Shown: one piece after another, positions 1 through 42,404 of the stretch
How positions within the stretch are numbered: position 1 is the stretch's first letter
How the letters are laid out: every line of letters starts with the position of its first letter
IMG/VR virus record: IMGVR_UViG_3300007071_000003
Span: 1 to 42,404 of that record
Direction: 5' to 3' (one strand)
DNA length: 42,404 bases
Source of the DNA: a virus
Notes under the pieces: model-generated
Databases searched by the model: none
What the model was told of the DNA's origin: nothing
The model's input: the letters and a program-made list of their open reading frames with translations, nothing else
Translations under genes and position numbers: made by a program

Positions 1-60
1 ACATACTGCTATGCAACATACTGCTACAGGACATACTCCTACGTCACATGCTGCTATACG
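1..60. repeat. Four tandem 15-bp degenerate repeats at left edge
   Basis: Positions 1-15, 16-30, 31-45 and 46-60 are four head-to-tail 15-mers. Each begins ACAT, and most continue as ACATACTGCTA. The last overlaps the endolysin stop codon (54-56). The array probably continues beyond the window edge. Its function is unknown; it could be an iteron-like site or simple spacer expansion. Similar 15-bp units occur in other gene spacers (27157-27201 and 30399-30428). Confidence 0.75.
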
Positions 61-1283
61 GAATTAATTATTTGATTTGCTATCTGGATAATCCGCTGCC
101 CGTAGGTTTTCCCCGGCACGGCCCACTTTCCGTTTAAATCAATCCACCGCGGTGCACTTCCGTGCAATTGAAGTGGTAATGCGCGATACGACAGCGCCTC
201 GTCGATACATGCTTGCTGCTCATTAGAGCGGCGGTCTTTGGGGAGCGCATAGGCCAATAAGCGCCCCAAATGCGCCCGAACCGCATGTTCGTATGATGGA
301 AATGATACACCGTACACCCACTTATTGCGTTGTGGGTCGTATTGCCATAACGGGTCTTCACGCGGAGCCACACTTGCAGCGCCGGTTACACCGATACCGG
401 CAAGGTTGTGGCGCGGCGGTTGTGACCAGAACGATGTCAAGCTGCCCGTCTCGTGGATCATCTGCGCGATTGCACAGAGCCAATCCACGCCGACAACGGT
501 ACCGACATCGGCATATGTTTCGACAATATGTCGGATTGTCTCCGACGGTAGCGTGCGGTACGGGCGGGCGATGAGTAACCCGACGGCGGCGTTTATGGCC
601 CGCTCACGGGGGATGATTGGTACGCCGATGATCGGGGTCGTTTCGGGATACGCAACAACGGTACCTTGCACACTGCTTTGGTTGTTCTGCACACCGTCCC
701 GCCCACCGCTCTGCGCCTCGTTCTGCTCACTACCTTGCGCACCATCATTCTGTGCGTTGCCGTGCGGGGTCGCAAATGTTGTTTGCACCCATAGCGCCAG
801 CGGGGACGGGATGTCGGCAAGAGCGGGTTTCCATTCAAACCACCGATTGCCAGGGCAGGTGGTTTGCCCCAACTCGCGATGCCCAACAACCGTCGCCGTT
901 GGAAAAAGGTTCTTAGCAAAAGCAACGGCTACTTTGGTTGCCGCAAGCCACGCCTCGTCAGGGATGGTGTCAATGAAATTATCGGCCAAACAGATGTGGA
1001 ATGAATGATGGTTATGATTGGCCACACCCGCGCCGATAATCCACGGGTCGTTGACAAGATTAATACTGATCGATCCGTCAACCTCACGTTGCAAAATCAT
1101 ATGATAGCCGGCGGCGTTGTATGCCGGCCATCGACCGCGATGAAAATTGTAGATAGCACGCACGGCGTCGCCGAGACGATAGCTGGCCGCTGCATGGTGG
1201 ATGACGATATAGTTTGTCACGGTACGGCGGGGGTTGCGCGCCGTCCAGTAGGTCGTGGCATAGGTGATCGGGTATGTTGTCAT
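54..1283 (-). CDS. Two-domain endolysin: N-acetylmuramoyl-L-alanine amidase plus glucosaminidase-like domain
   Basis: This protein probably degrades host peptidoglycan at lysis. Residues about 20-150 match the Amidase_2/PGRP fold: the zinc ligands appear as H29 (IHHAA), H135 and C143 (GHRELGQTTCPG), with the same 8-residue His-Cys spacing as T7 lysozyme. A Gln/Gly/Ser/Asn-rich linker (about 172-210) follows. Residues about 225-409 resemble the glucosaminidase/lysozyme-like family, with a likely catalytic Glu278 in AQMIHETGSL, then NLAGIGV and a GKWAVPGKTYGQ segment. The start has a strong AGGAGGG site. It is the last gene of the minus-strand block, just after a membrane coiled-coil gene, which fits a lysis position. 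No signal peptide is visible, so export would need a holin. The amidase call is firm; the exact bond cut by the C-terminal domain is inferred. Confidence 0.88.
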   Translation of the reverse strand: MTTYPITYATTYWTARNPRRTVTNYIVIHHAAASYRLGDAVRAIYNFHRGRWPAYNAAGYHMILQREVDGSISINLVNDPWIIGAGVANHNHHSFHICLADNFIDTIPDEAWLAATKVAVAFAKNLFPTATVVGHRELGQTTCPGNRWFEWKPALADIPSPLALWVQTTFATPHGNAQNDGAQGSEQNEAQSGGRDGVQNNQSSVQGTVVAYPETTPIIGVPIIPRERAINAAVGLLIARPYRTLPSETIRHIVETYADVGTVVGVDWLCAIAQMIHETGSLTSFWSQPPRHNLAGIGVTGAASVAPREDPLWQYDPQRNKWVYGVSFPSYEHAVRAHLGRLLAYALPKDRRSNEQQACIDEALSYRALPLQLHGSAPRWIDLNGKWAVPGKTYGQRIIQIANQIINSV

Positions 1284-1344
1284 GATCCCTCCTTAGTTAC
1301 TCGGCCATAGACAATCAACCGATGGGTGTTTGGGTGTTGTGTTA

Positions 1345-1914
1345 TCAAGTAGAAGAGGTCTCCGGCAGACCGTTTTCCTCGGCGCCATCCTCGATGATAA
1401 TATCGGTTTTTCGGCGTTTATGCAGCAAGCCGCGCAGCGCGTCGTTCTCATCTTTCAACTGTTGAAGTTTCTTCTGAAGTGTTTCGTACTCAATTAATAA
1501 TTGTTGGTACCGCGCGTTAAGGACAGCGTATTCAGAGAAGAGTTCGTTATACCGATCACGATACGTGGCCACCTCTTGACGTAACGTGCGCGTCACATCC
1601 TCAAGCTCACGGTGCAGTTCGGTTAATCGTCCCTCGTATTCGGCAACTAAGGCAATCCGCTCATTGGCCCACGTGCGGCGTTCGTCGTTCAGTACTTTTG
1701 AGAGTTCGTCATACTGCTGTTCAAGATATTGCACACGATCACGCAACTGTTGAATGTTGGCTGCCGCCGTATCAAGCAAAATGCGCCACTCATCGACTTT
1801 ATGTCGTAATACCGATTTCTGCCGCTCGGCACGATAGGAGAAATATGCGGCAATCACCGCGCCGGCTGTCGAAATCAAAGCGGTAATGACTGTAACCATC
1901 CATTCGACGCTCAT
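1345..1914 (-). CDS. Membrane-anchored coiled-coil protein, possible lysis accessory
   Basis: The protein has 189 residues. Residues about 5-27 form one hydrophobic transmembrane segment (WMVTVITALISTAGAVIAAY), followed by basic residues and a coiled coil of about 130 residues rich in Leu, Glu, Gln and Arg. The C-terminal tail is polar. I chose the ATG at 1914 because GAGGAAG precedes it. A longer frame from an ATG at 1974 overlaps the portal stop (TAATG) and could be used by translational coupling. Its position immediately before the endolysin suggests a role in lysis, similar in layout to inner-membrane spanins, but no outer-membrane partner was found. A virion role cannot be excluded. Confidence 0.6.
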   Translation of the reverse strand: MSVEWMVTVITALISTAGAVIAAYFSYRAERQKSVLRHKVDEWRILLDTAAANIQQLRDRVQYLEQQYDELSKVLNDERRTWANERIALVAEYEGRLTELHRELEDVTRTLRQEVATYRDRYNELFSEYAVLNARYQQLLIEYETLQKKLQQLKDENDALRGLLHKRRKTDIIIEDGAEENGLPETSST

Positions 1915-1973
1915 ACTTCCTCTGGTACCGTTTCCACCGGAGCCAACGCCACCGCGCACTCTCGTACCGTGCA

Positions 1974-3458
1974 TTACGGGGCGTCGGCATCCGCACTATC
2001 GGCTGCATCGTTCGGCGCGTTGGTTTGCTGTTCATTGCTCTGTTCACTGCGCTGCTCACTACGCTGCTCACTGCTCACGTCGAGCAATTGCGCATCTTCT
2101 TGCTCACGTCGCAAGCGTTCGCTCCGATAATCAACCCCGTACAAACCGGCAACCGTGGCCCGCGAGATAACACCGATGTTAAACATTGTCTCGGCGTACT
2201 GTAGCAGTTGGTTCGTATCGGCCACGCGCACCGGCAAGAACTCCGGCTTGGGTACGCGGGTAAATCCGTTGGCGCCGGCCACGTCACGGTACACGTGATA
2301 TACCCATTGGATCATATCACGCTGGATGTGGCGCACGAGCGCTAAGAAGCCCAACGCGGCAAACTGGTTGTCTGCTGAGTTGCTACGCTCCGTCTCGCCA
2401 ACTAACAAGATACGCGGAAATCCCAACCCAACGAGAATATCTCGATGCACGGTGTCGTACTTGGCCGGATCGAGTAGCCCCTTGTAATCGGGTAATATCC
2501 ATGAAATCTCCACCGTGTGATTGGTCACAATGTTAAACACCGCATTCTCGTTACTGGCCTTTTCCAACTCTGCCTTTAACGCCTCAATATCGCTATCATC
2601 CGCGGGGAACGCATCGTTGCCGACTTTAGCGTGTCGGAATGCCTCAATCATACGCGATGAAATAGCCGTGTCCAACCGTTGCAACATGTACTTACGAGCA
2701 AGCGCGCCGAGCACGGGCTGTAAGAACGGCTGTGGGTAGGTTGCCTGTGGTAAGAGGTTACGGTAGATGATGTATCCGTTGTACGGTAGCGCCGTCTCCC
2801 CGCGGCGAATGGCGGCAACATAATCAGGGAACCGCTCTACCAATTCCCGATAGCGAGCTGGATCACGCCGCCCGTCGGGGAACGTCCCTTTGCTCTCGAC
2901 AAACGCAATATCTTCAGACGGGATACGTAGATAAGCCATCGGCTGCGCGCCGAACACCGGCGGGTAAAAGTCGAATTGCAGCGGATCGCGTAACCAGAAC
3001 GACGCCGGCACAACGTATCGTGTGCGGGTACGCACGTTGGGTAGGCGCGTCCCCATCACCCGCTGTAGCTCGTACTGCGGGATCGCCATACCGTCAACAA
3101 GATACCCGATGATGACGGCGTGCATGATGTCGTTGATCCGCTCGGCCACGGCATTAAACACGTCATACGTTGTACTATCCGGCGTATCGCCGCCAAAAAG
3201 GGCCACATCGGTATTGACCAACCCCGACGCGGCAAGGTCGGCAATCCGTTGAATAACCGTACTCATGTGCGGGTCATTCTGGTAATACCATCGACATGCT
3301 TGCACAATTTCGCGATAGGATTTTGGTTGATCGCTTGCCAGAGCAAAACCTGCAACAATGTTCGGTATAGGGGCCGGCCCGCCGGCAACGGCTACCATGC
3401 GCCCAACACCGTATGCGCTGCCATACGCACTGCCATACGTGTATGTTCCGGTTATCAT
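1974..3458 (-). CDS. Portal protein
   Basis: This is the probable dodecameric portal through which DNA enters the capsid (494 residues). It follows the large terminase directly, sharing an ATGA overlap (start 3458, terminase stop 3455-3457), and GGGGAG precedes the start. Portal-like features include an N-terminal helical stretch with YREIVQACRWYYQNDPHM, a central region with WLRDPLQFDFYPP and YNGYIIYRNLLPQATYP, and a stretch with ISWILPDYKGLLDPAKYDTV and GFPRILLVGETERSN typical of portal clip/stem regions. The N-terminus has YGSAYGSAYG repeats, and the C-terminus is a low-complexity Ser/Glu/Gln/Arg then Asp/Ala tail. A longer frame reaches 3590 but lies inside the terminase and has no better start. 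Confidence 0.8.
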   Translation of the reverse strand: MITGTYTYGSAYGSAYGVGRMVAVAGGPAPIPNIVAGFALASDQPKSYREIVQACRWYYQNDPHMSTVIQRIADLAASGLVNTDVALFGGDTPDSTTYDVFNAVAERINDIMHAVIIGYLVDGMAIPQYELQRVMGTRLPNVRTRTRYVVPASFWLRDPLQFDFYPPVFGAQPMAYLRIPSEDIAFVESKGTFPDGRRDPARYRELVERFPDYVAAIRRGETALPYNGYIIYRNLLPQATYPQPFLQPVLGALARKYMLQRLDTAISSRMIEAFRHAKVGNDAFPADDSDIEALKAELEKASNENAVFNIVTNHTVEISWILPDYKGLLDPAKYDTVHRDILVGLGFPRILLVGETERSNSADNQFAALGFLALVRHIQRDMIQWVYHVYRDVAGANGFTRVPKPEFLPVRVADTNQLLQYAETMFNIGVISRATVAGLYGVDYRSERLRREQEDAQLLDVSSEQRSEQRSEQSNEQQTNAPNDAADSADADAP

Positions 3459-6133
3459 GTAGTCTCCCCTTGTGTCGTACCACCTGCTGCACCACCGGCG
3501 GTGGACGGTAGAGAACGAAAGACGCCAACGGGTTTTGGTAATGATCGTCGGTAAAGGCGCATTTCGGATTGCCGTTCGGCCATTGCCCAACAGATAAATG
3601 CAGCAAAGATGTGATCGTTGGGTGACGCGCCGGTACCGCTTTCACCGAGGATATAGTAGCTATCGGCACCACTTGCCGTAGAGCGCCTGGTAATACGCTC
3701 CAGCTCGCTCACCGCCTCAAAGTCAATATCAGAGAAGACAAGGCGCTTGTCTTGAATGGCCCGAATGAGGTGCAACGCACCGATGGTCTTTGTTGGCGCT
3801 GTGTTTTCAATATCCGTAGCCACCCGCTCATTGAATACAACGGGTAGGATAATGTCACGGTAGCGAAACCCACGGTAGGCGTCGTTGTACAAAAGAGTGT
3901 GGATGATTTGTAGCCCACCACCGCCGGGGCCGGCGTCAATGGCAACCCGCGCCGGCTGGTAATGACGGATAAGTTCGTGAATGATGCGTTGCTGTAAATC
4001 AAAATCTATTTTCTGTAAGACAACACGGTATACGTGTCGCCAAACGTTATCATTTCCCCGTACCGTCACCACAATGACCGTTGGGTCAACATAACCGGTA
4101 TCGATACCAAACAGCACGACACCGTTTACTTGTGGTGGATCGAGGATCGTATCCCACACGAGACCATCTCGCACGTGATCGTTGGTATACCGATCCACGC
4201 GGAATGAGAATGGCTCGGTGTGAAACTGTTCACGTTGAATAACGCTAAATGACGGACGCCCGTGTTCGCCGAGTACCAACTGCCGGTACTCGTCACTCTC
4301 TTCACCACCGTACCGACGTAAGTTATCTACGTCCATGGCCCACGTGTAATACGGGTTATTGTGAGCCGGTACTTTGTACTGTGAATAGCCTGCGTAGGCC
4401 TGCGTTGCATAGTACAGCAGGCTGGTACGTAACCCGTTTGGTACGCCGGCGACAAGGATTCGCGCATTTGGTTCCCAGTCGTTCCAACAGTGGCTGGCTT
4501 GCGTCCAGGCATCAAGGCGGAAAAGTTGCGCTTCGTCTACCACGATAACGGGTACGTGGAGGCCAACAAGGTTTGCGTTATCCTTACCGGCGATCCGTGC
4601 GCGCACAAGTACCCGCGTACCGTCGGGCCATCGGTAGTCCAAAATACCCGCTTGTCGATTGACGCGGTTTTCCAAAAAGGGGGCGAGGATCGGTGACGTT
4701 GTAGAGCGCACAATCAACCGATCCCACAGCGGGGCCAACTGCGCCTCATTCGCCGTAAGGATTAGCAGCTCCTTAGTTTGCGGTAACTCGGTTGCGTGAT
4801 TAAGCACGGTGTAGAGGATTTTATCTTCTAACACAACCGAGTTGTGGCTGATAAACCAATCGGCAATATACGTGCGGTGTTGCGGTACGTCAATCGCATA
4901 TACGGGAACGGGTTTGGGCAACGCGGTAATACTGATAATTTCATCAAAGACGATGGTGTCGTTAAACATATCATCAGCCGGCGGCTCATCGACGTGTTTA
5001 ACTACGACACCGGCAAGGGGAACAGTACGATAAAAGCGGGCCACCGCCACCGGATGGTCGATGGTAATGATCATATGACGCGGCGCTTGTGTGTATGGTT
5101 CAATCCGGCACCATACCCCGATCCGTGCTAGCAGTACGCGAATGATGTCGGCATTGGCCTGATCGGGAATGATGAGGCGAATACTCGTCTTTTCAAGCGT
5201 GGCCCACTGTGCAAATAACCCGCTTAAGAAGGCGATCACGTGTTCAGTACATTCTCGTACTAACACCCCCGGCACTTCATACATATAGTGCGGGCGGCGA
5301 TAATTGCGCATCGGCAGCACTTGTGGTACTTGTTCCACATCGTAGGACAGCGCCGCGAGGGTGCCGTGGAGCGGCGGCTTTTCTCGGTCACGGTACCACA
5401 GGAGTAAATTAAGCGTATCTGCTTCACGCAGCGGCGTCATGCTATGTTGGTAGGCCAACCGACTAATGTCGTTCAGCACGTGCTCGTTCGCACACACCAA
5501 CAGCGAGCGTTTGCGCTTGTGTTCAACAAGTGCAAGATACCCCAACAAACGCCACTCATCCGCCGTTGTCACCTTCCCCGTACACCACGTATCGGGCTGT
5601 GCTGCGAGAATAGCAACACGCTGCCCCGCCTGAAGTAATTCTGTCGTCATATACCCCTGCGGGGTAAGGAATGGATGATCGCGTGTTGCGCTGGTGCGAT
5701 ACCCGCTTTTTGTCACAATCTCGTAAACAACGTGATCTCCGTCATAAGCGACGTATGCCGGCGAACGCACCAACGCGCCCTGCTCGTTCATCGCGTACAG
5801 CTCAACGAGTACACCGCGCGACTTATTCCGTCGATGCGCTTGCACAAGATCACCGATAGTTTTCCACCCGTCGGTGGTCAGAATGCGTGTTGTTTCCGGT
5901 TGACACTTTCCGATTGCTCGCCCCCCACGCAGAATGAGGCGCGGATTAGCAGAAGGTTGCAATGTGAGAACGTCTTTTTGATACCAACGGTACGTAAACG
6001 GTTTGGCTGGCCAGAGTTGTTTGCGCATCTGCCCGTCGCGAGTAGAGCGCATAAACTCGCCAAACCACACCGGATCGCTTAGGATTTCGATAAGTGCTTT
6101 ATCCCCGTCAGTAAGTTTTTGTTGTAATGCCAT
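3455..6133 (-). CDS. terL: Large terminase subunit (ATPase/nuclease) interrupted by an intein
   Basis: This is the packaging motor and headful or cos nuclease. The precursor has 892 residues; removing the intein (77-431) leaves about 537, normal for the family. The N-extein ends at RGGRAIGK and the C-extein resumes at Ser432, so splicing restores a Walker A motif GRAIGKS. Walker B is VPVIVVDEAQ (D533, E534). The RNase H-like nuclease has GIDTGYVDPT (D678), AIDAGPGGGG (D733) and a late NDH segment (PNDHIFAAF). It lies between the probable small terminase and the portal. AGAAG precedes the start. Unspliced protein should be inactive because the P-loop is broken. Confidence in the family and the intein is high. 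Confidence 0.93.
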   Translation of the reverse strand: MALQQKLTDGDKALIEILSDPVWFGEFMRSTRDGQMRKQLWPAKPFTYRWYQKDVLTLQPSANPRLILRGGRAIGKCQPETTRILTTDGWKTIGDLVQAHRRNKSRGVLVELYAMNEQGALVRSPAYVAYDGDHVVYEIVTKSGYRTSATRDHPFLTPQGYMTTELLQAGQRVAILAAQPDTWCTGKVTTADEWRLLGYLALVEHKRKRSLLVCANEHVLNDISRLAYQHSMTPLREADTLNLLLWYRDREKPPLHGTLAALSYDVEQVPQVLPMRNYRRPHYMYEVPGVLVRECTEHVIAFLSGLFAQWATLEKTSIRLIIPDQANADIIRVLLARIGVWCRIEPYTQAPRHMIITIDHPVAVARFYRTVPLAGVVVKHVDEPPADDMFNDTIVFDEIISITALPKPVPVYAIDVPQHRTYIADWFISHNSVVLEDKILYTVLNHATELPQTKELLILTANEAQLAPLWDRLIVRSTTSPILAPFLENRVNRQAGILDYRWPDGTRVLVRARIAGKDNANLVGLHVPVIVVDEAQLFRLDAWTQASHCWNDWEPNARILVAGVPNGLRTSLLYYATQAYAGYSQYKVPAHNNPYYTWAMDVDNLRRYGGEESDEYRQLVLGEHGRPSFSVIQREQFHTEPFSFRVDRYTNDHVRDGLVWDTILDPPQVNGVVLFGIDTGYVDPTVIVVTVRGNDNVWRHVYRVVLQKIDFDLQQRIIHELIRHYQPARVAIDAGPGGGGLQIIHTLLYNDAYRGFRYRDIILPVVFNERVATDIENTAPTKTIGALHLIRAIQDKRLVFSDIDFEAVSELERITRRSTASGADSYYILGESGTGASPNDHIFAAFICWAMAERQSEMRLYRRSLPKPVGVFRSLPSTAGGAAGGTTQGETT
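4841..5905 (-). mobile_element. Intein in terminase Walker A motif with degenerate LAGLIDADG domain
   Basis: The intein spans 355 residues of the terminase precursor (77-431). It starts with Cys77 (block A, CQPETTRILTTDGWKTIGDL). Block B contains TRDH (T150, H153), and the end reads YIADWFISHN followed by Ser432, giving the required penultimate His, terminal Asn and nucleophilic +1 residue. All splicing residues are therefore present. Between the splicing halves are two LAGLIDADG-like helices: LLGYLALVE near 197-205 and FLSGLFAQWA near 302-311. In both, the positions normally holding the catalytic Asp are changed (Val and Trp). The homing endonuclease is therefore probably dead while splicing is retained. 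Confidence 0.93.
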
Positions 6134-6171
6134 AGGCTTCTCTGTACAACGCCCACCACGTCTACACTATA

Positions 6172-6858
6172 TCAACTAGTGAGTTGCTCGTTGGCGTGTT
6201 GTGCCGTCTCGCCGGAGACAGAGCCGTCGCCTTCATTAACTGGATCATCATTGTTTACCGGATCATCGCCGATAACCAACACCGGCGGCGCGTTATTGGA
6301 CACCGTTTGCCCCGCCGTTGTCACCGTTACCGGATGACGGTACCGCCATGCTCGATCATGCGGTGGTAAATCGTCAAGCGTACCCTTTGCCGCACGTTGC
6401 ACACGTACCGGTTTTTCGCACGCGCTACACGTCACTTCGATCATAAATGCCGTATGATCGTGAACGGGCGCATACCGGAAGAGCATCACGCCACACCGCG
6501 GGCAGTACACACGCTGAATACGTTCATCAAGAAACTTTTTTGCATGGTCTTGCAACGAGGCAATGTACTGCGCCACCGAAACATCGTTATCTCCAACCCG
6601 CGTCTTGCGGTCAATCTTTAACTGTCGCTCGATCTCTTGACAACTTTTGATAAGCGACGTAATCGCCTGCGTGCGGCGTTGTAACTCCGTTGGGTCGTCA
6701 ACAGTAAGTAATTCGCGCTGCCAACGGCGGATAAGAACTTGATTGGCAATTAATTGCTCAAGGGCAATTCTGTCATTCGCGCTGTTAAGCGTGGAAAGGT
6801 CGTATTCCCGTTCATATTCTTCCAAAATCTTGCTAAACTCGGCATCGTATGTTGTCAT
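6172..6858 (-). CDS. Probable small terminase subunit with zinc ribbon
   Basis: The protein has 228 residues. Residues 1-115 are helical and charged, compatible with a DNA-binding oligomer. A four-Cys zinc ribbon follows: C119-x2-C122 (CPRC) and C144-x2-C147 (CSAC). The C-terminal 60 residues are rich in Pro, Asn, Asp and Gly and look disordered. It lies directly upstream of the large terminase, 38 nt away on the same strand, which is the classic place for the small subunit that recognises the packaging site. Sequence alone does not prove the family, because small terminases diverge strongly. GGGG precedes the ATG. Another nucleic-acid-binding zinc protein is the main alternative. Confidence 0.55.
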   Translation of the reverse strand: MTTYDAEFSKILEEYEREYDLSTLNSANDRIALEQLIANQVLIRRWQRELLTVDDPTELQRRTQAITSLIKSCQEIERQLKIDRKTRVGDNDVSVAQYIASLQDHAKKFLDERIQRVYCPRCGVMLFRYAPVHDHTAFMIEVTCSACEKPVRVQRAAKGTLDDLPPHDRAWRYRHPVTVTTAGQTVSNNAPPVLVIGDDPVNNDDPVNEGDGSVSGETAQHANEQLTS

Positions 6859-6884
6859 ATATACCCCAAAACCAACAAGAAAGC

Positions 6885-6944
6885 CCCCGCGTTTCCCAGA
6901 TAAACTGTACCATGCTGGTACTCATATCTGATAAAAACGCGAGG
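6885..6944 (-). terminator. Three-tier hairpin, terminator for the ribonucleotide reductase
   Basis: On the minus strand the outer stem pairs CCTCGCGTTT with AAACGCGGGG (one G-U). A middle stem pairs CAGATA with TATCTG, and an inner stem pairs GTACCA with TGGTAC around a 3-nt loop. The stem is followed by CTTTCTTGTTGGTTTT. It lies after the reductase stop and before the terminase gene. The GCGGGGGCTT end matches that of the terminator at 9127-9154. Confidence 0.7.
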
Positions 6945-6983
6945 AAAAAACACGATAGGACTGGTGATAAATGCAACTCAACC

Positions 6984-9035
6984 CTACCGAATAGGGCATA
7001 CACCACTTTCACAGTCGGCAAGGTCAACGTCGTTCAGCGCCGCGTTCGTCACCGATTGCGCGTCGCGGATATGCGAACGCAACTGCTCATACATCGCTTC
7101 ATTAATCTCTTCATATGGTGCTTGTACAAAGCCGTGATCCACGTGTCGCAAGAAAGAAACTGCCTTAATCGACGTAGTGTAGTGATCACGGAGCCACGCC
7201 TGAATATCCGGCAACTCGTGATCACGGTAGTACACGGTGACGCTCACCGAATTATCGGCCCACACCGTTTGCATAGTACGTACCGTTTCAAGTTGTGAGA
7301 TAGCGCTAAACTGCGCCGCCGTTGGCGTCGTTGTCGGTACACGGCATGGAAATGATACGACAACCGTTGACGTATCACAGCTACCGTCAAACTGCTTGCG
7401 GTACTCAATCGGGTATCCACGCTCACGACAATACGCAACGAGTGGGGATAACGCACTCATCGCTACACGGCGGATGTAGTGATGCGCAAATGCCGGATGC
7501 ACACCCGGCGTCACACCGGCAAGGAGGGAGAGTGTGCCCGACGGCTTGATGGTGGTCAGGCGAATACTTTCCGCCCACCCGCGTTTAGCACTGTACGCCG
7601 CGTCAAGGGCGCGCAAATAGCGATACGTCGGATCAAGCCATCCCCACTTCTCCCGCGCCTGTAATACCCCTGTTAAGCTCAATCCGATCCGCGCATTCCG
7701 CCGCACCACTTCGTTGCTCTTCGGATCGATATACGGTAACTGAGTAATCGCCTTTTGGATCTTGTACAGCAGATACGCACAATCGCGCAACTCACTTTCA
7801 CTACGGATGTTGGGCAAGACAATCTCGGCAAGGTTGCAGAACTCATAACTTTCGAGCGGGATTTCGCCACACGGGTTAATCCCCTCGGCAGTATCCCGCA
7901 TCGGCTCGCCGAGACGCCCCACCGAACGGGCAAGGTCAATATTCACCAATCCGTATGGCTCACCGTTGCCATAATACCCTTCCCAAAATACCGGATGTAG
8001 CTCATCAAGTGATGGCGTGATCACCGAGTTATTACTCATCGCTCGCCAATTTGGGATGGTACCTAAATCCCACCGTTTGGCATAGAGAAATGAGATGTCG
8101 GCAGGATCACCTAATGCAATCTCGGCAGAGCGGCGCACATTGCCGGCCACCACAATCTCGCCAAGGACGTTGGCAATATCTAACACGTCAATAGATGTGA
8201 GTTTTGTACCGGCCCGCCGATCAAGGATGGTACACACGTTTGTAATCCCACGAATAAGCGGTTCCGGCCCGCTTGCCACACCGCCAAATCCGGCAATCGG
8301 TTCACCGTGTGGACGGATAAGGATCGTTGAGTACGTAAACCCCTGCCCTGTAACAAAATAAGCATGTAGCACCCGCCGTACCAACTCCGTCCACCCCTCA
8401 CGACTATCGGGAACGATGAAATCGGCATCGGTGGTTTCGTGGTGCTCGATCCGCACGTTAGCGCGCACAGCAGGTAGTTCGTAGATGTGCCTGGCCTGTA
8501 CGCTAAAGCCAACCCCGCAGCCGAGCATGAGATTGTCAAAGAGATAACAGAAATCTTCAGGAGAGCGCACGGCGACATAGGCGCAATTGAGCAGCGAGTT
8601 CGCCCCATTGCGTTGAACAAATGACGTACCGAGTTGCCACAACATACGCCCCGCCGGTAGTGCGCGCAAATGAAACATGTGATCGAAGAGCCGCATCGCC
8701 TCTGCTTTGGTAAACCCCGCACCGATGGCTTGCGCGCCGAGAATAACGCGGCGGATGGTTTCCGGCCACGTTTCCAACTGCTGTGCGTCGTAGCGCAACG
8801 GCGGTAACGGTTCGTTTGCGCGGATAAGCGCACGTACCCGCTCACTCCACGTCGCCCCCGTTGCGCGCTCTATCTCATACCGCGCATATGTACGCAAGTA
8901 GACAATCTCACCTAACCCATTGAACCCCCACGGCGGCGTGCGATCACGATATTCTGCAACACATCGATCAAGAACCGCATCCAGCCGATCATCGGCAACG
9001 GTGAATGACGGGATGGTGCTGTCTCCGATGTACAT
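6984..9035 (-). CDS. nrdJ: Adenosylcobalamin-dependent (class II) ribonucleotide reductase
   Basis: This enzyme reduces ribonucleotides to deoxyribonucleotides using coenzyme B12, supplying dNTPs for phage replication. The layout fits the monomeric Lactobacillus-type triphosphate reductase. It has an NCAY cysteine (C151), the active-site NPCGEIPLE with thiyl Cys389 and Glu391, a partner Cys400, and a C-terminal redox pair C675-x4-C680 (CESGVCPIR). At 683 residues it is shorter than the 739 of the L. leichmannii enzyme. AAGGTGAT precedes the start. It sits inside the virion gene block but has its own promoter (9081-9109) and lies between two related terminators, so it appears independently transcribed. 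No thioredoxin is seen in the window, so host reductant is presumably used. Confidence 0.93.
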   Translation of the reverse strand: MYIGDSTIPSFTVADDRLDAVLDRCVAEYRDRTPPWGFNGLGEIVYLRTYARYEIERATGATWSERVRALIRANEPLPPLRYDAQQLETWPETIRRVILGAQAIGAGFTKAEAMRLFDHMFHLRALPAGRMLWQLGTSFVQRNGANSLLNCAYVAVRSPEDFCYLFDNLMLGCGVGFSVQARHIYELPAVRANVRIEHHETTDADFIVPDSREGWTELVRRVLHAYFVTGQGFTYSTILIRPHGEPIAGFGGVASGPEPLIRGITNVCTILDRRAGTKLTSIDVLDIANVLGEIVVAGNVRRSAEIALGDPADISFLYAKRWDLGTIPNWRAMSNNSVITPSLDELHPVFWEGYYGNGEPYGLVNIDLARSVGRLGEPMRDTAEGINPCGEIPLESYEFCNLAEIVLPNIRSESELRDCAYLLYKIQKAITQLPYIDPKSNEVVRRNARIGLSLTGVLQAREKWGWLDPTYRYLRALDAAYSAKRGWAESIRLTTIKPSGTLSLLAGVTPGVHPAFAHHYIRRVAMSALSPLVAYCRERGYPIEYRKQFDGSCDTSTVVVSFPCRVPTTTPTAAQFSAISQLETVRTMQTVWADNSVSVTVYYRDHELPDIQAWLRDHYTTSIKAVSFLRHVDHGFVQAPYEEINEAMYEQLRSHIRDAQSVTNAALNDVDLADCESGVCPIR

Positions 9036-9062
9036 ACATCACCTTGTAGATGGTTAGAGAAC

Positions 9063-9078
9063 ACCCGCTAACGCGGGT
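9063..9078. promoter_or_regulatory. Inverted repeat at predicted reductase transcription start, possible operator
   Basis: ACCCGC, loop TAAC, GCGGGT form a 6-bp inverted repeat. The predicted transcription start from the promoter at 9081-9109 falls near 9074, inside it. A repressor site is more likely than a full leader hairpin. The roughly 40-nt leader is far too short for a B12 riboswitch. Confidence 0.45.
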
Positions 9079-9080
9079 TT

Positions 9081-9109
9081 ACTATAGCGCGGTTGTCTGC
9101 TGTTTGTAA
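9081..9109 (-). promoter_or_regulatory. Sigma70-type promoter for the ribonucleotide reductase
   Basis: On the minus strand, TTACAA (9104-9109) and TATAGT (9081-9086) are separated by exactly 17 bp. The reductase ATG lies about 45 nt downstream. This is one of the better consensus matches in the window. Confidence 0.65.
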
Positions 9110-9126
9110 GTGAGAAAGATAGAGAA

Positions 9127-9154
9127 GCCCCCGCATTTTGCAAAATGCGGGGGC
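9127..9154 (-). terminator. Perfect 28-bp palindrome, terminator after holin-like gene
   Basis: GCCCCCGCATTTTG is followed immediately by its exact reverse complement, giving a perfect 28-nt palindrome. On the minus strand it ends GCGGGGGC, then CTTCTCTATCTTTCT follows. It lies 15 nt after the stop of the gene at 9170-9457, closing the capsid transcript before the reductase promoter. It may also act in the other direction. Confidence 0.78.
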
Positions 9155-9169
9155 AACGAGCGTCTCTCG

Positions 9170-9457
9170 TTAATGCTGAATGGCCGTATTCGTGCGATAG
9201 ACGCGAATAATGATGTTACAGATAGCGGCAATCAGCGCCAACTCGTCTTGATATGCTTGCAACTCCGGTACCTGCATTATTTCGGGAATGACCAGCGCAA
9301 TAATCATGAGTATGTTTAACCAGATGGTCGCGCTCTGGTACCACGGTTTGCCGCATTGCTGCACCGGCTCCGCCCCTTCAGGCTGTAGATGTAGGGGCTG
9401 CTGTACGGGCTGCTGTACGGGTTGCTGTACGGGTTGCTCTACAGGCTGTTCTTCCAT
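9170..9457 (-). CDS. Small membrane protein, holin candidate
   Basis: This 95-residue protein has an N-terminal Gln-Pro-Val repeat (PVQQ units encoded by near-identical 15-bp DNA repeats around 9400-9445). A WYQSATIWLN motif leads into a hydrophobic segment (about 47-61), and a second hydrophobic segment runs about 73-87 and ends IIRVYRTNTAIQ. Small phage proteins with a W-x-S-x-T-I-W-L-N start and an I-N-I-x-L/I-R-x-x-T-x-x-x-I end are commonly annotated as holins. It is separated from the endolysin by more than 8 kb, which is unusual. It follows the major capsid gene by 13 nt, so a virion or membrane accessory role remains possible. Confidence 0.5.
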   Translation of the reverse strand: MEEQPVEQPVQQPVQQPVQQPLHLQPEGAEPVQQCGKPWYQSATIWLNILMIIALVIPEIMQVPELQAYQDELALIAAICNIIIRVYRTNTAIQH

Positions 9458-9470
9458 ACAACCCCCTCAC

Positions 9471-10445
9471 TTACGGGGTGATGGTAATCACACCGATGGC
9501 CGTCGGATCATCGATCAGTATACCGTACTGCTGCCAGGCGTGAATGACATAATCCGCCGGCTGCCTGGTGAAATCGGTGTAATCCTGATACTCGACACCG
9601 CCCATCAAGCCAATAGTGCCGGCCTGATTACCGACCACCAGTACCACGTTGTCAGGAATGAGACCCGCGCGAGGGTTGGGGAGTGCATTGCGGTACTGCT
9701 GTCGCAGCTCGACTACAGGCGTACCACGGTAAGTACTTACCGTGTTGGTATCCATCCGCTCTTGCAACTGACGCAAGGGCAGAGCCGTCTCACCACCGCC
9801 GGTAAGCGTGACAAGCTGATAACCGGCAAACTGGTACAGCGGGCGCAGTGCCTTATACGTGCCGATAATGGCCCGCACCGAGCCGGCGTAGTCGATGACG
9901 GTGTCGAACATGGTATCAAGCGTTGTCTTGTTCAGCGCGCCCGAAACCGTGGCGACATGGCTCGTTGTCGAAACGGTGCTCCACGTTGTGGTGAGCAATG
10001 TAAACACCTTCGCAGCAATTGCGTCAATCAGGTCGTCACGCAAATCGCGCCGGAGACGTGCAACACTGTCAATATCACCGTTGTTCAGCTCAAGCATGTT
10101 GGCACGCGCGCCGGCAATGAGCGCGTCCCACATGAAACCGACCTTCTCCTGCTTGTAGACACGATCCACAAGGTGGCTGGTGCCAGGTACCATTGCGCGC
10201 ACGGGATACTTACCGCGGCGGATGGTGATTTTGGCATCATCACCGGGGTTAAACTGGCGCACGTCCATAAAAATGCCGAACGTATCCAGCGTAAGCCGTC
10301 CCGGCTCGATAGAGCGAACAATGGTTTCGGCTAGCGCGCTCCGTCCATTCCCGTTGGCAACTCGCTGAGCGAGCGAACGCAACGTCGCCGACGCCTGAGC
10401 ACGCTGTACATCAAAAACCAGTGCATCTGAAAACACCTGCGTCAT
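9471..10445 (-). CDS. Major capsid protein (HK97 fold)
   Basis: At 324 residues and downstream of the protease/scaffold and decoration genes, this is the expected main shell protein. The sequence has the features of HK97-like capsid proteins: an N-terminal helical arm (VFDVQRAQASATLRSLAQRV), an extended loop with GDDAKITIRRGKYPVRAMVP, a helical spine with DSVARLRRDLRDDLIDAIAAK, and a C-terminal A domain with VVVGNQAGTIGLMGGVEY and HAWQQYGILIDDPTAIGVIT. There is no large N-terminal delta domain, consistent with a separate scaffold gene. AGGAGGG lies ahead of the ATG, as expected for a highly expressed product. The match is from motif recognition; a structure prediction would settle it. Confidence 0.82.
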   Translation of the reverse strand: MTQVFSDALVFDVQRAQASATLRSLAQRVANGNGRSALAETIVRSIEPGRLTLDTFGIFMDVRQFNPGDDAKITIRRGKYPVRAMVPGTSHLVDRVYKQEKVGFMWDALIAGARANMLELNNGDIDSVARLRRDLRDDLIDAIAAKVFTLLTTTWSTVSTTSHVATVSGALNKTTLDTMFDTVIDYAGSVRAIIGTYKALRPLYQFAGYQLVTLTGGGETALPLRQLQERMDTNTVSTYRGTPVVELRQQYRNALPNPRAGLIPDNVVLVVGNQAGTIGLMGGVEYQDYTDFTRQPADYVIHAWQQYGILIDDPTAIGVITITP

Positions 10446-10462
10446 ACGTAGTCCCTCCTGTA

Positions 10463-11005
10463 TTACCCGGCAGTCAGCCGAATGGTCAGTCGCTGATGAG
10501 CAGTATCTACCGAAACCACCCGCGCAACAACGTTGGTACCCAACGTGCGGGTAAACACGCCTGACGCATTGACATATAGCGCATCGTCAATCTGATACGT
10601 CGATGCGTCACCGTCAAACGCAGACGAGCCGATGGTGACAATACCACGCTGCACCCACTGACATCGCGCACCCGCCGGAATAGTGGCGTTCTCGATCACC
10701 GACAACCCGCTGTAGTACATTGTGGTTGTCTGTACTGGATTAGACCACGCCGGCGTTAACGTGTACGGCGACAACGCCGCATATGGGCCGGCAATCAACT
10801 GACGTTCATCGAACGGGCGGGGAAACGGATCGGGAGCTGCCAACACCACACCCACCCGTGTGTCACTTGCAGCCGCCGCCTCTACAAGCGGCAACCCCGA
10901 TGCCGCATGCACGCCACCGTATCGAACGGGGCGGCCCACAATCAAATCGGTTTCGGCGACCGCGCCAATAACCACACTATCTACCGTCTGTGCTAAATAA
11001 GCCAT
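10463..11005 (-). CDS. Probable capsid decoration/cement protein
   Basis: This 180-residue, beta-rich protein has Ala/Val/Thr-rich segments (AETDLIVGRPVRYG, DTRVGVVLAAPDPFPRP, RCQWVQRGIVTIG), resembling small capsid-associated proteins of the DUF2190 type. It lies between the protease/scaffold and the major capsid protein, where decoration proteins are normally encoded. A GGGAGGG site precedes the start. No transmembrane or catalytic motif is seen. The role is inferred mainly from context. Confidence 0.55.
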   Translation of the reverse strand: MAYLAQTVDSVVIGAVAETDLIVGRPVRYGGVHAASGLPLVEAAAASDTRVGVVLAAPDPFPRPFDERQLIAGPYAALSPYTLTPAWSNPVQTTTMYYSGLSVIENATIPAGARCQWVQRGIVTIGSSAFDGDASTYQIDDALYVNASGVFTRTLGTNVVARVVSVDTAHQRLTIRLTAG

Positions 11006-11074
11006 ACGCCTGGTCCCTCCCGTGTCAGTAGTACAGTACAGTCATCACATCACGTATCACGTCACGCAAACGTA

Positions 11075-12091
11075 TCACGAGAGCCGTCGAAGTGTTTCCA
11101 ACAAGACCGCCGTCTCATCGAGCGCTACCGTCGAAGGACGCGGGTAGCCACGGGGCGCCGCGTACTCATCAGTGACGTTAGCTACAGCAATCGGTTGTTC
11201 ACGTGACAACTCGCGCTGTTCTCGCTGCAAATCGCGTTGCAGCAAATCACCCCCCACGCGCTCATCATGCTTTTCGGCAAGAGCGCGCTGAACAGCACGC
11301 TCGGCAACGGTGAGAAGGGCTTTCTGATACAACGCAAAAATATCATCCGAGACCTCGCGCAGCAGCGGCTCTTGTTCGGCGATGTCCGCCTCCGTAAGCA
11401 CGCCCGCCAACGCTTGCTTGCGTTGGGCCAGGCGCAACTCGGCCTGCGCCTGCTCTGCCAACGCGCGATACCGTTGCACTTCATCACGCAGCCGCTCTAA
11501 CTCAGCTACCAGTTCATCACCACCGCTCATACCCTGCACCTCCCGTTGTTCTGGCCGCTCTTCTGACAAATTCGATTTCCGATGTTCTAATTGCGACGCC
11601 ATTGTGAGTACACGTGTTCGTGTTGTGCCGTATGCCGGCTGCTCGACAATAGCCACACCGATAACCGTAACACCGCGCAGCCACTCTACCCCGTCCTGCT
11701 CTTCGGCATCCTGATACATCAACTCCCACGAGACAGCCAACGCGCCGGTTGTTTCAAACTCGCGTTTAAGCGCAGCAACAATGTCTGGATACTCACTCTC
11801 CCACAGAACGGCGCTTGCATAAATACACGGTTGGTTGGTGACGGGATCGACACCAGACCATACGCGCTCGATAACGCCGATAGGGAAAGCACCGGCGTGC
11901 CCCTCGTTGACAGGCTCGTATTTGATCGGCATCCCCTTTGCCGACGCAATGATCCGTTCAGCCTCGTCAACAGGGATAGCCTGTCGATTGGCGTTGGGCA
12001 GAAAGTCGGTCAGGATAAACGTGAGCGCACGTGCAAACGGATTTGCTTCGGTGGCTACGCTGCGATGAATTGGGAATACATGTGTTGGCAT
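11075..12091 (-). CDS. Prohead protease fused to scaffold domain
   Basis: Residues about 1-170 look like a prohead serine protease: FARALTFILTDFLPNANRQ at the start, a candidate catalytic His in EGHAGAFPIGVIERV, and a candidate Ser in TGALAVSWELMY, followed by VTVIGVAIVEQPAYG. Residues about 175-320 are charged and helical (coiled coil, Glu/Gln/Arg/Leu-rich), as in scaffolding domains. Such fusions cleave the scaffold during capsid maturation. It is the first gene of the left minus-strand block. No good Shine-Dalgarno site is seen before the ATG at 12091, and a possible promoter lies very close, so the leader may be short. Confidence 0.72.
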   Translation of the reverse strand: MPTHVFPIHRSVATEANPFARALTFILTDFLPNANRQAIPVDEAERIIASAKGMPIKYEPVNEGHAGAFPIGVIERVWSGVDPVTNQPCIYASAVLWESEYPDIVAALKREFETTGALAVSWELMYQDAEEQDGVEWLRGVTVIGVAIVEQPAYGTTRTRVLTMASQLEHRKSNLSEERPEQREVQGMSGGDELVAELERLRDEVQRYRALAEQAQAELRLAQRKQALAGVLTEADIAEQEPLLREVSDDIFALYQKALLTVAERAVQRALAEKHDERVGGDLLQRDLQREQRELSREQPIAVANVTDEYAAPRGYPRPSTVALDETAVLLETLRRLS

Positions 12092-12109
12092 ATGATGTAG
12101 TTTTTCTGC

Positions 12110-12137
12110 GTATTACAACATTCAACACACTACGCAA
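12110..12137 (-). promoter_or_regulatory. Possible promoter for the capsid module
   Basis: On the minus strand, TTGCGT (12132-12137) and TAATAC (12110-12115) are 16 bp apart, just upstream of the protease gene. The resulting leader would be only about 12 nt. The 12092-12272 spacer also holds A/C-rich short repeats and nothing else recognised. Confidence 0.35.
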
Positions 12138-12272
12138 TACATCATGTAATACACTGCGCGAACACTACACGACACACTATCACCACTGGAAAAAAGTATC
12201 ACATACCTGCACATAGTTAATAAAATAGATGGGAAATACAGAAACATACGCATGTATCATTGCGAGCAATCA

Positions 12273-12300
12273 TTGACTTCTCATGACATCGTGGTACAGT
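12273..12300 (+). promoter_or_regulatory. Promoter for the plus-strand dUTPase/clamp block
   Basis: TTGACT (12273-12278) and TACAGT (12295-12300) are separated by 16 bp. Transcription would start near 12307, which supports the GTG start at 12337 and excludes the ATG at 12283. Confidence 0.55.
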
Positions 12301-12336
12301 GATTACGTATGTCACAAACGAAAGGAGGTGATACAC

Positions 12337-13050
12337 GTGTTAAGTAGTAGTAGTAACTCTTTTAGCGAACTTGTCTTTGTGCGGAGGCCATTTGCCAAAC
12401 CACGCGATAACGCACCAAAAACGTTCTCACATGTTCACAAAGCGCGTATCGCGTCAATTCATGATATGACGATTGATGACTTCTACGATCAAAACAATCA
12501 TTACACATTGTCATTACGCTTAGAAAACCCGCTTAACAACACACCGTTTGACCTCTCGTTGTTCGAGGGAAAACGTCTGGTAACGTGGGCCAAATCGGTA
12601 CACGATCATCAGCGCGAGCCGACCTTCATCTTCACATCAACAGGGTTGCTCTCGCTGGTAATGATTATTGATAGGGTTGATGTGTATGTGGTTGTGAATG
12701 ATGTGCGGTATGAATGGTGTTCGTTTATTTACCCAACCGTTCAGATGCACAGTCAATACGGAGCTGCCGAACTTGAGATAAGCAGTCTGTTTTTCTACAC
12801 AACACCGAATTTTTGGTCACAACAGAACAACACACCGCTGCGCGTGATACACACGTTTCCCGAACCGAACAGTAAGCGATTTGCTGCGATAACATTTCGT
12901 CAAGCGCGCACCGCACGTGACGGTGATGTACTCGATGGGATTGTGTCGTGGTACCGCAATCACCCAGAAGATAAAGGAGAGACTGATGAGCACCAACGAT
13001 CAGAACAACAATTCAACATGTACGCCAACATCCCTCTCTTTGAGAGTTAA
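12337..13050 (+). CDS. Protein of unknown function, first gene of the dUTPase/clamp operon
   Basis: The gene starts at GTG 12337, preceded by AAAGGAGGTGAT, a nearly perfect complement of the 16S rRNA tail. The longer frame from ATG 12283 begins inside the promoter. The 237-residue product has a Ser-rich start, a mixed alpha/beta body with aromatic-rich beta stretches (LVMIIDRVDVYVVVNDVRY) and a polar C-terminal tail ending NIPLFES. No family is recognised. The last 65 nt overlap the dUTPase gene in another frame, so the two are probably translationally coupled. The tail ending resembles a short clamp-binding peptide, which is of interest because clamp-like genes follow. Confidence 0.75.
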   Translation: MLSSSSNSFSELVFVRRPFAKPRDNAPKTFSHVHKARIASIHDMTIDDFYDQNNHYTLSLRLENPLNNTPFDLSLFEGKRLVTWAKSVHDHQREPTFIFTSTGLLSLVMIIDRVDVYVVVNDVRYEWCSFIYPTVQMHSQYGAAELEISSLFFYTTPNFWSQQNNTPLRVIHTFPEPNSKRFAAITFRQARTARDGDVLDGIVSWYRNHPEDKGETDEHQRSEQQFNMYANIPLFES

Positions 13051-13507
13051 ACGATTACGAACAACCGGTGGTATTGTTGCACCGAAGCAAGGTAATGTTG
13101 GATATGACATCCTCAGCGCCGAGGCCACGATCATTGAACCCTATGCTCACGTGAGCATCCCTACCGGTGTTGCACTGGAGTTGCCAGACGGATGTATGGC
13201 GCGCGTATCATCACGGAGCGGCTTTGCATTTGGAAGAGGAGCGCTGCTGCCGCCGGATACAGATACCATCTCTCTTGACAAAGCATCGCACGTATATGCG
13301 TTTCACGGTACCATCGATCCGAGTTACCGTGGTGAGGTGCGCGTGCTGCTGATGAACTTCTCTCCGTACCGTGTGGTAGTACCGGAGAATGCGCGTATTG
13401 CACAACTCGTTATTATTCGCGTTGAATTACCACCCATTCTTGACGTAACCGAACTATCTGAGAGTGAGCGGGGCGAGCGTGGATTTGGTAGTAGCGGGAT
13501 TATGTAG
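12986..13507 (+). CDS. dut: dUTPase (deoxyuridine triphosphate nucleotidohydrolase)
   Basis: This enzyme hydrolyses dUTP to dUMP and pyrophosphate, keeping uracil out of DNA and feeding thymidylate synthesis. All five trimeric dUTPase motifs are present in 173 residues: GYDILSAE (I), RVSSRSG (II), GTIDPSYRGE with catalytic Asp111 (III), ARIAQLVI (IV) and RGERGFGSSG (V). The distance between motifs II and III is about 15 residues longer than usual. I chose ATG 12986, preceded by AAAGGAGAG; a longer frame from 12917 has no ribosome site. It overlaps the preceding gene by 65 nt. Confidence 0.95.
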   Translation: MSTNDQNNNSTCTPTSLSLRVKRLRTTGGIVAPKQGNVGYDILSAEATIIEPYAHVSIPTGVALELPDGCMARVSSRSGFAFGRGALLPPDTDTISLDKASHVYAFHGTIDPSYRGEVRVLLMNFSPYRVVVPENARIAQLVIIRVELPPILDVTELSESERGERGFGSSGIM

Positions 13508-13530
13508 TACTCAAGAAAGGAGAATGCTAA

Positions 13531-14733
13531 ATGCCAACGGTAACGATTAGTGAACAGGTTATGACGTTGCTTGCTGCAACGAACAAAGTCGAACGCTTCG
13601 GCAAGTCCAAACACGACCCGTCGGTCAGTTGCCTTTACTTATTTACAAATGACGGGGAGTTCTACATTGCCAATCATCGGGTCGCCGTCTGCGTACCCAA
13701 CATTCAAGCGCCGTTCCCCGATGTTGCCTTCACGGACTCTTTCATTGATACCTTGTATGACGAAACGGGAGACCTGCACATTACATACAACGCCGGCGAC
13801 ATGAACGGTACACTTGCGCGCGGTAACGTTATGTTTCACACGCAAGCCCTTGATACCGAATATCAGTTTGATGTCAATGATGCCAGTCTGCACGCGACGT
13901 TTACCGACTGTGATGACGCCCTGCGCGCCGGACTGGCATTTTGCGGTGGCGTGGATCGGTTGCACGGCGTTGCATTCTATACTGATGACGACGGTGCATT
14001 CCTCTTTGCCTCCGATGGCTTTATGGCAATCAAACAGTACGTGCAGCTTGCGGAATATCGGCTATTCCCGCGTGCTAATTACATAGTGCAAGGCCCGCTT
14101 ATCGGGCAAGTCTCTGCTGAGGTGTTGAAAAAGTTGTTACCGAAGATTAAGCACGTACATCGTCTTGACATCACCGTCGGACACCCGTTCCATCGCGTCT
14201 GTGTAACAACAGGCGACGGGCTACGGATATATTGGCTTGACGGCAATCACGGATACACTCCAGGTATGCCGTCACTCTTTTCCGGCATCATCGACAGTAC
14301 CATGTTGTCACGTGCAACCGTGAGCGGAAAAGACCTGAAATCTTTGCGTAAGGTGCTACCAAAGAGACAAAAAGATAACATGCACATGGGGGTGCAAAAT
14401 CAAGAAGATGCCGTCGTGTTATTTACCGTTGGTGTACGCAACGGCGGCGTGTATTACCGTCCATCACCGAAAACGGAGCGCGCCCGCATCCCTGCACAAA
14501 ACACTGTGCCACACACCGATCATCGTGTGCGACCGTCGGCTGCGCTCATCATTAATGCCGGATTTCTTGACCGCGCACTCAGCACAATCAAGCCGACGGC
14601 AACATACAATGTTTTTATGACAACGGAGGTAAGTTTTGATGTGTTTGGTACCAGACCGTTGATCATCGAAACCGAGAAAACGGTTATGGCAATTATGCCG
14701 GTACAAGTCAATGTTGCTATTCGAGATTACTAA
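13531..14733 (+). CDS. Diverged beta sliding clamp-like protein
   Basis: The protein has 400 residues, near the size of bacterial DnaN (about 370). Three repeats of an alpha/beta pattern are visible. The second includes GVAFYTDDDGAFLFASDGFMAI, split as in the clamp's ATDGHRLA segment, and VSAEVLKKLLPKIK. The third includes FLDRALSTIK, and the protein nears its end with the block VMAIMPVQV, very like the LIMPMRL-type C-terminus of DnaN. Such a clamp would tether the phage polymerase encoded near the right end. Overall similarity is low, so this is inference from pattern, length and context. AAAGGAG precedes the start. The next gene overlaps its end by 23 nt. Confidence 0.55.
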   Translation: MPTVTISEQVMTLLAATNKVERFGKSKHDPSVSCLYLFTNDGEFYIANHRVAVCVPNIQAPFPDVAFTDSFIDTLYDETGDLHITYNAGDMNGTLARGNVMFHTQALDTEYQFDVNDASLHATFTDCDDALRAGLAFCGGVDRLHGVAFYTDDDGAFLFASDGFMAIKQYVQLAEYRLFPRANYIVQGPLIGQVSAEVLKKLLPKIKHVHRLDITVGHPFHRVCVTTGDGLRIYWLDGNHGYTPGMPSLFSGIIDSTMLSRATVSGKDLKSLRKVLPKRQKDNMHMGVQNQEDAVVLFTVGVRNGGVYYRPSPKTERARIPAQNTVPHTDHRVRPSAALIINAGFLDRALSTIKPTATYNVFMTTEVSFDVFGTRPLIIETEKTVMAIMPVQVNVAIRDY

Positions 14734-15841
14734 GAAACAGAAAGCTAGTGTGCGTGCGTATATCGAGCGCGCGCAGCGGGCCAGAAACGGGGTAAAAACG
14801 TACAACGCCGCGCTCTATCTCAAGCGAGATAGGGCAGGCGTGTTTCTTGTCTGCGTTGCGTCGGCAAACGGTATCCCGTCACACGCAGTTGCCGTTCATC
14901 TTCCGCGTGCTTACGGTGATACGCACCTCTCGTGGTGTCGCGCTCCGATGACAATGATCGAGCATCGAGCTACGACAACCGTAACAATCTATAACCCTAC
15001 CAACGCAACAAGTGAGGTACAGACCTCACGCGGTATTATGCGTATGCCGCTTGCCTTAGAGCCGGTGCCTGACAATCCGACAACTCCGCTTGAATACTTC
15101 CTTCTCCCACTCCTCGAAACGGCCCCGTTGATGGTTGAAACCACCACCACACCGATTTTGTGGGAGACGTGGATGTACCATGTCGGCAAGATGGCAAACG
15201 CCTATGACGCCGTTGCGCTCACAAACTCCGGTGTTTGTATAACAACTGACCATATCATCGGCACGCGCCTTGTGCAAACACCGATCACAGGTGGTCTGTA
15301 CACCAACAGCGCGCTTGTCATCCCCGAACAGACATCATTACGAGTGTACACACATCACAACATTACGTGGGCGTGGCATACGATCAACAAGCTCTCTATC
15401 GGCCTGGGAATAATCCATATGCCGGATCATCCATTGCGACACAATCACCACATCCAACAAGTGCAGCGCGTCATTCCCAAACTTGAACGCGAACGACAAC
15501 GCGCACCGTTTACCGTCATCCCGTATGCCGCACTTACAACCATTACCCACCTCAAGCTGCCGAGTACCATCATCACCGTCTCCGCCAACGAGAACGTATT
15601 GACTATCGGTGATGAATACGGGCAACCCATACACAACCTGGAGCTTGACACAACGGGGGGAGAACCAGATGAAGATGAACCCCGCAGCGCACGGGTGCAT
15701 CGTGGGGTGTTCGACGTGATGTACAAGCAAGGGGATGCTATGTGGTATACCATCCACTGGCCGCGGCGTGGGTCTCAACACGAGGGATACCCGCTGTTTT
15801 TTGCCACCCCGTCGCTGTGGTTAGCTTCTGTTGTGGATTAG
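14711..15841 (+). CDS. Second clamp-like protein, possible paralogue of the upstream gene
   Basis: This 376-residue protein is encoded with a 23-nt overlap after the first clamp-like gene. A central segment (YDAVALTNSGVCITTDHIIG, then ALVIPEQTSLRVY) mirrors the second-domain pattern of sliding clamps. A later segment (FTVIPYAALTTITHLKLPST followed by a beta stretch) mirrors the third. The end, YPLFFATPSLWLASVVD, lacks the clean MPV/R-L signature. Possible roles are a heteromeric clamp partner or a structural relative that binds the first protein. If it is unrelated to clamps, it is a protein of unknown function. It has an acidic loop (GGEPDEDEPRS). Confidence 0.4.
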   Translation: MLLFEITKKQKASVRAYIERAQRARNGVKTYNAALYLKRDRAGVFLVCVASANGIPSHAVAVHLPRAYGDTHLSWCRAPMTMIEHRATTTVTIYNPTNATSEVQTSRGIMRMPLALEPVPDNPTTPLEYFLLPLLETAPLMVETTTTPILWETWMYHVGKMANAYDAVALTNSGVCITTDHIIGTRLVQTPITGGLYTNSALVIPEQTSLRVYTHHNITWAWHTINKLSIGLGIIHMPDHPLRHNHHIQQVQRVIPKLERERQRAPFTVIPYAALTTITHLKLPSTIITVSANENVLTIGDEYGQPIHNLELDTTGGEPDEDEPRSARVHRGVFDVMYKQGDAMWYTIHWPRRGSQHEGYPLFFATPSLWLASVVD

Positions 15842-15880
15842 CTGTTGTAGACCAGTACACGACTACACACGTATACACGT

Positions 15881-16402
15881 ATGCACCGCTCGTTACTGTC
15901 GTCACAGAGTGGGGAATGGTTTACACCGCCGTGGGTCATCGAGCACGCGCGGCTGTTGATCGGCGGGGCGCTGTTTGACCTCGATCCGGCATCCAACTGT
16001 CATGCGCAAGCCTATATTCAGGCCAAAGAATGGTACGGGTTGGATCATCCGCTGCCGGATCATCGAGACGGGTTGCGTGTGTCATGGTACGGAAATGTAT
16101 GGCTTAATCCACCATACGGACGTGGAATACTGCGATGGATACAGAAGGCAGTAGATGAATATCGAGCGGGCCGCGCAACACGTATTGTATGTTTGGTGCC
16201 GGCCCGCCTCGATACGCGATGGTTTCGTCTGCTCCATACGACCATGCGCGGTATGTACGTCTACCGCTCACGTCTTGTCTTTTTGTCTCCTACAGGTACT
16301 ACCTCCACAGCTCCGTTTCCGTCGGTGTTGGTGGTGGTGGGGGATTGCGAACTCCTACCACTTCCCAACACCGACCGTTACGTCCCCTTTAATTCTTGTT
16401 AG
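15881..16402 (+). CDS. Phage DNA N6-adenine methyltransferase (Dam-like)
   Basis: This 173-residue protein matches the short phage adenine methyltransferase family (PF05869 type): EWFTPPWVIEHAR at the start, the FDLDPAS S-adenosylmethionine-binding motif (32-38) and the catalytic NPPY motif (76-79, VWLNPPYGRG), then IVCLVPARLDTRWF. It would methylate adenine in phage DNA, plausibly to evade restriction or mark replicated DNA. Target specificity cannot be read from the sequence. No convincing ribosome site precedes ATG 15881, and a short A/C-rich spacer separates it from the upstream gene. Its stop lies one base from the stop of the convergent tail-fibre gene. Confidence 0.88.
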   Translation: MHRSLLSSQSGEWFTPPWVIEHARLLIGGALFDLDPASNCHAQAYIQAKEWYGLDHPLPDHRDGLRVSWYGNVWLNPPYGRGILRWIQKAVDEYRAGRATRIVCLVPARLDTRWFRLLHTTMRGMYVYRSRLVFLSPTGTTSTAPFPSVLVVVGDCELLPLPNTDRYVPFNSC

Positions 16403-16416
16403 ACTACCCTAACAAG
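16395..16416. terminator. Hairpin containing both stop codons of convergent genes
   Basis: CTTGTTAG (16395-16402) pairs with CTAACAAG (16409-16416) around a 6-nt loop. The methyltransferase stop (16400-16402) and the tail-fibre stop (16404-16406) both lie in the hairpin. No U-tract follows on either strand, so termination is uncertain. Confidence 0.45.
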
Positions 16417-19400
16417 TTCCATGTCATCCACAACATGACAACACCTTCGACAGTTGTTCCTGACGAGTTGGTAATCGAAGGGCCGTCAAAAAACACACCG
16501 TGACTGTTTGAAGGATTATACGTAAGCTGCGACGCCGCAAATACCGAAGAGTTGTTTGAGCGATATGACACCACAACGCGCCGCACAACATTTCCTTGCA
16601 AAGCCGTCGGCATCGTGAAGATTCGTTGCGACGTACCACTCGTGCGACGGATAGCACCGCGGAACTGCACCGTACCGTCGGGCATGATCCGGTACGCCAC
16701 CGACGGGTCGCCGGTTAACGACCCGCAATCTTGCCAGTTGTTTTCCAATGTTATAGTCGTCCAGTCGGTTTTGGCCCGTAATGTACCCCGAATACGCGCG
16801 TCACCGTAAACATCAATACTTCCCACGCCGCCGTTGGAGACAGACGGTGTGCCACCAAAACCAAGATGCCCGTTTAGACGATGAATAAACAAAACAAAGT
16901 CTCTAAACGAGCCATCATCATTCCGACTAATAATGTTGAAGTTGTCTGAATTATCTAAACGCAAGATAAAGCGATAGTCGCCGGCGTCGCCTGGGCTAGA
17001 AGCACGCGCAAATGCAAAATCTGCCAGGTTCGAGCCGTTCCCGCTCAACGAAAGTGATGTACGCCCCACCGTTAAGCCACGAATACTTGTAGTATTTGCA
17101 TTAATAATTGTGGTTTGTGCAGATGTGGTGACTACGTTGCTCTCGATAAGAACTCTTGTATTACCTCGTTGTAGTGCAACATCGTACAAGCCCCAAACGA
17201 CACCAGTATATGTCCCAAAACTATCTATATATAGTCCACATTGTGTGTAAGAACTGGGTATATTACCCAAATATAACGGCGCATCAAAGCCAAAATTAGA
17301 GAATTCCTTAAGCGTAACATTTGGGCCTAATCGTATTTCGTCAACGAATAGTTTAGTTGTCCGTACATTTCCTGCTTCATACGTACCGTTGTTAGAAACA
17401 CTCACATAGAACGGCGTTGTGCTGTCAGCCGCGCGGTATCGAAGACCATTACTATCTACCTCAATACGCGGCAACGATGAGCTTGTATAAAATGTTGACC
17501 CTGTAATCGTCCCGCCGCTAATCGTTGTACCGGTAATCGTTGTACCGGTAATCGTTACACCGGTAATTGATCCCGCCGTTACCGTACCGAGATCGGCACT
17601 GATGGCACTTAGGCTATCCACCGACAGACGATCCGCCGTAATCGACGATGCCGCGATGTGAATACCGCGGATCGTCTCCGCTTCAATATCGTCACCCTGC
17701 ACAAGTGAGCGCGGGTAGAACTCGTCAATGCGCACCGCCGCCGACGTATTACGAAATCCGAGCCTGATATATCGTGTTTGCACCGGCGACGGCAACTGAA
17801 TGCGATACACACCCGCCGCCAACGAGGTGGCATTTGTCTGCGCGGCACTTTCGCTTGTTTGTTGTGTTGGCGTCCACACACCGCCGCTTACCGTACCACC
17901 GGTATACCATGTGTACGTCGATCCGTCATTCGACACACCAATATATGCAGCAATCGTGGTTGATGCCGTGCTCAAGGTCGTTGTACGATGACGGATTTCG
18001 CGATCATAGCTCGCTTCAATCCATCGCCAACTTGATGATGCGCTGTACGAGACACCGCCTGATGATGTATTTGCGTCTTTTAATGCGTTCAACGTTGACG
18101 ACGCGGTACCAACACTATCACGATAAGTCACACCGGCGCGCAATTCTTGAACAAACTGCGCAGTGTCGGTAAGCGACGTCGTGCTACTCCACGCCGACGC
18201 TGCACTCGTCTGCTCAAACATATCAACCACAACTAACCGCGCGCGATACGTGCCGCTCTGTGACGCCTCAAACAAGTATTCGGTTGTCTGCGGTGATAGC
18301 GTAACGGTGAGAACATCACTTCCATCACGTTGTACCGTCAATGCAAGCCGCCGCGCGTCGCGAGCGGTTATTGCCGGCCACGTAAACCGACACGCACTGA
18401 AAAATGCGGTGATCGTCGGTGCCGACGGTGTTGGCGGAGCGGCATTTGTAGCGGTAAGCGCTGTTGTCGCCGTGCGGTTGTACACATCACGCGCCGTCAC
18501 CGCGATGGTAAGGGTTGGATCGCCGTTGCCGCCGTTCTCGCGTCGGTTCTGCTCATACGTGTACAAATAGCGATTAACATACCCGACACTGCGACTAAGA
18601 CTATTGATTGAAACATCATAGTATGCAGCACCGCTTACATGGTTCCACGTAATCAGACAATCGGCTTCTGCCGTGCCGGTATCGCCGTCCCACGACGTGG
18701 TTACTCCCGTCGGTGCGCTCAACGACGGGGCAGATACGGTTAATTGGGTCGTTGTACCGGCGATATTGCGCGTCGTGATAGGTTGAAAGTCAATACGGAT
18801 AGAATAGACAAACGAGCCGCCGGTATCCTGTACTTGCTGCGCAAACGTCCACACATACCTGCCTGCCACCGCAGTAACGGTACGCAGAATGACATTTGTT
18901 GAAGCGTTGCGTATTATGACATTTGTATGCTTGTAGCGGCGGTCTGTCGGCGGCGTCCATGTAATGGTGACGTCACCTGTCGTAATGTCCCACGTTGCCG
19001 CCGGACTGCTCACCGCCGCCAACGGTGTCGTGTCCGACGCCGTAGTACCGGTAATACTTGCCGACCACGGGGAAACAACGCCGGCCCGCCGCGCTGCAAT
19101 GCGGATGTACAACAGCGTATCGGTAGGTAAGCCACGGAGCGTTGCCGTCCATTGGGTACCCGCTACCGATACCGTCGTTGGATTGGTAAAGGATGATGAC
19201 GTACTCCATTGAATAAGAAAAACATCCGGCGGCGTTGCGTTGTCAAAGCGCCACGAGAGTTCAACCGCAGCCAACGGCGTATAGTCGGAAATATCAATAT
19301 ATGTTGTTACCCACGTTACATCTGTCGGTACGTCAATAAGCGGCGCGCCGAGGATCGCATTTCCCTGCGTAAGTTGGATTTCAGCATCACGCGATCCGTC

Positions 19401-19448
19401 GCCATCACGCGGCGCGTCAATTCGTCGTTGCGGTGTGTTCTTTCCCAT
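16404..19448 (-). CDS. Tail tip/fibre protein with fibronectin-type and discoidin-like domains
   Basis: This large 1014-residue protein is probably the host-contact fibre. After a short N-terminus come about four fibronectin type III-like repeats (the first ends TDTLLYIRIAARRAGVVSPW; later ones include VTITWTPPTDRRYKHTNVII and CLITWNHVSGAAYYDVSI). A discoidin/F5-8C-like sugar-binding region follows (YIGVSNDGSTYTWYTGG to RYIRLGFRNTSAAVRIDEF). Next is the segment ITADRLSVDSLSAISADLGT, typical of J-like tail proteins, then a Thr/Ile/Gly repeat (ITGTTITGTTISGGTI) and a beta-rich C-terminal module. I chose ATG 19448 with GGAG ahead of it, rather than 19541. It is last in the tail operon. Confidence 0.75.
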   Translation of the reverse strand: MGKNTPQRRIDAPRDGDGSRDAEIQLTQGNAILGAPLIDVPTDVTWVTTYIDISDYTPLAAVELSWRFDNATPPDVFLIQWSTSSSFTNPTTVSVAGTQWTATLRGLPTDTLLYIRIAARRAGVVSPWSASITGTTASDTTPLAAVSSPAATWDITTGDVTITWTPPTDRRYKHTNVIIRNASTNVILRTVTAVAGRYVWTFAQQVQDTGGSFVYSIRIDFQPITTRNIAGTTTQLTVSAPSLSAPTGVTTSWDGDTGTAEADCLITWNHVSGAAYYDVSINSLSRSVGYVNRYLYTYEQNRRENGGNGDPTLTIAVTARDVYNRTATTALTATNAAPPTPSAPTITAFFSACRFTWPAITARDARRLALTVQRDGSDVLTVTLSPQTTEYLFEASQSGTYRARLVVVDMFEQTSAASAWSSTTSLTDTAQFVQELRAGVTYRDSVGTASSTLNALKDANTSSGGVSYSASSSWRWIEASYDREIRHRTTTLSTASTTIAAYIGVSNDGSTYTWYTGGTVSGGVWTPTQQTSESAAQTNATSLAAGVYRIQLPSPVQTRYIRLGFRNTSAAVRIDEFYPRSLVQGDDIEAETIRGIHIAASSITADRLSVDSLSAISADLGTVTAGSITGVTITGTTITGTTISGGTITGSTFYTSSSLPRIEVDSNGLRYRAADSTTPFYVSVSNNGTYEAGNVRTTKLFVDEIRLGPNVTLKEFSNFGFDAPLYLGNIPSSYTQCGLYIDSFGTYTGVVWGLYDVALQRGNTRVLIESNVVTTSAQTTIINANTTSIRGLTVGRTSLSLSGNGSNLADFAFARASSPGDAGDYRFILRLDNSDNFNIISRNDDGSFRDFVLFIHRLNGHLGFGGTPSVSNGGVGSIDVYGDARIRGTLRAKTDWTTITLENNWQDCGSLTGDPSVAYRIMPDGTVQFRGAIRRTSGTSQRIFTMPTALQGNVVRRVVVSYRSNNSSVFAASQLTYNPSNSHGVFFDGPSITNSSGTTVEGVVMLWMTWNLLG

Positions 19449-19462
19449 CTCGTGCTCCTCTA

Positions 19463-20935
19463 CTACAATCCACCCAACCATTCGGCAGCGTAGAATACCT
19501 GTTCGCCACGCACGGCATACCACGCGCCGACGGGTAGCCACGGTACCGTATCAAAATATTTCACTACTGTTTGCTCTGATGGGGCAGAAACAAGGGAGAG
19601 AGTAAACGACGTATCCCACAAGGTACGCTTTGCCTTTTCGTCTAATTCGAGTTTGGTCAGAGCGCCGCCGACAAGTTGCGCCGACTGCCCGCGGACGATC
19701 AACGCCTCGCCGCGTCGGTACCCCATGAGTGGGAATACCGGCTCGTAGTAGCCGAAAATCTCATCGTCTTTTGCCGTGCGCGCAGTGCCGGCGGTTTGAC
19801 GTTGATAGAACGATGTTGCGGCGGCGTACCGGTTGTAGACGGCAAGGATTTGAGTATTGATGTCGTTTAAGCGAGATTGCAGTGTGGGAAATGGAATACC
19901 TTCCTGTGGCTGCCAATGATACAGCGCCGGCGCGTTAGGAATTGAACGGCGGACACCAATACGACGAATGGTAACACGGTTCCACGGTTCGGGTTGCGAC
20001 AATACCTCTTGCCGATGATAAATATCAAAGATAAACCGCTGCCCCGCCGTTACTGCCGTGATCGGTACGGCAAGTGTGAACGGAAAGAGACCTGTTTTGG
20101 TGGGCAACTGATATGACGCACTGCTTTCAACACCGTTAATCGCTACATAGATACCCTCTTGATTGGCGGGCTGATAGCAAAACACCTCACCCTCGATAGA
20201 CAGCTCGGTATAGTCGTTCGACGGGCGGATACCGCTGCCGTACACACGCATCCGGCGGATGTCTTTTACCAATCCAGAGGGGCGGGTATACGTTACGTTG
20301 GCTTCGAGACGAAACGGGAGCGACGGAATGGGCCATATCTGTTGCCCATATGCGTAAAGAAGCCACCGCGCGTACTCCGTTGTGGCCTGGAGATTGGCCT
20401 CGGTAAGCTGTCCGTAGGTCGGCAGCGACGGGAGGGTAAACGGTGGCTGAATGGGTTGTATCCACACGTCTAAAACACGTACATAGTTCGGCCACCCTGC
20501 CTCACGCGACGGGCGAGATGTGCTTTTGATACGAACATCAATACGCACGACTTCGAGGTCGGTATATTCGGTTGGTGTGATGGTAATCTGATGAATGCCG
20601 GATGACGGTGTGTACTCCGTCTCTACCGCCACGCCGTTACCCTGACGACGGATAACAAGACGATCACCACTAAGCACCGATCCGGGCCACTCGTAGATGA
20701 TTGCCAACGTCGTAGCGCCGACTCGCCACGTGACACCGCCTCGCCAAATGGTTGTCGGGTTATATTGATAATCGCTGACAAAATACCCGACATTGGAAAT
20801 AAATACCGGCAACGGCAACACACTTACACCGTCAAGACGCAGCACGGTATCACGTAAGCGTTCTAGTGCCGATGCGCTCAAAATCGCACCGCTATACCAC
20901 TCCGGCAATGCTGTAACGTCTAACAGTCCAGGCAT
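19463..20935 (-). CDS. Tail tip protein of unknown function
   Basis: This 490-residue, beta-rich protein lies between a hub-like gene and the fibre gene, 6 nt after the former's stop. No family is recognised. It contains many aromatic residues (VFISNVGYFVSDYQYNP, WRGGVTWRVG), a central part resembling a carbohydrate-binding beta sandwich (SIEGEVFCYQPANQEGIYV) and a helical stretch near residues 350-380 (LQSRLNDINTQILAVYNRY) that may trimerise. Context supports a baseplate or distal tail component. GGTG lies ahead of the ATG. There are no membrane segments. Confidence 0.6.
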   Translation of the reverse strand: MPGLLDVTALPEWYSGAILSASALERLRDTVLRLDGVSVLPLPVFISNVGYFVSDYQYNPTTIWRGGVTWRVGATTLAIIYEWPGSVLSGDRLVIRRQGNGVAVETEYTPSSGIHQITITPTEYTDLEVVRIDVRIKSTSRPSREAGWPNYVRVLDVWIQPIQPPFTLPSLPTYGQLTEANLQATTEYARWLLYAYGQQIWPIPSLPFRLEANVTYTRPSGLVKDIRRMRVYGSGIRPSNDYTELSIEGEVFCYQPANQEGIYVAINGVESSASYQLPTKTGLFPFTLAVPITAVTAGQRFIFDIYHRQEVLSQPEPWNRVTIRRIGVRRSIPNAPALYHWQPQEGIPFPTLQSRLNDINTQILAVYNRYAAATSFYQRQTAGTARTAKDDEIFGYYEPVFPLMGYRRGEALIVRGQSAQLVGGALTKLELDEKAKRTLWDTSFTLSLVSAPSEQTVVKYFDTVPWLPVGAWYAVRGEQVFYAAEWLGGL

Positions 20936-20941
20936 AGTTGT

Positions 20942-22450
20942 TCACCAACCGATCAATTTCGTATCACCGCTGCTATATGTATGTCCAACAATGTAATATG
21001 CATTAACATCATCAATATCTGGAATAAGGACACAATCTACATCCATAAAGGCATTATCGTTATACGTGATGTCGGTTATAAGCGCCCGCGTGTCGGATAA
21101 CGATAGTTGTTGGGACGTTATCGTCACCACTTCACCCACCCGACGATCGGGATCACTCGGACAGTTGCGCAGTCGCACTACCGGACGTACCTTGCCGTAG
21201 ATCGTTGTAATAAGCGACGCCAGCGCATGCGCGTGACGCTCATCTTGGATATACGGGTTATCTTCAGTACGCATTGAACGAGGTAGAACCGTCGGCGGAT
21301 TGTCTAGCCCATACCTCACTTCGTTCTGCTCGATTGCTTCGACACAGGTACCGTACACACGAACACCGGTAATCAACATCGCCCGCGTCGCACTTGGATT
21401 ACCGATGGCGCATTCCACCGTCTGCGCCTGTGCGACACCTACTGCAATTGTAGGCGCGACCTGCACGCCGGTGGGCAACTCGGCGGCGTCTACTTCGATC
21501 CGCGAGAGGGTAACAAGCGGCTCTTGGAGGGCAAGGGTAACGATTGTGGATTGAGCCGGCGCGACAACACGCGCGATGGTGTCCCTGTATCGTTCACCGA
21601 CGGCGCTGATCCCGCGGCGGGTGTAGCGTACCGTGATTTCCGACGGTACGTTGGTATATACCCGTTGCTCTTGAATATCCTGGTAGCCGTGCCGTTGCTG
21701 CGCTACACGCTGTGCTGCGGTAAGCGGAGCATCAGTCCATCCAAACGTTGCCGCGCCGGTAATCGCATGGATAACCGAACGACAACGGATCACGCCGTCG
21801 TTATCCTGATAGAGCAACGACCCGACGGCACGGCAGAGACGCGCCACATCATCCCACGCATTTTCGCCGTCAAGCCACGTCCAAAACGGCGTGATGAGCG
21901 CGTGCGTACACGAGTAGTACCATGGGGCATCGGGGTAAAGTGTCTGTTGTTCAAACGGACGCCCGCCGGCCTGCCACAAGACCTCGTTAATCATCCCACC
22001 GCGATAGTTGGGGTTATTTGGGTCTTCAATACTTGTAGTGGTCGTCTGCGTGTGGGCGGGGCGAAATCTCCGCACCGGTACACGGATGGCACTTGCTGCG
22101 ATACGCTCTCCGATACCGACACAATCCCACAGCATCTCAAACGGTGTACGCTCAATCTTCGTGATATAGCCGACAAACACACGAACGTGTGACGAAAAAC
22201 CGTGCAATCCGTAGCCAATACGGATAGGTGCGTATGCCGGCGTATGCGCAAAAGCCGAACTTCCGAGCGTCACCCGCGCCGTCGGAATGGGGCCGGCCCC
22301 GAACGAGAGCATATCCGGTAGCGATGCCTGTACCGACACATTCATCACCGACGCCGTGACATCAACCCACGTACTGCCGTTATGGTAAGCAACGCTTACC
22401 GTGGGTCGGCGAACATCGGCTAACAGTGACGGACGATCCGGCAACGTCAT
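20942..22450 (-). CDS. Tail tip/hub-like protein
   Basis: This 502-residue protein lies downstream of the tape measure. Its start (RRPTVSVAYHNGSTWVDVTA) and body (RIGYGLHGFSSHVRVFVGYI, YQDNDGVIRCRSVIHA, GEVVTITSQQLSLSDTRALI) resemble tail-hub proteins that carry oligonucleotide-binding-like and late-control-type domains. It would form the tip of the tube, below the tape measure. A strong GGGGTGG site precedes the start. The assignment rests on position and general pattern, not on a diagnostic motif. Confidence 0.55.
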   Translation of the reverse strand: MTLPDRPSLLADVRRPTVSVAYHNGSTWVDVTASVMNVSVQASLPDMLSFGAGPIPTARVTLGSSAFAHTPAYAPIRIGYGLHGFSSHVRVFVGYITKIERTPFEMLWDCVGIGERIAASAIRVPVRRFRPAHTQTTTTSIEDPNNPNYRGGMINEVLWQAGGRPFEQQTLYPDAPWYYSCTHALITPFWTWLDGENAWDDVARLCRAVGSLLYQDNDGVIRCRSVIHAITGAATFGWTDAPLTAAQRVAQQRHGYQDIQEQRVYTNVPSEITVRYTRRGISAVGERYRDTIARVVAPAQSTIVTLALQEPLVTLSRIEVDAAELPTGVQVAPTIAVGVAQAQTVECAIGNPSATRAMLITGVRVYGTCVEAIEQNEVRYGLDNPPTVLPRSMRTEDNPYIQDERHAHALASLITTIYGKVRPVVRLRNCPSDPDRRVGEVVTITSQQLSLSDTRALITDITYNDNAFMDVDCVLIPDIDDVNAYYIVGHTYSSGDTKLIGW

Positions 22451-22478
22451 ACATCCACCCCGCTAAACTACATCAACC

Positions 22479-22826
22479 CTAGACCTCTTCGACCTCTACT
22501 TGCACGCTGTACGTTCGCGTGGTAAGCGTCGGCTGCTCGACGGCTTGATACTCAAAGGATCGCGTCACTACAATACGGGTTACATCCAACTCATCGGTGT
22601 GTGAGTATGATGTATTGAATGGGTGCGCATTTATCCAATTCAGTAACTCAGCCTCAGTCAATGCGTCATGTTCATAACTGATGACGTGTTTGACGGCGCG
22701 AAACACCCGCTGCAACGTACCGTTGTACAACCTCACATCGTCAACAATCGGTTCATTGCGATGTTGAATGCTTTCCACAAGCGGTTTAATAGTGATGCCG
22801 TTGCTGATAATGTTCGCGCGCCCCAT
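22479..22826 (-). CDS. Small tail protein of unknown function
   Basis: The protein has 115 residues. I chose ATG 22826, preceded by GAGGTGG; a GTG at 22832 is in frame but lacks a site. It sits between the tape measure and the hub-like gene. The sequence is mixed alpha/beta (VFRAVKHVISYEHDALTEAE, then TRIVVTRSFEYQAVEQPTLT) and ends in an acidic beta strand (VQVEVEEV). It may be a distal tail adaptor. No family is recognised. Confidence 0.6.
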   Translation of the reverse strand: MGRANIISNGITIKPLVESIQHRNEPIVDDVRLYNGTLQRVFRAVKHVISYEHDALTEAELLNWINAHPFNTSYSHTDELDVTRIVVTRSFEYQAVEQPTLTTRTYSVQVEVEEV

Positions 22827-22880
22827 AACCACCTCACGCTACAAGCAGTGTCTACAGTACACACCGCGCTGTCCACAACA

Positions 22881-25800
22881 CTACACCCCAATGAGCATCG
22901 GCGAACGCAAGAGTTCGATCGCGCGTTGTACATCGCGAATGGCCTGTTCAATACGCTGTAATAACGTCTCTACCGCACTTGCAGAAGCACCACCCAATGG
23001 AGCGATTGCGGGTATAGCGCCGCCGGCACGGATGTCTGGTGTATTGCCCGAAAGTTGCCGTACTAACGCTACCTGCTCACGTAACGCCGCGTTTGTTTCG
23101 AGAACTGCCTGTTTCTTGTCTTGCTCACGCAACGTCCACTCCTGCGCCGATTTCAAGAAAGCTTGCTCTTGTTCGGCAACAGACTGTTGGTACTCGGCTC
23201 GGATAGACGCCTCACCTTGCTTGATCCGTTCTAATCTCGCTTGCTCGGCGCGACGATAAAGTTCATCAACGCCGCGCAGATATTCAGCTTGCCCTGTATC
23301 CCCCTCCATCATCGCCTGCGCTATCGCCTGCTCACGCTGTGCGCGAGCAAGAAGGGTCTTTGTCAACTCTTCAAGATACGCATCGGCGACATCGGCCCCC
23401 TTGTCGGCAGCCAACTGCTGCGCTTCGAGTACGCCTTGCTCATAGGCAGCACTTAACCGCTTTCGTAACTCGTTATCCTCAAAGCGACTGAGCGCATTAT
23501 AGAAGTCAGCGCGCCCCTCAAGCTGATGTTGCGCGAACGCTTGTTCTGCCTGCCGCATCCGCTCTTGAAACCGCTCGTACAGTTGCGCTAACCGCTCGTA
23601 ATGACGTTCGGTGTCACGCTCAATCTGCTCTTGAAGGCGCTGTTGCTCACGTGCTTGCTGTTCGAGTTGTCGCTGCTCATCGGTTTTTGCCGTGCGTGCG
23701 CTCCGCGACCCACCTCCCGCAGAGCGCGGCGCAAACGGGTTTTGCGGTCTTGGTACGCCTAAACCTTCGAGCACTCCTTTAGCCTGATCCCGCGCCTTCT
23801 GGAGATTGCGATACGCCTCAACAAGGCGCTTTACCGTATCTTCTGTTAAGTTGTACCGTTGGGCCAACTCGCGCATCTTTGCCGACGTGTCACCGCTTTC
23901 CTGAGCCACCGCTTCAATCGCGACGGCTAACTCATCGTGAGCCACTTTCAGCAATTGCGCTTGCAACGAGTTTTCAATCTGTGTCGCGGCAAGCTGATAG
24001 CCACTTTGTTGTGTATTGCCCTGCTGCTGTTGCAACTGTTGGTAAGCGATGATGGCTTTATACACCTGTTCGGCTTCAACACCGAACTGCTCGGCAAGGC
24101 GTTGGGAGACGACTTCGGCATCCTCGCCGGAAAGGGCCACGTCACGAATTGTTGCATCAAGGGTTTGATAGGCAAGCGACGCGGCTTCAGACTGCGCGGC
24201 TTCTTCAATACGCGCAAGAAGTAATGCGGTGGTATTCTGCTCTGCATCTGCGGTAGCTTCTTGAAGGGCAAGATACGCATCAAGGAGGTTACGCGCAACA
24301 TCAACGTTAATATCCATCTCCGACGCCAGGGTTGCAACTGCGCTCTCGTACACCGACGTATCACCCGCCGCGCTCTGCACCATTTGTGCGGCAGTTTGCA
24401 CGGCAGTTGCCAGCTCTTGCTGGCGCTGTTGGAGTAGCTGAGATTGGTATGATGAAAGTAACTGCGCGCTTGCCGTTGCCGTCAGTGCGGCATCGACGTT
24501 TTGCTGTGCAAGGATAAGGTTTTGGTATTCGGTAACAAGCGTGCGTACTTCTTGTTCAGTAAGTGAAAACTGCGTCGCAATGGACTGGATTTGTGTATCA
24601 AGCGACGCGCCTGAATATGCCGCGTTGAGTATTGCCTGCTCCAGTTGCTGTTGGGCCAGTGACAGACGTTCGGTTTCCACGCGGGCCGCTATCTTCCCTG
24701 CTGCTTCCTGGTAGAGTGTTTGCGCTTCGTTCTCACGAAGCAGCCCCGCCCGTCGCGCTGTCTCTGCTGCGTCAATCTGCGCCTGTTGGAGAAGCTCTTG
24801 CGCCCGTCGGAGCGCGTCAGAGCTTTCCACCACCATGTACTGACCGTCGCCTAAATCGACTAACTCTTGCCCGTACTGAGACGCCTTTTGGTATGCCTCA
24901 TCAAACGAAGCGCCGGTAGCTTTAAGATACTGAAAGTACGTGAATTGTGCTTCTGATAACTGTTCAATATTCGGCAGAGCTACACCGATAAACTGCTTAT
25001 CGCGAATAGTTTGCAGCTCAGCATTTGTTTGTTGAACGGCTTGCCGGTACTCGTCAAACGATTTCGCTCCCTCAAGAAGATTTTTACCAATATCGGCAAC
25101 CGCTTGCTCTATCTCGTTTGGCGCACCGCTTATGGTGTCAAGAATGAACGTCAACCCCCGTGCTGCCCATGCAGATCTCTCGGCCAACGCCTGCCCGACG
25201 TTTCGCTGCACCCGCTCAAATGACGCACCAAGTCGGTTATACGTCACCGAAAGCGACTGTGCTCGTTCGTTAACAACATCAAGCGTTACCCCTTGTTTGG
25301 CCAGTAACTCATTAATCCCCTCAAGTAGCCGATTGGCATCACCGGTACGCTTAAACTCGTTTAGGTACTCGCGCACCGCCGAACGGGAGAGGTTAAACCG
25401 TTCAACGATGGAAACTAAGTCACCGGCAAGGAGTTCAGAAAGCGCATACGATGCGCCTTCAATCCCCTGTTCCGGCTTGACAATGGCAAGAAGCTGCGCC
25501 GTCTCGATCAACTTCTCCATTTCCGCGCCGGTACGCTTGGAAATCATCACAAAGTCTTGGAGACGTGATGCGTTATCCGCCAATGTGCCGCCATACAATC
25601 GCTGAAAGAACGCGGCTTTCTCCATTGCCGTGTTAAACAACTCTTGCGATCCGGCAATGGCGCGCAACGAAAGCTGCACGTCGTTCAACTGAAGCGCAAG
25701 TTTTCCCGATTGAATAGCAGCATCAGCAATAAACGACGCACCAAAGGCCGTGCCTATCGCATAGAATGCGCCGGCAACCGTACCACCTGCCTGTGCGATT

Positions 25801-26192
25801 TGTTCTAAACTCTGTCGCAGCGAGCGCGACGATCCGGCAAGTTGCTGCTGTTGGCGCACCAACATTGTTTTGGCTTGAACAACTGCCTGCGTGCGTACCG
25901 TCACTTGTTGTAATGCTTGTTCAAGAATGCGGACTGCGTCTGCCGTATTGCCCGTTGCCGACGCAAGGCGCGCCTCGGCCATTGCCATACGCAACATGGC
26001 GTCTTGTGTGCGCTGCAACGCCGTTGCCTGTCGGGTACTACTCTGTGCCGCAGCACTGTGGGCCGCGCTTAGACGACTGTTCAGCGATTGAGCAACTTGC
26101 TGCCCACGCTGATCAATCGCTTTGAGCGCAGCTAGTGCATCGGCACTATTCACTTTAATATCGACAACAAGCTCACCGGCCTGTAATTGCAT
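22881..26192 (-). CDS. Tail tape measure protein
   Basis: This is the longest gene (1103 residues), with the alpha-helical Ala/Gln/Glu/Leu-rich composition of tape measure proteins. The N-terminal region starts LVVDIKVNSADALAALKAID, typical of the family. A hydrophobic stretch near residues 135-160 (GGTVAGAFYAIGTAFGASFI) may contact membrane or the tube. Residues about 510-800 hold four repeats of about 80 residues. Residues 840-1080 are a charged coiled coil (EQQAREQQRLQEQIERDTER). By the usual relation of about 0.15 nm per residue, the tail should be near 165 nm. A GGTGG site precedes the ATG. It follows the chaperone candidates, as expected. Confidence 0.88.
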   Translation of the reverse strand: MQLQAGELVVDIKVNSADALAALKAIDQRGQQVAQSLNSRLSAAHSAAAQSSTRQATALQRTQDAMLRMAMAEARLASATGNTADAVRILEQALQQVTVRTQAVVQAKTMLVRQQQQLAGSSRSLRQSLEQIAQAGGTVAGAFYAIGTAFGASFIADAAIQSGKLALQLNDVQLSLRAIAGSQELFNTAMEKAAFFQRLYGGTLADNASRLQDFVMISKRTGAEMEKLIETAQLLAIVKPEQGIEGASYALSELLAGDLVSIVERFNLSRSAVREYLNEFKRTGDANRLLEGINELLAKQGVTLDVVNERAQSLSVTYNRLGASFERVQRNVGQALAERSAWAARGLTFILDTISGAPNEIEQAVADIGKNLLEGAKSFDEYRQAVQQTNAELQTIRDKQFIGVALPNIEQLSEAQFTYFQYLKATGASFDEAYQKASQYGQELVDLGDGQYMVVESSDALRRAQELLQQAQIDAAETARRAGLLRENEAQTLYQEAAGKIAARVETERLSLAQQQLEQAILNAAYSGASLDTQIQSIATQFSLTEQEVRTLVTEYQNLILAQQNVDAALTATASAQLLSSYQSQLLQQRQQELATAVQTAAQMVQSAAGDTSVYESAVATLASEMDINVDVARNLLDAYLALQEATADAEQNTTALLLARIEEAAQSEAASLAYQTLDATIRDVALSGEDAEVVSQRLAEQFGVEAEQVYKAIIAYQQLQQQQGNTQQSGYQLAATQIENSLQAQLLKVAHDELAVAIEAVAQESGDTSAKMRELAQRYNLTEDTVKRLVEAYRNLQKARDQAKGVLEGLGVPRPQNPFAPRSAGGGSRSARTAKTDEQRQLEQQAREQQRLQEQIERDTERHYERLAQLYERFQERMRQAEQAFAQHQLEGRADFYNALSRFEDNELRKRLSAAYEQGVLEAQQLAADKGADVADAYLEELTKTLLARAQREQAIAQAMMEGDTGQAEYLRGVDELYRRAEQARLERIKQGEASIRAEYQQSVAEQEQAFLKSAQEWTLREQDKKQAVLETNAALREQVALVRQLSGNTPDIRAGGAIPAIAPLGGASASAVETLLQRIEQAIRDVQRAIELLRSPMLIGV
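23793..24665 (-). repeat. Four ~80-residue repeats within the tape measure protein
   Basis: Encoded residues about 510-800 contain four copies of one pattern: a Ser/Ala-Gly-x motif, a helix ending LA..F/Y, then a helix ending L(V/L/I)..Y..L. The anchors are AYSGAS (525), SAAGDTS (607), LSGEDA (687) and ESGDTS (765); the second anchors are LVTEYQNL, LLDAYLAL, AIIAYQQL and LVEAYRNL. Duplication probably set the tail length. Confidence 0.7.
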
Positions 26193-26200
26193 ACCACCAC

Positions 26201-26689
26201 CTACGACTGTTGCCGACGCAATCGTCTAGCAAGGCGAACGGCGCGCTTGCCGTCATCCCCCTTCCGCAGCACCTCGGCCCGCACGCCGGCACGCTCTTTA
26301 GGCGGTGTCTGTACTAGCCGATGTGCATCGCTCACGATTGCGTCCCAACGGTACACCACAACGGCACTCATCAACGTTGACGTATCCCACGAGAGTACGT
26401 CGCCAATTGGTGTTTCAGTCAACCGTGCAACGGCGTACATCCACAAAATACACGTCTCGGTAAGCGCCACCGCCGCATCAAGAGCACGATAGAACGGTGG
26501 TAACGCTTTTTGACTTGAGAGCGGCCCGCCGTCGCGCCGTTGCCCAAAGAGAGGGTCAGTACGGCGCCTATCACCACGAGATAGTACTCGTGAGTGATAC
26601 GTTGATTGTAGGTTGTAAATACGGTGTAGATGTACCACCGCCCCCCCTCTCCACACTGCCGCCCCCGCCGGATGTTGCACCCTATGCAC
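26201..26689 (-). CDS. Possible second tail assembly chaperone or tail accessory protein
   Basis: This frame lies between the gpG-like gene and the tape measure, the place of the second chaperone (gpT-like). It has 162 codons from GTG 26689, but no ribosome site precedes that start. A GTG at 26638, just after a purine run with seven G, is a better start (145 residues). It is in the same frame as the upstream gene, only three sense codons beyond that gene's TAA stop, so a lambda-type minus-one shift cannot join them; the minus-one and plus-one frames both close at nearby stops. The C-terminus is Arg/Lys-rich. It is real with moderate confidence, but its function is inferred from position only. 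Confidence 0.55.
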   Translation of the reverse strand: MHRVQHPAGAAVWRGGAVVHLHRIYNLQSTYHSRVLSRGDRRRTDPLFGQRRDGGPLSSQKALPPFYRALDAAVALTETCILWMYAVARLTETPIGDVLSWDTSTLMSAVVVYRWDAIVSDAHRLVQTPPKERAGVRAEVLRKGDDGKRAVRLARRLRRQQS

Positions 26690-26698
26690 CGCTATGTC

Positions 26699-27142
26699 TT
26701 ATGAGGTACCAGACGCCAACCGCTCCAGCTCTCGCTCAACGATGATCGGGTTCCAACCGCCAATCATCTGAAGCGTTTCGTACATTGCCAACACCACGTC
26801 GGCGTTCCAACTTTCAATGACTTCGGCGGGGATGTTGGGCGGGTCGATGATACCCCGCCGAAGTTCTTCGATCATTAACCGAAATTGATCAATCGTCTTA
26901 TCATCACGTAAGGCAGCCTGGTGGGCCTCCATCCGTTGTTTGAGCGTGAGCGCGCGCAACTTAACGCCACGCTGCGTCCCGTCGTCTTTAGCCCATTGCG
27001 ACACAATGTGCGGCCATATAGCGCACCCATCAACCGTTAACGCCTCTTCGCGACTAATAACCTGCAACGCGGACGGTTGTAGCCCCGCCTGCTGCGACGC
27101 TTGTCGTGTGTCACGCTGCCGTCGTGATTGTCGTTGTGTCAT
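26699..27142 (-). CDS. Probable tail assembly chaperone (gpG-like)
   Basis: The protein has 147 residues and is encoded between the tail tube and tape measure genes, the usual place of the tail assembly chaperone that coats the tape measure before tube polymerisation. It has a basic Arg/Gln-rich N-terminus (TQRQSRRQRDTRQASQQAG) followed by a helical body (LRALTLKQRMEAHQAALRDD, then FRLMIEELRRGIIDPP) and a segment EVIESWNADVVLAMYETLQM, consistent with that family. No strong Shine-Dalgarno site is seen. Confidence comes from position more than from motifs. Confidence 0.55.
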   Translation of the reverse strand: MTQRQSRRQRDTRQASQQAGLQPSALQVISREEALTVDGCAIWPHIVSQWAKDDGTQRGVKLRALTLKQRMEAHQAALRDDKTIDQFRLMIEELRRGIIDPPNIPAEVIESWNADVVLAMYETLQMIGGWNPIIVERELERLASGTS

Positions 27143-27156
27143 ACCAAATCCTTGTC

Positions 27157-27201
27157 ACATCACGTCAACGTACACTACATCAACCTACATTACGTCAAGG
27201 T
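27157..27201. repeat. Three tandem 15-bp degenerate repeats
   Basis: Positions 27157-27171, 27172-27186 and 27187-27201 are successive 15-mers of the form ACANYACRTCAAC/GNT. The third runs over the stop codon of the tail tube gene. The spacing equals that of the repeats at 1-60 and 30399-30428. Function unknown. Confidence 0.6.
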
Positions 27202-27633
27202 CGAGGCCGTATAGGTGTGCCCATCGGCAGTAAACTCTACCTCATACGTGACCGTTTCACCGTCGTTCGAGACGCTTAAACTCGTAATAGTCACGCCGGT
27301 GAATACGTGAACGGCGGACGAGTTTGACCCGTCTACTTCACCTTCACGGAACTGCATCCACAACTTTTGTGACGTACTCTCAGCCGCCGTCATTAACATG
27401 TTAATAACTGGAGAAGCGGCCCGCGGCACCTCGATACTGAATGACCCCTCATAGGTCACATTTGAACTTGTGGTAAAAGCAGCATCGCCAACATACGGGC
27501 CGCGCTCTTGCGTCTCTTTCGAGACATCAAATGAAAACTCAGAGACATACGACAACCGATCCGCAGCACCTGGTTGCCCACTCGGTGCCGAAGTGCGTAC
27601 CCACAATGCACCTGCCTTTGCATCAAGTAGCAT
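27190..27633 (-). CDS. Major tail (tube) protein
   Basis: This 147-residue protein has the length and beta-sandwich pattern of siphovirus tube proteins: LSYVSEFSFDVSKETQERGP, then SSNVTYEGSFSIEV, and a C-terminal beta domain (GVTITSLSVSNDGETVTYEV). Hexameric rings of it would form the tail tube. It lies after the tail terminator and before the chaperone candidates, the conserved order. A strong GGAGGTG site precedes the ATG, as expected for an abundant product. Confidence 0.75.
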   Translation of the reverse strand: MLLDAKAGALWVRTSAPSGQPGAADRLSYVSEFSFDVSKETQERGPYVGDAAFTTSSNVTYEGSFSIEVPRAASPVINMLMTAAESTSQKLWMQFREGEVDGSNSSAVHVFTGVTITSLSVSNDGETVTYEVEFTADGHTYTASTLT

Positions 27634-27656
27634 CGTTCACCTCCACATCTCATTAA

Positions 27657-28115
27657 TTACAAAACAGAAACACTTACAAGTACTCGATAAAGCTGCACAG
27701 AGAGAAACGGAGCCGCGCCAAAAAGTGGTTGCGTGGCTAACCATTGATACCGAATACGATGAAACTGTGGCGTCACATCGACAACCTGACGACCGTTCAG
27801 CGCGGTGTACACCGCCGTACCGTACATCGCGATGTCGTCGGTTGTCAGAGCAACGATATTGACGGCAAGAACGGTTTGAATAACGACATCTGTCTGATAC
27901 CCGCGATCCGCAGCATCGGTTTGTAACCGGTACACAATATACGGCGGCGCAAGCCACGGCGACACTTCTACTGCCGGCGCTTGAACGGCGAACAACTTGC
28001 GGTTGCCCCCCTCCACGGGTGCTACGGGAGAGAGCGTCGCGTACACATCTTGATAAATCTGCTGTTCGATGAACGGTACCATGTCAATATCCCCAAGCCG
28101 TCGCGTCGTGTTCAC
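27657..28115 (-). CDS. Tail terminator/completion protein
   Basis: The protein has 152 residues from GTG 28115, whose GTGA overlaps the stop of the upstream gene, implying coupled translation. An internal ATG at 28082 (MVPFIEQQIYQDVYATLS) has a weak GGGG site and also gives a natural start. The order gp10-like, terminator, tail tube is conserved in siphoviruses, and the size fits gpU-like terminators that stop tube growth. The beta-rich middle (YIVYRLQTDAADRGYQTDVV) agrees with this. No diagnostic motif is present. Confidence 0.6.
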   Translation of the reverse strand: MNTTRRLGDIDMVPFIEQQIYQDVYATLSPVAPVEGGNRKLFAVQAPAVEVSPWLAPPYIVYRLQTDAADRGYQTDVVIQTVLAVNIVALTTDDIAMYGTAVYTALNGRQVVDVTPQFHRIRYQWLATQPLFGAAPFLSVQLYRVLVSVSVL

Positions 28116-28474
28116 AACGAGCGCAGCTCAAGTTGAACGGCCTCCCTTGCTTCACGCACAACATCAACTGTCATAGCCGCCGGCGTCAAATATGGCTTGA
28201 TATTGTATTCGACAATCGGCGCGTAGTACACAGTGTAGGAATACCCCAACCGTTGCGCCGTCGGATCACCAGCAATAACCTGGTAGTGGACGGCTCCGCC
28301 GTCGTTCAACGGGCCGACAAGACGAATGGTGCGCTGCAACGATGATGTGGCCACCGGTACACGATTCTTAGCTTCTTGCACAATCTGTGTACCAACCCGT
28401 TGAGCCGTCAATTCGGAACCGGATTGTATCTTAGCGGCAATTACCGATAGTCGCGATGTCCACCGAGCGCCCAT
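28112..28474 (-). CDS. HK97 gp10-like head-tail connector protein
   Basis: This 120-residue protein resembles the HK97-gp10 family: an N-terminal helix with AAKIQSGSELTAQRVGTQIV, then AKNRVPVATSSLQRTIRL, then a beta region with YSYTVYYAPIVEYNIKPYLTP. The ApVdTGxLxxSI-like core (VPVATSSLQRTI) is characteristic. It acts at the head-tail joint or tail top. GGAGG precedes the ATG. It overlaps the next gene by 4 nt. Confidence 0.75.
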   Translation of the reverse strand: MGARWTSRLSVIAAKIQSGSELTAQRVGTQIVQEAKNRVPVATSSLQRTIRLVGPLNDGGAVHYQVIAGDPTAQRLGYSYTVYYAPIVEYNIKPYLTPAAMTVDVVREAREAVQLELRSL

Positions 28475-28489
28475 AGAACCTCCTACCCG

Positions 28490-28861
28490 CTACGTCCCCG
28501 TTATACCAACAAGTTGAAAGAGTGGGTTTGGCTCACGAGCAAAAACCACCGTCCAGTTTCGCCCGTTGTACACAATCTGATCACCGTTCTGCACCGTGAC
28601 CGGATGCGCCAGATACACCCACACATCGACATTGAATGCCTCTTGTTCACGAAGAGCTTTTGGGTTGTTAATAGCCCGCCGTGGCGTCACAAACCCCTGC
28701 GCCGGCTGCTCTGTCCAAACCGGCACCGTTGTACCGTCGGGCCGCGTCGTGATACTGCGCCAACGCACGGTAAGCGACGTTGTTAGCCACGCCGAAACTT
28801 GTTGACGTAATGTATTAAGTTGCTGCGGTGTCAGAAATGACCACGGCGCGGGCAATGTCAT
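28490..28861 (-). CDS. Head closure/stopper-like protein
   Basis: This 123-residue protein lies directly upstream of the gp10-like gene. It has an N-terminal helix (LTPQQLNTLRQQVSAWLT) and a beta barrel-like rest (TEQPAQGFVTPRRAIN to HPVTVQNGDQIVYNGRNWTV, then FAREPN). This arrangement fits head-closure or stopper proteins that plug the portal after packaging. The family assignment is inferred from position and secondary-structure pattern. Confidence 0.6.
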   Translation of the reverse strand: MTLPAPWSFLTPQQLNTLRQQVSAWLTTSLTVRWRSITTRPDGTTVPVWTEQPAQGFVTPRRAINNPKALREQEAFNVDVWVYLAHPVTVQNGDQIVYNGRNWTVVFAREPNPLFQLVGITGT

Positions 28862-28894
28862 GCGTCACTCCTATACACGACTTCTACAACACGA

Positions 28895-29419
28895 CTACTC
28901 TTGATCTTCATCGACCTCTTCTGTCTCTTTCCGGCGCTGCTGTTCTTTGAGTACCGCCTGCACGCGCCACGCCTCGGTTTTATCATCCATAAGTGTATGT
29001 AATCGGTACAACTCGGCGTCGGTTAACTCGGCAATCTTGCGGGTAAATGTCGGCTTAGGTGCCTTAAGAAGCCCCGCCAACTCTGCATCGGGCCGCGCCG
29101 TTACCGCTTCACTTGCTAGCGGGCCGGTATAAACGGTGAGCAACCCCTCTTTGATCAGCGCCGCGTTCTTCTGCTCGAAATACGCCACTTCACGCGGCGA
29201 GTACAGCGCGATCACGTCGTGTACCGTGCTCCATGTAAACTTGCCAGTTTGCGGGTCGAGCGCTTCGGGATCGCTGCACAAGAGAAAATCCATCTCAATA
29301 AACGCATCCTCGCGGAACGGATCAAGGCGCTTGCCGGCAACAATACTCGGCACCGCCTTGCGGTACATCTTAACGATACGATCCTCAAGACCAAAAAACT
29401 GATGGTTTACCGATCGCAT
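28895..29419 (-). CDS. Protein of unknown function in the connector cluster
   Basis: This 174-residue protein starts at ATG 29419 with a strong GGAGGAGG site; the longer frame from 29437 starts inside that site. It is alpha-helical, with a Lys/Arg-rich region and an acidic tail (KETEEVDEDQE). Segments such as SPREVAYFEQKNAALIKEGL and KIAELTDAELYRLHTLMDDK suggest helical hairpins. No family is recognised. By position it may be a virion or assembly protein. Confidence 0.65.
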   Translation of the reverse strand: MRSVNHQFFGLEDRIVKMYRKAVPSIVAGKRLDPFREDAFIEMDFLLCSDPEALDPQTGKFTWSTVHDVIALYSPREVAYFEQKNAALIKEGLLTVYTGPLASEAVTARPDAELAGLLKAPKPTFTRKIAELTDAELYRLHTLMDDKTEAWRVQAVLKEQQRRKETEEVDEDQE

Positions 29420-29502
29420 TACCCCTCCTCCTTTCATTGACTAAGTTACACCATTACTACTTCTATTCATCGTTAGACGTGCAATTTACACAGCTATTTG
29501 CC

Positions 29503-29790
29503 CTAAAGTGCTCCCAAAACATCACGTAGCGCCTGTAACGCGTTCTCTTTTCGATACGAAACACTTACCATTTCTTTCACGGTAATACCGAATACCTTTG
29601 TTGCTTGCGTGACCTTGAACGCATATCCAGCTTCTTCATCATAACGGAGAGCTACAGTTGCGTGTTTGTCTGGATTTTCATACACCTGGTACCAACCTTC
29701 TTTCTGTTTTGCTACAGCACACAACGCGCGGGCGCTGGTTTCTGTCTTTCCCAACAACACGAGGAGCATCACAATATCGTTTTCTGTCAT
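29503..29790 (-). CDS. Small protein of unknown function
   Basis: This 95-residue protein starts at ATG 29790 with a GAGGTG site 7 nt upstream, a better start than the frame's 29805. It has an N-terminal helix (TENDIVMLLVLLGKTETSAR), a central beta hairpin with aromatic residues (WYQVYENPDKHATVALRYDE) and a C-terminal helix (YRKENALQALRDVLGAL). It sits between the connector gene and the 174-residue gene. No family is recognised. Confidence 0.6.
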   Translation of the reverse strand: MTENDIVMLLVLLGKTETSARALCAVAKQKEGWYQVYENPDKHATVALRYDEEAGYAFKVTQATKVFGITVKEMVSVSYRKENALQALRDVLGAL

Positions 29791-29813
29791 AACACACCAC
29801 CTCACATAACAAC

Positions 29814-30338
29814 TTAAATAACAAAAAGCACGGGTCGACCCAATCGCCGCGAGAAGAACGCCTTCAGCTCGTCAAGATACTGTTCTATCTGGCCGGAAAG
29901 CTGCTTTGTTACTGTATTGGCGTTGTACGAAAAGTCGGGCGTCTGCCAACTGATTAACGATGACATATCCGATGATATACGCGCACGCAAACATAGAATA
30001 GCGGCGGCGCATACGATGGGAAACTCATCACGAGGATCGATAATCGGCGGCGGCTCTGAGGAAAACTCAATCGTTGGGTTACGGATCGCGTCGTAGTCCT
30101 GCAATCCGGTGGGTTTGTCTAACAAGCCGAACGGCGTCATCATCTGCATGCCGCGATCCATTAACGGATCATAGATGAAATACCGCGTATCCCACAAGTG
30201 CGCAATCGACGTTACCGCCGTTACCAATGCCGTGCGCACAACCGCATCGCTGTATCGGTACGGTGTTTCACTATCACCTATCCGCACTCGCACGTATTTA
30301 GTGAGATAATCTAAATTGCACGGCGTTGTAATCAACAT
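29814..30338 (-). CDS. Head-tail connector/adaptor protein, first gene of the tail block
   Basis: This 174-residue protein begins with TPCNLDYLTKYVRVRIGDSE, then YSDAVVRTALVTAVTSIAHL, a pattern like head-tail adaptor proteins that dock under the portal. C-terminal helices follow (ISSDMSSLISWQTPDFSYNA, then LSGQIEQYLDELKAFFSRRL). It is first in the large minus-strand tail operon. A GGAT site precedes the ATG. The assignment rests on position and general pattern. Confidence 0.6.
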   Translation of the reverse strand: MLITTPCNLDYLTKYVRVRIGDSETPYRYSDAVVRTALVTAVTSIAHLWDTRYFIYDPLMDRGMQMMTPFGLLDKPTGLQDYDAIRNPTIEFSSEPPPIIDPRDEFPIVCAAAILCLRARISSDMSSLISWQTPDFSYNANTVTKQLSGQIEQYLDELKAFFSRRLGRPVLFVI

Positions 30339-30507
30339 AACATCCTCACGTGGTCACTAACATTACGTAGTTGCTCTACACCGTTTACTTGCCGATCCAC
30401 ACAGCCACATATAACACAGCCACACATACAGCACTACTTCACTTCCATACTAACAACTATATGCTGTAATCGCAGGTAAAAAACATACACAACGAAAGGG
30501 GGATAGT
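30339..30507. promoter_or_regulatory. Divergent intergenic region between tail operon and DHH gene
   Basis: This 169-bp spacer separates two divergent transcription units and must hold both start regions. It is poor in G on the plus strand. A TGCTGTAAT stretch at 30462-30470 looks like an extended minus-ten box for the plus-strand gene, but no good minus-thirty-five box is seen. No clear tail promoter was found. Confidence 0.4.
30399..30428. repeat. Two tandem 15-bp repeats
   Basis: ACACAGCCACATATA (30399-30413) is followed directly by ACACAGCCACACATA (30414-30428), 14 of 15 identical. They lie in the divergent spacer, so they may be protein-binding sites. Confidence 0.75.
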
Positions 30508-31458
30508 ATGTCGTACTTTGAACTTTCCAATATTATGCGCGGTGTGCCGGTATTCGTTACCACGCACATGAACCCCGACGGGGATGCTATCGGCTCGGCG
30601 GTGAGTATGTATCACCTGCTGAAGCACAAAGGCCACGATGCGCGTGGTGTTGTGTTGGAAACCGACCCTGAACCACACTACCGACCCCTTCTCTACGACA
30701 CGCCTATCTTCACGCCCGCTACCCTCAGTCTACCGCAAGACTATATTGGATTGCTGGTAGACGCACATCTACCGGAGCGGGCCGGCACGGTTGCGCAGGT
30801 ACTCAATGTGCATATCGCTATCGATCACCACCCACAGAAAGACACTCCTATTCCGAGTGTCTACATTGACGAGAATGCGCCGTCGTGTTCGTTTATAATC
30901 GCCCGCCTTGCACTTCACGAGTGCGTCCACCTCTCACACCCAGCCCCGTACTCCATCTTTACCCCTGCTTACTACGGGTTAGTAACGGATACACTCTCAT
31001 TCTCGCCTACCATCGAACGTACAAAACTTATCCGCGCATTCGATGCGGCTCGTGAGATGATCGACTATGTAGATTTACGTCGTATCCGTGAAGCACAGCC
31101 GACCCTCACCCTTGACGATCTTAACGACATCGGCTGGCTGTACCGGAATATCAATCACGAAGACAACGGTATCTACACGCTGTATATCGATGGGCTGCGC
31201 CCCACGTTCAAAAAGGCTCTTGAAGCAATGCGGAGTTTGAGCGATTACCGCTACGCCATCGTTGGCGTGTATGATGGTACAACCCTTCGTGTAAGCATCC
31301 GCAGCGCACCTGACGCGAAGGCTATTCATACCATCATGGATAAGTATGGAGGCGGTGGACATCCTCACGCTGCTGGCTGCTCCATCAAAACCGATATGCC
31401 ACGTACTCTGTTTAACGCTATCGTTCACGATGTGTATCGCCTTAGTATGAAGGAATAA
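30508..31458 (+). CDS. DHH/DHHA1 phosphoesterase, NrnA-like
   Basis: The 316-residue protein has all DHH-family metal motifs: THMNPDGDAIGS (H20, D24, D26), VDAHLPERAG (D85), IDHHP (DHH at 106-108) and GLVTDTLSFSP (D161). The DHHA1 signature GGGGHPHAAGCSI lies near the C-terminus. Proteins of this layout (NrnA) degrade nanoRNAs or short DNA oligonucleotides and dephosphorylate pAp; RecJ relatives act on DNA. In a phage it could recycle oligonucleotides from host nucleic acid or trim replication intermediates. AAAGGGGG precedes the ATG. It stands alone, with a terminator just downstream. Confidence 0.9.
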   Translation: MSYFELSNIMRGVPVFVTTHMNPDGDAIGSAVSMYHLLKHKGHDARGVVLETDPEPHYRPLLYDTPIFTPATLSLPQDYIGLLVDAHLPERAGTVAQVLNVHIAIDHHPQKDTPIPSVYIDENAPSCSFIIARLALHECVHLSHPAPYSIFTPAYYGLVTDTLSFSPTIERTKLIRAFDAAREMIDYVDLRRIREAQPTLTLDDLNDIGWLYRNINHEDNGIYTLYIDGLRPTFKKALEAMRSLSDYRYAIVGVYDGTTLRVSIRSAPDAKAIHTIMDKYGGGGHPHAAGCSIKTDMPRTLFNAIVHDVYRLSMKE

Positions 31459-31497
31459 TTACCGACAATAATCAACAAAATAATCAGTTTACACACA

Positions 31498-31533
31498 AGA
31501 GACGGGTTGGAAAATAATATTTAACCCGTCTCT
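31498..31533 (+). terminator. Rho-independent terminator after the DHH gene
   Basis: AGAGACGGGTT (31498-31508) pairs over 11 bp with AACCCGTCTCT (31523-31533), with an A/T-rich 14-nt loop, and is followed by GTTATTTG. It lies 40 nt after the DHH stop. Confidence 0.7.
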
Positions 31534-31688
31534 GTTATTTGTAGAAACTGTGAACACAGTATAAAAAACTAAACTCAAAAACGCTTTACACCCCGACAAG
31601 AAATGTACCAGTTTCGTAGATACGTTAACCGCTTCTTAACCTTTCCACATCGTGGAAGCTCTTTCCTAGTGAAAAATTTCACAAGCCA

Positions 31689-31725
31689 CCAGCGCGTTTG
31701 TTCAAAGTGGCGCGCTCTGGTTTTT
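31689..31725 (+). terminator. Imperfect hairpin followed by T-run
   Basis: CCAGCGCG (31689-31696) pairs with CGCGCTCTGG (31711-31720) with a two-base bulge, and TTTTT follows. No gene ends here, so it may close a small untranslated transcript or be a backup terminator. Confidence 0.4.
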
Positions 31726-31775
31726 GAGCGCAGGTGATTGAACGGCACTTTCTCAAAAACCCCCCCACACCCCCC

Positions 31776-31875
31776 CAGTTACTGTTACATATCACAGGTT
31801 TATATAGCTCTTTGAGTTATTATTTACCGTGACATGTTTTTTGTAACTGCTGTTATTTGTAACTGTTACAGTTAC
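31776..31875. repeat. GTAACTG repeats in both orientations
   Basis: CAGTTAC at 31776-31782, GTAACTG at 31843-31849, and an inverted pair GTAACTG/CAGTTAC at 31859-31875 with a 3-nt spacer. The set lies directly before the polypyrimidine tract. It resembles iterons or an operator cluster. Confidence 0.5.
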
Positions 31876-31885
31876 ACGTACATAT

Positions 31886-31992
31886 CATCTCTCCCCCGCT
31901 CTTATCTCTTCTCTCCCCCTAATCATCACCCCCCCCTACCCCCCCCTCTTCTTTCCCCCCTCTCTTCTCTTCTCTCTCCCCCTCTCTTCTAT
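31886..31992. repeat. ~105-bp polypyrimidine tract
   Basis: The plus strand is almost only C and T, with C-runs of 5-7 and CTCT stretches; a few purines interrupt (for example AATCATCA at 31921-31928). It ends next to a CCGCAT/ATGCGG hairpin (31994-32009). Such mirror-like tracts can form triplex or unwound DNA. Confidence 0.75.
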
Positions 31993-32042
31993 TCCGCATC
32001 ACAATGCGGCAAATTGCCTCTCACGTGGTTGCTTTGCGAGCA

Positions 32043-32056
32043 CTTAAACGTTTAAG
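32043..32056. repeat. 14-nt perfect palindrome CTTAAACGTTTAAG
   Basis: A self-complementary site with a dyad centre, of typical size for a dimeric repressor operator. It lies 15 nt before the first CGTTGTGACG element. Confidence 0.6.
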
Positions 32057-32070
32057 TAACGTGTTTTCCG

Positions 32071-32468
32071 CGTTGTGACGCTGTATATCGCGATATGCGC
32101 AATTTGTGATGTCTGCGTGTTGTGGCATTTCTTGTCGTTGTGGTGTGGTGAACACACGATTTCACCTCAAAAACACGTCGTTTACCCGTTGACGATGTGC
32201 TGAGGGGTGGGTGCTGAGTTGGTACGCACATGCACACACATGCACACGCGCGATGAGCTATGCACTTGCGAATGCCTCTGTGGCTTCACAGGAAGGCTCA
32301 GGACGCGCGATAAATGGTCGAGGGGTATCATGATAGCGACCCCCTCCATCATCGTGCCTCTAAAGCCTTCCTGTCGTTTCAGGTCTCCGACAAAATCGCG
32401 ATTTACCACGTCACAACGCCATAAAACACTGATCAAAAAATTGACACTTGTTTTACCGCGTCATAACG
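32071..32468. repeat. CGTTGTGACG-type dispersed repeats
   Basis: CGTTGTGACG at 32071-32080 has its exact reverse complement at 32409-32418 (CGTCACAACG), and a one-mismatch copy CGTCATAACG at 32459-32468. The last two share flanking TTTACC and A/T-rich spacers. They bracket the stem-loop at 32288-32374. Confidence 0.5.
32288..32374. other. Two-level stem-loop, possible structured RNA or cruciform
   Basis: ACAGGAAGGCT (32288-32298) pairs perfectly over 11 bp with AGCCTTCCTGT (32364-32374). Inside, GAGGGG (32320-32325) pairs with CCCCTC (32341-32346), around a short loop containing ATCATGAT. No gene spans it. It could be a small RNA, an origin structure or a packaging signal. Confidence 0.5.
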
Positions 32469-32762
32469 CGCTAAATCAGCGATTGTGATTTCCTTCACAC
32501 AATGGTTGAAAAAAATCTGCTTTTTTCGAGCAATCGTTGCGCAGAAGGCTTGTCTGGTAGTGCGCGTGTGGCGTACTGTGAGTGACCGTCTGACGTTGTT
32601 CATGTGATTTTCATCGTGTAGACTGCGACATGAACAACCTGGGCGCGCCTTGACATTTGCGTGGTGCGTGCATGGTGGCAACTCTCAACCTTGCGTGAGA
32701 ACGGGCCGCCGTGGTTGTTACCAGTGACAAGTGTAAAGAGTTTTTGATTCGGTATACTTTCC

Positions 32763-32791
32763 TTGTCAAAGATTACCTGATTTGTGATAAT
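32763..32791 (+). promoter_or_regulatory. Sigma70-type promoter for the gene at 32852
   Basis: TTGTCA (32763-32768) and GATAAT (32786-32791) are exactly 17 bp apart. Transcription would start near 32798, about 54 nt before the ATG at 32852. Confidence 0.7.
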
Positions 32792-32851
32792 ATGACACTG
32801 TTTTCTATCAGTATATTCTGCGGTTTAGTAGAGAATGTAGGGGGCCAGGTT

Positions 32852-33394
32852 ATGAATGAACTTGCAAGTGTAAATGGTAAAAGTGAAACTTTTGGGTATG
32901 GATTACTATCACTTTTCCTATACAGCCGAAACGTATTACACGACGCCAGGTTACGGTTGCATCCGTTATGGGTAGAAACACAGACGATTTTTATACCGGA
33001 GTATGGATCGTTGCGGGTGATGTGTTGTGTTGATGGTGGGCCGGCGGTGCCGGAGACGTTCGAGCAAGACGGGAGAGATTTGGTGTTTCGGCACACGTGG
33101 TGTACGGTAGAAGAGGCCCGCGCGCAACCGTTGGAAATAGAAATAGACCCCGTACATCGGATCGGAGTGCAATTATTGGATCGTGATGTACTAGGAGAAC
33201 GGGCCGAGGAGTTAATACAACAAGGGTTGTTGTCAAGCTATTTTCACGAGCGAACGGCGTATCCTACGGCGCAGTACAACTTGCCGCTCTACCACATTAC
33301 GGTGTGGGGGATGACGTTGTACGCACTTTCGTTGTACGGTATTAATATGCGGTATCGGGCGTATTTGCGGCAGTTACACCGAGAGCGTAATTAA
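32852..33394 (+). CDS. Protein of unknown function
   Basis: The 180-residue product starts at ATG 32852, preceded by AGGGGG and by the promoter at 32763-32791; the longer frame from 32711 would start upstream of the promoter. The sequence is mixed alpha/beta with a Tyr/Leu-rich C-terminal part (PTAQYNLPLYHITVWGMTLY) and an Arg-rich end. A single hydrophobic stretch near the C-terminus (VWGMTLYALSLYGIN) is too polar for a sure membrane anchor. No family is recognised. It is monocistronic, between a promoter and a terminator, suggesting an early or host-takeover gene. Confidence 0.65.
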   Translation: MNELASVNGKSETFGYGLLSLFLYSRNVLHDARLRLHPLWVETQTIFIPEYGSLRVMCCVDGGPAVPETFEQDGRDLVFRHTWCTVEEARAQPLEIEIDPVHRIGVQLLDRDVLGERAEELIQQGLLSSYFHERTAYPTAQYNLPLYHITVWGMTLYALSLYGINMRYRAYLRQLHRERN

Positions 33395-33418
33395 GAATGT
33401 GGCTGAAGACAAAAAGAG

Positions 33419-33446
33419 AGCCGCCGGCAAACCAACGCCGGCGGCT
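33419..33446. terminator. Bidirectional terminator between convergent genes
   Basis: AGCCGCCGGC (33419-33428) pairs with GCCGGCGGCT (33437-33446) over 10 bp with an 8-nt loop. On the minus strand CTCTTTTT follows at once, ideal for the SWIM gene. On the plus strand a T-run comes later (TTGATTGTTTTT). Confidence 0.82.
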
Positions 33447-33466
33447 GATAGTTGATTGTTTTTGAT

Positions 33467-33823
33467 CTAATCCGCGAACAATTCTTCCGTCATGTCCAAT
33501 ACCAGCTCAACAGCGCCTGCATCGAGCATGCGCCGGATCATCCGCGCTGCCGCGCGGTGCCAGCACTTTTTGCCGGCTTTAAAAGCAGGGCAGGAACAAG
33601 TTTTTTCTTCCATTGAAACAAGATACAAATCACGGCCATCCGAAGATGGCACATACGTTCCAGATGCCGTCACTGAAATGCGTGGCCATCCTCTATTTGA
33701 CCAATCTTCGATATTCCTTGCCGCCTTGTGTGCGGCATTTTCCCACAGAGTGCTCTCTGCTTTTTCTGCCAAATGCCAGGCAAGACCAACGGCTATATTG
33801 GCGTTCCTTACTTTGATTTTCAT
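33467..33823 (-). CDS. SWIM zinc-finger protein
   Basis: The 118-residue protein carries a complete SWIM finger, CxC-x8-CxH (C76, C78, C87, H89; CSCPAFKAGKKCWHRAAA). SWIM fingers bind DNA or proteins and often occur in helicases and recombination factors; here the finger stands with only a short N-terminal helical region (AVGLAWHLAEKAESTLWENA). It is transcribed opposite to its neighbours with its own promoter and terminator. GGAGG precedes the ATG. It may regulate transcription or serve recombination, but the target is unknown. Confidence 0.85.
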   Translation of the reverse strand: MKIKVRNANIAVGLAWHLAEKAESTLWENAAHKAARNIEDWSNRGWPRISVTASGTYVPSSDGRDLYLVSMEEKTCSCPAFKAGKKCWHRAAARMIRRMLDAGAVELVLDMTEELFAD

Positions 33824-33869
33824 CCTGGTTCCCTCCTTTTAGTTTCTGGTGACTTCTTTCGTTGCCTGT

Positions 33870-33878
33870 ATTATAGCA
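33870..33878 (-). promoter_or_regulatory. Extended minus-ten promoter for the SWIM gene
   Basis: On the minus strand the sequence TGCTATAAT gives a perfect extended minus-ten element. The minus-thirty-five region is poor, as allowed for this class. The gene starts about 45 nt downstream. Confidence 0.6.
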
Positions 33879-34031
33879 CACTGTCGCCAACTTGTTTGTA
33901 CACATTTTTAAGGGCAATTCTTGCAATCGCCAGAAAGCACGGTTATTGTGTGAACAGCCGGCGTGAATGACGGTGCTGGCGATAGTGACAAAGCTATGGT
34001 GACAGCAAACGGAGTGAGAAAGGAGACATGT

Positions 34032-34262
34032 ATGACGCCTAGGGATGTGTTGGGTAAGACGATGTCCTTTTTGCTCGAACAGTTCGACGGTAAGTGGGTT
34101 GAGGCTAATAACGCCATCAACGGTTTGTTACAGAAGTATGACGTTGACGAGCAGGCACGCTACGAGGTTTCACGTGTACTCCTCAAAGTCCACACACAAT
34201 TTCGGTCGGTATTGCTGACGAAGATCAACAAGGCTGTTGAGTTACTTGAGCAAGCATCTTAA
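34032..34262 (+). CDS. Small helical protein, first gene of replication operon
   Basis: This 76-residue protein starts at ATG 34032, with AAGGAG upstream; the longer frame from 33963 has no ribosome site. It is all-helical (VLGKTMSFLLEQFDGKWVEA, then YEVSRVLLKVHTQFRSVLLT) and mildly charged. It lies 20 nt before the SSB-like gene. No family is recognised; a replication accessory or regulatory role is inferred from position. Confidence 0.65.
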   Translation: MTPRDVLGKTMSFLLEQFDGKWVEANNAINGLLQKYDVDEQARYEVSRVLLKVHTQFRSVLLTKINKAVELLEQAS

Positions 34263-34282
34263 GCGTTGATAAGGAGTATGTC

Positions 34283-35257
34283 ATGTTCGGTAAAACCCTA
34301 AAACCGCCCACAGCAGAAGAGAAGCGCAATCCGGCCATCTTTCGCGACGTGTTCTATCCTCGCAATCGGGGTCGGTATGTGTTTCGCGTTCAAACAGCCA
34401 TTCCTGAAGTGCATGTAAAGACGGTGTGGTTTGAGCAAGACCCAACATCCAAGCGGTGGGTGACAAAGACGTACACGGCAGAGAAGGGCGGGGTGCGGGT
34501 ACCTGTGGTGCTTGGTGTGGCCCGTGACCACCGCAACGGCTGGTTATTATGGGAAGGCGACGTACTCAAGTCGCCACTTAATGATATGCTCGTTGGTGTG
34601 CAACAGCGTTGCTTCATTGCGGTGTGGGATGTCAGTGCGGTGAAGATGATCCGCGATGACTACGGCAACAATGTTGCTATCTATCCTGACCCGTCGGGTA
34701 AGTTTCCCGCGCAGTACGAAGCCATCAAGCCGACTATCCGTAACAAGCCGTTTGTCTTAGAACTCGGCAGCGGTCAACTCTACGACCGCAACGGCGATTT
34801 GGTGGGTAAGTCGGCCATGGCCGATTTCCTCCGTGCGCTACAAGAAGCCGTTACCGTCGATCCGCTCACCGGCGAGCTTCAACAGGTTGACTTGAGCGCC
34901 TGCCCCGTGCTGTATGTCATCTCAGGCGAGGGGAAGGAAACGCGCCGCACGTTCAGCGTGATCACGATGCCGCCGCCCGTCTATCAGGTCGAAATGCCGG
35001 AGGCTTACGATCTCACAAGTTGGCCGCAGCCGGCGCCGCTTGAGATGGTGGAGTACATGATGAATGTCGGCGGTGAATGGCAAGAGATTTGCGCAAAGTT
35101 CGGGTACGTGACTTATCCGCAAAAAGTTGCGTATCCACCGTCAACGCCGGCCTCTTCAGCGCCGTCAACACCGAACACGACTGTGCAACAGCCCGAAGAC
35201 GATACTGATGACGAAGACGATACTGATGATTTGTTTGACGAAGACGAAGTCTGGTAA
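34283..35257 (+). CDS. Probable single-stranded DNA-binding protein
   Basis: The 324-residue product ends in a long acidic tail (VQQPEDDTDDEDDTDDLF, then DEDEVW) with a terminal aromatic residue. This is the hallmark of phage SSBs such as T7 gp2.5 and T4 gp32, which use the tail to contact replication partners. The body is beta-rich (FLRDVFYPRN-like start is IFRDVFYPRNRGRYVFRVQ), suitable for an OB fold. It lies immediately before primase and helicase. AAGGAG precedes the ATG. No sequence-level SSB motif was verified, so the call rests on tail, size and context. Confidence 0.6.
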   Translation: MFGKTLKPPTAEEKRNPAIFRDVFYPRNRGRYVFRVQTAIPEVHVKTVWFEQDPTSKRWVTKTYTAEKGGVRVPVVLGVARDHRNGWLLWEGDVLKSPLNDMLVGVQQRCFIAVWDVSAVKMIRDDYGNNVAIYPDPSGKFPAQYEAIKPTIRNKPFVLELGSGQLYDRNGDLVGKSAMADFLRALQEAVTVDPLTGELQQVDLSACPVLYVISGEGKETRRTFSVITMPPPVYQVEMPEAYDLTSWPQPAPLEMVEYMMNVGGEWQEICAKFGYVTYPQKVAYPPSTPASSAPSTPNTTVQQPEDDTDDEDDTDDLFDEDEVW

Positions 35258-35274
35258 AAGGTACCGGAAAACGT

Positions 35275-36207
35275 ATGGGCAAAGGCTATAAAACCTCCTG
35301 CCCTGCCTGTGGGGGGCACAATTTGTATGTGACCCCCCACAACGGTATGGGGTATTGTTTCAATTGCGGTTACACCTGTCGTCAACGTGAGCACAAACCG
35401 CATTATGCGCGTCGCTCATCGTTTCGCGATGGTATTCGCGCGGTGTACACCGCATACGCGCAGTGGTGTGCAGAACACATGCGCGATGAACACTACGCCT
35501 ATCTTGAGCAACGCGGTATCACCCGCGCAACAGCACAACAGTACTGCATCGGTTATTGCCCACCAAAACTCTTTGCACCGTTGCTCACGCGAGAGGCGTA
35601 TGAAGCGGGTTTGATCACGACGGATCGTAAACCGTTTCTTGCCGGTCGGATACTTATTCCGTATCTTGACACACAGGGTACGGTTATTGATCTACGCGGC
35701 AGGGTGTACGATCCAGCGGTAGCTCACTTACCGGATGTGAAGTATCTTTCGCCGTACCGCTCGGCGTATTACCGGTGGGCAGACATTCCGTATAACGCCG
35801 CTGCGTTACGGTCGCCACAGGTGGTTATCACCGAAGGCGAACTGAAGGCGTTAGCATCGGTGCAGGCGGGTATTCCATCCGTTGCCCTCCCTGGTATTCG
35901 TTCATTCCGTGATGGGTTGACCGACGGGCTGCGCATGTCGCTTGTTGTTAATGCGGGGTCCGATGTCGTCATTTGTTTTGATCATCAGCGTCAGCACATG
36001 AATGATGTTTATCGCGCCGTCATCGACCTTGTGAAGCGATTGCGGGTGCACACCACACACTTGCGCGTAGCAACGTTACCGTTGGTCGATGACGATGAGA
36101 AGATGGATATTGATACGTACATTCTGCGGTACGGTGTAGAAGCGTATCGTTCGGTTATCGCGTCGGCACCGTTATTCGATACCTGGTACCGACTGATTAT
36201 GCAGTAA
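35275..36207 (+). CDS. DNA primase with zinc ribbon and TOPRIM domain
   Basis: The protein makes RNA primers for lagging-strand synthesis. Residues 9-31 form a zinc ribbon (CPAC-x15-CFNC: C9, C12, C28, C31). The TOPRIM domain has Glu187 in VVITEGELKAL and Asp236 in CFDHQRQ, with DIDTYI following at about 278-283. The usual DxD pair reads DHQ here, so one acidic residue is replaced. At 310 residues it is short; the helicase is a separate gene downstream, 12 nt away, rather than fused as in T7 gp4. Confidence 0.85.
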   Translation: MGKGYKTSCPACGGHNLYVTPHNGMGYCFNCGYTCRQREHKPHYARRSSFRDGIRAVYTAYAQWCAEHMRDEHYAYLEQRGITRATAQQYCIGYCPPKLFAPLLTREAYEAGLITTDRKPFLAGRILIPYLDTQGTVIDLRGRVYDPAVAHLPDVKYLSPYRSAYYRWADIPYNAAALRSPQVVITEGELKALASVQAGIPSVALPGIRSFRDGLTDGLRMSLVVNAGSDVVICFDHQRQHMNDVYRAVIDLVKRLRVHTTHLRVATLPLVDDDEKMDIDTYILRYGVEAYRSVIASAPLFDTWYRLIMQ

Positions 36208-36219
36208 AGGTGTGTACCT

Positions 36220-37566
36220 ATGTCACTCATTACACAGACGGCTGCGCAGGTGGCAATACAAGCAACGGCGGCGCACGGAGCGCCTCAACAGCGTGTTGGT
36301 GAGCAAGATGATGTAAAGGTTGTCGAAACGCGGTTATTGAATGCCTTGCGCAACCCGCAGCATTGGCATCTAGTGTTGTCGCTGCGCGGGCGTGAACACT
36401 TGTTTACGGTGTATCAGGAGATAGCCAGGGCGTATGTTGCATGCTATCTCGAATGGGGCACGGTGACGGTAGACGGGGTGCGGGCCAAACTCAACGGTGA
36501 GCAATTGCCACCGGAGTTGACGATGCGCCTTGATGTTGACCCCCGCCCGCTTCTTGACGATTTGGAGCGTCGGTATATTCAGAAACGTCTTGCTGTTTTT
36601 TCTGAACTTGCCGCGCAAGAAGCGGCGATGTACCAGCCTAACCTCGATCGGCTGCAGCGGTTGTTAGAGCAACTTACACCGGTGGCAACGATTGATACTG
36701 GTATCAGCAGCGGGATTGAGCAGTTGCGACAGCGCGTCAAGCAGCGGCAATCCGGCGTGTATCGGCTGTTAAGTACGGGCATTACGTATGTTGACGCGCT
36801 GATCGGCGGTGAGTTGCCGCGCTCCGGCATCACGGTGATTACCGGTAAAAGCGGTGGCGGGAAAACGGCGGTCATGGGTGCCATTGCGCTCAATATGGCG
36901 CGCAACCATCACCTGGGGCTGGCCGGATCGCCAATTGCGTTCTTTTCTCTTGAGATGCCGAAGGATCAACTCGTGGCCCGCTTTGTGGCCGAGATGACAG
37001 GCCTCGATGCGCGTGTGGTGTACAACGGGTTGCATCTCGACGGTCGCCCATGGTCGGATGACGAGCGCGAACTCATCAAGGCGGCGTTTGAAGAGTTAAC
37101 GCTGTATCCGATGCACATCATCGACCGCGAACGGATGACGGCCCACGACTTCGTGCGCATTGCCACCGACCTACACAACACGCACGGGGTAGAAGTGTTC
37201 TTTCTGGACTATGCGCAACTCCTGGTGGTGGATACCGATATGGGTATTCACTACGGCTTAACGGCGGCCTACCGGCTCATCCGTGAGTTTGTGAAGCGGT
37301 ACAACGTGGCCGTGGTGATGGCCGCGCAAATCCACGAAGAGAAGGGTACCATCCGTGATGGGAGCGATTTAAACCGCGAGGCGTCGCTGCAAATCCATAT
37401 CACGATGCAGCACGATCAGCGCACTGAACAAGGACTTGTACCGTGCGTGTTTGAAGCAGTGAAAAACCGGCACGGGCCGATCGGCAAAATCATCGTAGCG
37501 TGGGATACGCGCCGCTTCCGCTTTGTCGAACAGCCGCATGCCGGCGCTGTACGGCAGACTACTTGA
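36220..37566 (+). CDS. Replicative DnaB-type helicase
   Basis: The hexameric helicase unwinds phage DNA ahead of the polymerase. In 448 residues it has an N-terminal helical domain and a RecA-like C-terminal domain: Walker A GKSGGGKT (209-216), FFSLEMPKDQL typical of DnaB motif H1a, Walker B VFFLDYAQLL, and AVVMAAQIHEEKG for the H3 region. It follows primase directly and precedes the nuclease gene. GGTG lies before the ATG. Confidence 0.93.
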   Translation: MSLITQTAAQVAIQATAAHGAPQQRVGEQDDVKVVETRLLNALRNPQHWHLVLSLRGREHLFTVYQEIARAYVACYLEWGTVTVDGVRAKLNGEQLPPELTMRLDVDPRPLLDDLERRYIQKRLAVFSELAAQEAAMYQPNLDRLQRLLEQLTPVATIDTGISSGIEQLRQRVKQRQSGVYRLLSTGITYVDALIGGELPRSGITVITGKSGGGKTAVMGAIALNMARNHHLGLAGSPIAFFSLEMPKDQLVARFVAEMTGLDARVVYNGLHLDGRPWSDDERELIKAAFEELTLYPMHIIDRERMTAHDFVRIATDLHNTHGVEVFFLDYAQLLVVDTDMGIHYGLTAAYRLIREFVKRYNVAVVMAAQIHEEKGTIRDGSDLNREASLQIHITMQHDQRTEQGLVPCVFEAVKNRHGPIGKIIVAWDTRRFRFVEQPHAGAVRQTT

Positions 37567-37612
37567 TACGTACCTTACGCAGAGCTACACGCAGACACAT
37601 AGGAGGTCGATC

Positions 37613-38284
37613 ATGGGTAAGCGTAGTAATCGACGGCGGGGGACGTTGTTTGAGCGCGAGTTATCAAAATTGTTACATGCCGACCGTGTACCGTTAAGCG
37701 GCGCCGGCGCGCTCAAAGGTGATGTGGTTGTACCAGTTTACAGCGGTGCGCACCTCATGATTGAGGCAAAATCAACGTCAAGTCGGGCGTACACGATCCA
37801 ACTCCCAACCGTGGAGAAGTTGATCGCGCAGCGGCAGGCAATGGTGATGTACGGCGTGGTTGCGGCGCTGTTGGCCGTGCGCGTGCATGGGTATACAACG
37901 CCCTTGCTCTTTTGCACCGATGAGGATGCAGCGTTGATAGCCGAGCGGTTTCAACATCCGCTCCCGTTACCAAACCATTACGGGCTGCACGACGTTGCGA
38001 GTAACGTTACCGTGTCGCCGACTACCGTAGCGGCGATGTTTCCGGTTCGATTTCTCGGCTCGGCTACTATTCGACCAGGAGCGCTGTTTGAAACCAACCC
38101 AGCTCGCGCCGTTTTACATTGGGTACCAACAGAGGCCTTTTTGCCGTGGCTACAGACGGTGCGTGAGCACTACGGGTTTCAACCGCGCCCAAGCATTGCC
38201 TACTCGCCGATGACGGTACATAAACGTCGCTCCGCGAGTACACCGGTTGAGCGACTGCTCCACGAGATGGATGATGAACGGTGA
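37613..38284 (+). CDS. Hjc-like Holliday junction resolvase/endonuclease
   Basis: The protein has 223 residues from ATG 37613, preceded by TAGGAGGT; the longer frame overlaps the helicase gene and lacks a site. The N-terminus is basic (GKRSNRRRG), followed by nuclease-fold residues: E14 (FERELSKLL), GD37V, and E51-A-K53 (LMIEAKSTSS), the order E, D, ExK of archaeal-type Holliday junction resolvases and related restriction-fold nucleases. It is probably used to resolve recombination or replication intermediates. The C-terminal 120 residues are of unknown role. Confidence 0.72.
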   Translation: MGKRSNRRRGTLFERELSKLLHADRVPLSGAGALKGDVVVPVYSGAHLMIEAKSTSSRAYTIQLPTVEKLIAQRQAMVMYGVVAALLAVRVHGYTTPLLFCTDEDAALIAERFQHPLPLPNHYGLHDVASNVTVSPTTVAAMFPVRFLGSATIRPGALFETNPARAVLHWVPTEAFLPWLQTVREHYGFQPRPSIAYSPMTVHKRRSASTPVERLLHEMDDER

Positions 38285-38308
38285 AATGTTCTCCGAGGGG
38301 GACAACGT

Positions 38309-38743
38309 ATGACGCGCAAGCGATTGACCAGGGCAACGGTAACACAGTATCAACACGTGCTCCCCGTTGGACAAGAAGTAGACGTACACATCACGTGGCG
38401 ACATGCGTATGACCAGATGCCGCGCACGTGGCAGCGCCGCGGGGTTGTCACCGCTGTGCGGCAGGCCAGGCAAAGTGAAGATGTCTTTGATATGACACTC
38501 ACCGGCGTATTGGTGGTAGAGGTTGCGTACACGCCGCAGCGCACGTATACCCCATACCCCAACGATGACCTTGTGTATCTCGACGGTAAAGTACCGCTGG
38601 TACTCTATCTCGACCCTTACGTAGGCGAGTTGTCACTTCTTAACGATACGATACTCACCGCCCACGGGATTGCGTACCGCACCGATACCGTCGATGTCAC
38701 GATCTGTCGCTGTGACGTGGAGCCGCTCAAGGGCGAGGGTTGA
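38309..38743 (+). CDS. Protein of unknown function in replication operon
   Basis: The 144-residue protein has a basic start (TRKRLTRATVTQYQ) and a beta-rich body (LPVGQEVDVHITWRHAYDQM, VFDMTLTGVLVVEVAYTPQR) with many Tyr/Pro/Asp residues. GGGG precedes the ATG. It lies between the nuclease and the polymerase genes. No family is recognised; a DNA-metabolism role is only inferred from its operon. Confidence 0.6.
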   Translation: MTRKRLTRATVTQYQHVLPVGQEVDVHITWRHAYDQMPRTWQRRGVVTAVRQARQSEDVFDMTLTGVLVVEVAYTPQRTYTPYPNDDLVYLDGKVPLVLYLDPYVGELSLLNDTILTAHGIAYRTDTVDVTICRCDVEPLKGEG

Positions 38744-38791
38744 TGTGACTGCCGGCGGGTGAGTGAACGAATACGGATATTGGAGGCGGCT

Positions 38792-40822
38792 ATGAATGCG
38801 CGACAAGATGAAGCTACGCAGGCAAATCATCTTCTCCTCTCAGACATTCCGTACCGGTTGATTACCGAGCGGAATGAACTACCAGAGTTGCGCGGCACGT
38901 ATATTGCTGTTGATACGGAGACGACAGGGCTATCTCCGCGTGAACATGAATTGGTGTTGGTGTCGGTGTGCGACGGTACGCAGGTGGTGGTGTGCGACGT
39001 GCGCGCCATCGGAGTGCATGATGTTCTTTCGTGGCTCACGTCGTATTTTGATAACCGTCATCTTATCATCGGGCATAATCTGGCGTTTGACTACGGCTTT
39101 CTGTATGCCGCCGGATTTCCCTTACCCGTTCATTCGTTTGATACGATGTTGGCCGAAACATTGCTGCGGGCCGGCTTGCCGACGGCACACCGTATCAGGT
39201 TGCTTGACCTCGCAGCACAGTACTGCAACGTGCAATTGGATAAAACCCTTCAACGAGCCTTCGGCGGTGACATTACCGAGGCGCACCACAGCTACGCCGC
39301 CGATGACGTGCGCTATCTCATTCCCATCTTTCATCGTCAACGCGCCTTGTTAGAACGGTACAACCTAAAGCGTGTTGCCAGGTTGGAAATGAGCCTTATC
39401 CCAATCGTGGCGCAGATGGAGTACCACGGTATTCCGATCAAGCCACGCCTTGTGGCCAGCTTGAGCGATGAAGTAAACCGCCGCCGAACCGATGTGTTGC
39501 ACGTGCTCAGTTGGTATGCCTTACATGCCGACGCTGTTACCCGCGTTGCCGTCACACCGACAGGGTGTGTGACGATTAATCCTAACAGTAAACCGACAAC
39601 GCGCGGCGAACAAATAGCGCTCGGCACATGTTGGTCCATTCTGGCCCGTCTCGGCGTGCCGGTGGTAGACCAATTCGGGCAGCCGTCGCTTAGTCGCGAA
39701 AATGTCCTACGCGCCGATGCGCAGGTCGATACAACAGGTGAGATGGCGCGGGGTGACATTGTTTTCCCCATACCGGAAGAGCTTACCAAACCGTCGGCAT
39801 ATCGTCATCCGGTGTTGGCGTTGTACCAGCAATACATCGGCCTGACCAAAGTCGCGACAACGTACCTTAAACCGTTGCGCGCTGCCGGCGAACGGTACTA
39901 CGGCTATTATCGGCAGCTCGGTGCTCACGCAACGGGACGGTTCTCATCCAACTTGCAGCAATTCCCCAACGACGCGGCATTGCGCGGGCTAGGACTGACA
40001 ACCACGATCCGCGCTTGTATCGGGTACGACGTTGAGCACGGCGCGCCTGACGATACCGTGCTCTTTATTGCCGACTACAGCGCCATTGAGCTGGTCATTC
40101 TTGCCGATATGAGCGGTGATGAGCAATTGCAACGCCTGATTGTTGCCAGTGCCAGCGGTGAGGATGATTTACACCTATACGTGGTGCGCCGTGCCTTCGC
40201 GTCTATTCACCCGCAAGCGCCGGAGGCAACGGTAGCGCGGCGGAAAGAAGAACCGTTCGTGACCTTGCGCAAGGCGGCCAAGCCCGTGAGTTACGGTATT
40301 GCCTACGGCTTAACCGGCGCGGGGTTGGCAAAAACGATTAACCGCGAGTTGGCCTCGTTGAACATCCACGTGACCACCGAACAGGCCGAGCGTATCATCA
40401 CTTTGTGGAAACAAGAAGCGTTTCCGCAAGCAGGCGCGTGGCTTGATCGCGCCCAACGTGACGGCGTGGTACAAGGGTTTACGTGTACGGCATTGGGGCG
40501 GCGACGTTGGTATCCGCCGGCTACCACACCAAAAGAGCGCGCAGCCATCATGCGGCAAAGCTGTAACGCACCGATCCAGGGTACCTGCGCCGACCTTATC
40601 AAACAAGCAATGGTCTACGTTCACGCCGCCGTACAACCGTACCACGCCCGCATTATGATGACCGTACACGATGAACTGGTATGCGAAGGGCCGGCTCGCT
40701 TCAAAGACGACATCGCAACGGCAATGAAACAGGCAATGGAACGAGCAGCGCGCGACATCCTCCCGTCTATGGGCCGGTACGTAGTCGTCGATGTTCACCC
40801 GTCGTATACCTATGACAAATAG
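38792..40822 (+). CDS. polA: Family A DNA polymerase with 3'-5' exonuclease
   Basis: The replicative polymerase has 676 residues from ATG 38792 (TGGAGG ahead); a GTG at 38759 also opens the frame. The proofreading exonuclease is complete: DTETTGL, HNLAFDYG and YAADDVRYL. The polymerase has motif A DYSAIELVILADMSGD, motif B RKAAKPVSYGIAYG and motif C MTVHDELVCE. No 5' nuclease domain is present. In motif A the usual Arg after IEL is Val. In motif B the position of Phe in bacterial Pol I is Tyr, as in T7 polymerase, which predicts low discrimination against dideoxynucleotides. Confidence 0.95.
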   Translation: MNARQDEATQANHLLLSDIPYRLITERNELPELRGTYIAVDTETTGLSPREHELVLVSVCDGTQVVVCDVRAIGVHDVLSWLTSYFDNRHLIIGHNLAFDYGFLYAAGFPLPVHSFDTMLAETLLRAGLPTAHRIRLLDLAAQYCNVQLDKTLQRAFGGDITEAHHSYAADDVRYLIPIFHRQRALLERYNLKRVARLEMSLIPIVAQMEYHGIPIKPRLVASLSDEVNRRRTDVLHVLSWYALHADAVTRVAVTPTGCVTINPNSKPTTRGEQIALGTCWSILARLGVPVVDQFGQPSLSRENVLRADAQVDTTGEMARGDIVFPIPEELTKPSAYRHPVLALYQQYIGLTKVATTYLKPLRAAGERYYGYYRQLGAHATGRFSSNLQQFPNDAALRGLGLTTTIRACIGYDVEHGAPDDTVLFIADYSAIELVILADMSGDEQLQRLIVASASGEDDLHLYVVRRAFASIHPQAPEATVARRKEEPFVTLRKAAKPVSYGIAYGLTGAGLAKTINRELASLNIHVTTEQAERIITLWKQEAFPQAGAWLDRAQRDGVVQGFTCTALGRRRWYPPATTPKERAAIMRQSCNAPIQGTCADLIKQAMVYVHAAVQPYHARIMMTVHDELVCEGPARFKDDIATAMKQAMERAARDILPSMGRYVVVDVHPSYTYDK

Positions 40823-40839
40823 CATTTCGGGGGCATGCT

Positions 40840-41940
40840 ATGTTTCAACCATTTCTGGCATTCCTGGATACACCGCAGCAGTTTCTCCCGTCGGGGGTTC
40901 TGGCTATCGACACCATCACCGGCGGCGGTATCCCCGTCGGGCATATTACCGATATTGTCGGCGAGAAGGGGCTGGGCAAAACCACTCTCGCCCTGCATAT
41001 TGCCGCAAAGCATCTGGCGGCGGGTCACCCCGTGTACTATGTCGATAGTGAGTTCTCCCTTGATCCATCCTACGCCCGCCGCTTTTTTGGTACGGCTTCC
41101 TACTGCTATGTTCTCCAACAATCCATCGCCGAAGACGTTTTTACCCACATTGAACAGGCTGCGACTACACCGCACGCCCTCATCATCCTCGACAGTATCA
41201 ACAGCCTCATTCCGCACGACGTGACCGACGTGCCTGCACCAAAAAAACACGAAGCTTATTCCTACAGTACACAAGTTGGCGCCATGGCCCGTATTACCAC
41301 CGTCTTTCTGAAGCGCGTTCTTCCTACCTTGTTCACTTACAAGAGTACGTTGCTCATTATCAACCAATACCGATCCAACATCACCACCGGCCTGCTGCGC
41401 GGCCCCGATAAAAAGCCCGCCGGCTTTCACTTCTACCACCACTCCATCTATACCCGTATTGAGTTGGCAAAAGGGGAAACCGTTCCTAACGTCGGTATTA
41501 AGGTTATTGCCAAAGTGACTAAAAATAAAGCCGCCCCTTCCCACGGCGTTGCTTCCTATACCCTCCTCTCCCACGGCGGGATCGATATTCCACAAGACCA
41601 CGTGGATTTTGCCCTTCGTGTCGGCATCCTTACCCGCTCCGGCCCGTGGTACCGCTATACCGACCCCACTACTGGTCAAACCCATACCGCCCAAGGCGCG
41701 CGCCATATCGCGTCCGTCCTCCCCCTTCCAACCGTCTACCACGCCGTCATGGAACGCGCCCCCGCTTTTCCCGGTATCGATATAGCCAAAGGAACCACTA
41801 TGGTATCAGATATTCCAACATCAGGTACCATACCATCGGATACTTCGACAATCGCTAATCCGACACCCGATGCTACACCTGTGTCACCAAATGTTGCGCC
41901 GGTAGACGCGGCGCCGGTAGATACTTCACCTTTTGATTAA
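40840..41940 (+). CDS. recA: RecA-like recombinase
   Basis: The ATP-dependent strand-exchange protein of 366 residues has Walker A GEKGLGKT (41-48), Walker B ALIILDS (D118), and a loop with LLIINQYRSNITTG corresponding to the RecA L2 region. The core is RecA/UvsX/RadA-like; similarity to cellular RecA is partial, so UvsX-like may be the better name. The last 70 residues are Thr/Pro/Asp/Ala-rich and probably disordered. GGGGGC precedes the ATG. It follows the polymerase closely in the same operon and would support recombination-dependent replication. Confidence 0.85.
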   Translation: MFQPFLAFLDTPQQFLPSGVLAIDTITGGGIPVGHITDIVGEKGLGKTTLALHIAAKHLAAGHPVYYVDSEFSLDPSYARRFFGTASYCYVLQQSIAEDVFTHIEQAATTPHALIILDSINSLIPHDVTDVPAPKKHEAYSYSTQVGAMARITTVFLKRVLPTLFTYKSTLLIINQYRSNITTGLLRGPDKKPAGFHFYHHSIYTRIELAKGETVPNVGIKVIAKVTKNKAAPSHGVASYTLLSHGGIDIPQDHVDFALRVGILTRSGPWYRYTDPTTGQTHTAQGARHIASVLPLPTVYHAVMERAPAFPGIDIAKGTTMVSDIPTSGTIPSDTSTIANPTPDATPVSPNVAPVDAAPVDTSPFD

Positions 41941-42002
41941 TATCTTCTTTACCCTATCATTCGCACTCTATCATCTGAACTATCACGCTTACGGAGGTTT
42001 CT

Positions 42003-42404
42003 ATGAGCTTCTCATCATCATTGCACCATCAGTCATTGCACCATCATCAGGATCACCGGCAGGATCACCAGCACGAGCAGGAACAGTATATCCGCGCGCT
42101 CTTAGCCCAACCTCACGGCTGTACCACCTGGCCGGCCCTCCATACCTACCTCTCCCACTACGGTATCCACTTCCCTTCTCCAGAGGCACTCCGTAGCTGG
42201 TATCGCCGCCGCCGCGCTACCATTCCCTATCCCCTTGCTCAAACACCACCACCATCACCAGTATCATCATCACCACCAGCATCACCAACAGCATCACCAA
42301 TACCAACAGTATCACCAATACCAACAGTATCACCGACGGTATCATCTCTCCATGATGCCCATGATTGTCAAACATCCGATCATCTGATGTTTCCGTCGAA
42401 AGAT
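42003..42404 (+). CDS. Truncated gene: His/Gln-rich N-terminus, HTH-like middle, Ser/Pro repeat tail
   Basis: An open frame of 134 codons runs from ATG 42003 (GGAGG ahead) to the window end without a stop. It begins with a His/Gln/Asp-rich stretch (SLHHQSLHHHQDHRQDH), then a plausible helical segment (EQYIRALLAQPHGCTTWPAL to EALRSWYRRRRATIP), then Ser/Pro/Thr repeats (an 18-bp unit repeats exactly twice). Its strong ribosome site and placement at the operon's end favour a real gene. A DNA-binding role is possible but speculative. Repeated CTATCA units lie just upstream at 41954-41990. Confidence 0.6.
   Translation, partial: MSFSSSLHHQSLHHHQDHRQDHQHEQEQYIRALLAQPHGCTTWPALHTYLSHYGIHFPSPEALRSWYRRRRATIPYPLAQTPPPSPVSSSPPASPTASPIPTVSPIPTVSPTVSSLHDAHDCQTSDHLMFPSKD

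Follow-up and report, generated by a model that had tools for sequence, protein, structure and literature searches.

The window analyzed here is the whole 42,404-base stretch of IMG/VR record IMGVR_UViG_3300007071_000003, from an uncultivated virus. On the minus strand, translation of positions 3455-6133 yields an 892-aa protein predicted to be an intein-bearing precursor of a phage large terminase (TerL), with a Walker A ATPase and an RNase H-like nuclease domain. The exteins match the terminase large subunit family phrog_2 (3.1e-16), and a match to Terminase_6C falls just below threshold (1.7e-4; 22.0 bits versus a cut-off of 22.6). The Walker A motif is whole only once the protein is spliced. 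The junction reads GGRAIGK/CQPETT...WFISHN/SVVLED (slashes mark the splice points), and the insert thus lies between the Walker A Lys and Ser. The features are as follows, all on the minus strand.

3455-6133, minus: terL, large terminase precursor with intein, 892 aa (phrog_2; Terminase_6C below cut-off)
5906-6133, minus: N-extein, terminating in Walker A GGRAIGK (translation)
4841-5905, minus: putative class 1 intein, 355 aa, residues 77-431 of the precursor (Intein_splicing, intein_Nterm, structural model, Foldseek match to TliVMA)
5903-5905, minus: Cys1, N-terminal splice nucleophile (57/57 relatives)
5675-5686, minus: block B, T74-R-D-H77 (TxxH; T74 and H77 invariant in 57/57)
5597-5905, minus: N-terminal half of the splicing (Hint) domain, residues 1-103, boundary approximate (TIGR01445, model)
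4958-5596, minus: LAGLIDADG domain, predicted to be catalytically dead, residues 104-316, boundaries approximate (LAGLIDADG_3 in relatives; profile matches to PI-PfuI, TliVMA and I-DmoI)
5522-5548, minus: block C helix LLGYLALVE, residues 120-128, catalytic position Val127 (alignment to TliVMA FLGYLIADG)
5201-5230, minus: block E helix FLSGLFAQWA, residues 226-235, catalytic position Trp234 (alignment to PI-PfuI FIAGLFDAEG and I-DmoI FIKGLYVAEG)
4841-4957, minus: C-terminal part of the splicing domain, residues 317-355, with the His-Asn end (Intein_splicing, family alignment)
4838-4840, minus: Ser+1, which is also the Walker A serine (sequence)
3455-4840, minus: C-extein, the remainder of the ATPase followed by the predicted RNase H-like nuclease domain (Terminase_6C, phrog_2)

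Immediately upstream of terL is a conserved gene with a zinc-ribbon-like CxxC...CxxC pattern (6172-6858, minus strand), which also precedes terL in L007, a related contig. As a guess from position, it possibly encodes the small terminase subunit. The packaging genes adjoin a gene for an adenosylcobalamin-dependent ribonucleoside-triphosphate reductase (6984-9035, minus strand; TIGR02505, 6e-109), which is present in contigs L001, L002, L006, and L007 as well.

Splicing domain

The insert matches Pfam Intein_splicing (2.1e-10, above its cut-off) and TIGR01445 intein_Nterm (1.5e-10). Cys1, T74-x-x-H77, H354-N355, and Ser+1 are all in place, and joining the flanks gives GGRAIGKS. The pattern is beyond chance because C1, T74, H77, H354, and N355 are identical in all 57 distinct relatives; the end is likewise kept as HN/S or HN/T in every one. 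A Hint fold is predicted by the AlphaFold model and by its Foldseek matches to VMA, PI-SceI, and DnaB inteins. Residue 1, the TxxH motif, the His-Asn end followed by Ser or Thr, and this predicted fold together point to a class 1 intein.

The usual block F Asp is Ala337 in the window, and the usual block F His position is Arg344. Across the family the Asp site is occupied by Ala, Ser, Gly, or Thr (Asp in 0/57), and the His is mostly missing. Asp is common at this site but not universal, and other residues are found there in active inteins. Given the family-wide replacement, the splicing chemistry may be unusual. The block F changes are also what could favor a segment that never splices, in a terminase that either works with the insert or is dead. 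We find this barely credible: the other splice residues are kept in 57/57 relatives, the exteins of close pairs are under strong purifying selection (dN/dS 0.007-0.055), and ATP binding should be lost while the Walker A loop is interrupted.

We infer that the window intein splices. Judging from the position of the insert, the precursor would be unable to build the Walker A loop before exit of the intein joins Lys to Ser, and the packaging ATPase would presumably be idle until then; the study of mycobacteriophage terminase inteins argues likewise (PMC5050341).

A LAGLIDADG domain lacking the catalytic acids

An AlphaFold model of the intein, computed from an alignment of 40 family inteins, reached a pLDDT of 84.9 and a pTM of 0.85 and was poor only at residues 174-208; a single-sequence fold gave a pLDDT of only 38. 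The best PDB matches of the model include the TliVMA intein (1.1e-20), PhoVMA (third-best, 6.4e-17), PI-PfuI, and PI-SceI. LAGLIDADG_3 was detected in 18 of the 40 family members (best 5.8e-7). From the matches and the model, the domain between the Hint halves is predicted to adopt the LAGLIDADG alpha/beta fold. TliVMA (7qsu, 7qss), the best structural match, has the same Hint plus LAGLIDADG layout but is an active endonuclease with both Asp residues, unlike the window intein.

In a profile (HMM) alignment of the endonuclease part, Trp234 takes the place of the catalytic acid in PI-PfuI, I-DmoI (Glu117), and TliVMA, and Val127 that of the first acid in TliVMA. Active LAGLIDADG enzymes have two acids at the helix ends. 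Because Val127 and Trp234 fall on the catalytic positions of solved enzymes, both acids are, by alignment, gone from the window intein. The only invariant or near-invariant acids of the family, E117 and D/E146, were considered as a substitute pair and lie off the catalytic positions. E228 was considered as a replacement acid and is Ser in the window's own clade.

The loss extends across the family. Our sample comprises 57 distinct inteins, which form 41 clusters at 90% identity and 14 at 50%. Both acids are present in 0/57, and 49 have neither. The block E position is never acidic (Tyr in 25, His in 15, Phe in 10, Trp in 3, others in 4); it is aromatic or His in 53 of the 57, within a stereotyped replacement motif, FLEA-x-[FY]AQ-[YHFW]-[GA]. 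The block C position is acidic in eight inteins, spread over 3 of the 41 clusters, representing three lineages with one acid. Intein length is 328-368 residues, with an endonuclease part of 194-214 residues in all 57 and no mini-intein that has shed this part, and the exteins diverge to 34% identity. The charge of the endonuclease domain ranges from -6 to +7 and its pI from 5.0 to 9.6 (6.9 in the window). Given this wide variation, no conserved DNA-binding surface is evident.

These results agree closely with the first-pass annotation, made from the window's letters. It had placed an intein at 4841-5905 in the terminase P-loop, and these boundaries proved exact. The splice residues that it listed were found, as was its restored loop, and the two acid-free helices are as it quoted them. 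It had proposed structure prediction of the 355-residue segment, which returned a confident LAGLIDADG intein fold; an acidic pair at the catalytic positions, sought as the contrary case, is absent in all 57 relatives.

The LAGLIDADG domain of WhiA is non-cleaving and is reused as a regulator. This domain (3hyi, 3hyj) is also a Foldseek match to the window fold, but it belongs to a stand-alone host transcription factor and is not part of an intein. The closer parallel is PhoVMA (7qst), a LAGLIDADG intein in which both acids are gone and the fold is kept, as in the window (PMC8966425). PhoVMA is a degenerate member set against an active orthologue, TliVMA, and its block E helix is truncated, whereas in the window family the loss is family-wide, block E forms a full-length helix, and purifying selection acts on the domain (see below).

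Site occupancy and related inteins

IMG/VR contains a large family of window-type terminases, and among the databases searched the family occurs only in virus contigs. The first relatives of the window intein and terminase were two near-identical contigs, a contig with 81% extein identity, and another with 46% (L007); in each, the intein occupies the same junction. A search with a DNA pattern encoding GGRAIGKC retrieved 60 viral contigs, nearly all with intein-bearing terminases. In bacterial and archaeal genomes (84,980 species), the same pattern gave 40 matches, none of them a terminase intein, and an earlier terminase alignment identified no relatives in bacterial genomes.

GGRAIGKC selects occupied sites, and the search was therefore repeated with C-extein motifs away from the insertion point. 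This confirmed 122 relatives, of which 80 were retrieved and 79 could be assessed for occupancy; the intein is at the same site in all 79. Empty sites were sought with a pattern that would recognize 53 of the 57 distinct members once their flanks were joined; no viral contig matched it. The intein is apparently fixed in the sampled terminase family. The nearest intein-free terminase found, from GX15bay, reads ARSIGKS with no insert and has 24-26% identity; no cultured-phage relative beyond this match was found.

Terminase inteins are known in crAss-like phages (PMC7886860) and in cyanophage Mic1 (PMC7156551). In mycobacteriophages, TerL1-a and TerL1-b are both P-loop terminase inteins, like that of the window, and TerL1-a lies at the same junction, between the invariant Walker A Lys and the next Thr (PMC5050341). 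Close sequence kinship of TerL1-a to the window intein and extein was not found: tblastn of the C-extein against mycobacteriophage terminases gave no match, and the only intein matches in mycobacteriophages have 21% identity, in genes annotated as portal proteins. Both TerL1-b and TerL1-c were tested and cut DNA, their targets being the intein-less terminase genes of related phages (PMC5050341). In contrast to these active cutters, the window family lacks the acids and every sampled relative is occupied. There are precedents both for a terminase intein at this Walker A junction (TerL1-a) and for LAGLIDADG inteins that have degenerated (PhoVMA). In the open-access literature searched, no intein was found that is apparently fixed throughout a family and whose endonuclease is conserved yet catalytically dead.

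The L007 terminase has a second insert (6931-7770), which splits the nuclease domain; the gene resumes downstream. This insert includes an ORF for a LAGLIDADG_2 endonuclease (7009-7668, 3e-25) and matches group I introns weakly (30.6 bits, under the Rfam cut-off). The L007 terL thus contains an intein with a dead endonuclease and probably also a group I intron with an intact-looking one. L007 also has a free-standing LAGLIDADG_3 endonuclease gene (3173-3940), flanked by the gene for ribonucleotide reductase on one side and by the small gene preceding terL on the other. No gene occurs at the equivalent place in the window.

Descent and selection

Trees of the intein and of the C-extein were compared for 52 members, counting splits with support of at least 0.9. 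There are 26 supported splits in the extein tree and 32 in the intein tree; 19 are common and one conflicts, versus at most one shared split with permuted labels. Distances in the two trees are correlated (r = 0.92). Because the trees agree, inheritance has been essentially vertical; such agreement is expected of vertical descent in the absence of homing. Continued homing, via noncanonical residues or a separate endonuclease acting in trans, could still be argued from the single block C acid in 8/57 inteins and from the free-standing and intron-encoded LAGLIDADG genes of L007. The congruent trees make this very improbable, as do the block E position (acidic in 0/57), the location of E117 and D/E146 off the catalytic positions, and the lack of empty target sites among viral contigs.

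Selection was assessed in three independent close pairs in which both acids are missing. The dead domain has accumulated 17 nonsynonymous versus 94 synonymous changes (p ~1e-41 against neutrality). Its dN/dS values are 0.26, 0.04, and 0.02, and those of the splicing domain are 0.25, 0.06, and 0.01. The signal is weakest for the window's own close pair, with 5 nonsynonymous and 6 synonymous changes (p ~0.02-0.03), and the strong power comes from other members. Values of dN/dS at greater distances were discarded because synonymous sites are saturated; for the window versus L006 we give only raw proportions, which are subject to this saturation (pN 0.29, pS 0.84). By these computations, the dead endonuclease domain is under purifying selection and is not decaying. 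Some of the missense constraint may reflect foldability alone, since the domain lies inside an essential reading frame in which stops and frameshifts would be lethal anyway.

The first-pass annotation had called the intein a frozen element. The agreement of the trees upholds this as far as vertical inheritance is concerned, but purifying selection on the dead domain does not fit a useless relic. Its implied picture of a decaying remnant in one phage is not supported: the loss of homing is family-wide, the intein is in every relative examined, and the replacement motif is stereotyped.

A possible noncutting role for the endonuclease domain

The reading that we prefer, with somewhat better than even confidence, is of an ancient, fixed, homing-dead intein whose endonuclease scaffold is kept for another job, most likely in folding or splicing of the precursor. 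On this view, a Walker A intein of class 1, splicing in cis, would have lost its LAGLIDADG acids before the family diversified, and thereafter would have been inherited along with terL, unable to home yet retained. Loss may be prevented because only exact in-frame removal restores the P-loop and no empty allele was found for recombination. The endonuclease fold would have taken on a task other than cutting, most likely that of giving the Hint domain structural support for folding or splicing, a maturase-like dependence. The computed parts of this explanation are the anatomy, the missing acids, fixation in the sampled family, the congruent trees, and purifying selection; splicing of the precursor, an ATPase that waits for it, and the role of the scaffold are what we propose beyond them.

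There are precedents. The TliVMA endonuclease has been suggested to help splicing, a mutualism with the Hint domain (PMC8966425). Endonuclease-derived maturases and PRP8 inteins provide a framework in which an endonuclease is kept by selection once splicing depends on it (PMC1654191). Maturases serve RNA introns, unlike the window intein, and PRP8 endonucleases under selection are functional, with domain and intein losses reported (PMC1654191), unlike the window family.

Alternatively, the domain could be a passive relic, conserved only because missense changes would misfold the terminase precursor and because exact in-frame trimming is rare. This account fits a domain inside an essential frame that evolves faster overall than the exteins (tree-distance slope of 2.15 versus the C-extein), and PhoVMA is a precedent for loss of both acids with retention of the fold (PMC8966425). 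However, in close pairs the constraint on the endonuclease domain is about equal to that on the splicing domain, none of 57 inteins is trimmed although exteins diverge down to 34% identity, and position 234 is stereotypically aromatic or His. We consider a passive relic unlikely, but worth serious attention.

Another alternative is a regulatory switch, in which splicing is delayed by a scaffold that responds to DNA, the prohead, or the small terminase, and packaging ATPase activity therefore begins late in infection. The P-loop position implies that ATP binding would need splicing first, and it has been argued that unspliced mycobacteriophage terminase cannot oligomerize (PMC5050341). Conditional splicing has a precedent in P. 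horikoshii RadA with ssDNA, as quoted in PMC8987985. On the other hand, the variable charge and pI leave no evident conserved DNA-binding surface, and mycobacteriophage terminase inteins splice readily with no trigger (PMC5050341). We regard such a switch as decidedly improbable.

Returning to the retained scaffold, a stronger version would have the intein out of the homing cycle for good throughout this phage family, its endonuclease now an obligate noncutting module on which splicing, and through it assembly of the motor, depends, possibly with a part in timing. This is plausible, although we rate its chances as a little short of even.

In the homing-cycle model, fixation is followed by decay and deletion of the endonuclease and, in the end, by loss of the intein. 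The window family departs from this prediction: the endonuclease, though dead, is still in place and is not decaying, and the search for empty sites produced none. The family thus offers a natural setting in which to ask whether splicing comes to require an endonuclease domain (by mutualism or constructive neutral evolution) and whether phages gate packaging by inteins, and its dozens of varied terminase inteins could be put into splicing assays. For annotation, a terminase of this family should be expected to have ~855-925 residues, with an intein.

Other genes in the window

A search of the window for known RNA families, including group I introns, returned none. Positions 35275-41940 (plus strand) encode a replication block with primase-like, DnaB helicase, family A DNA polymerase, and RecA-like genes, none of which has an intein match. 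A DHH/DHHA1 phosphoesterase gene is located at 30508-31458 (plus strand).
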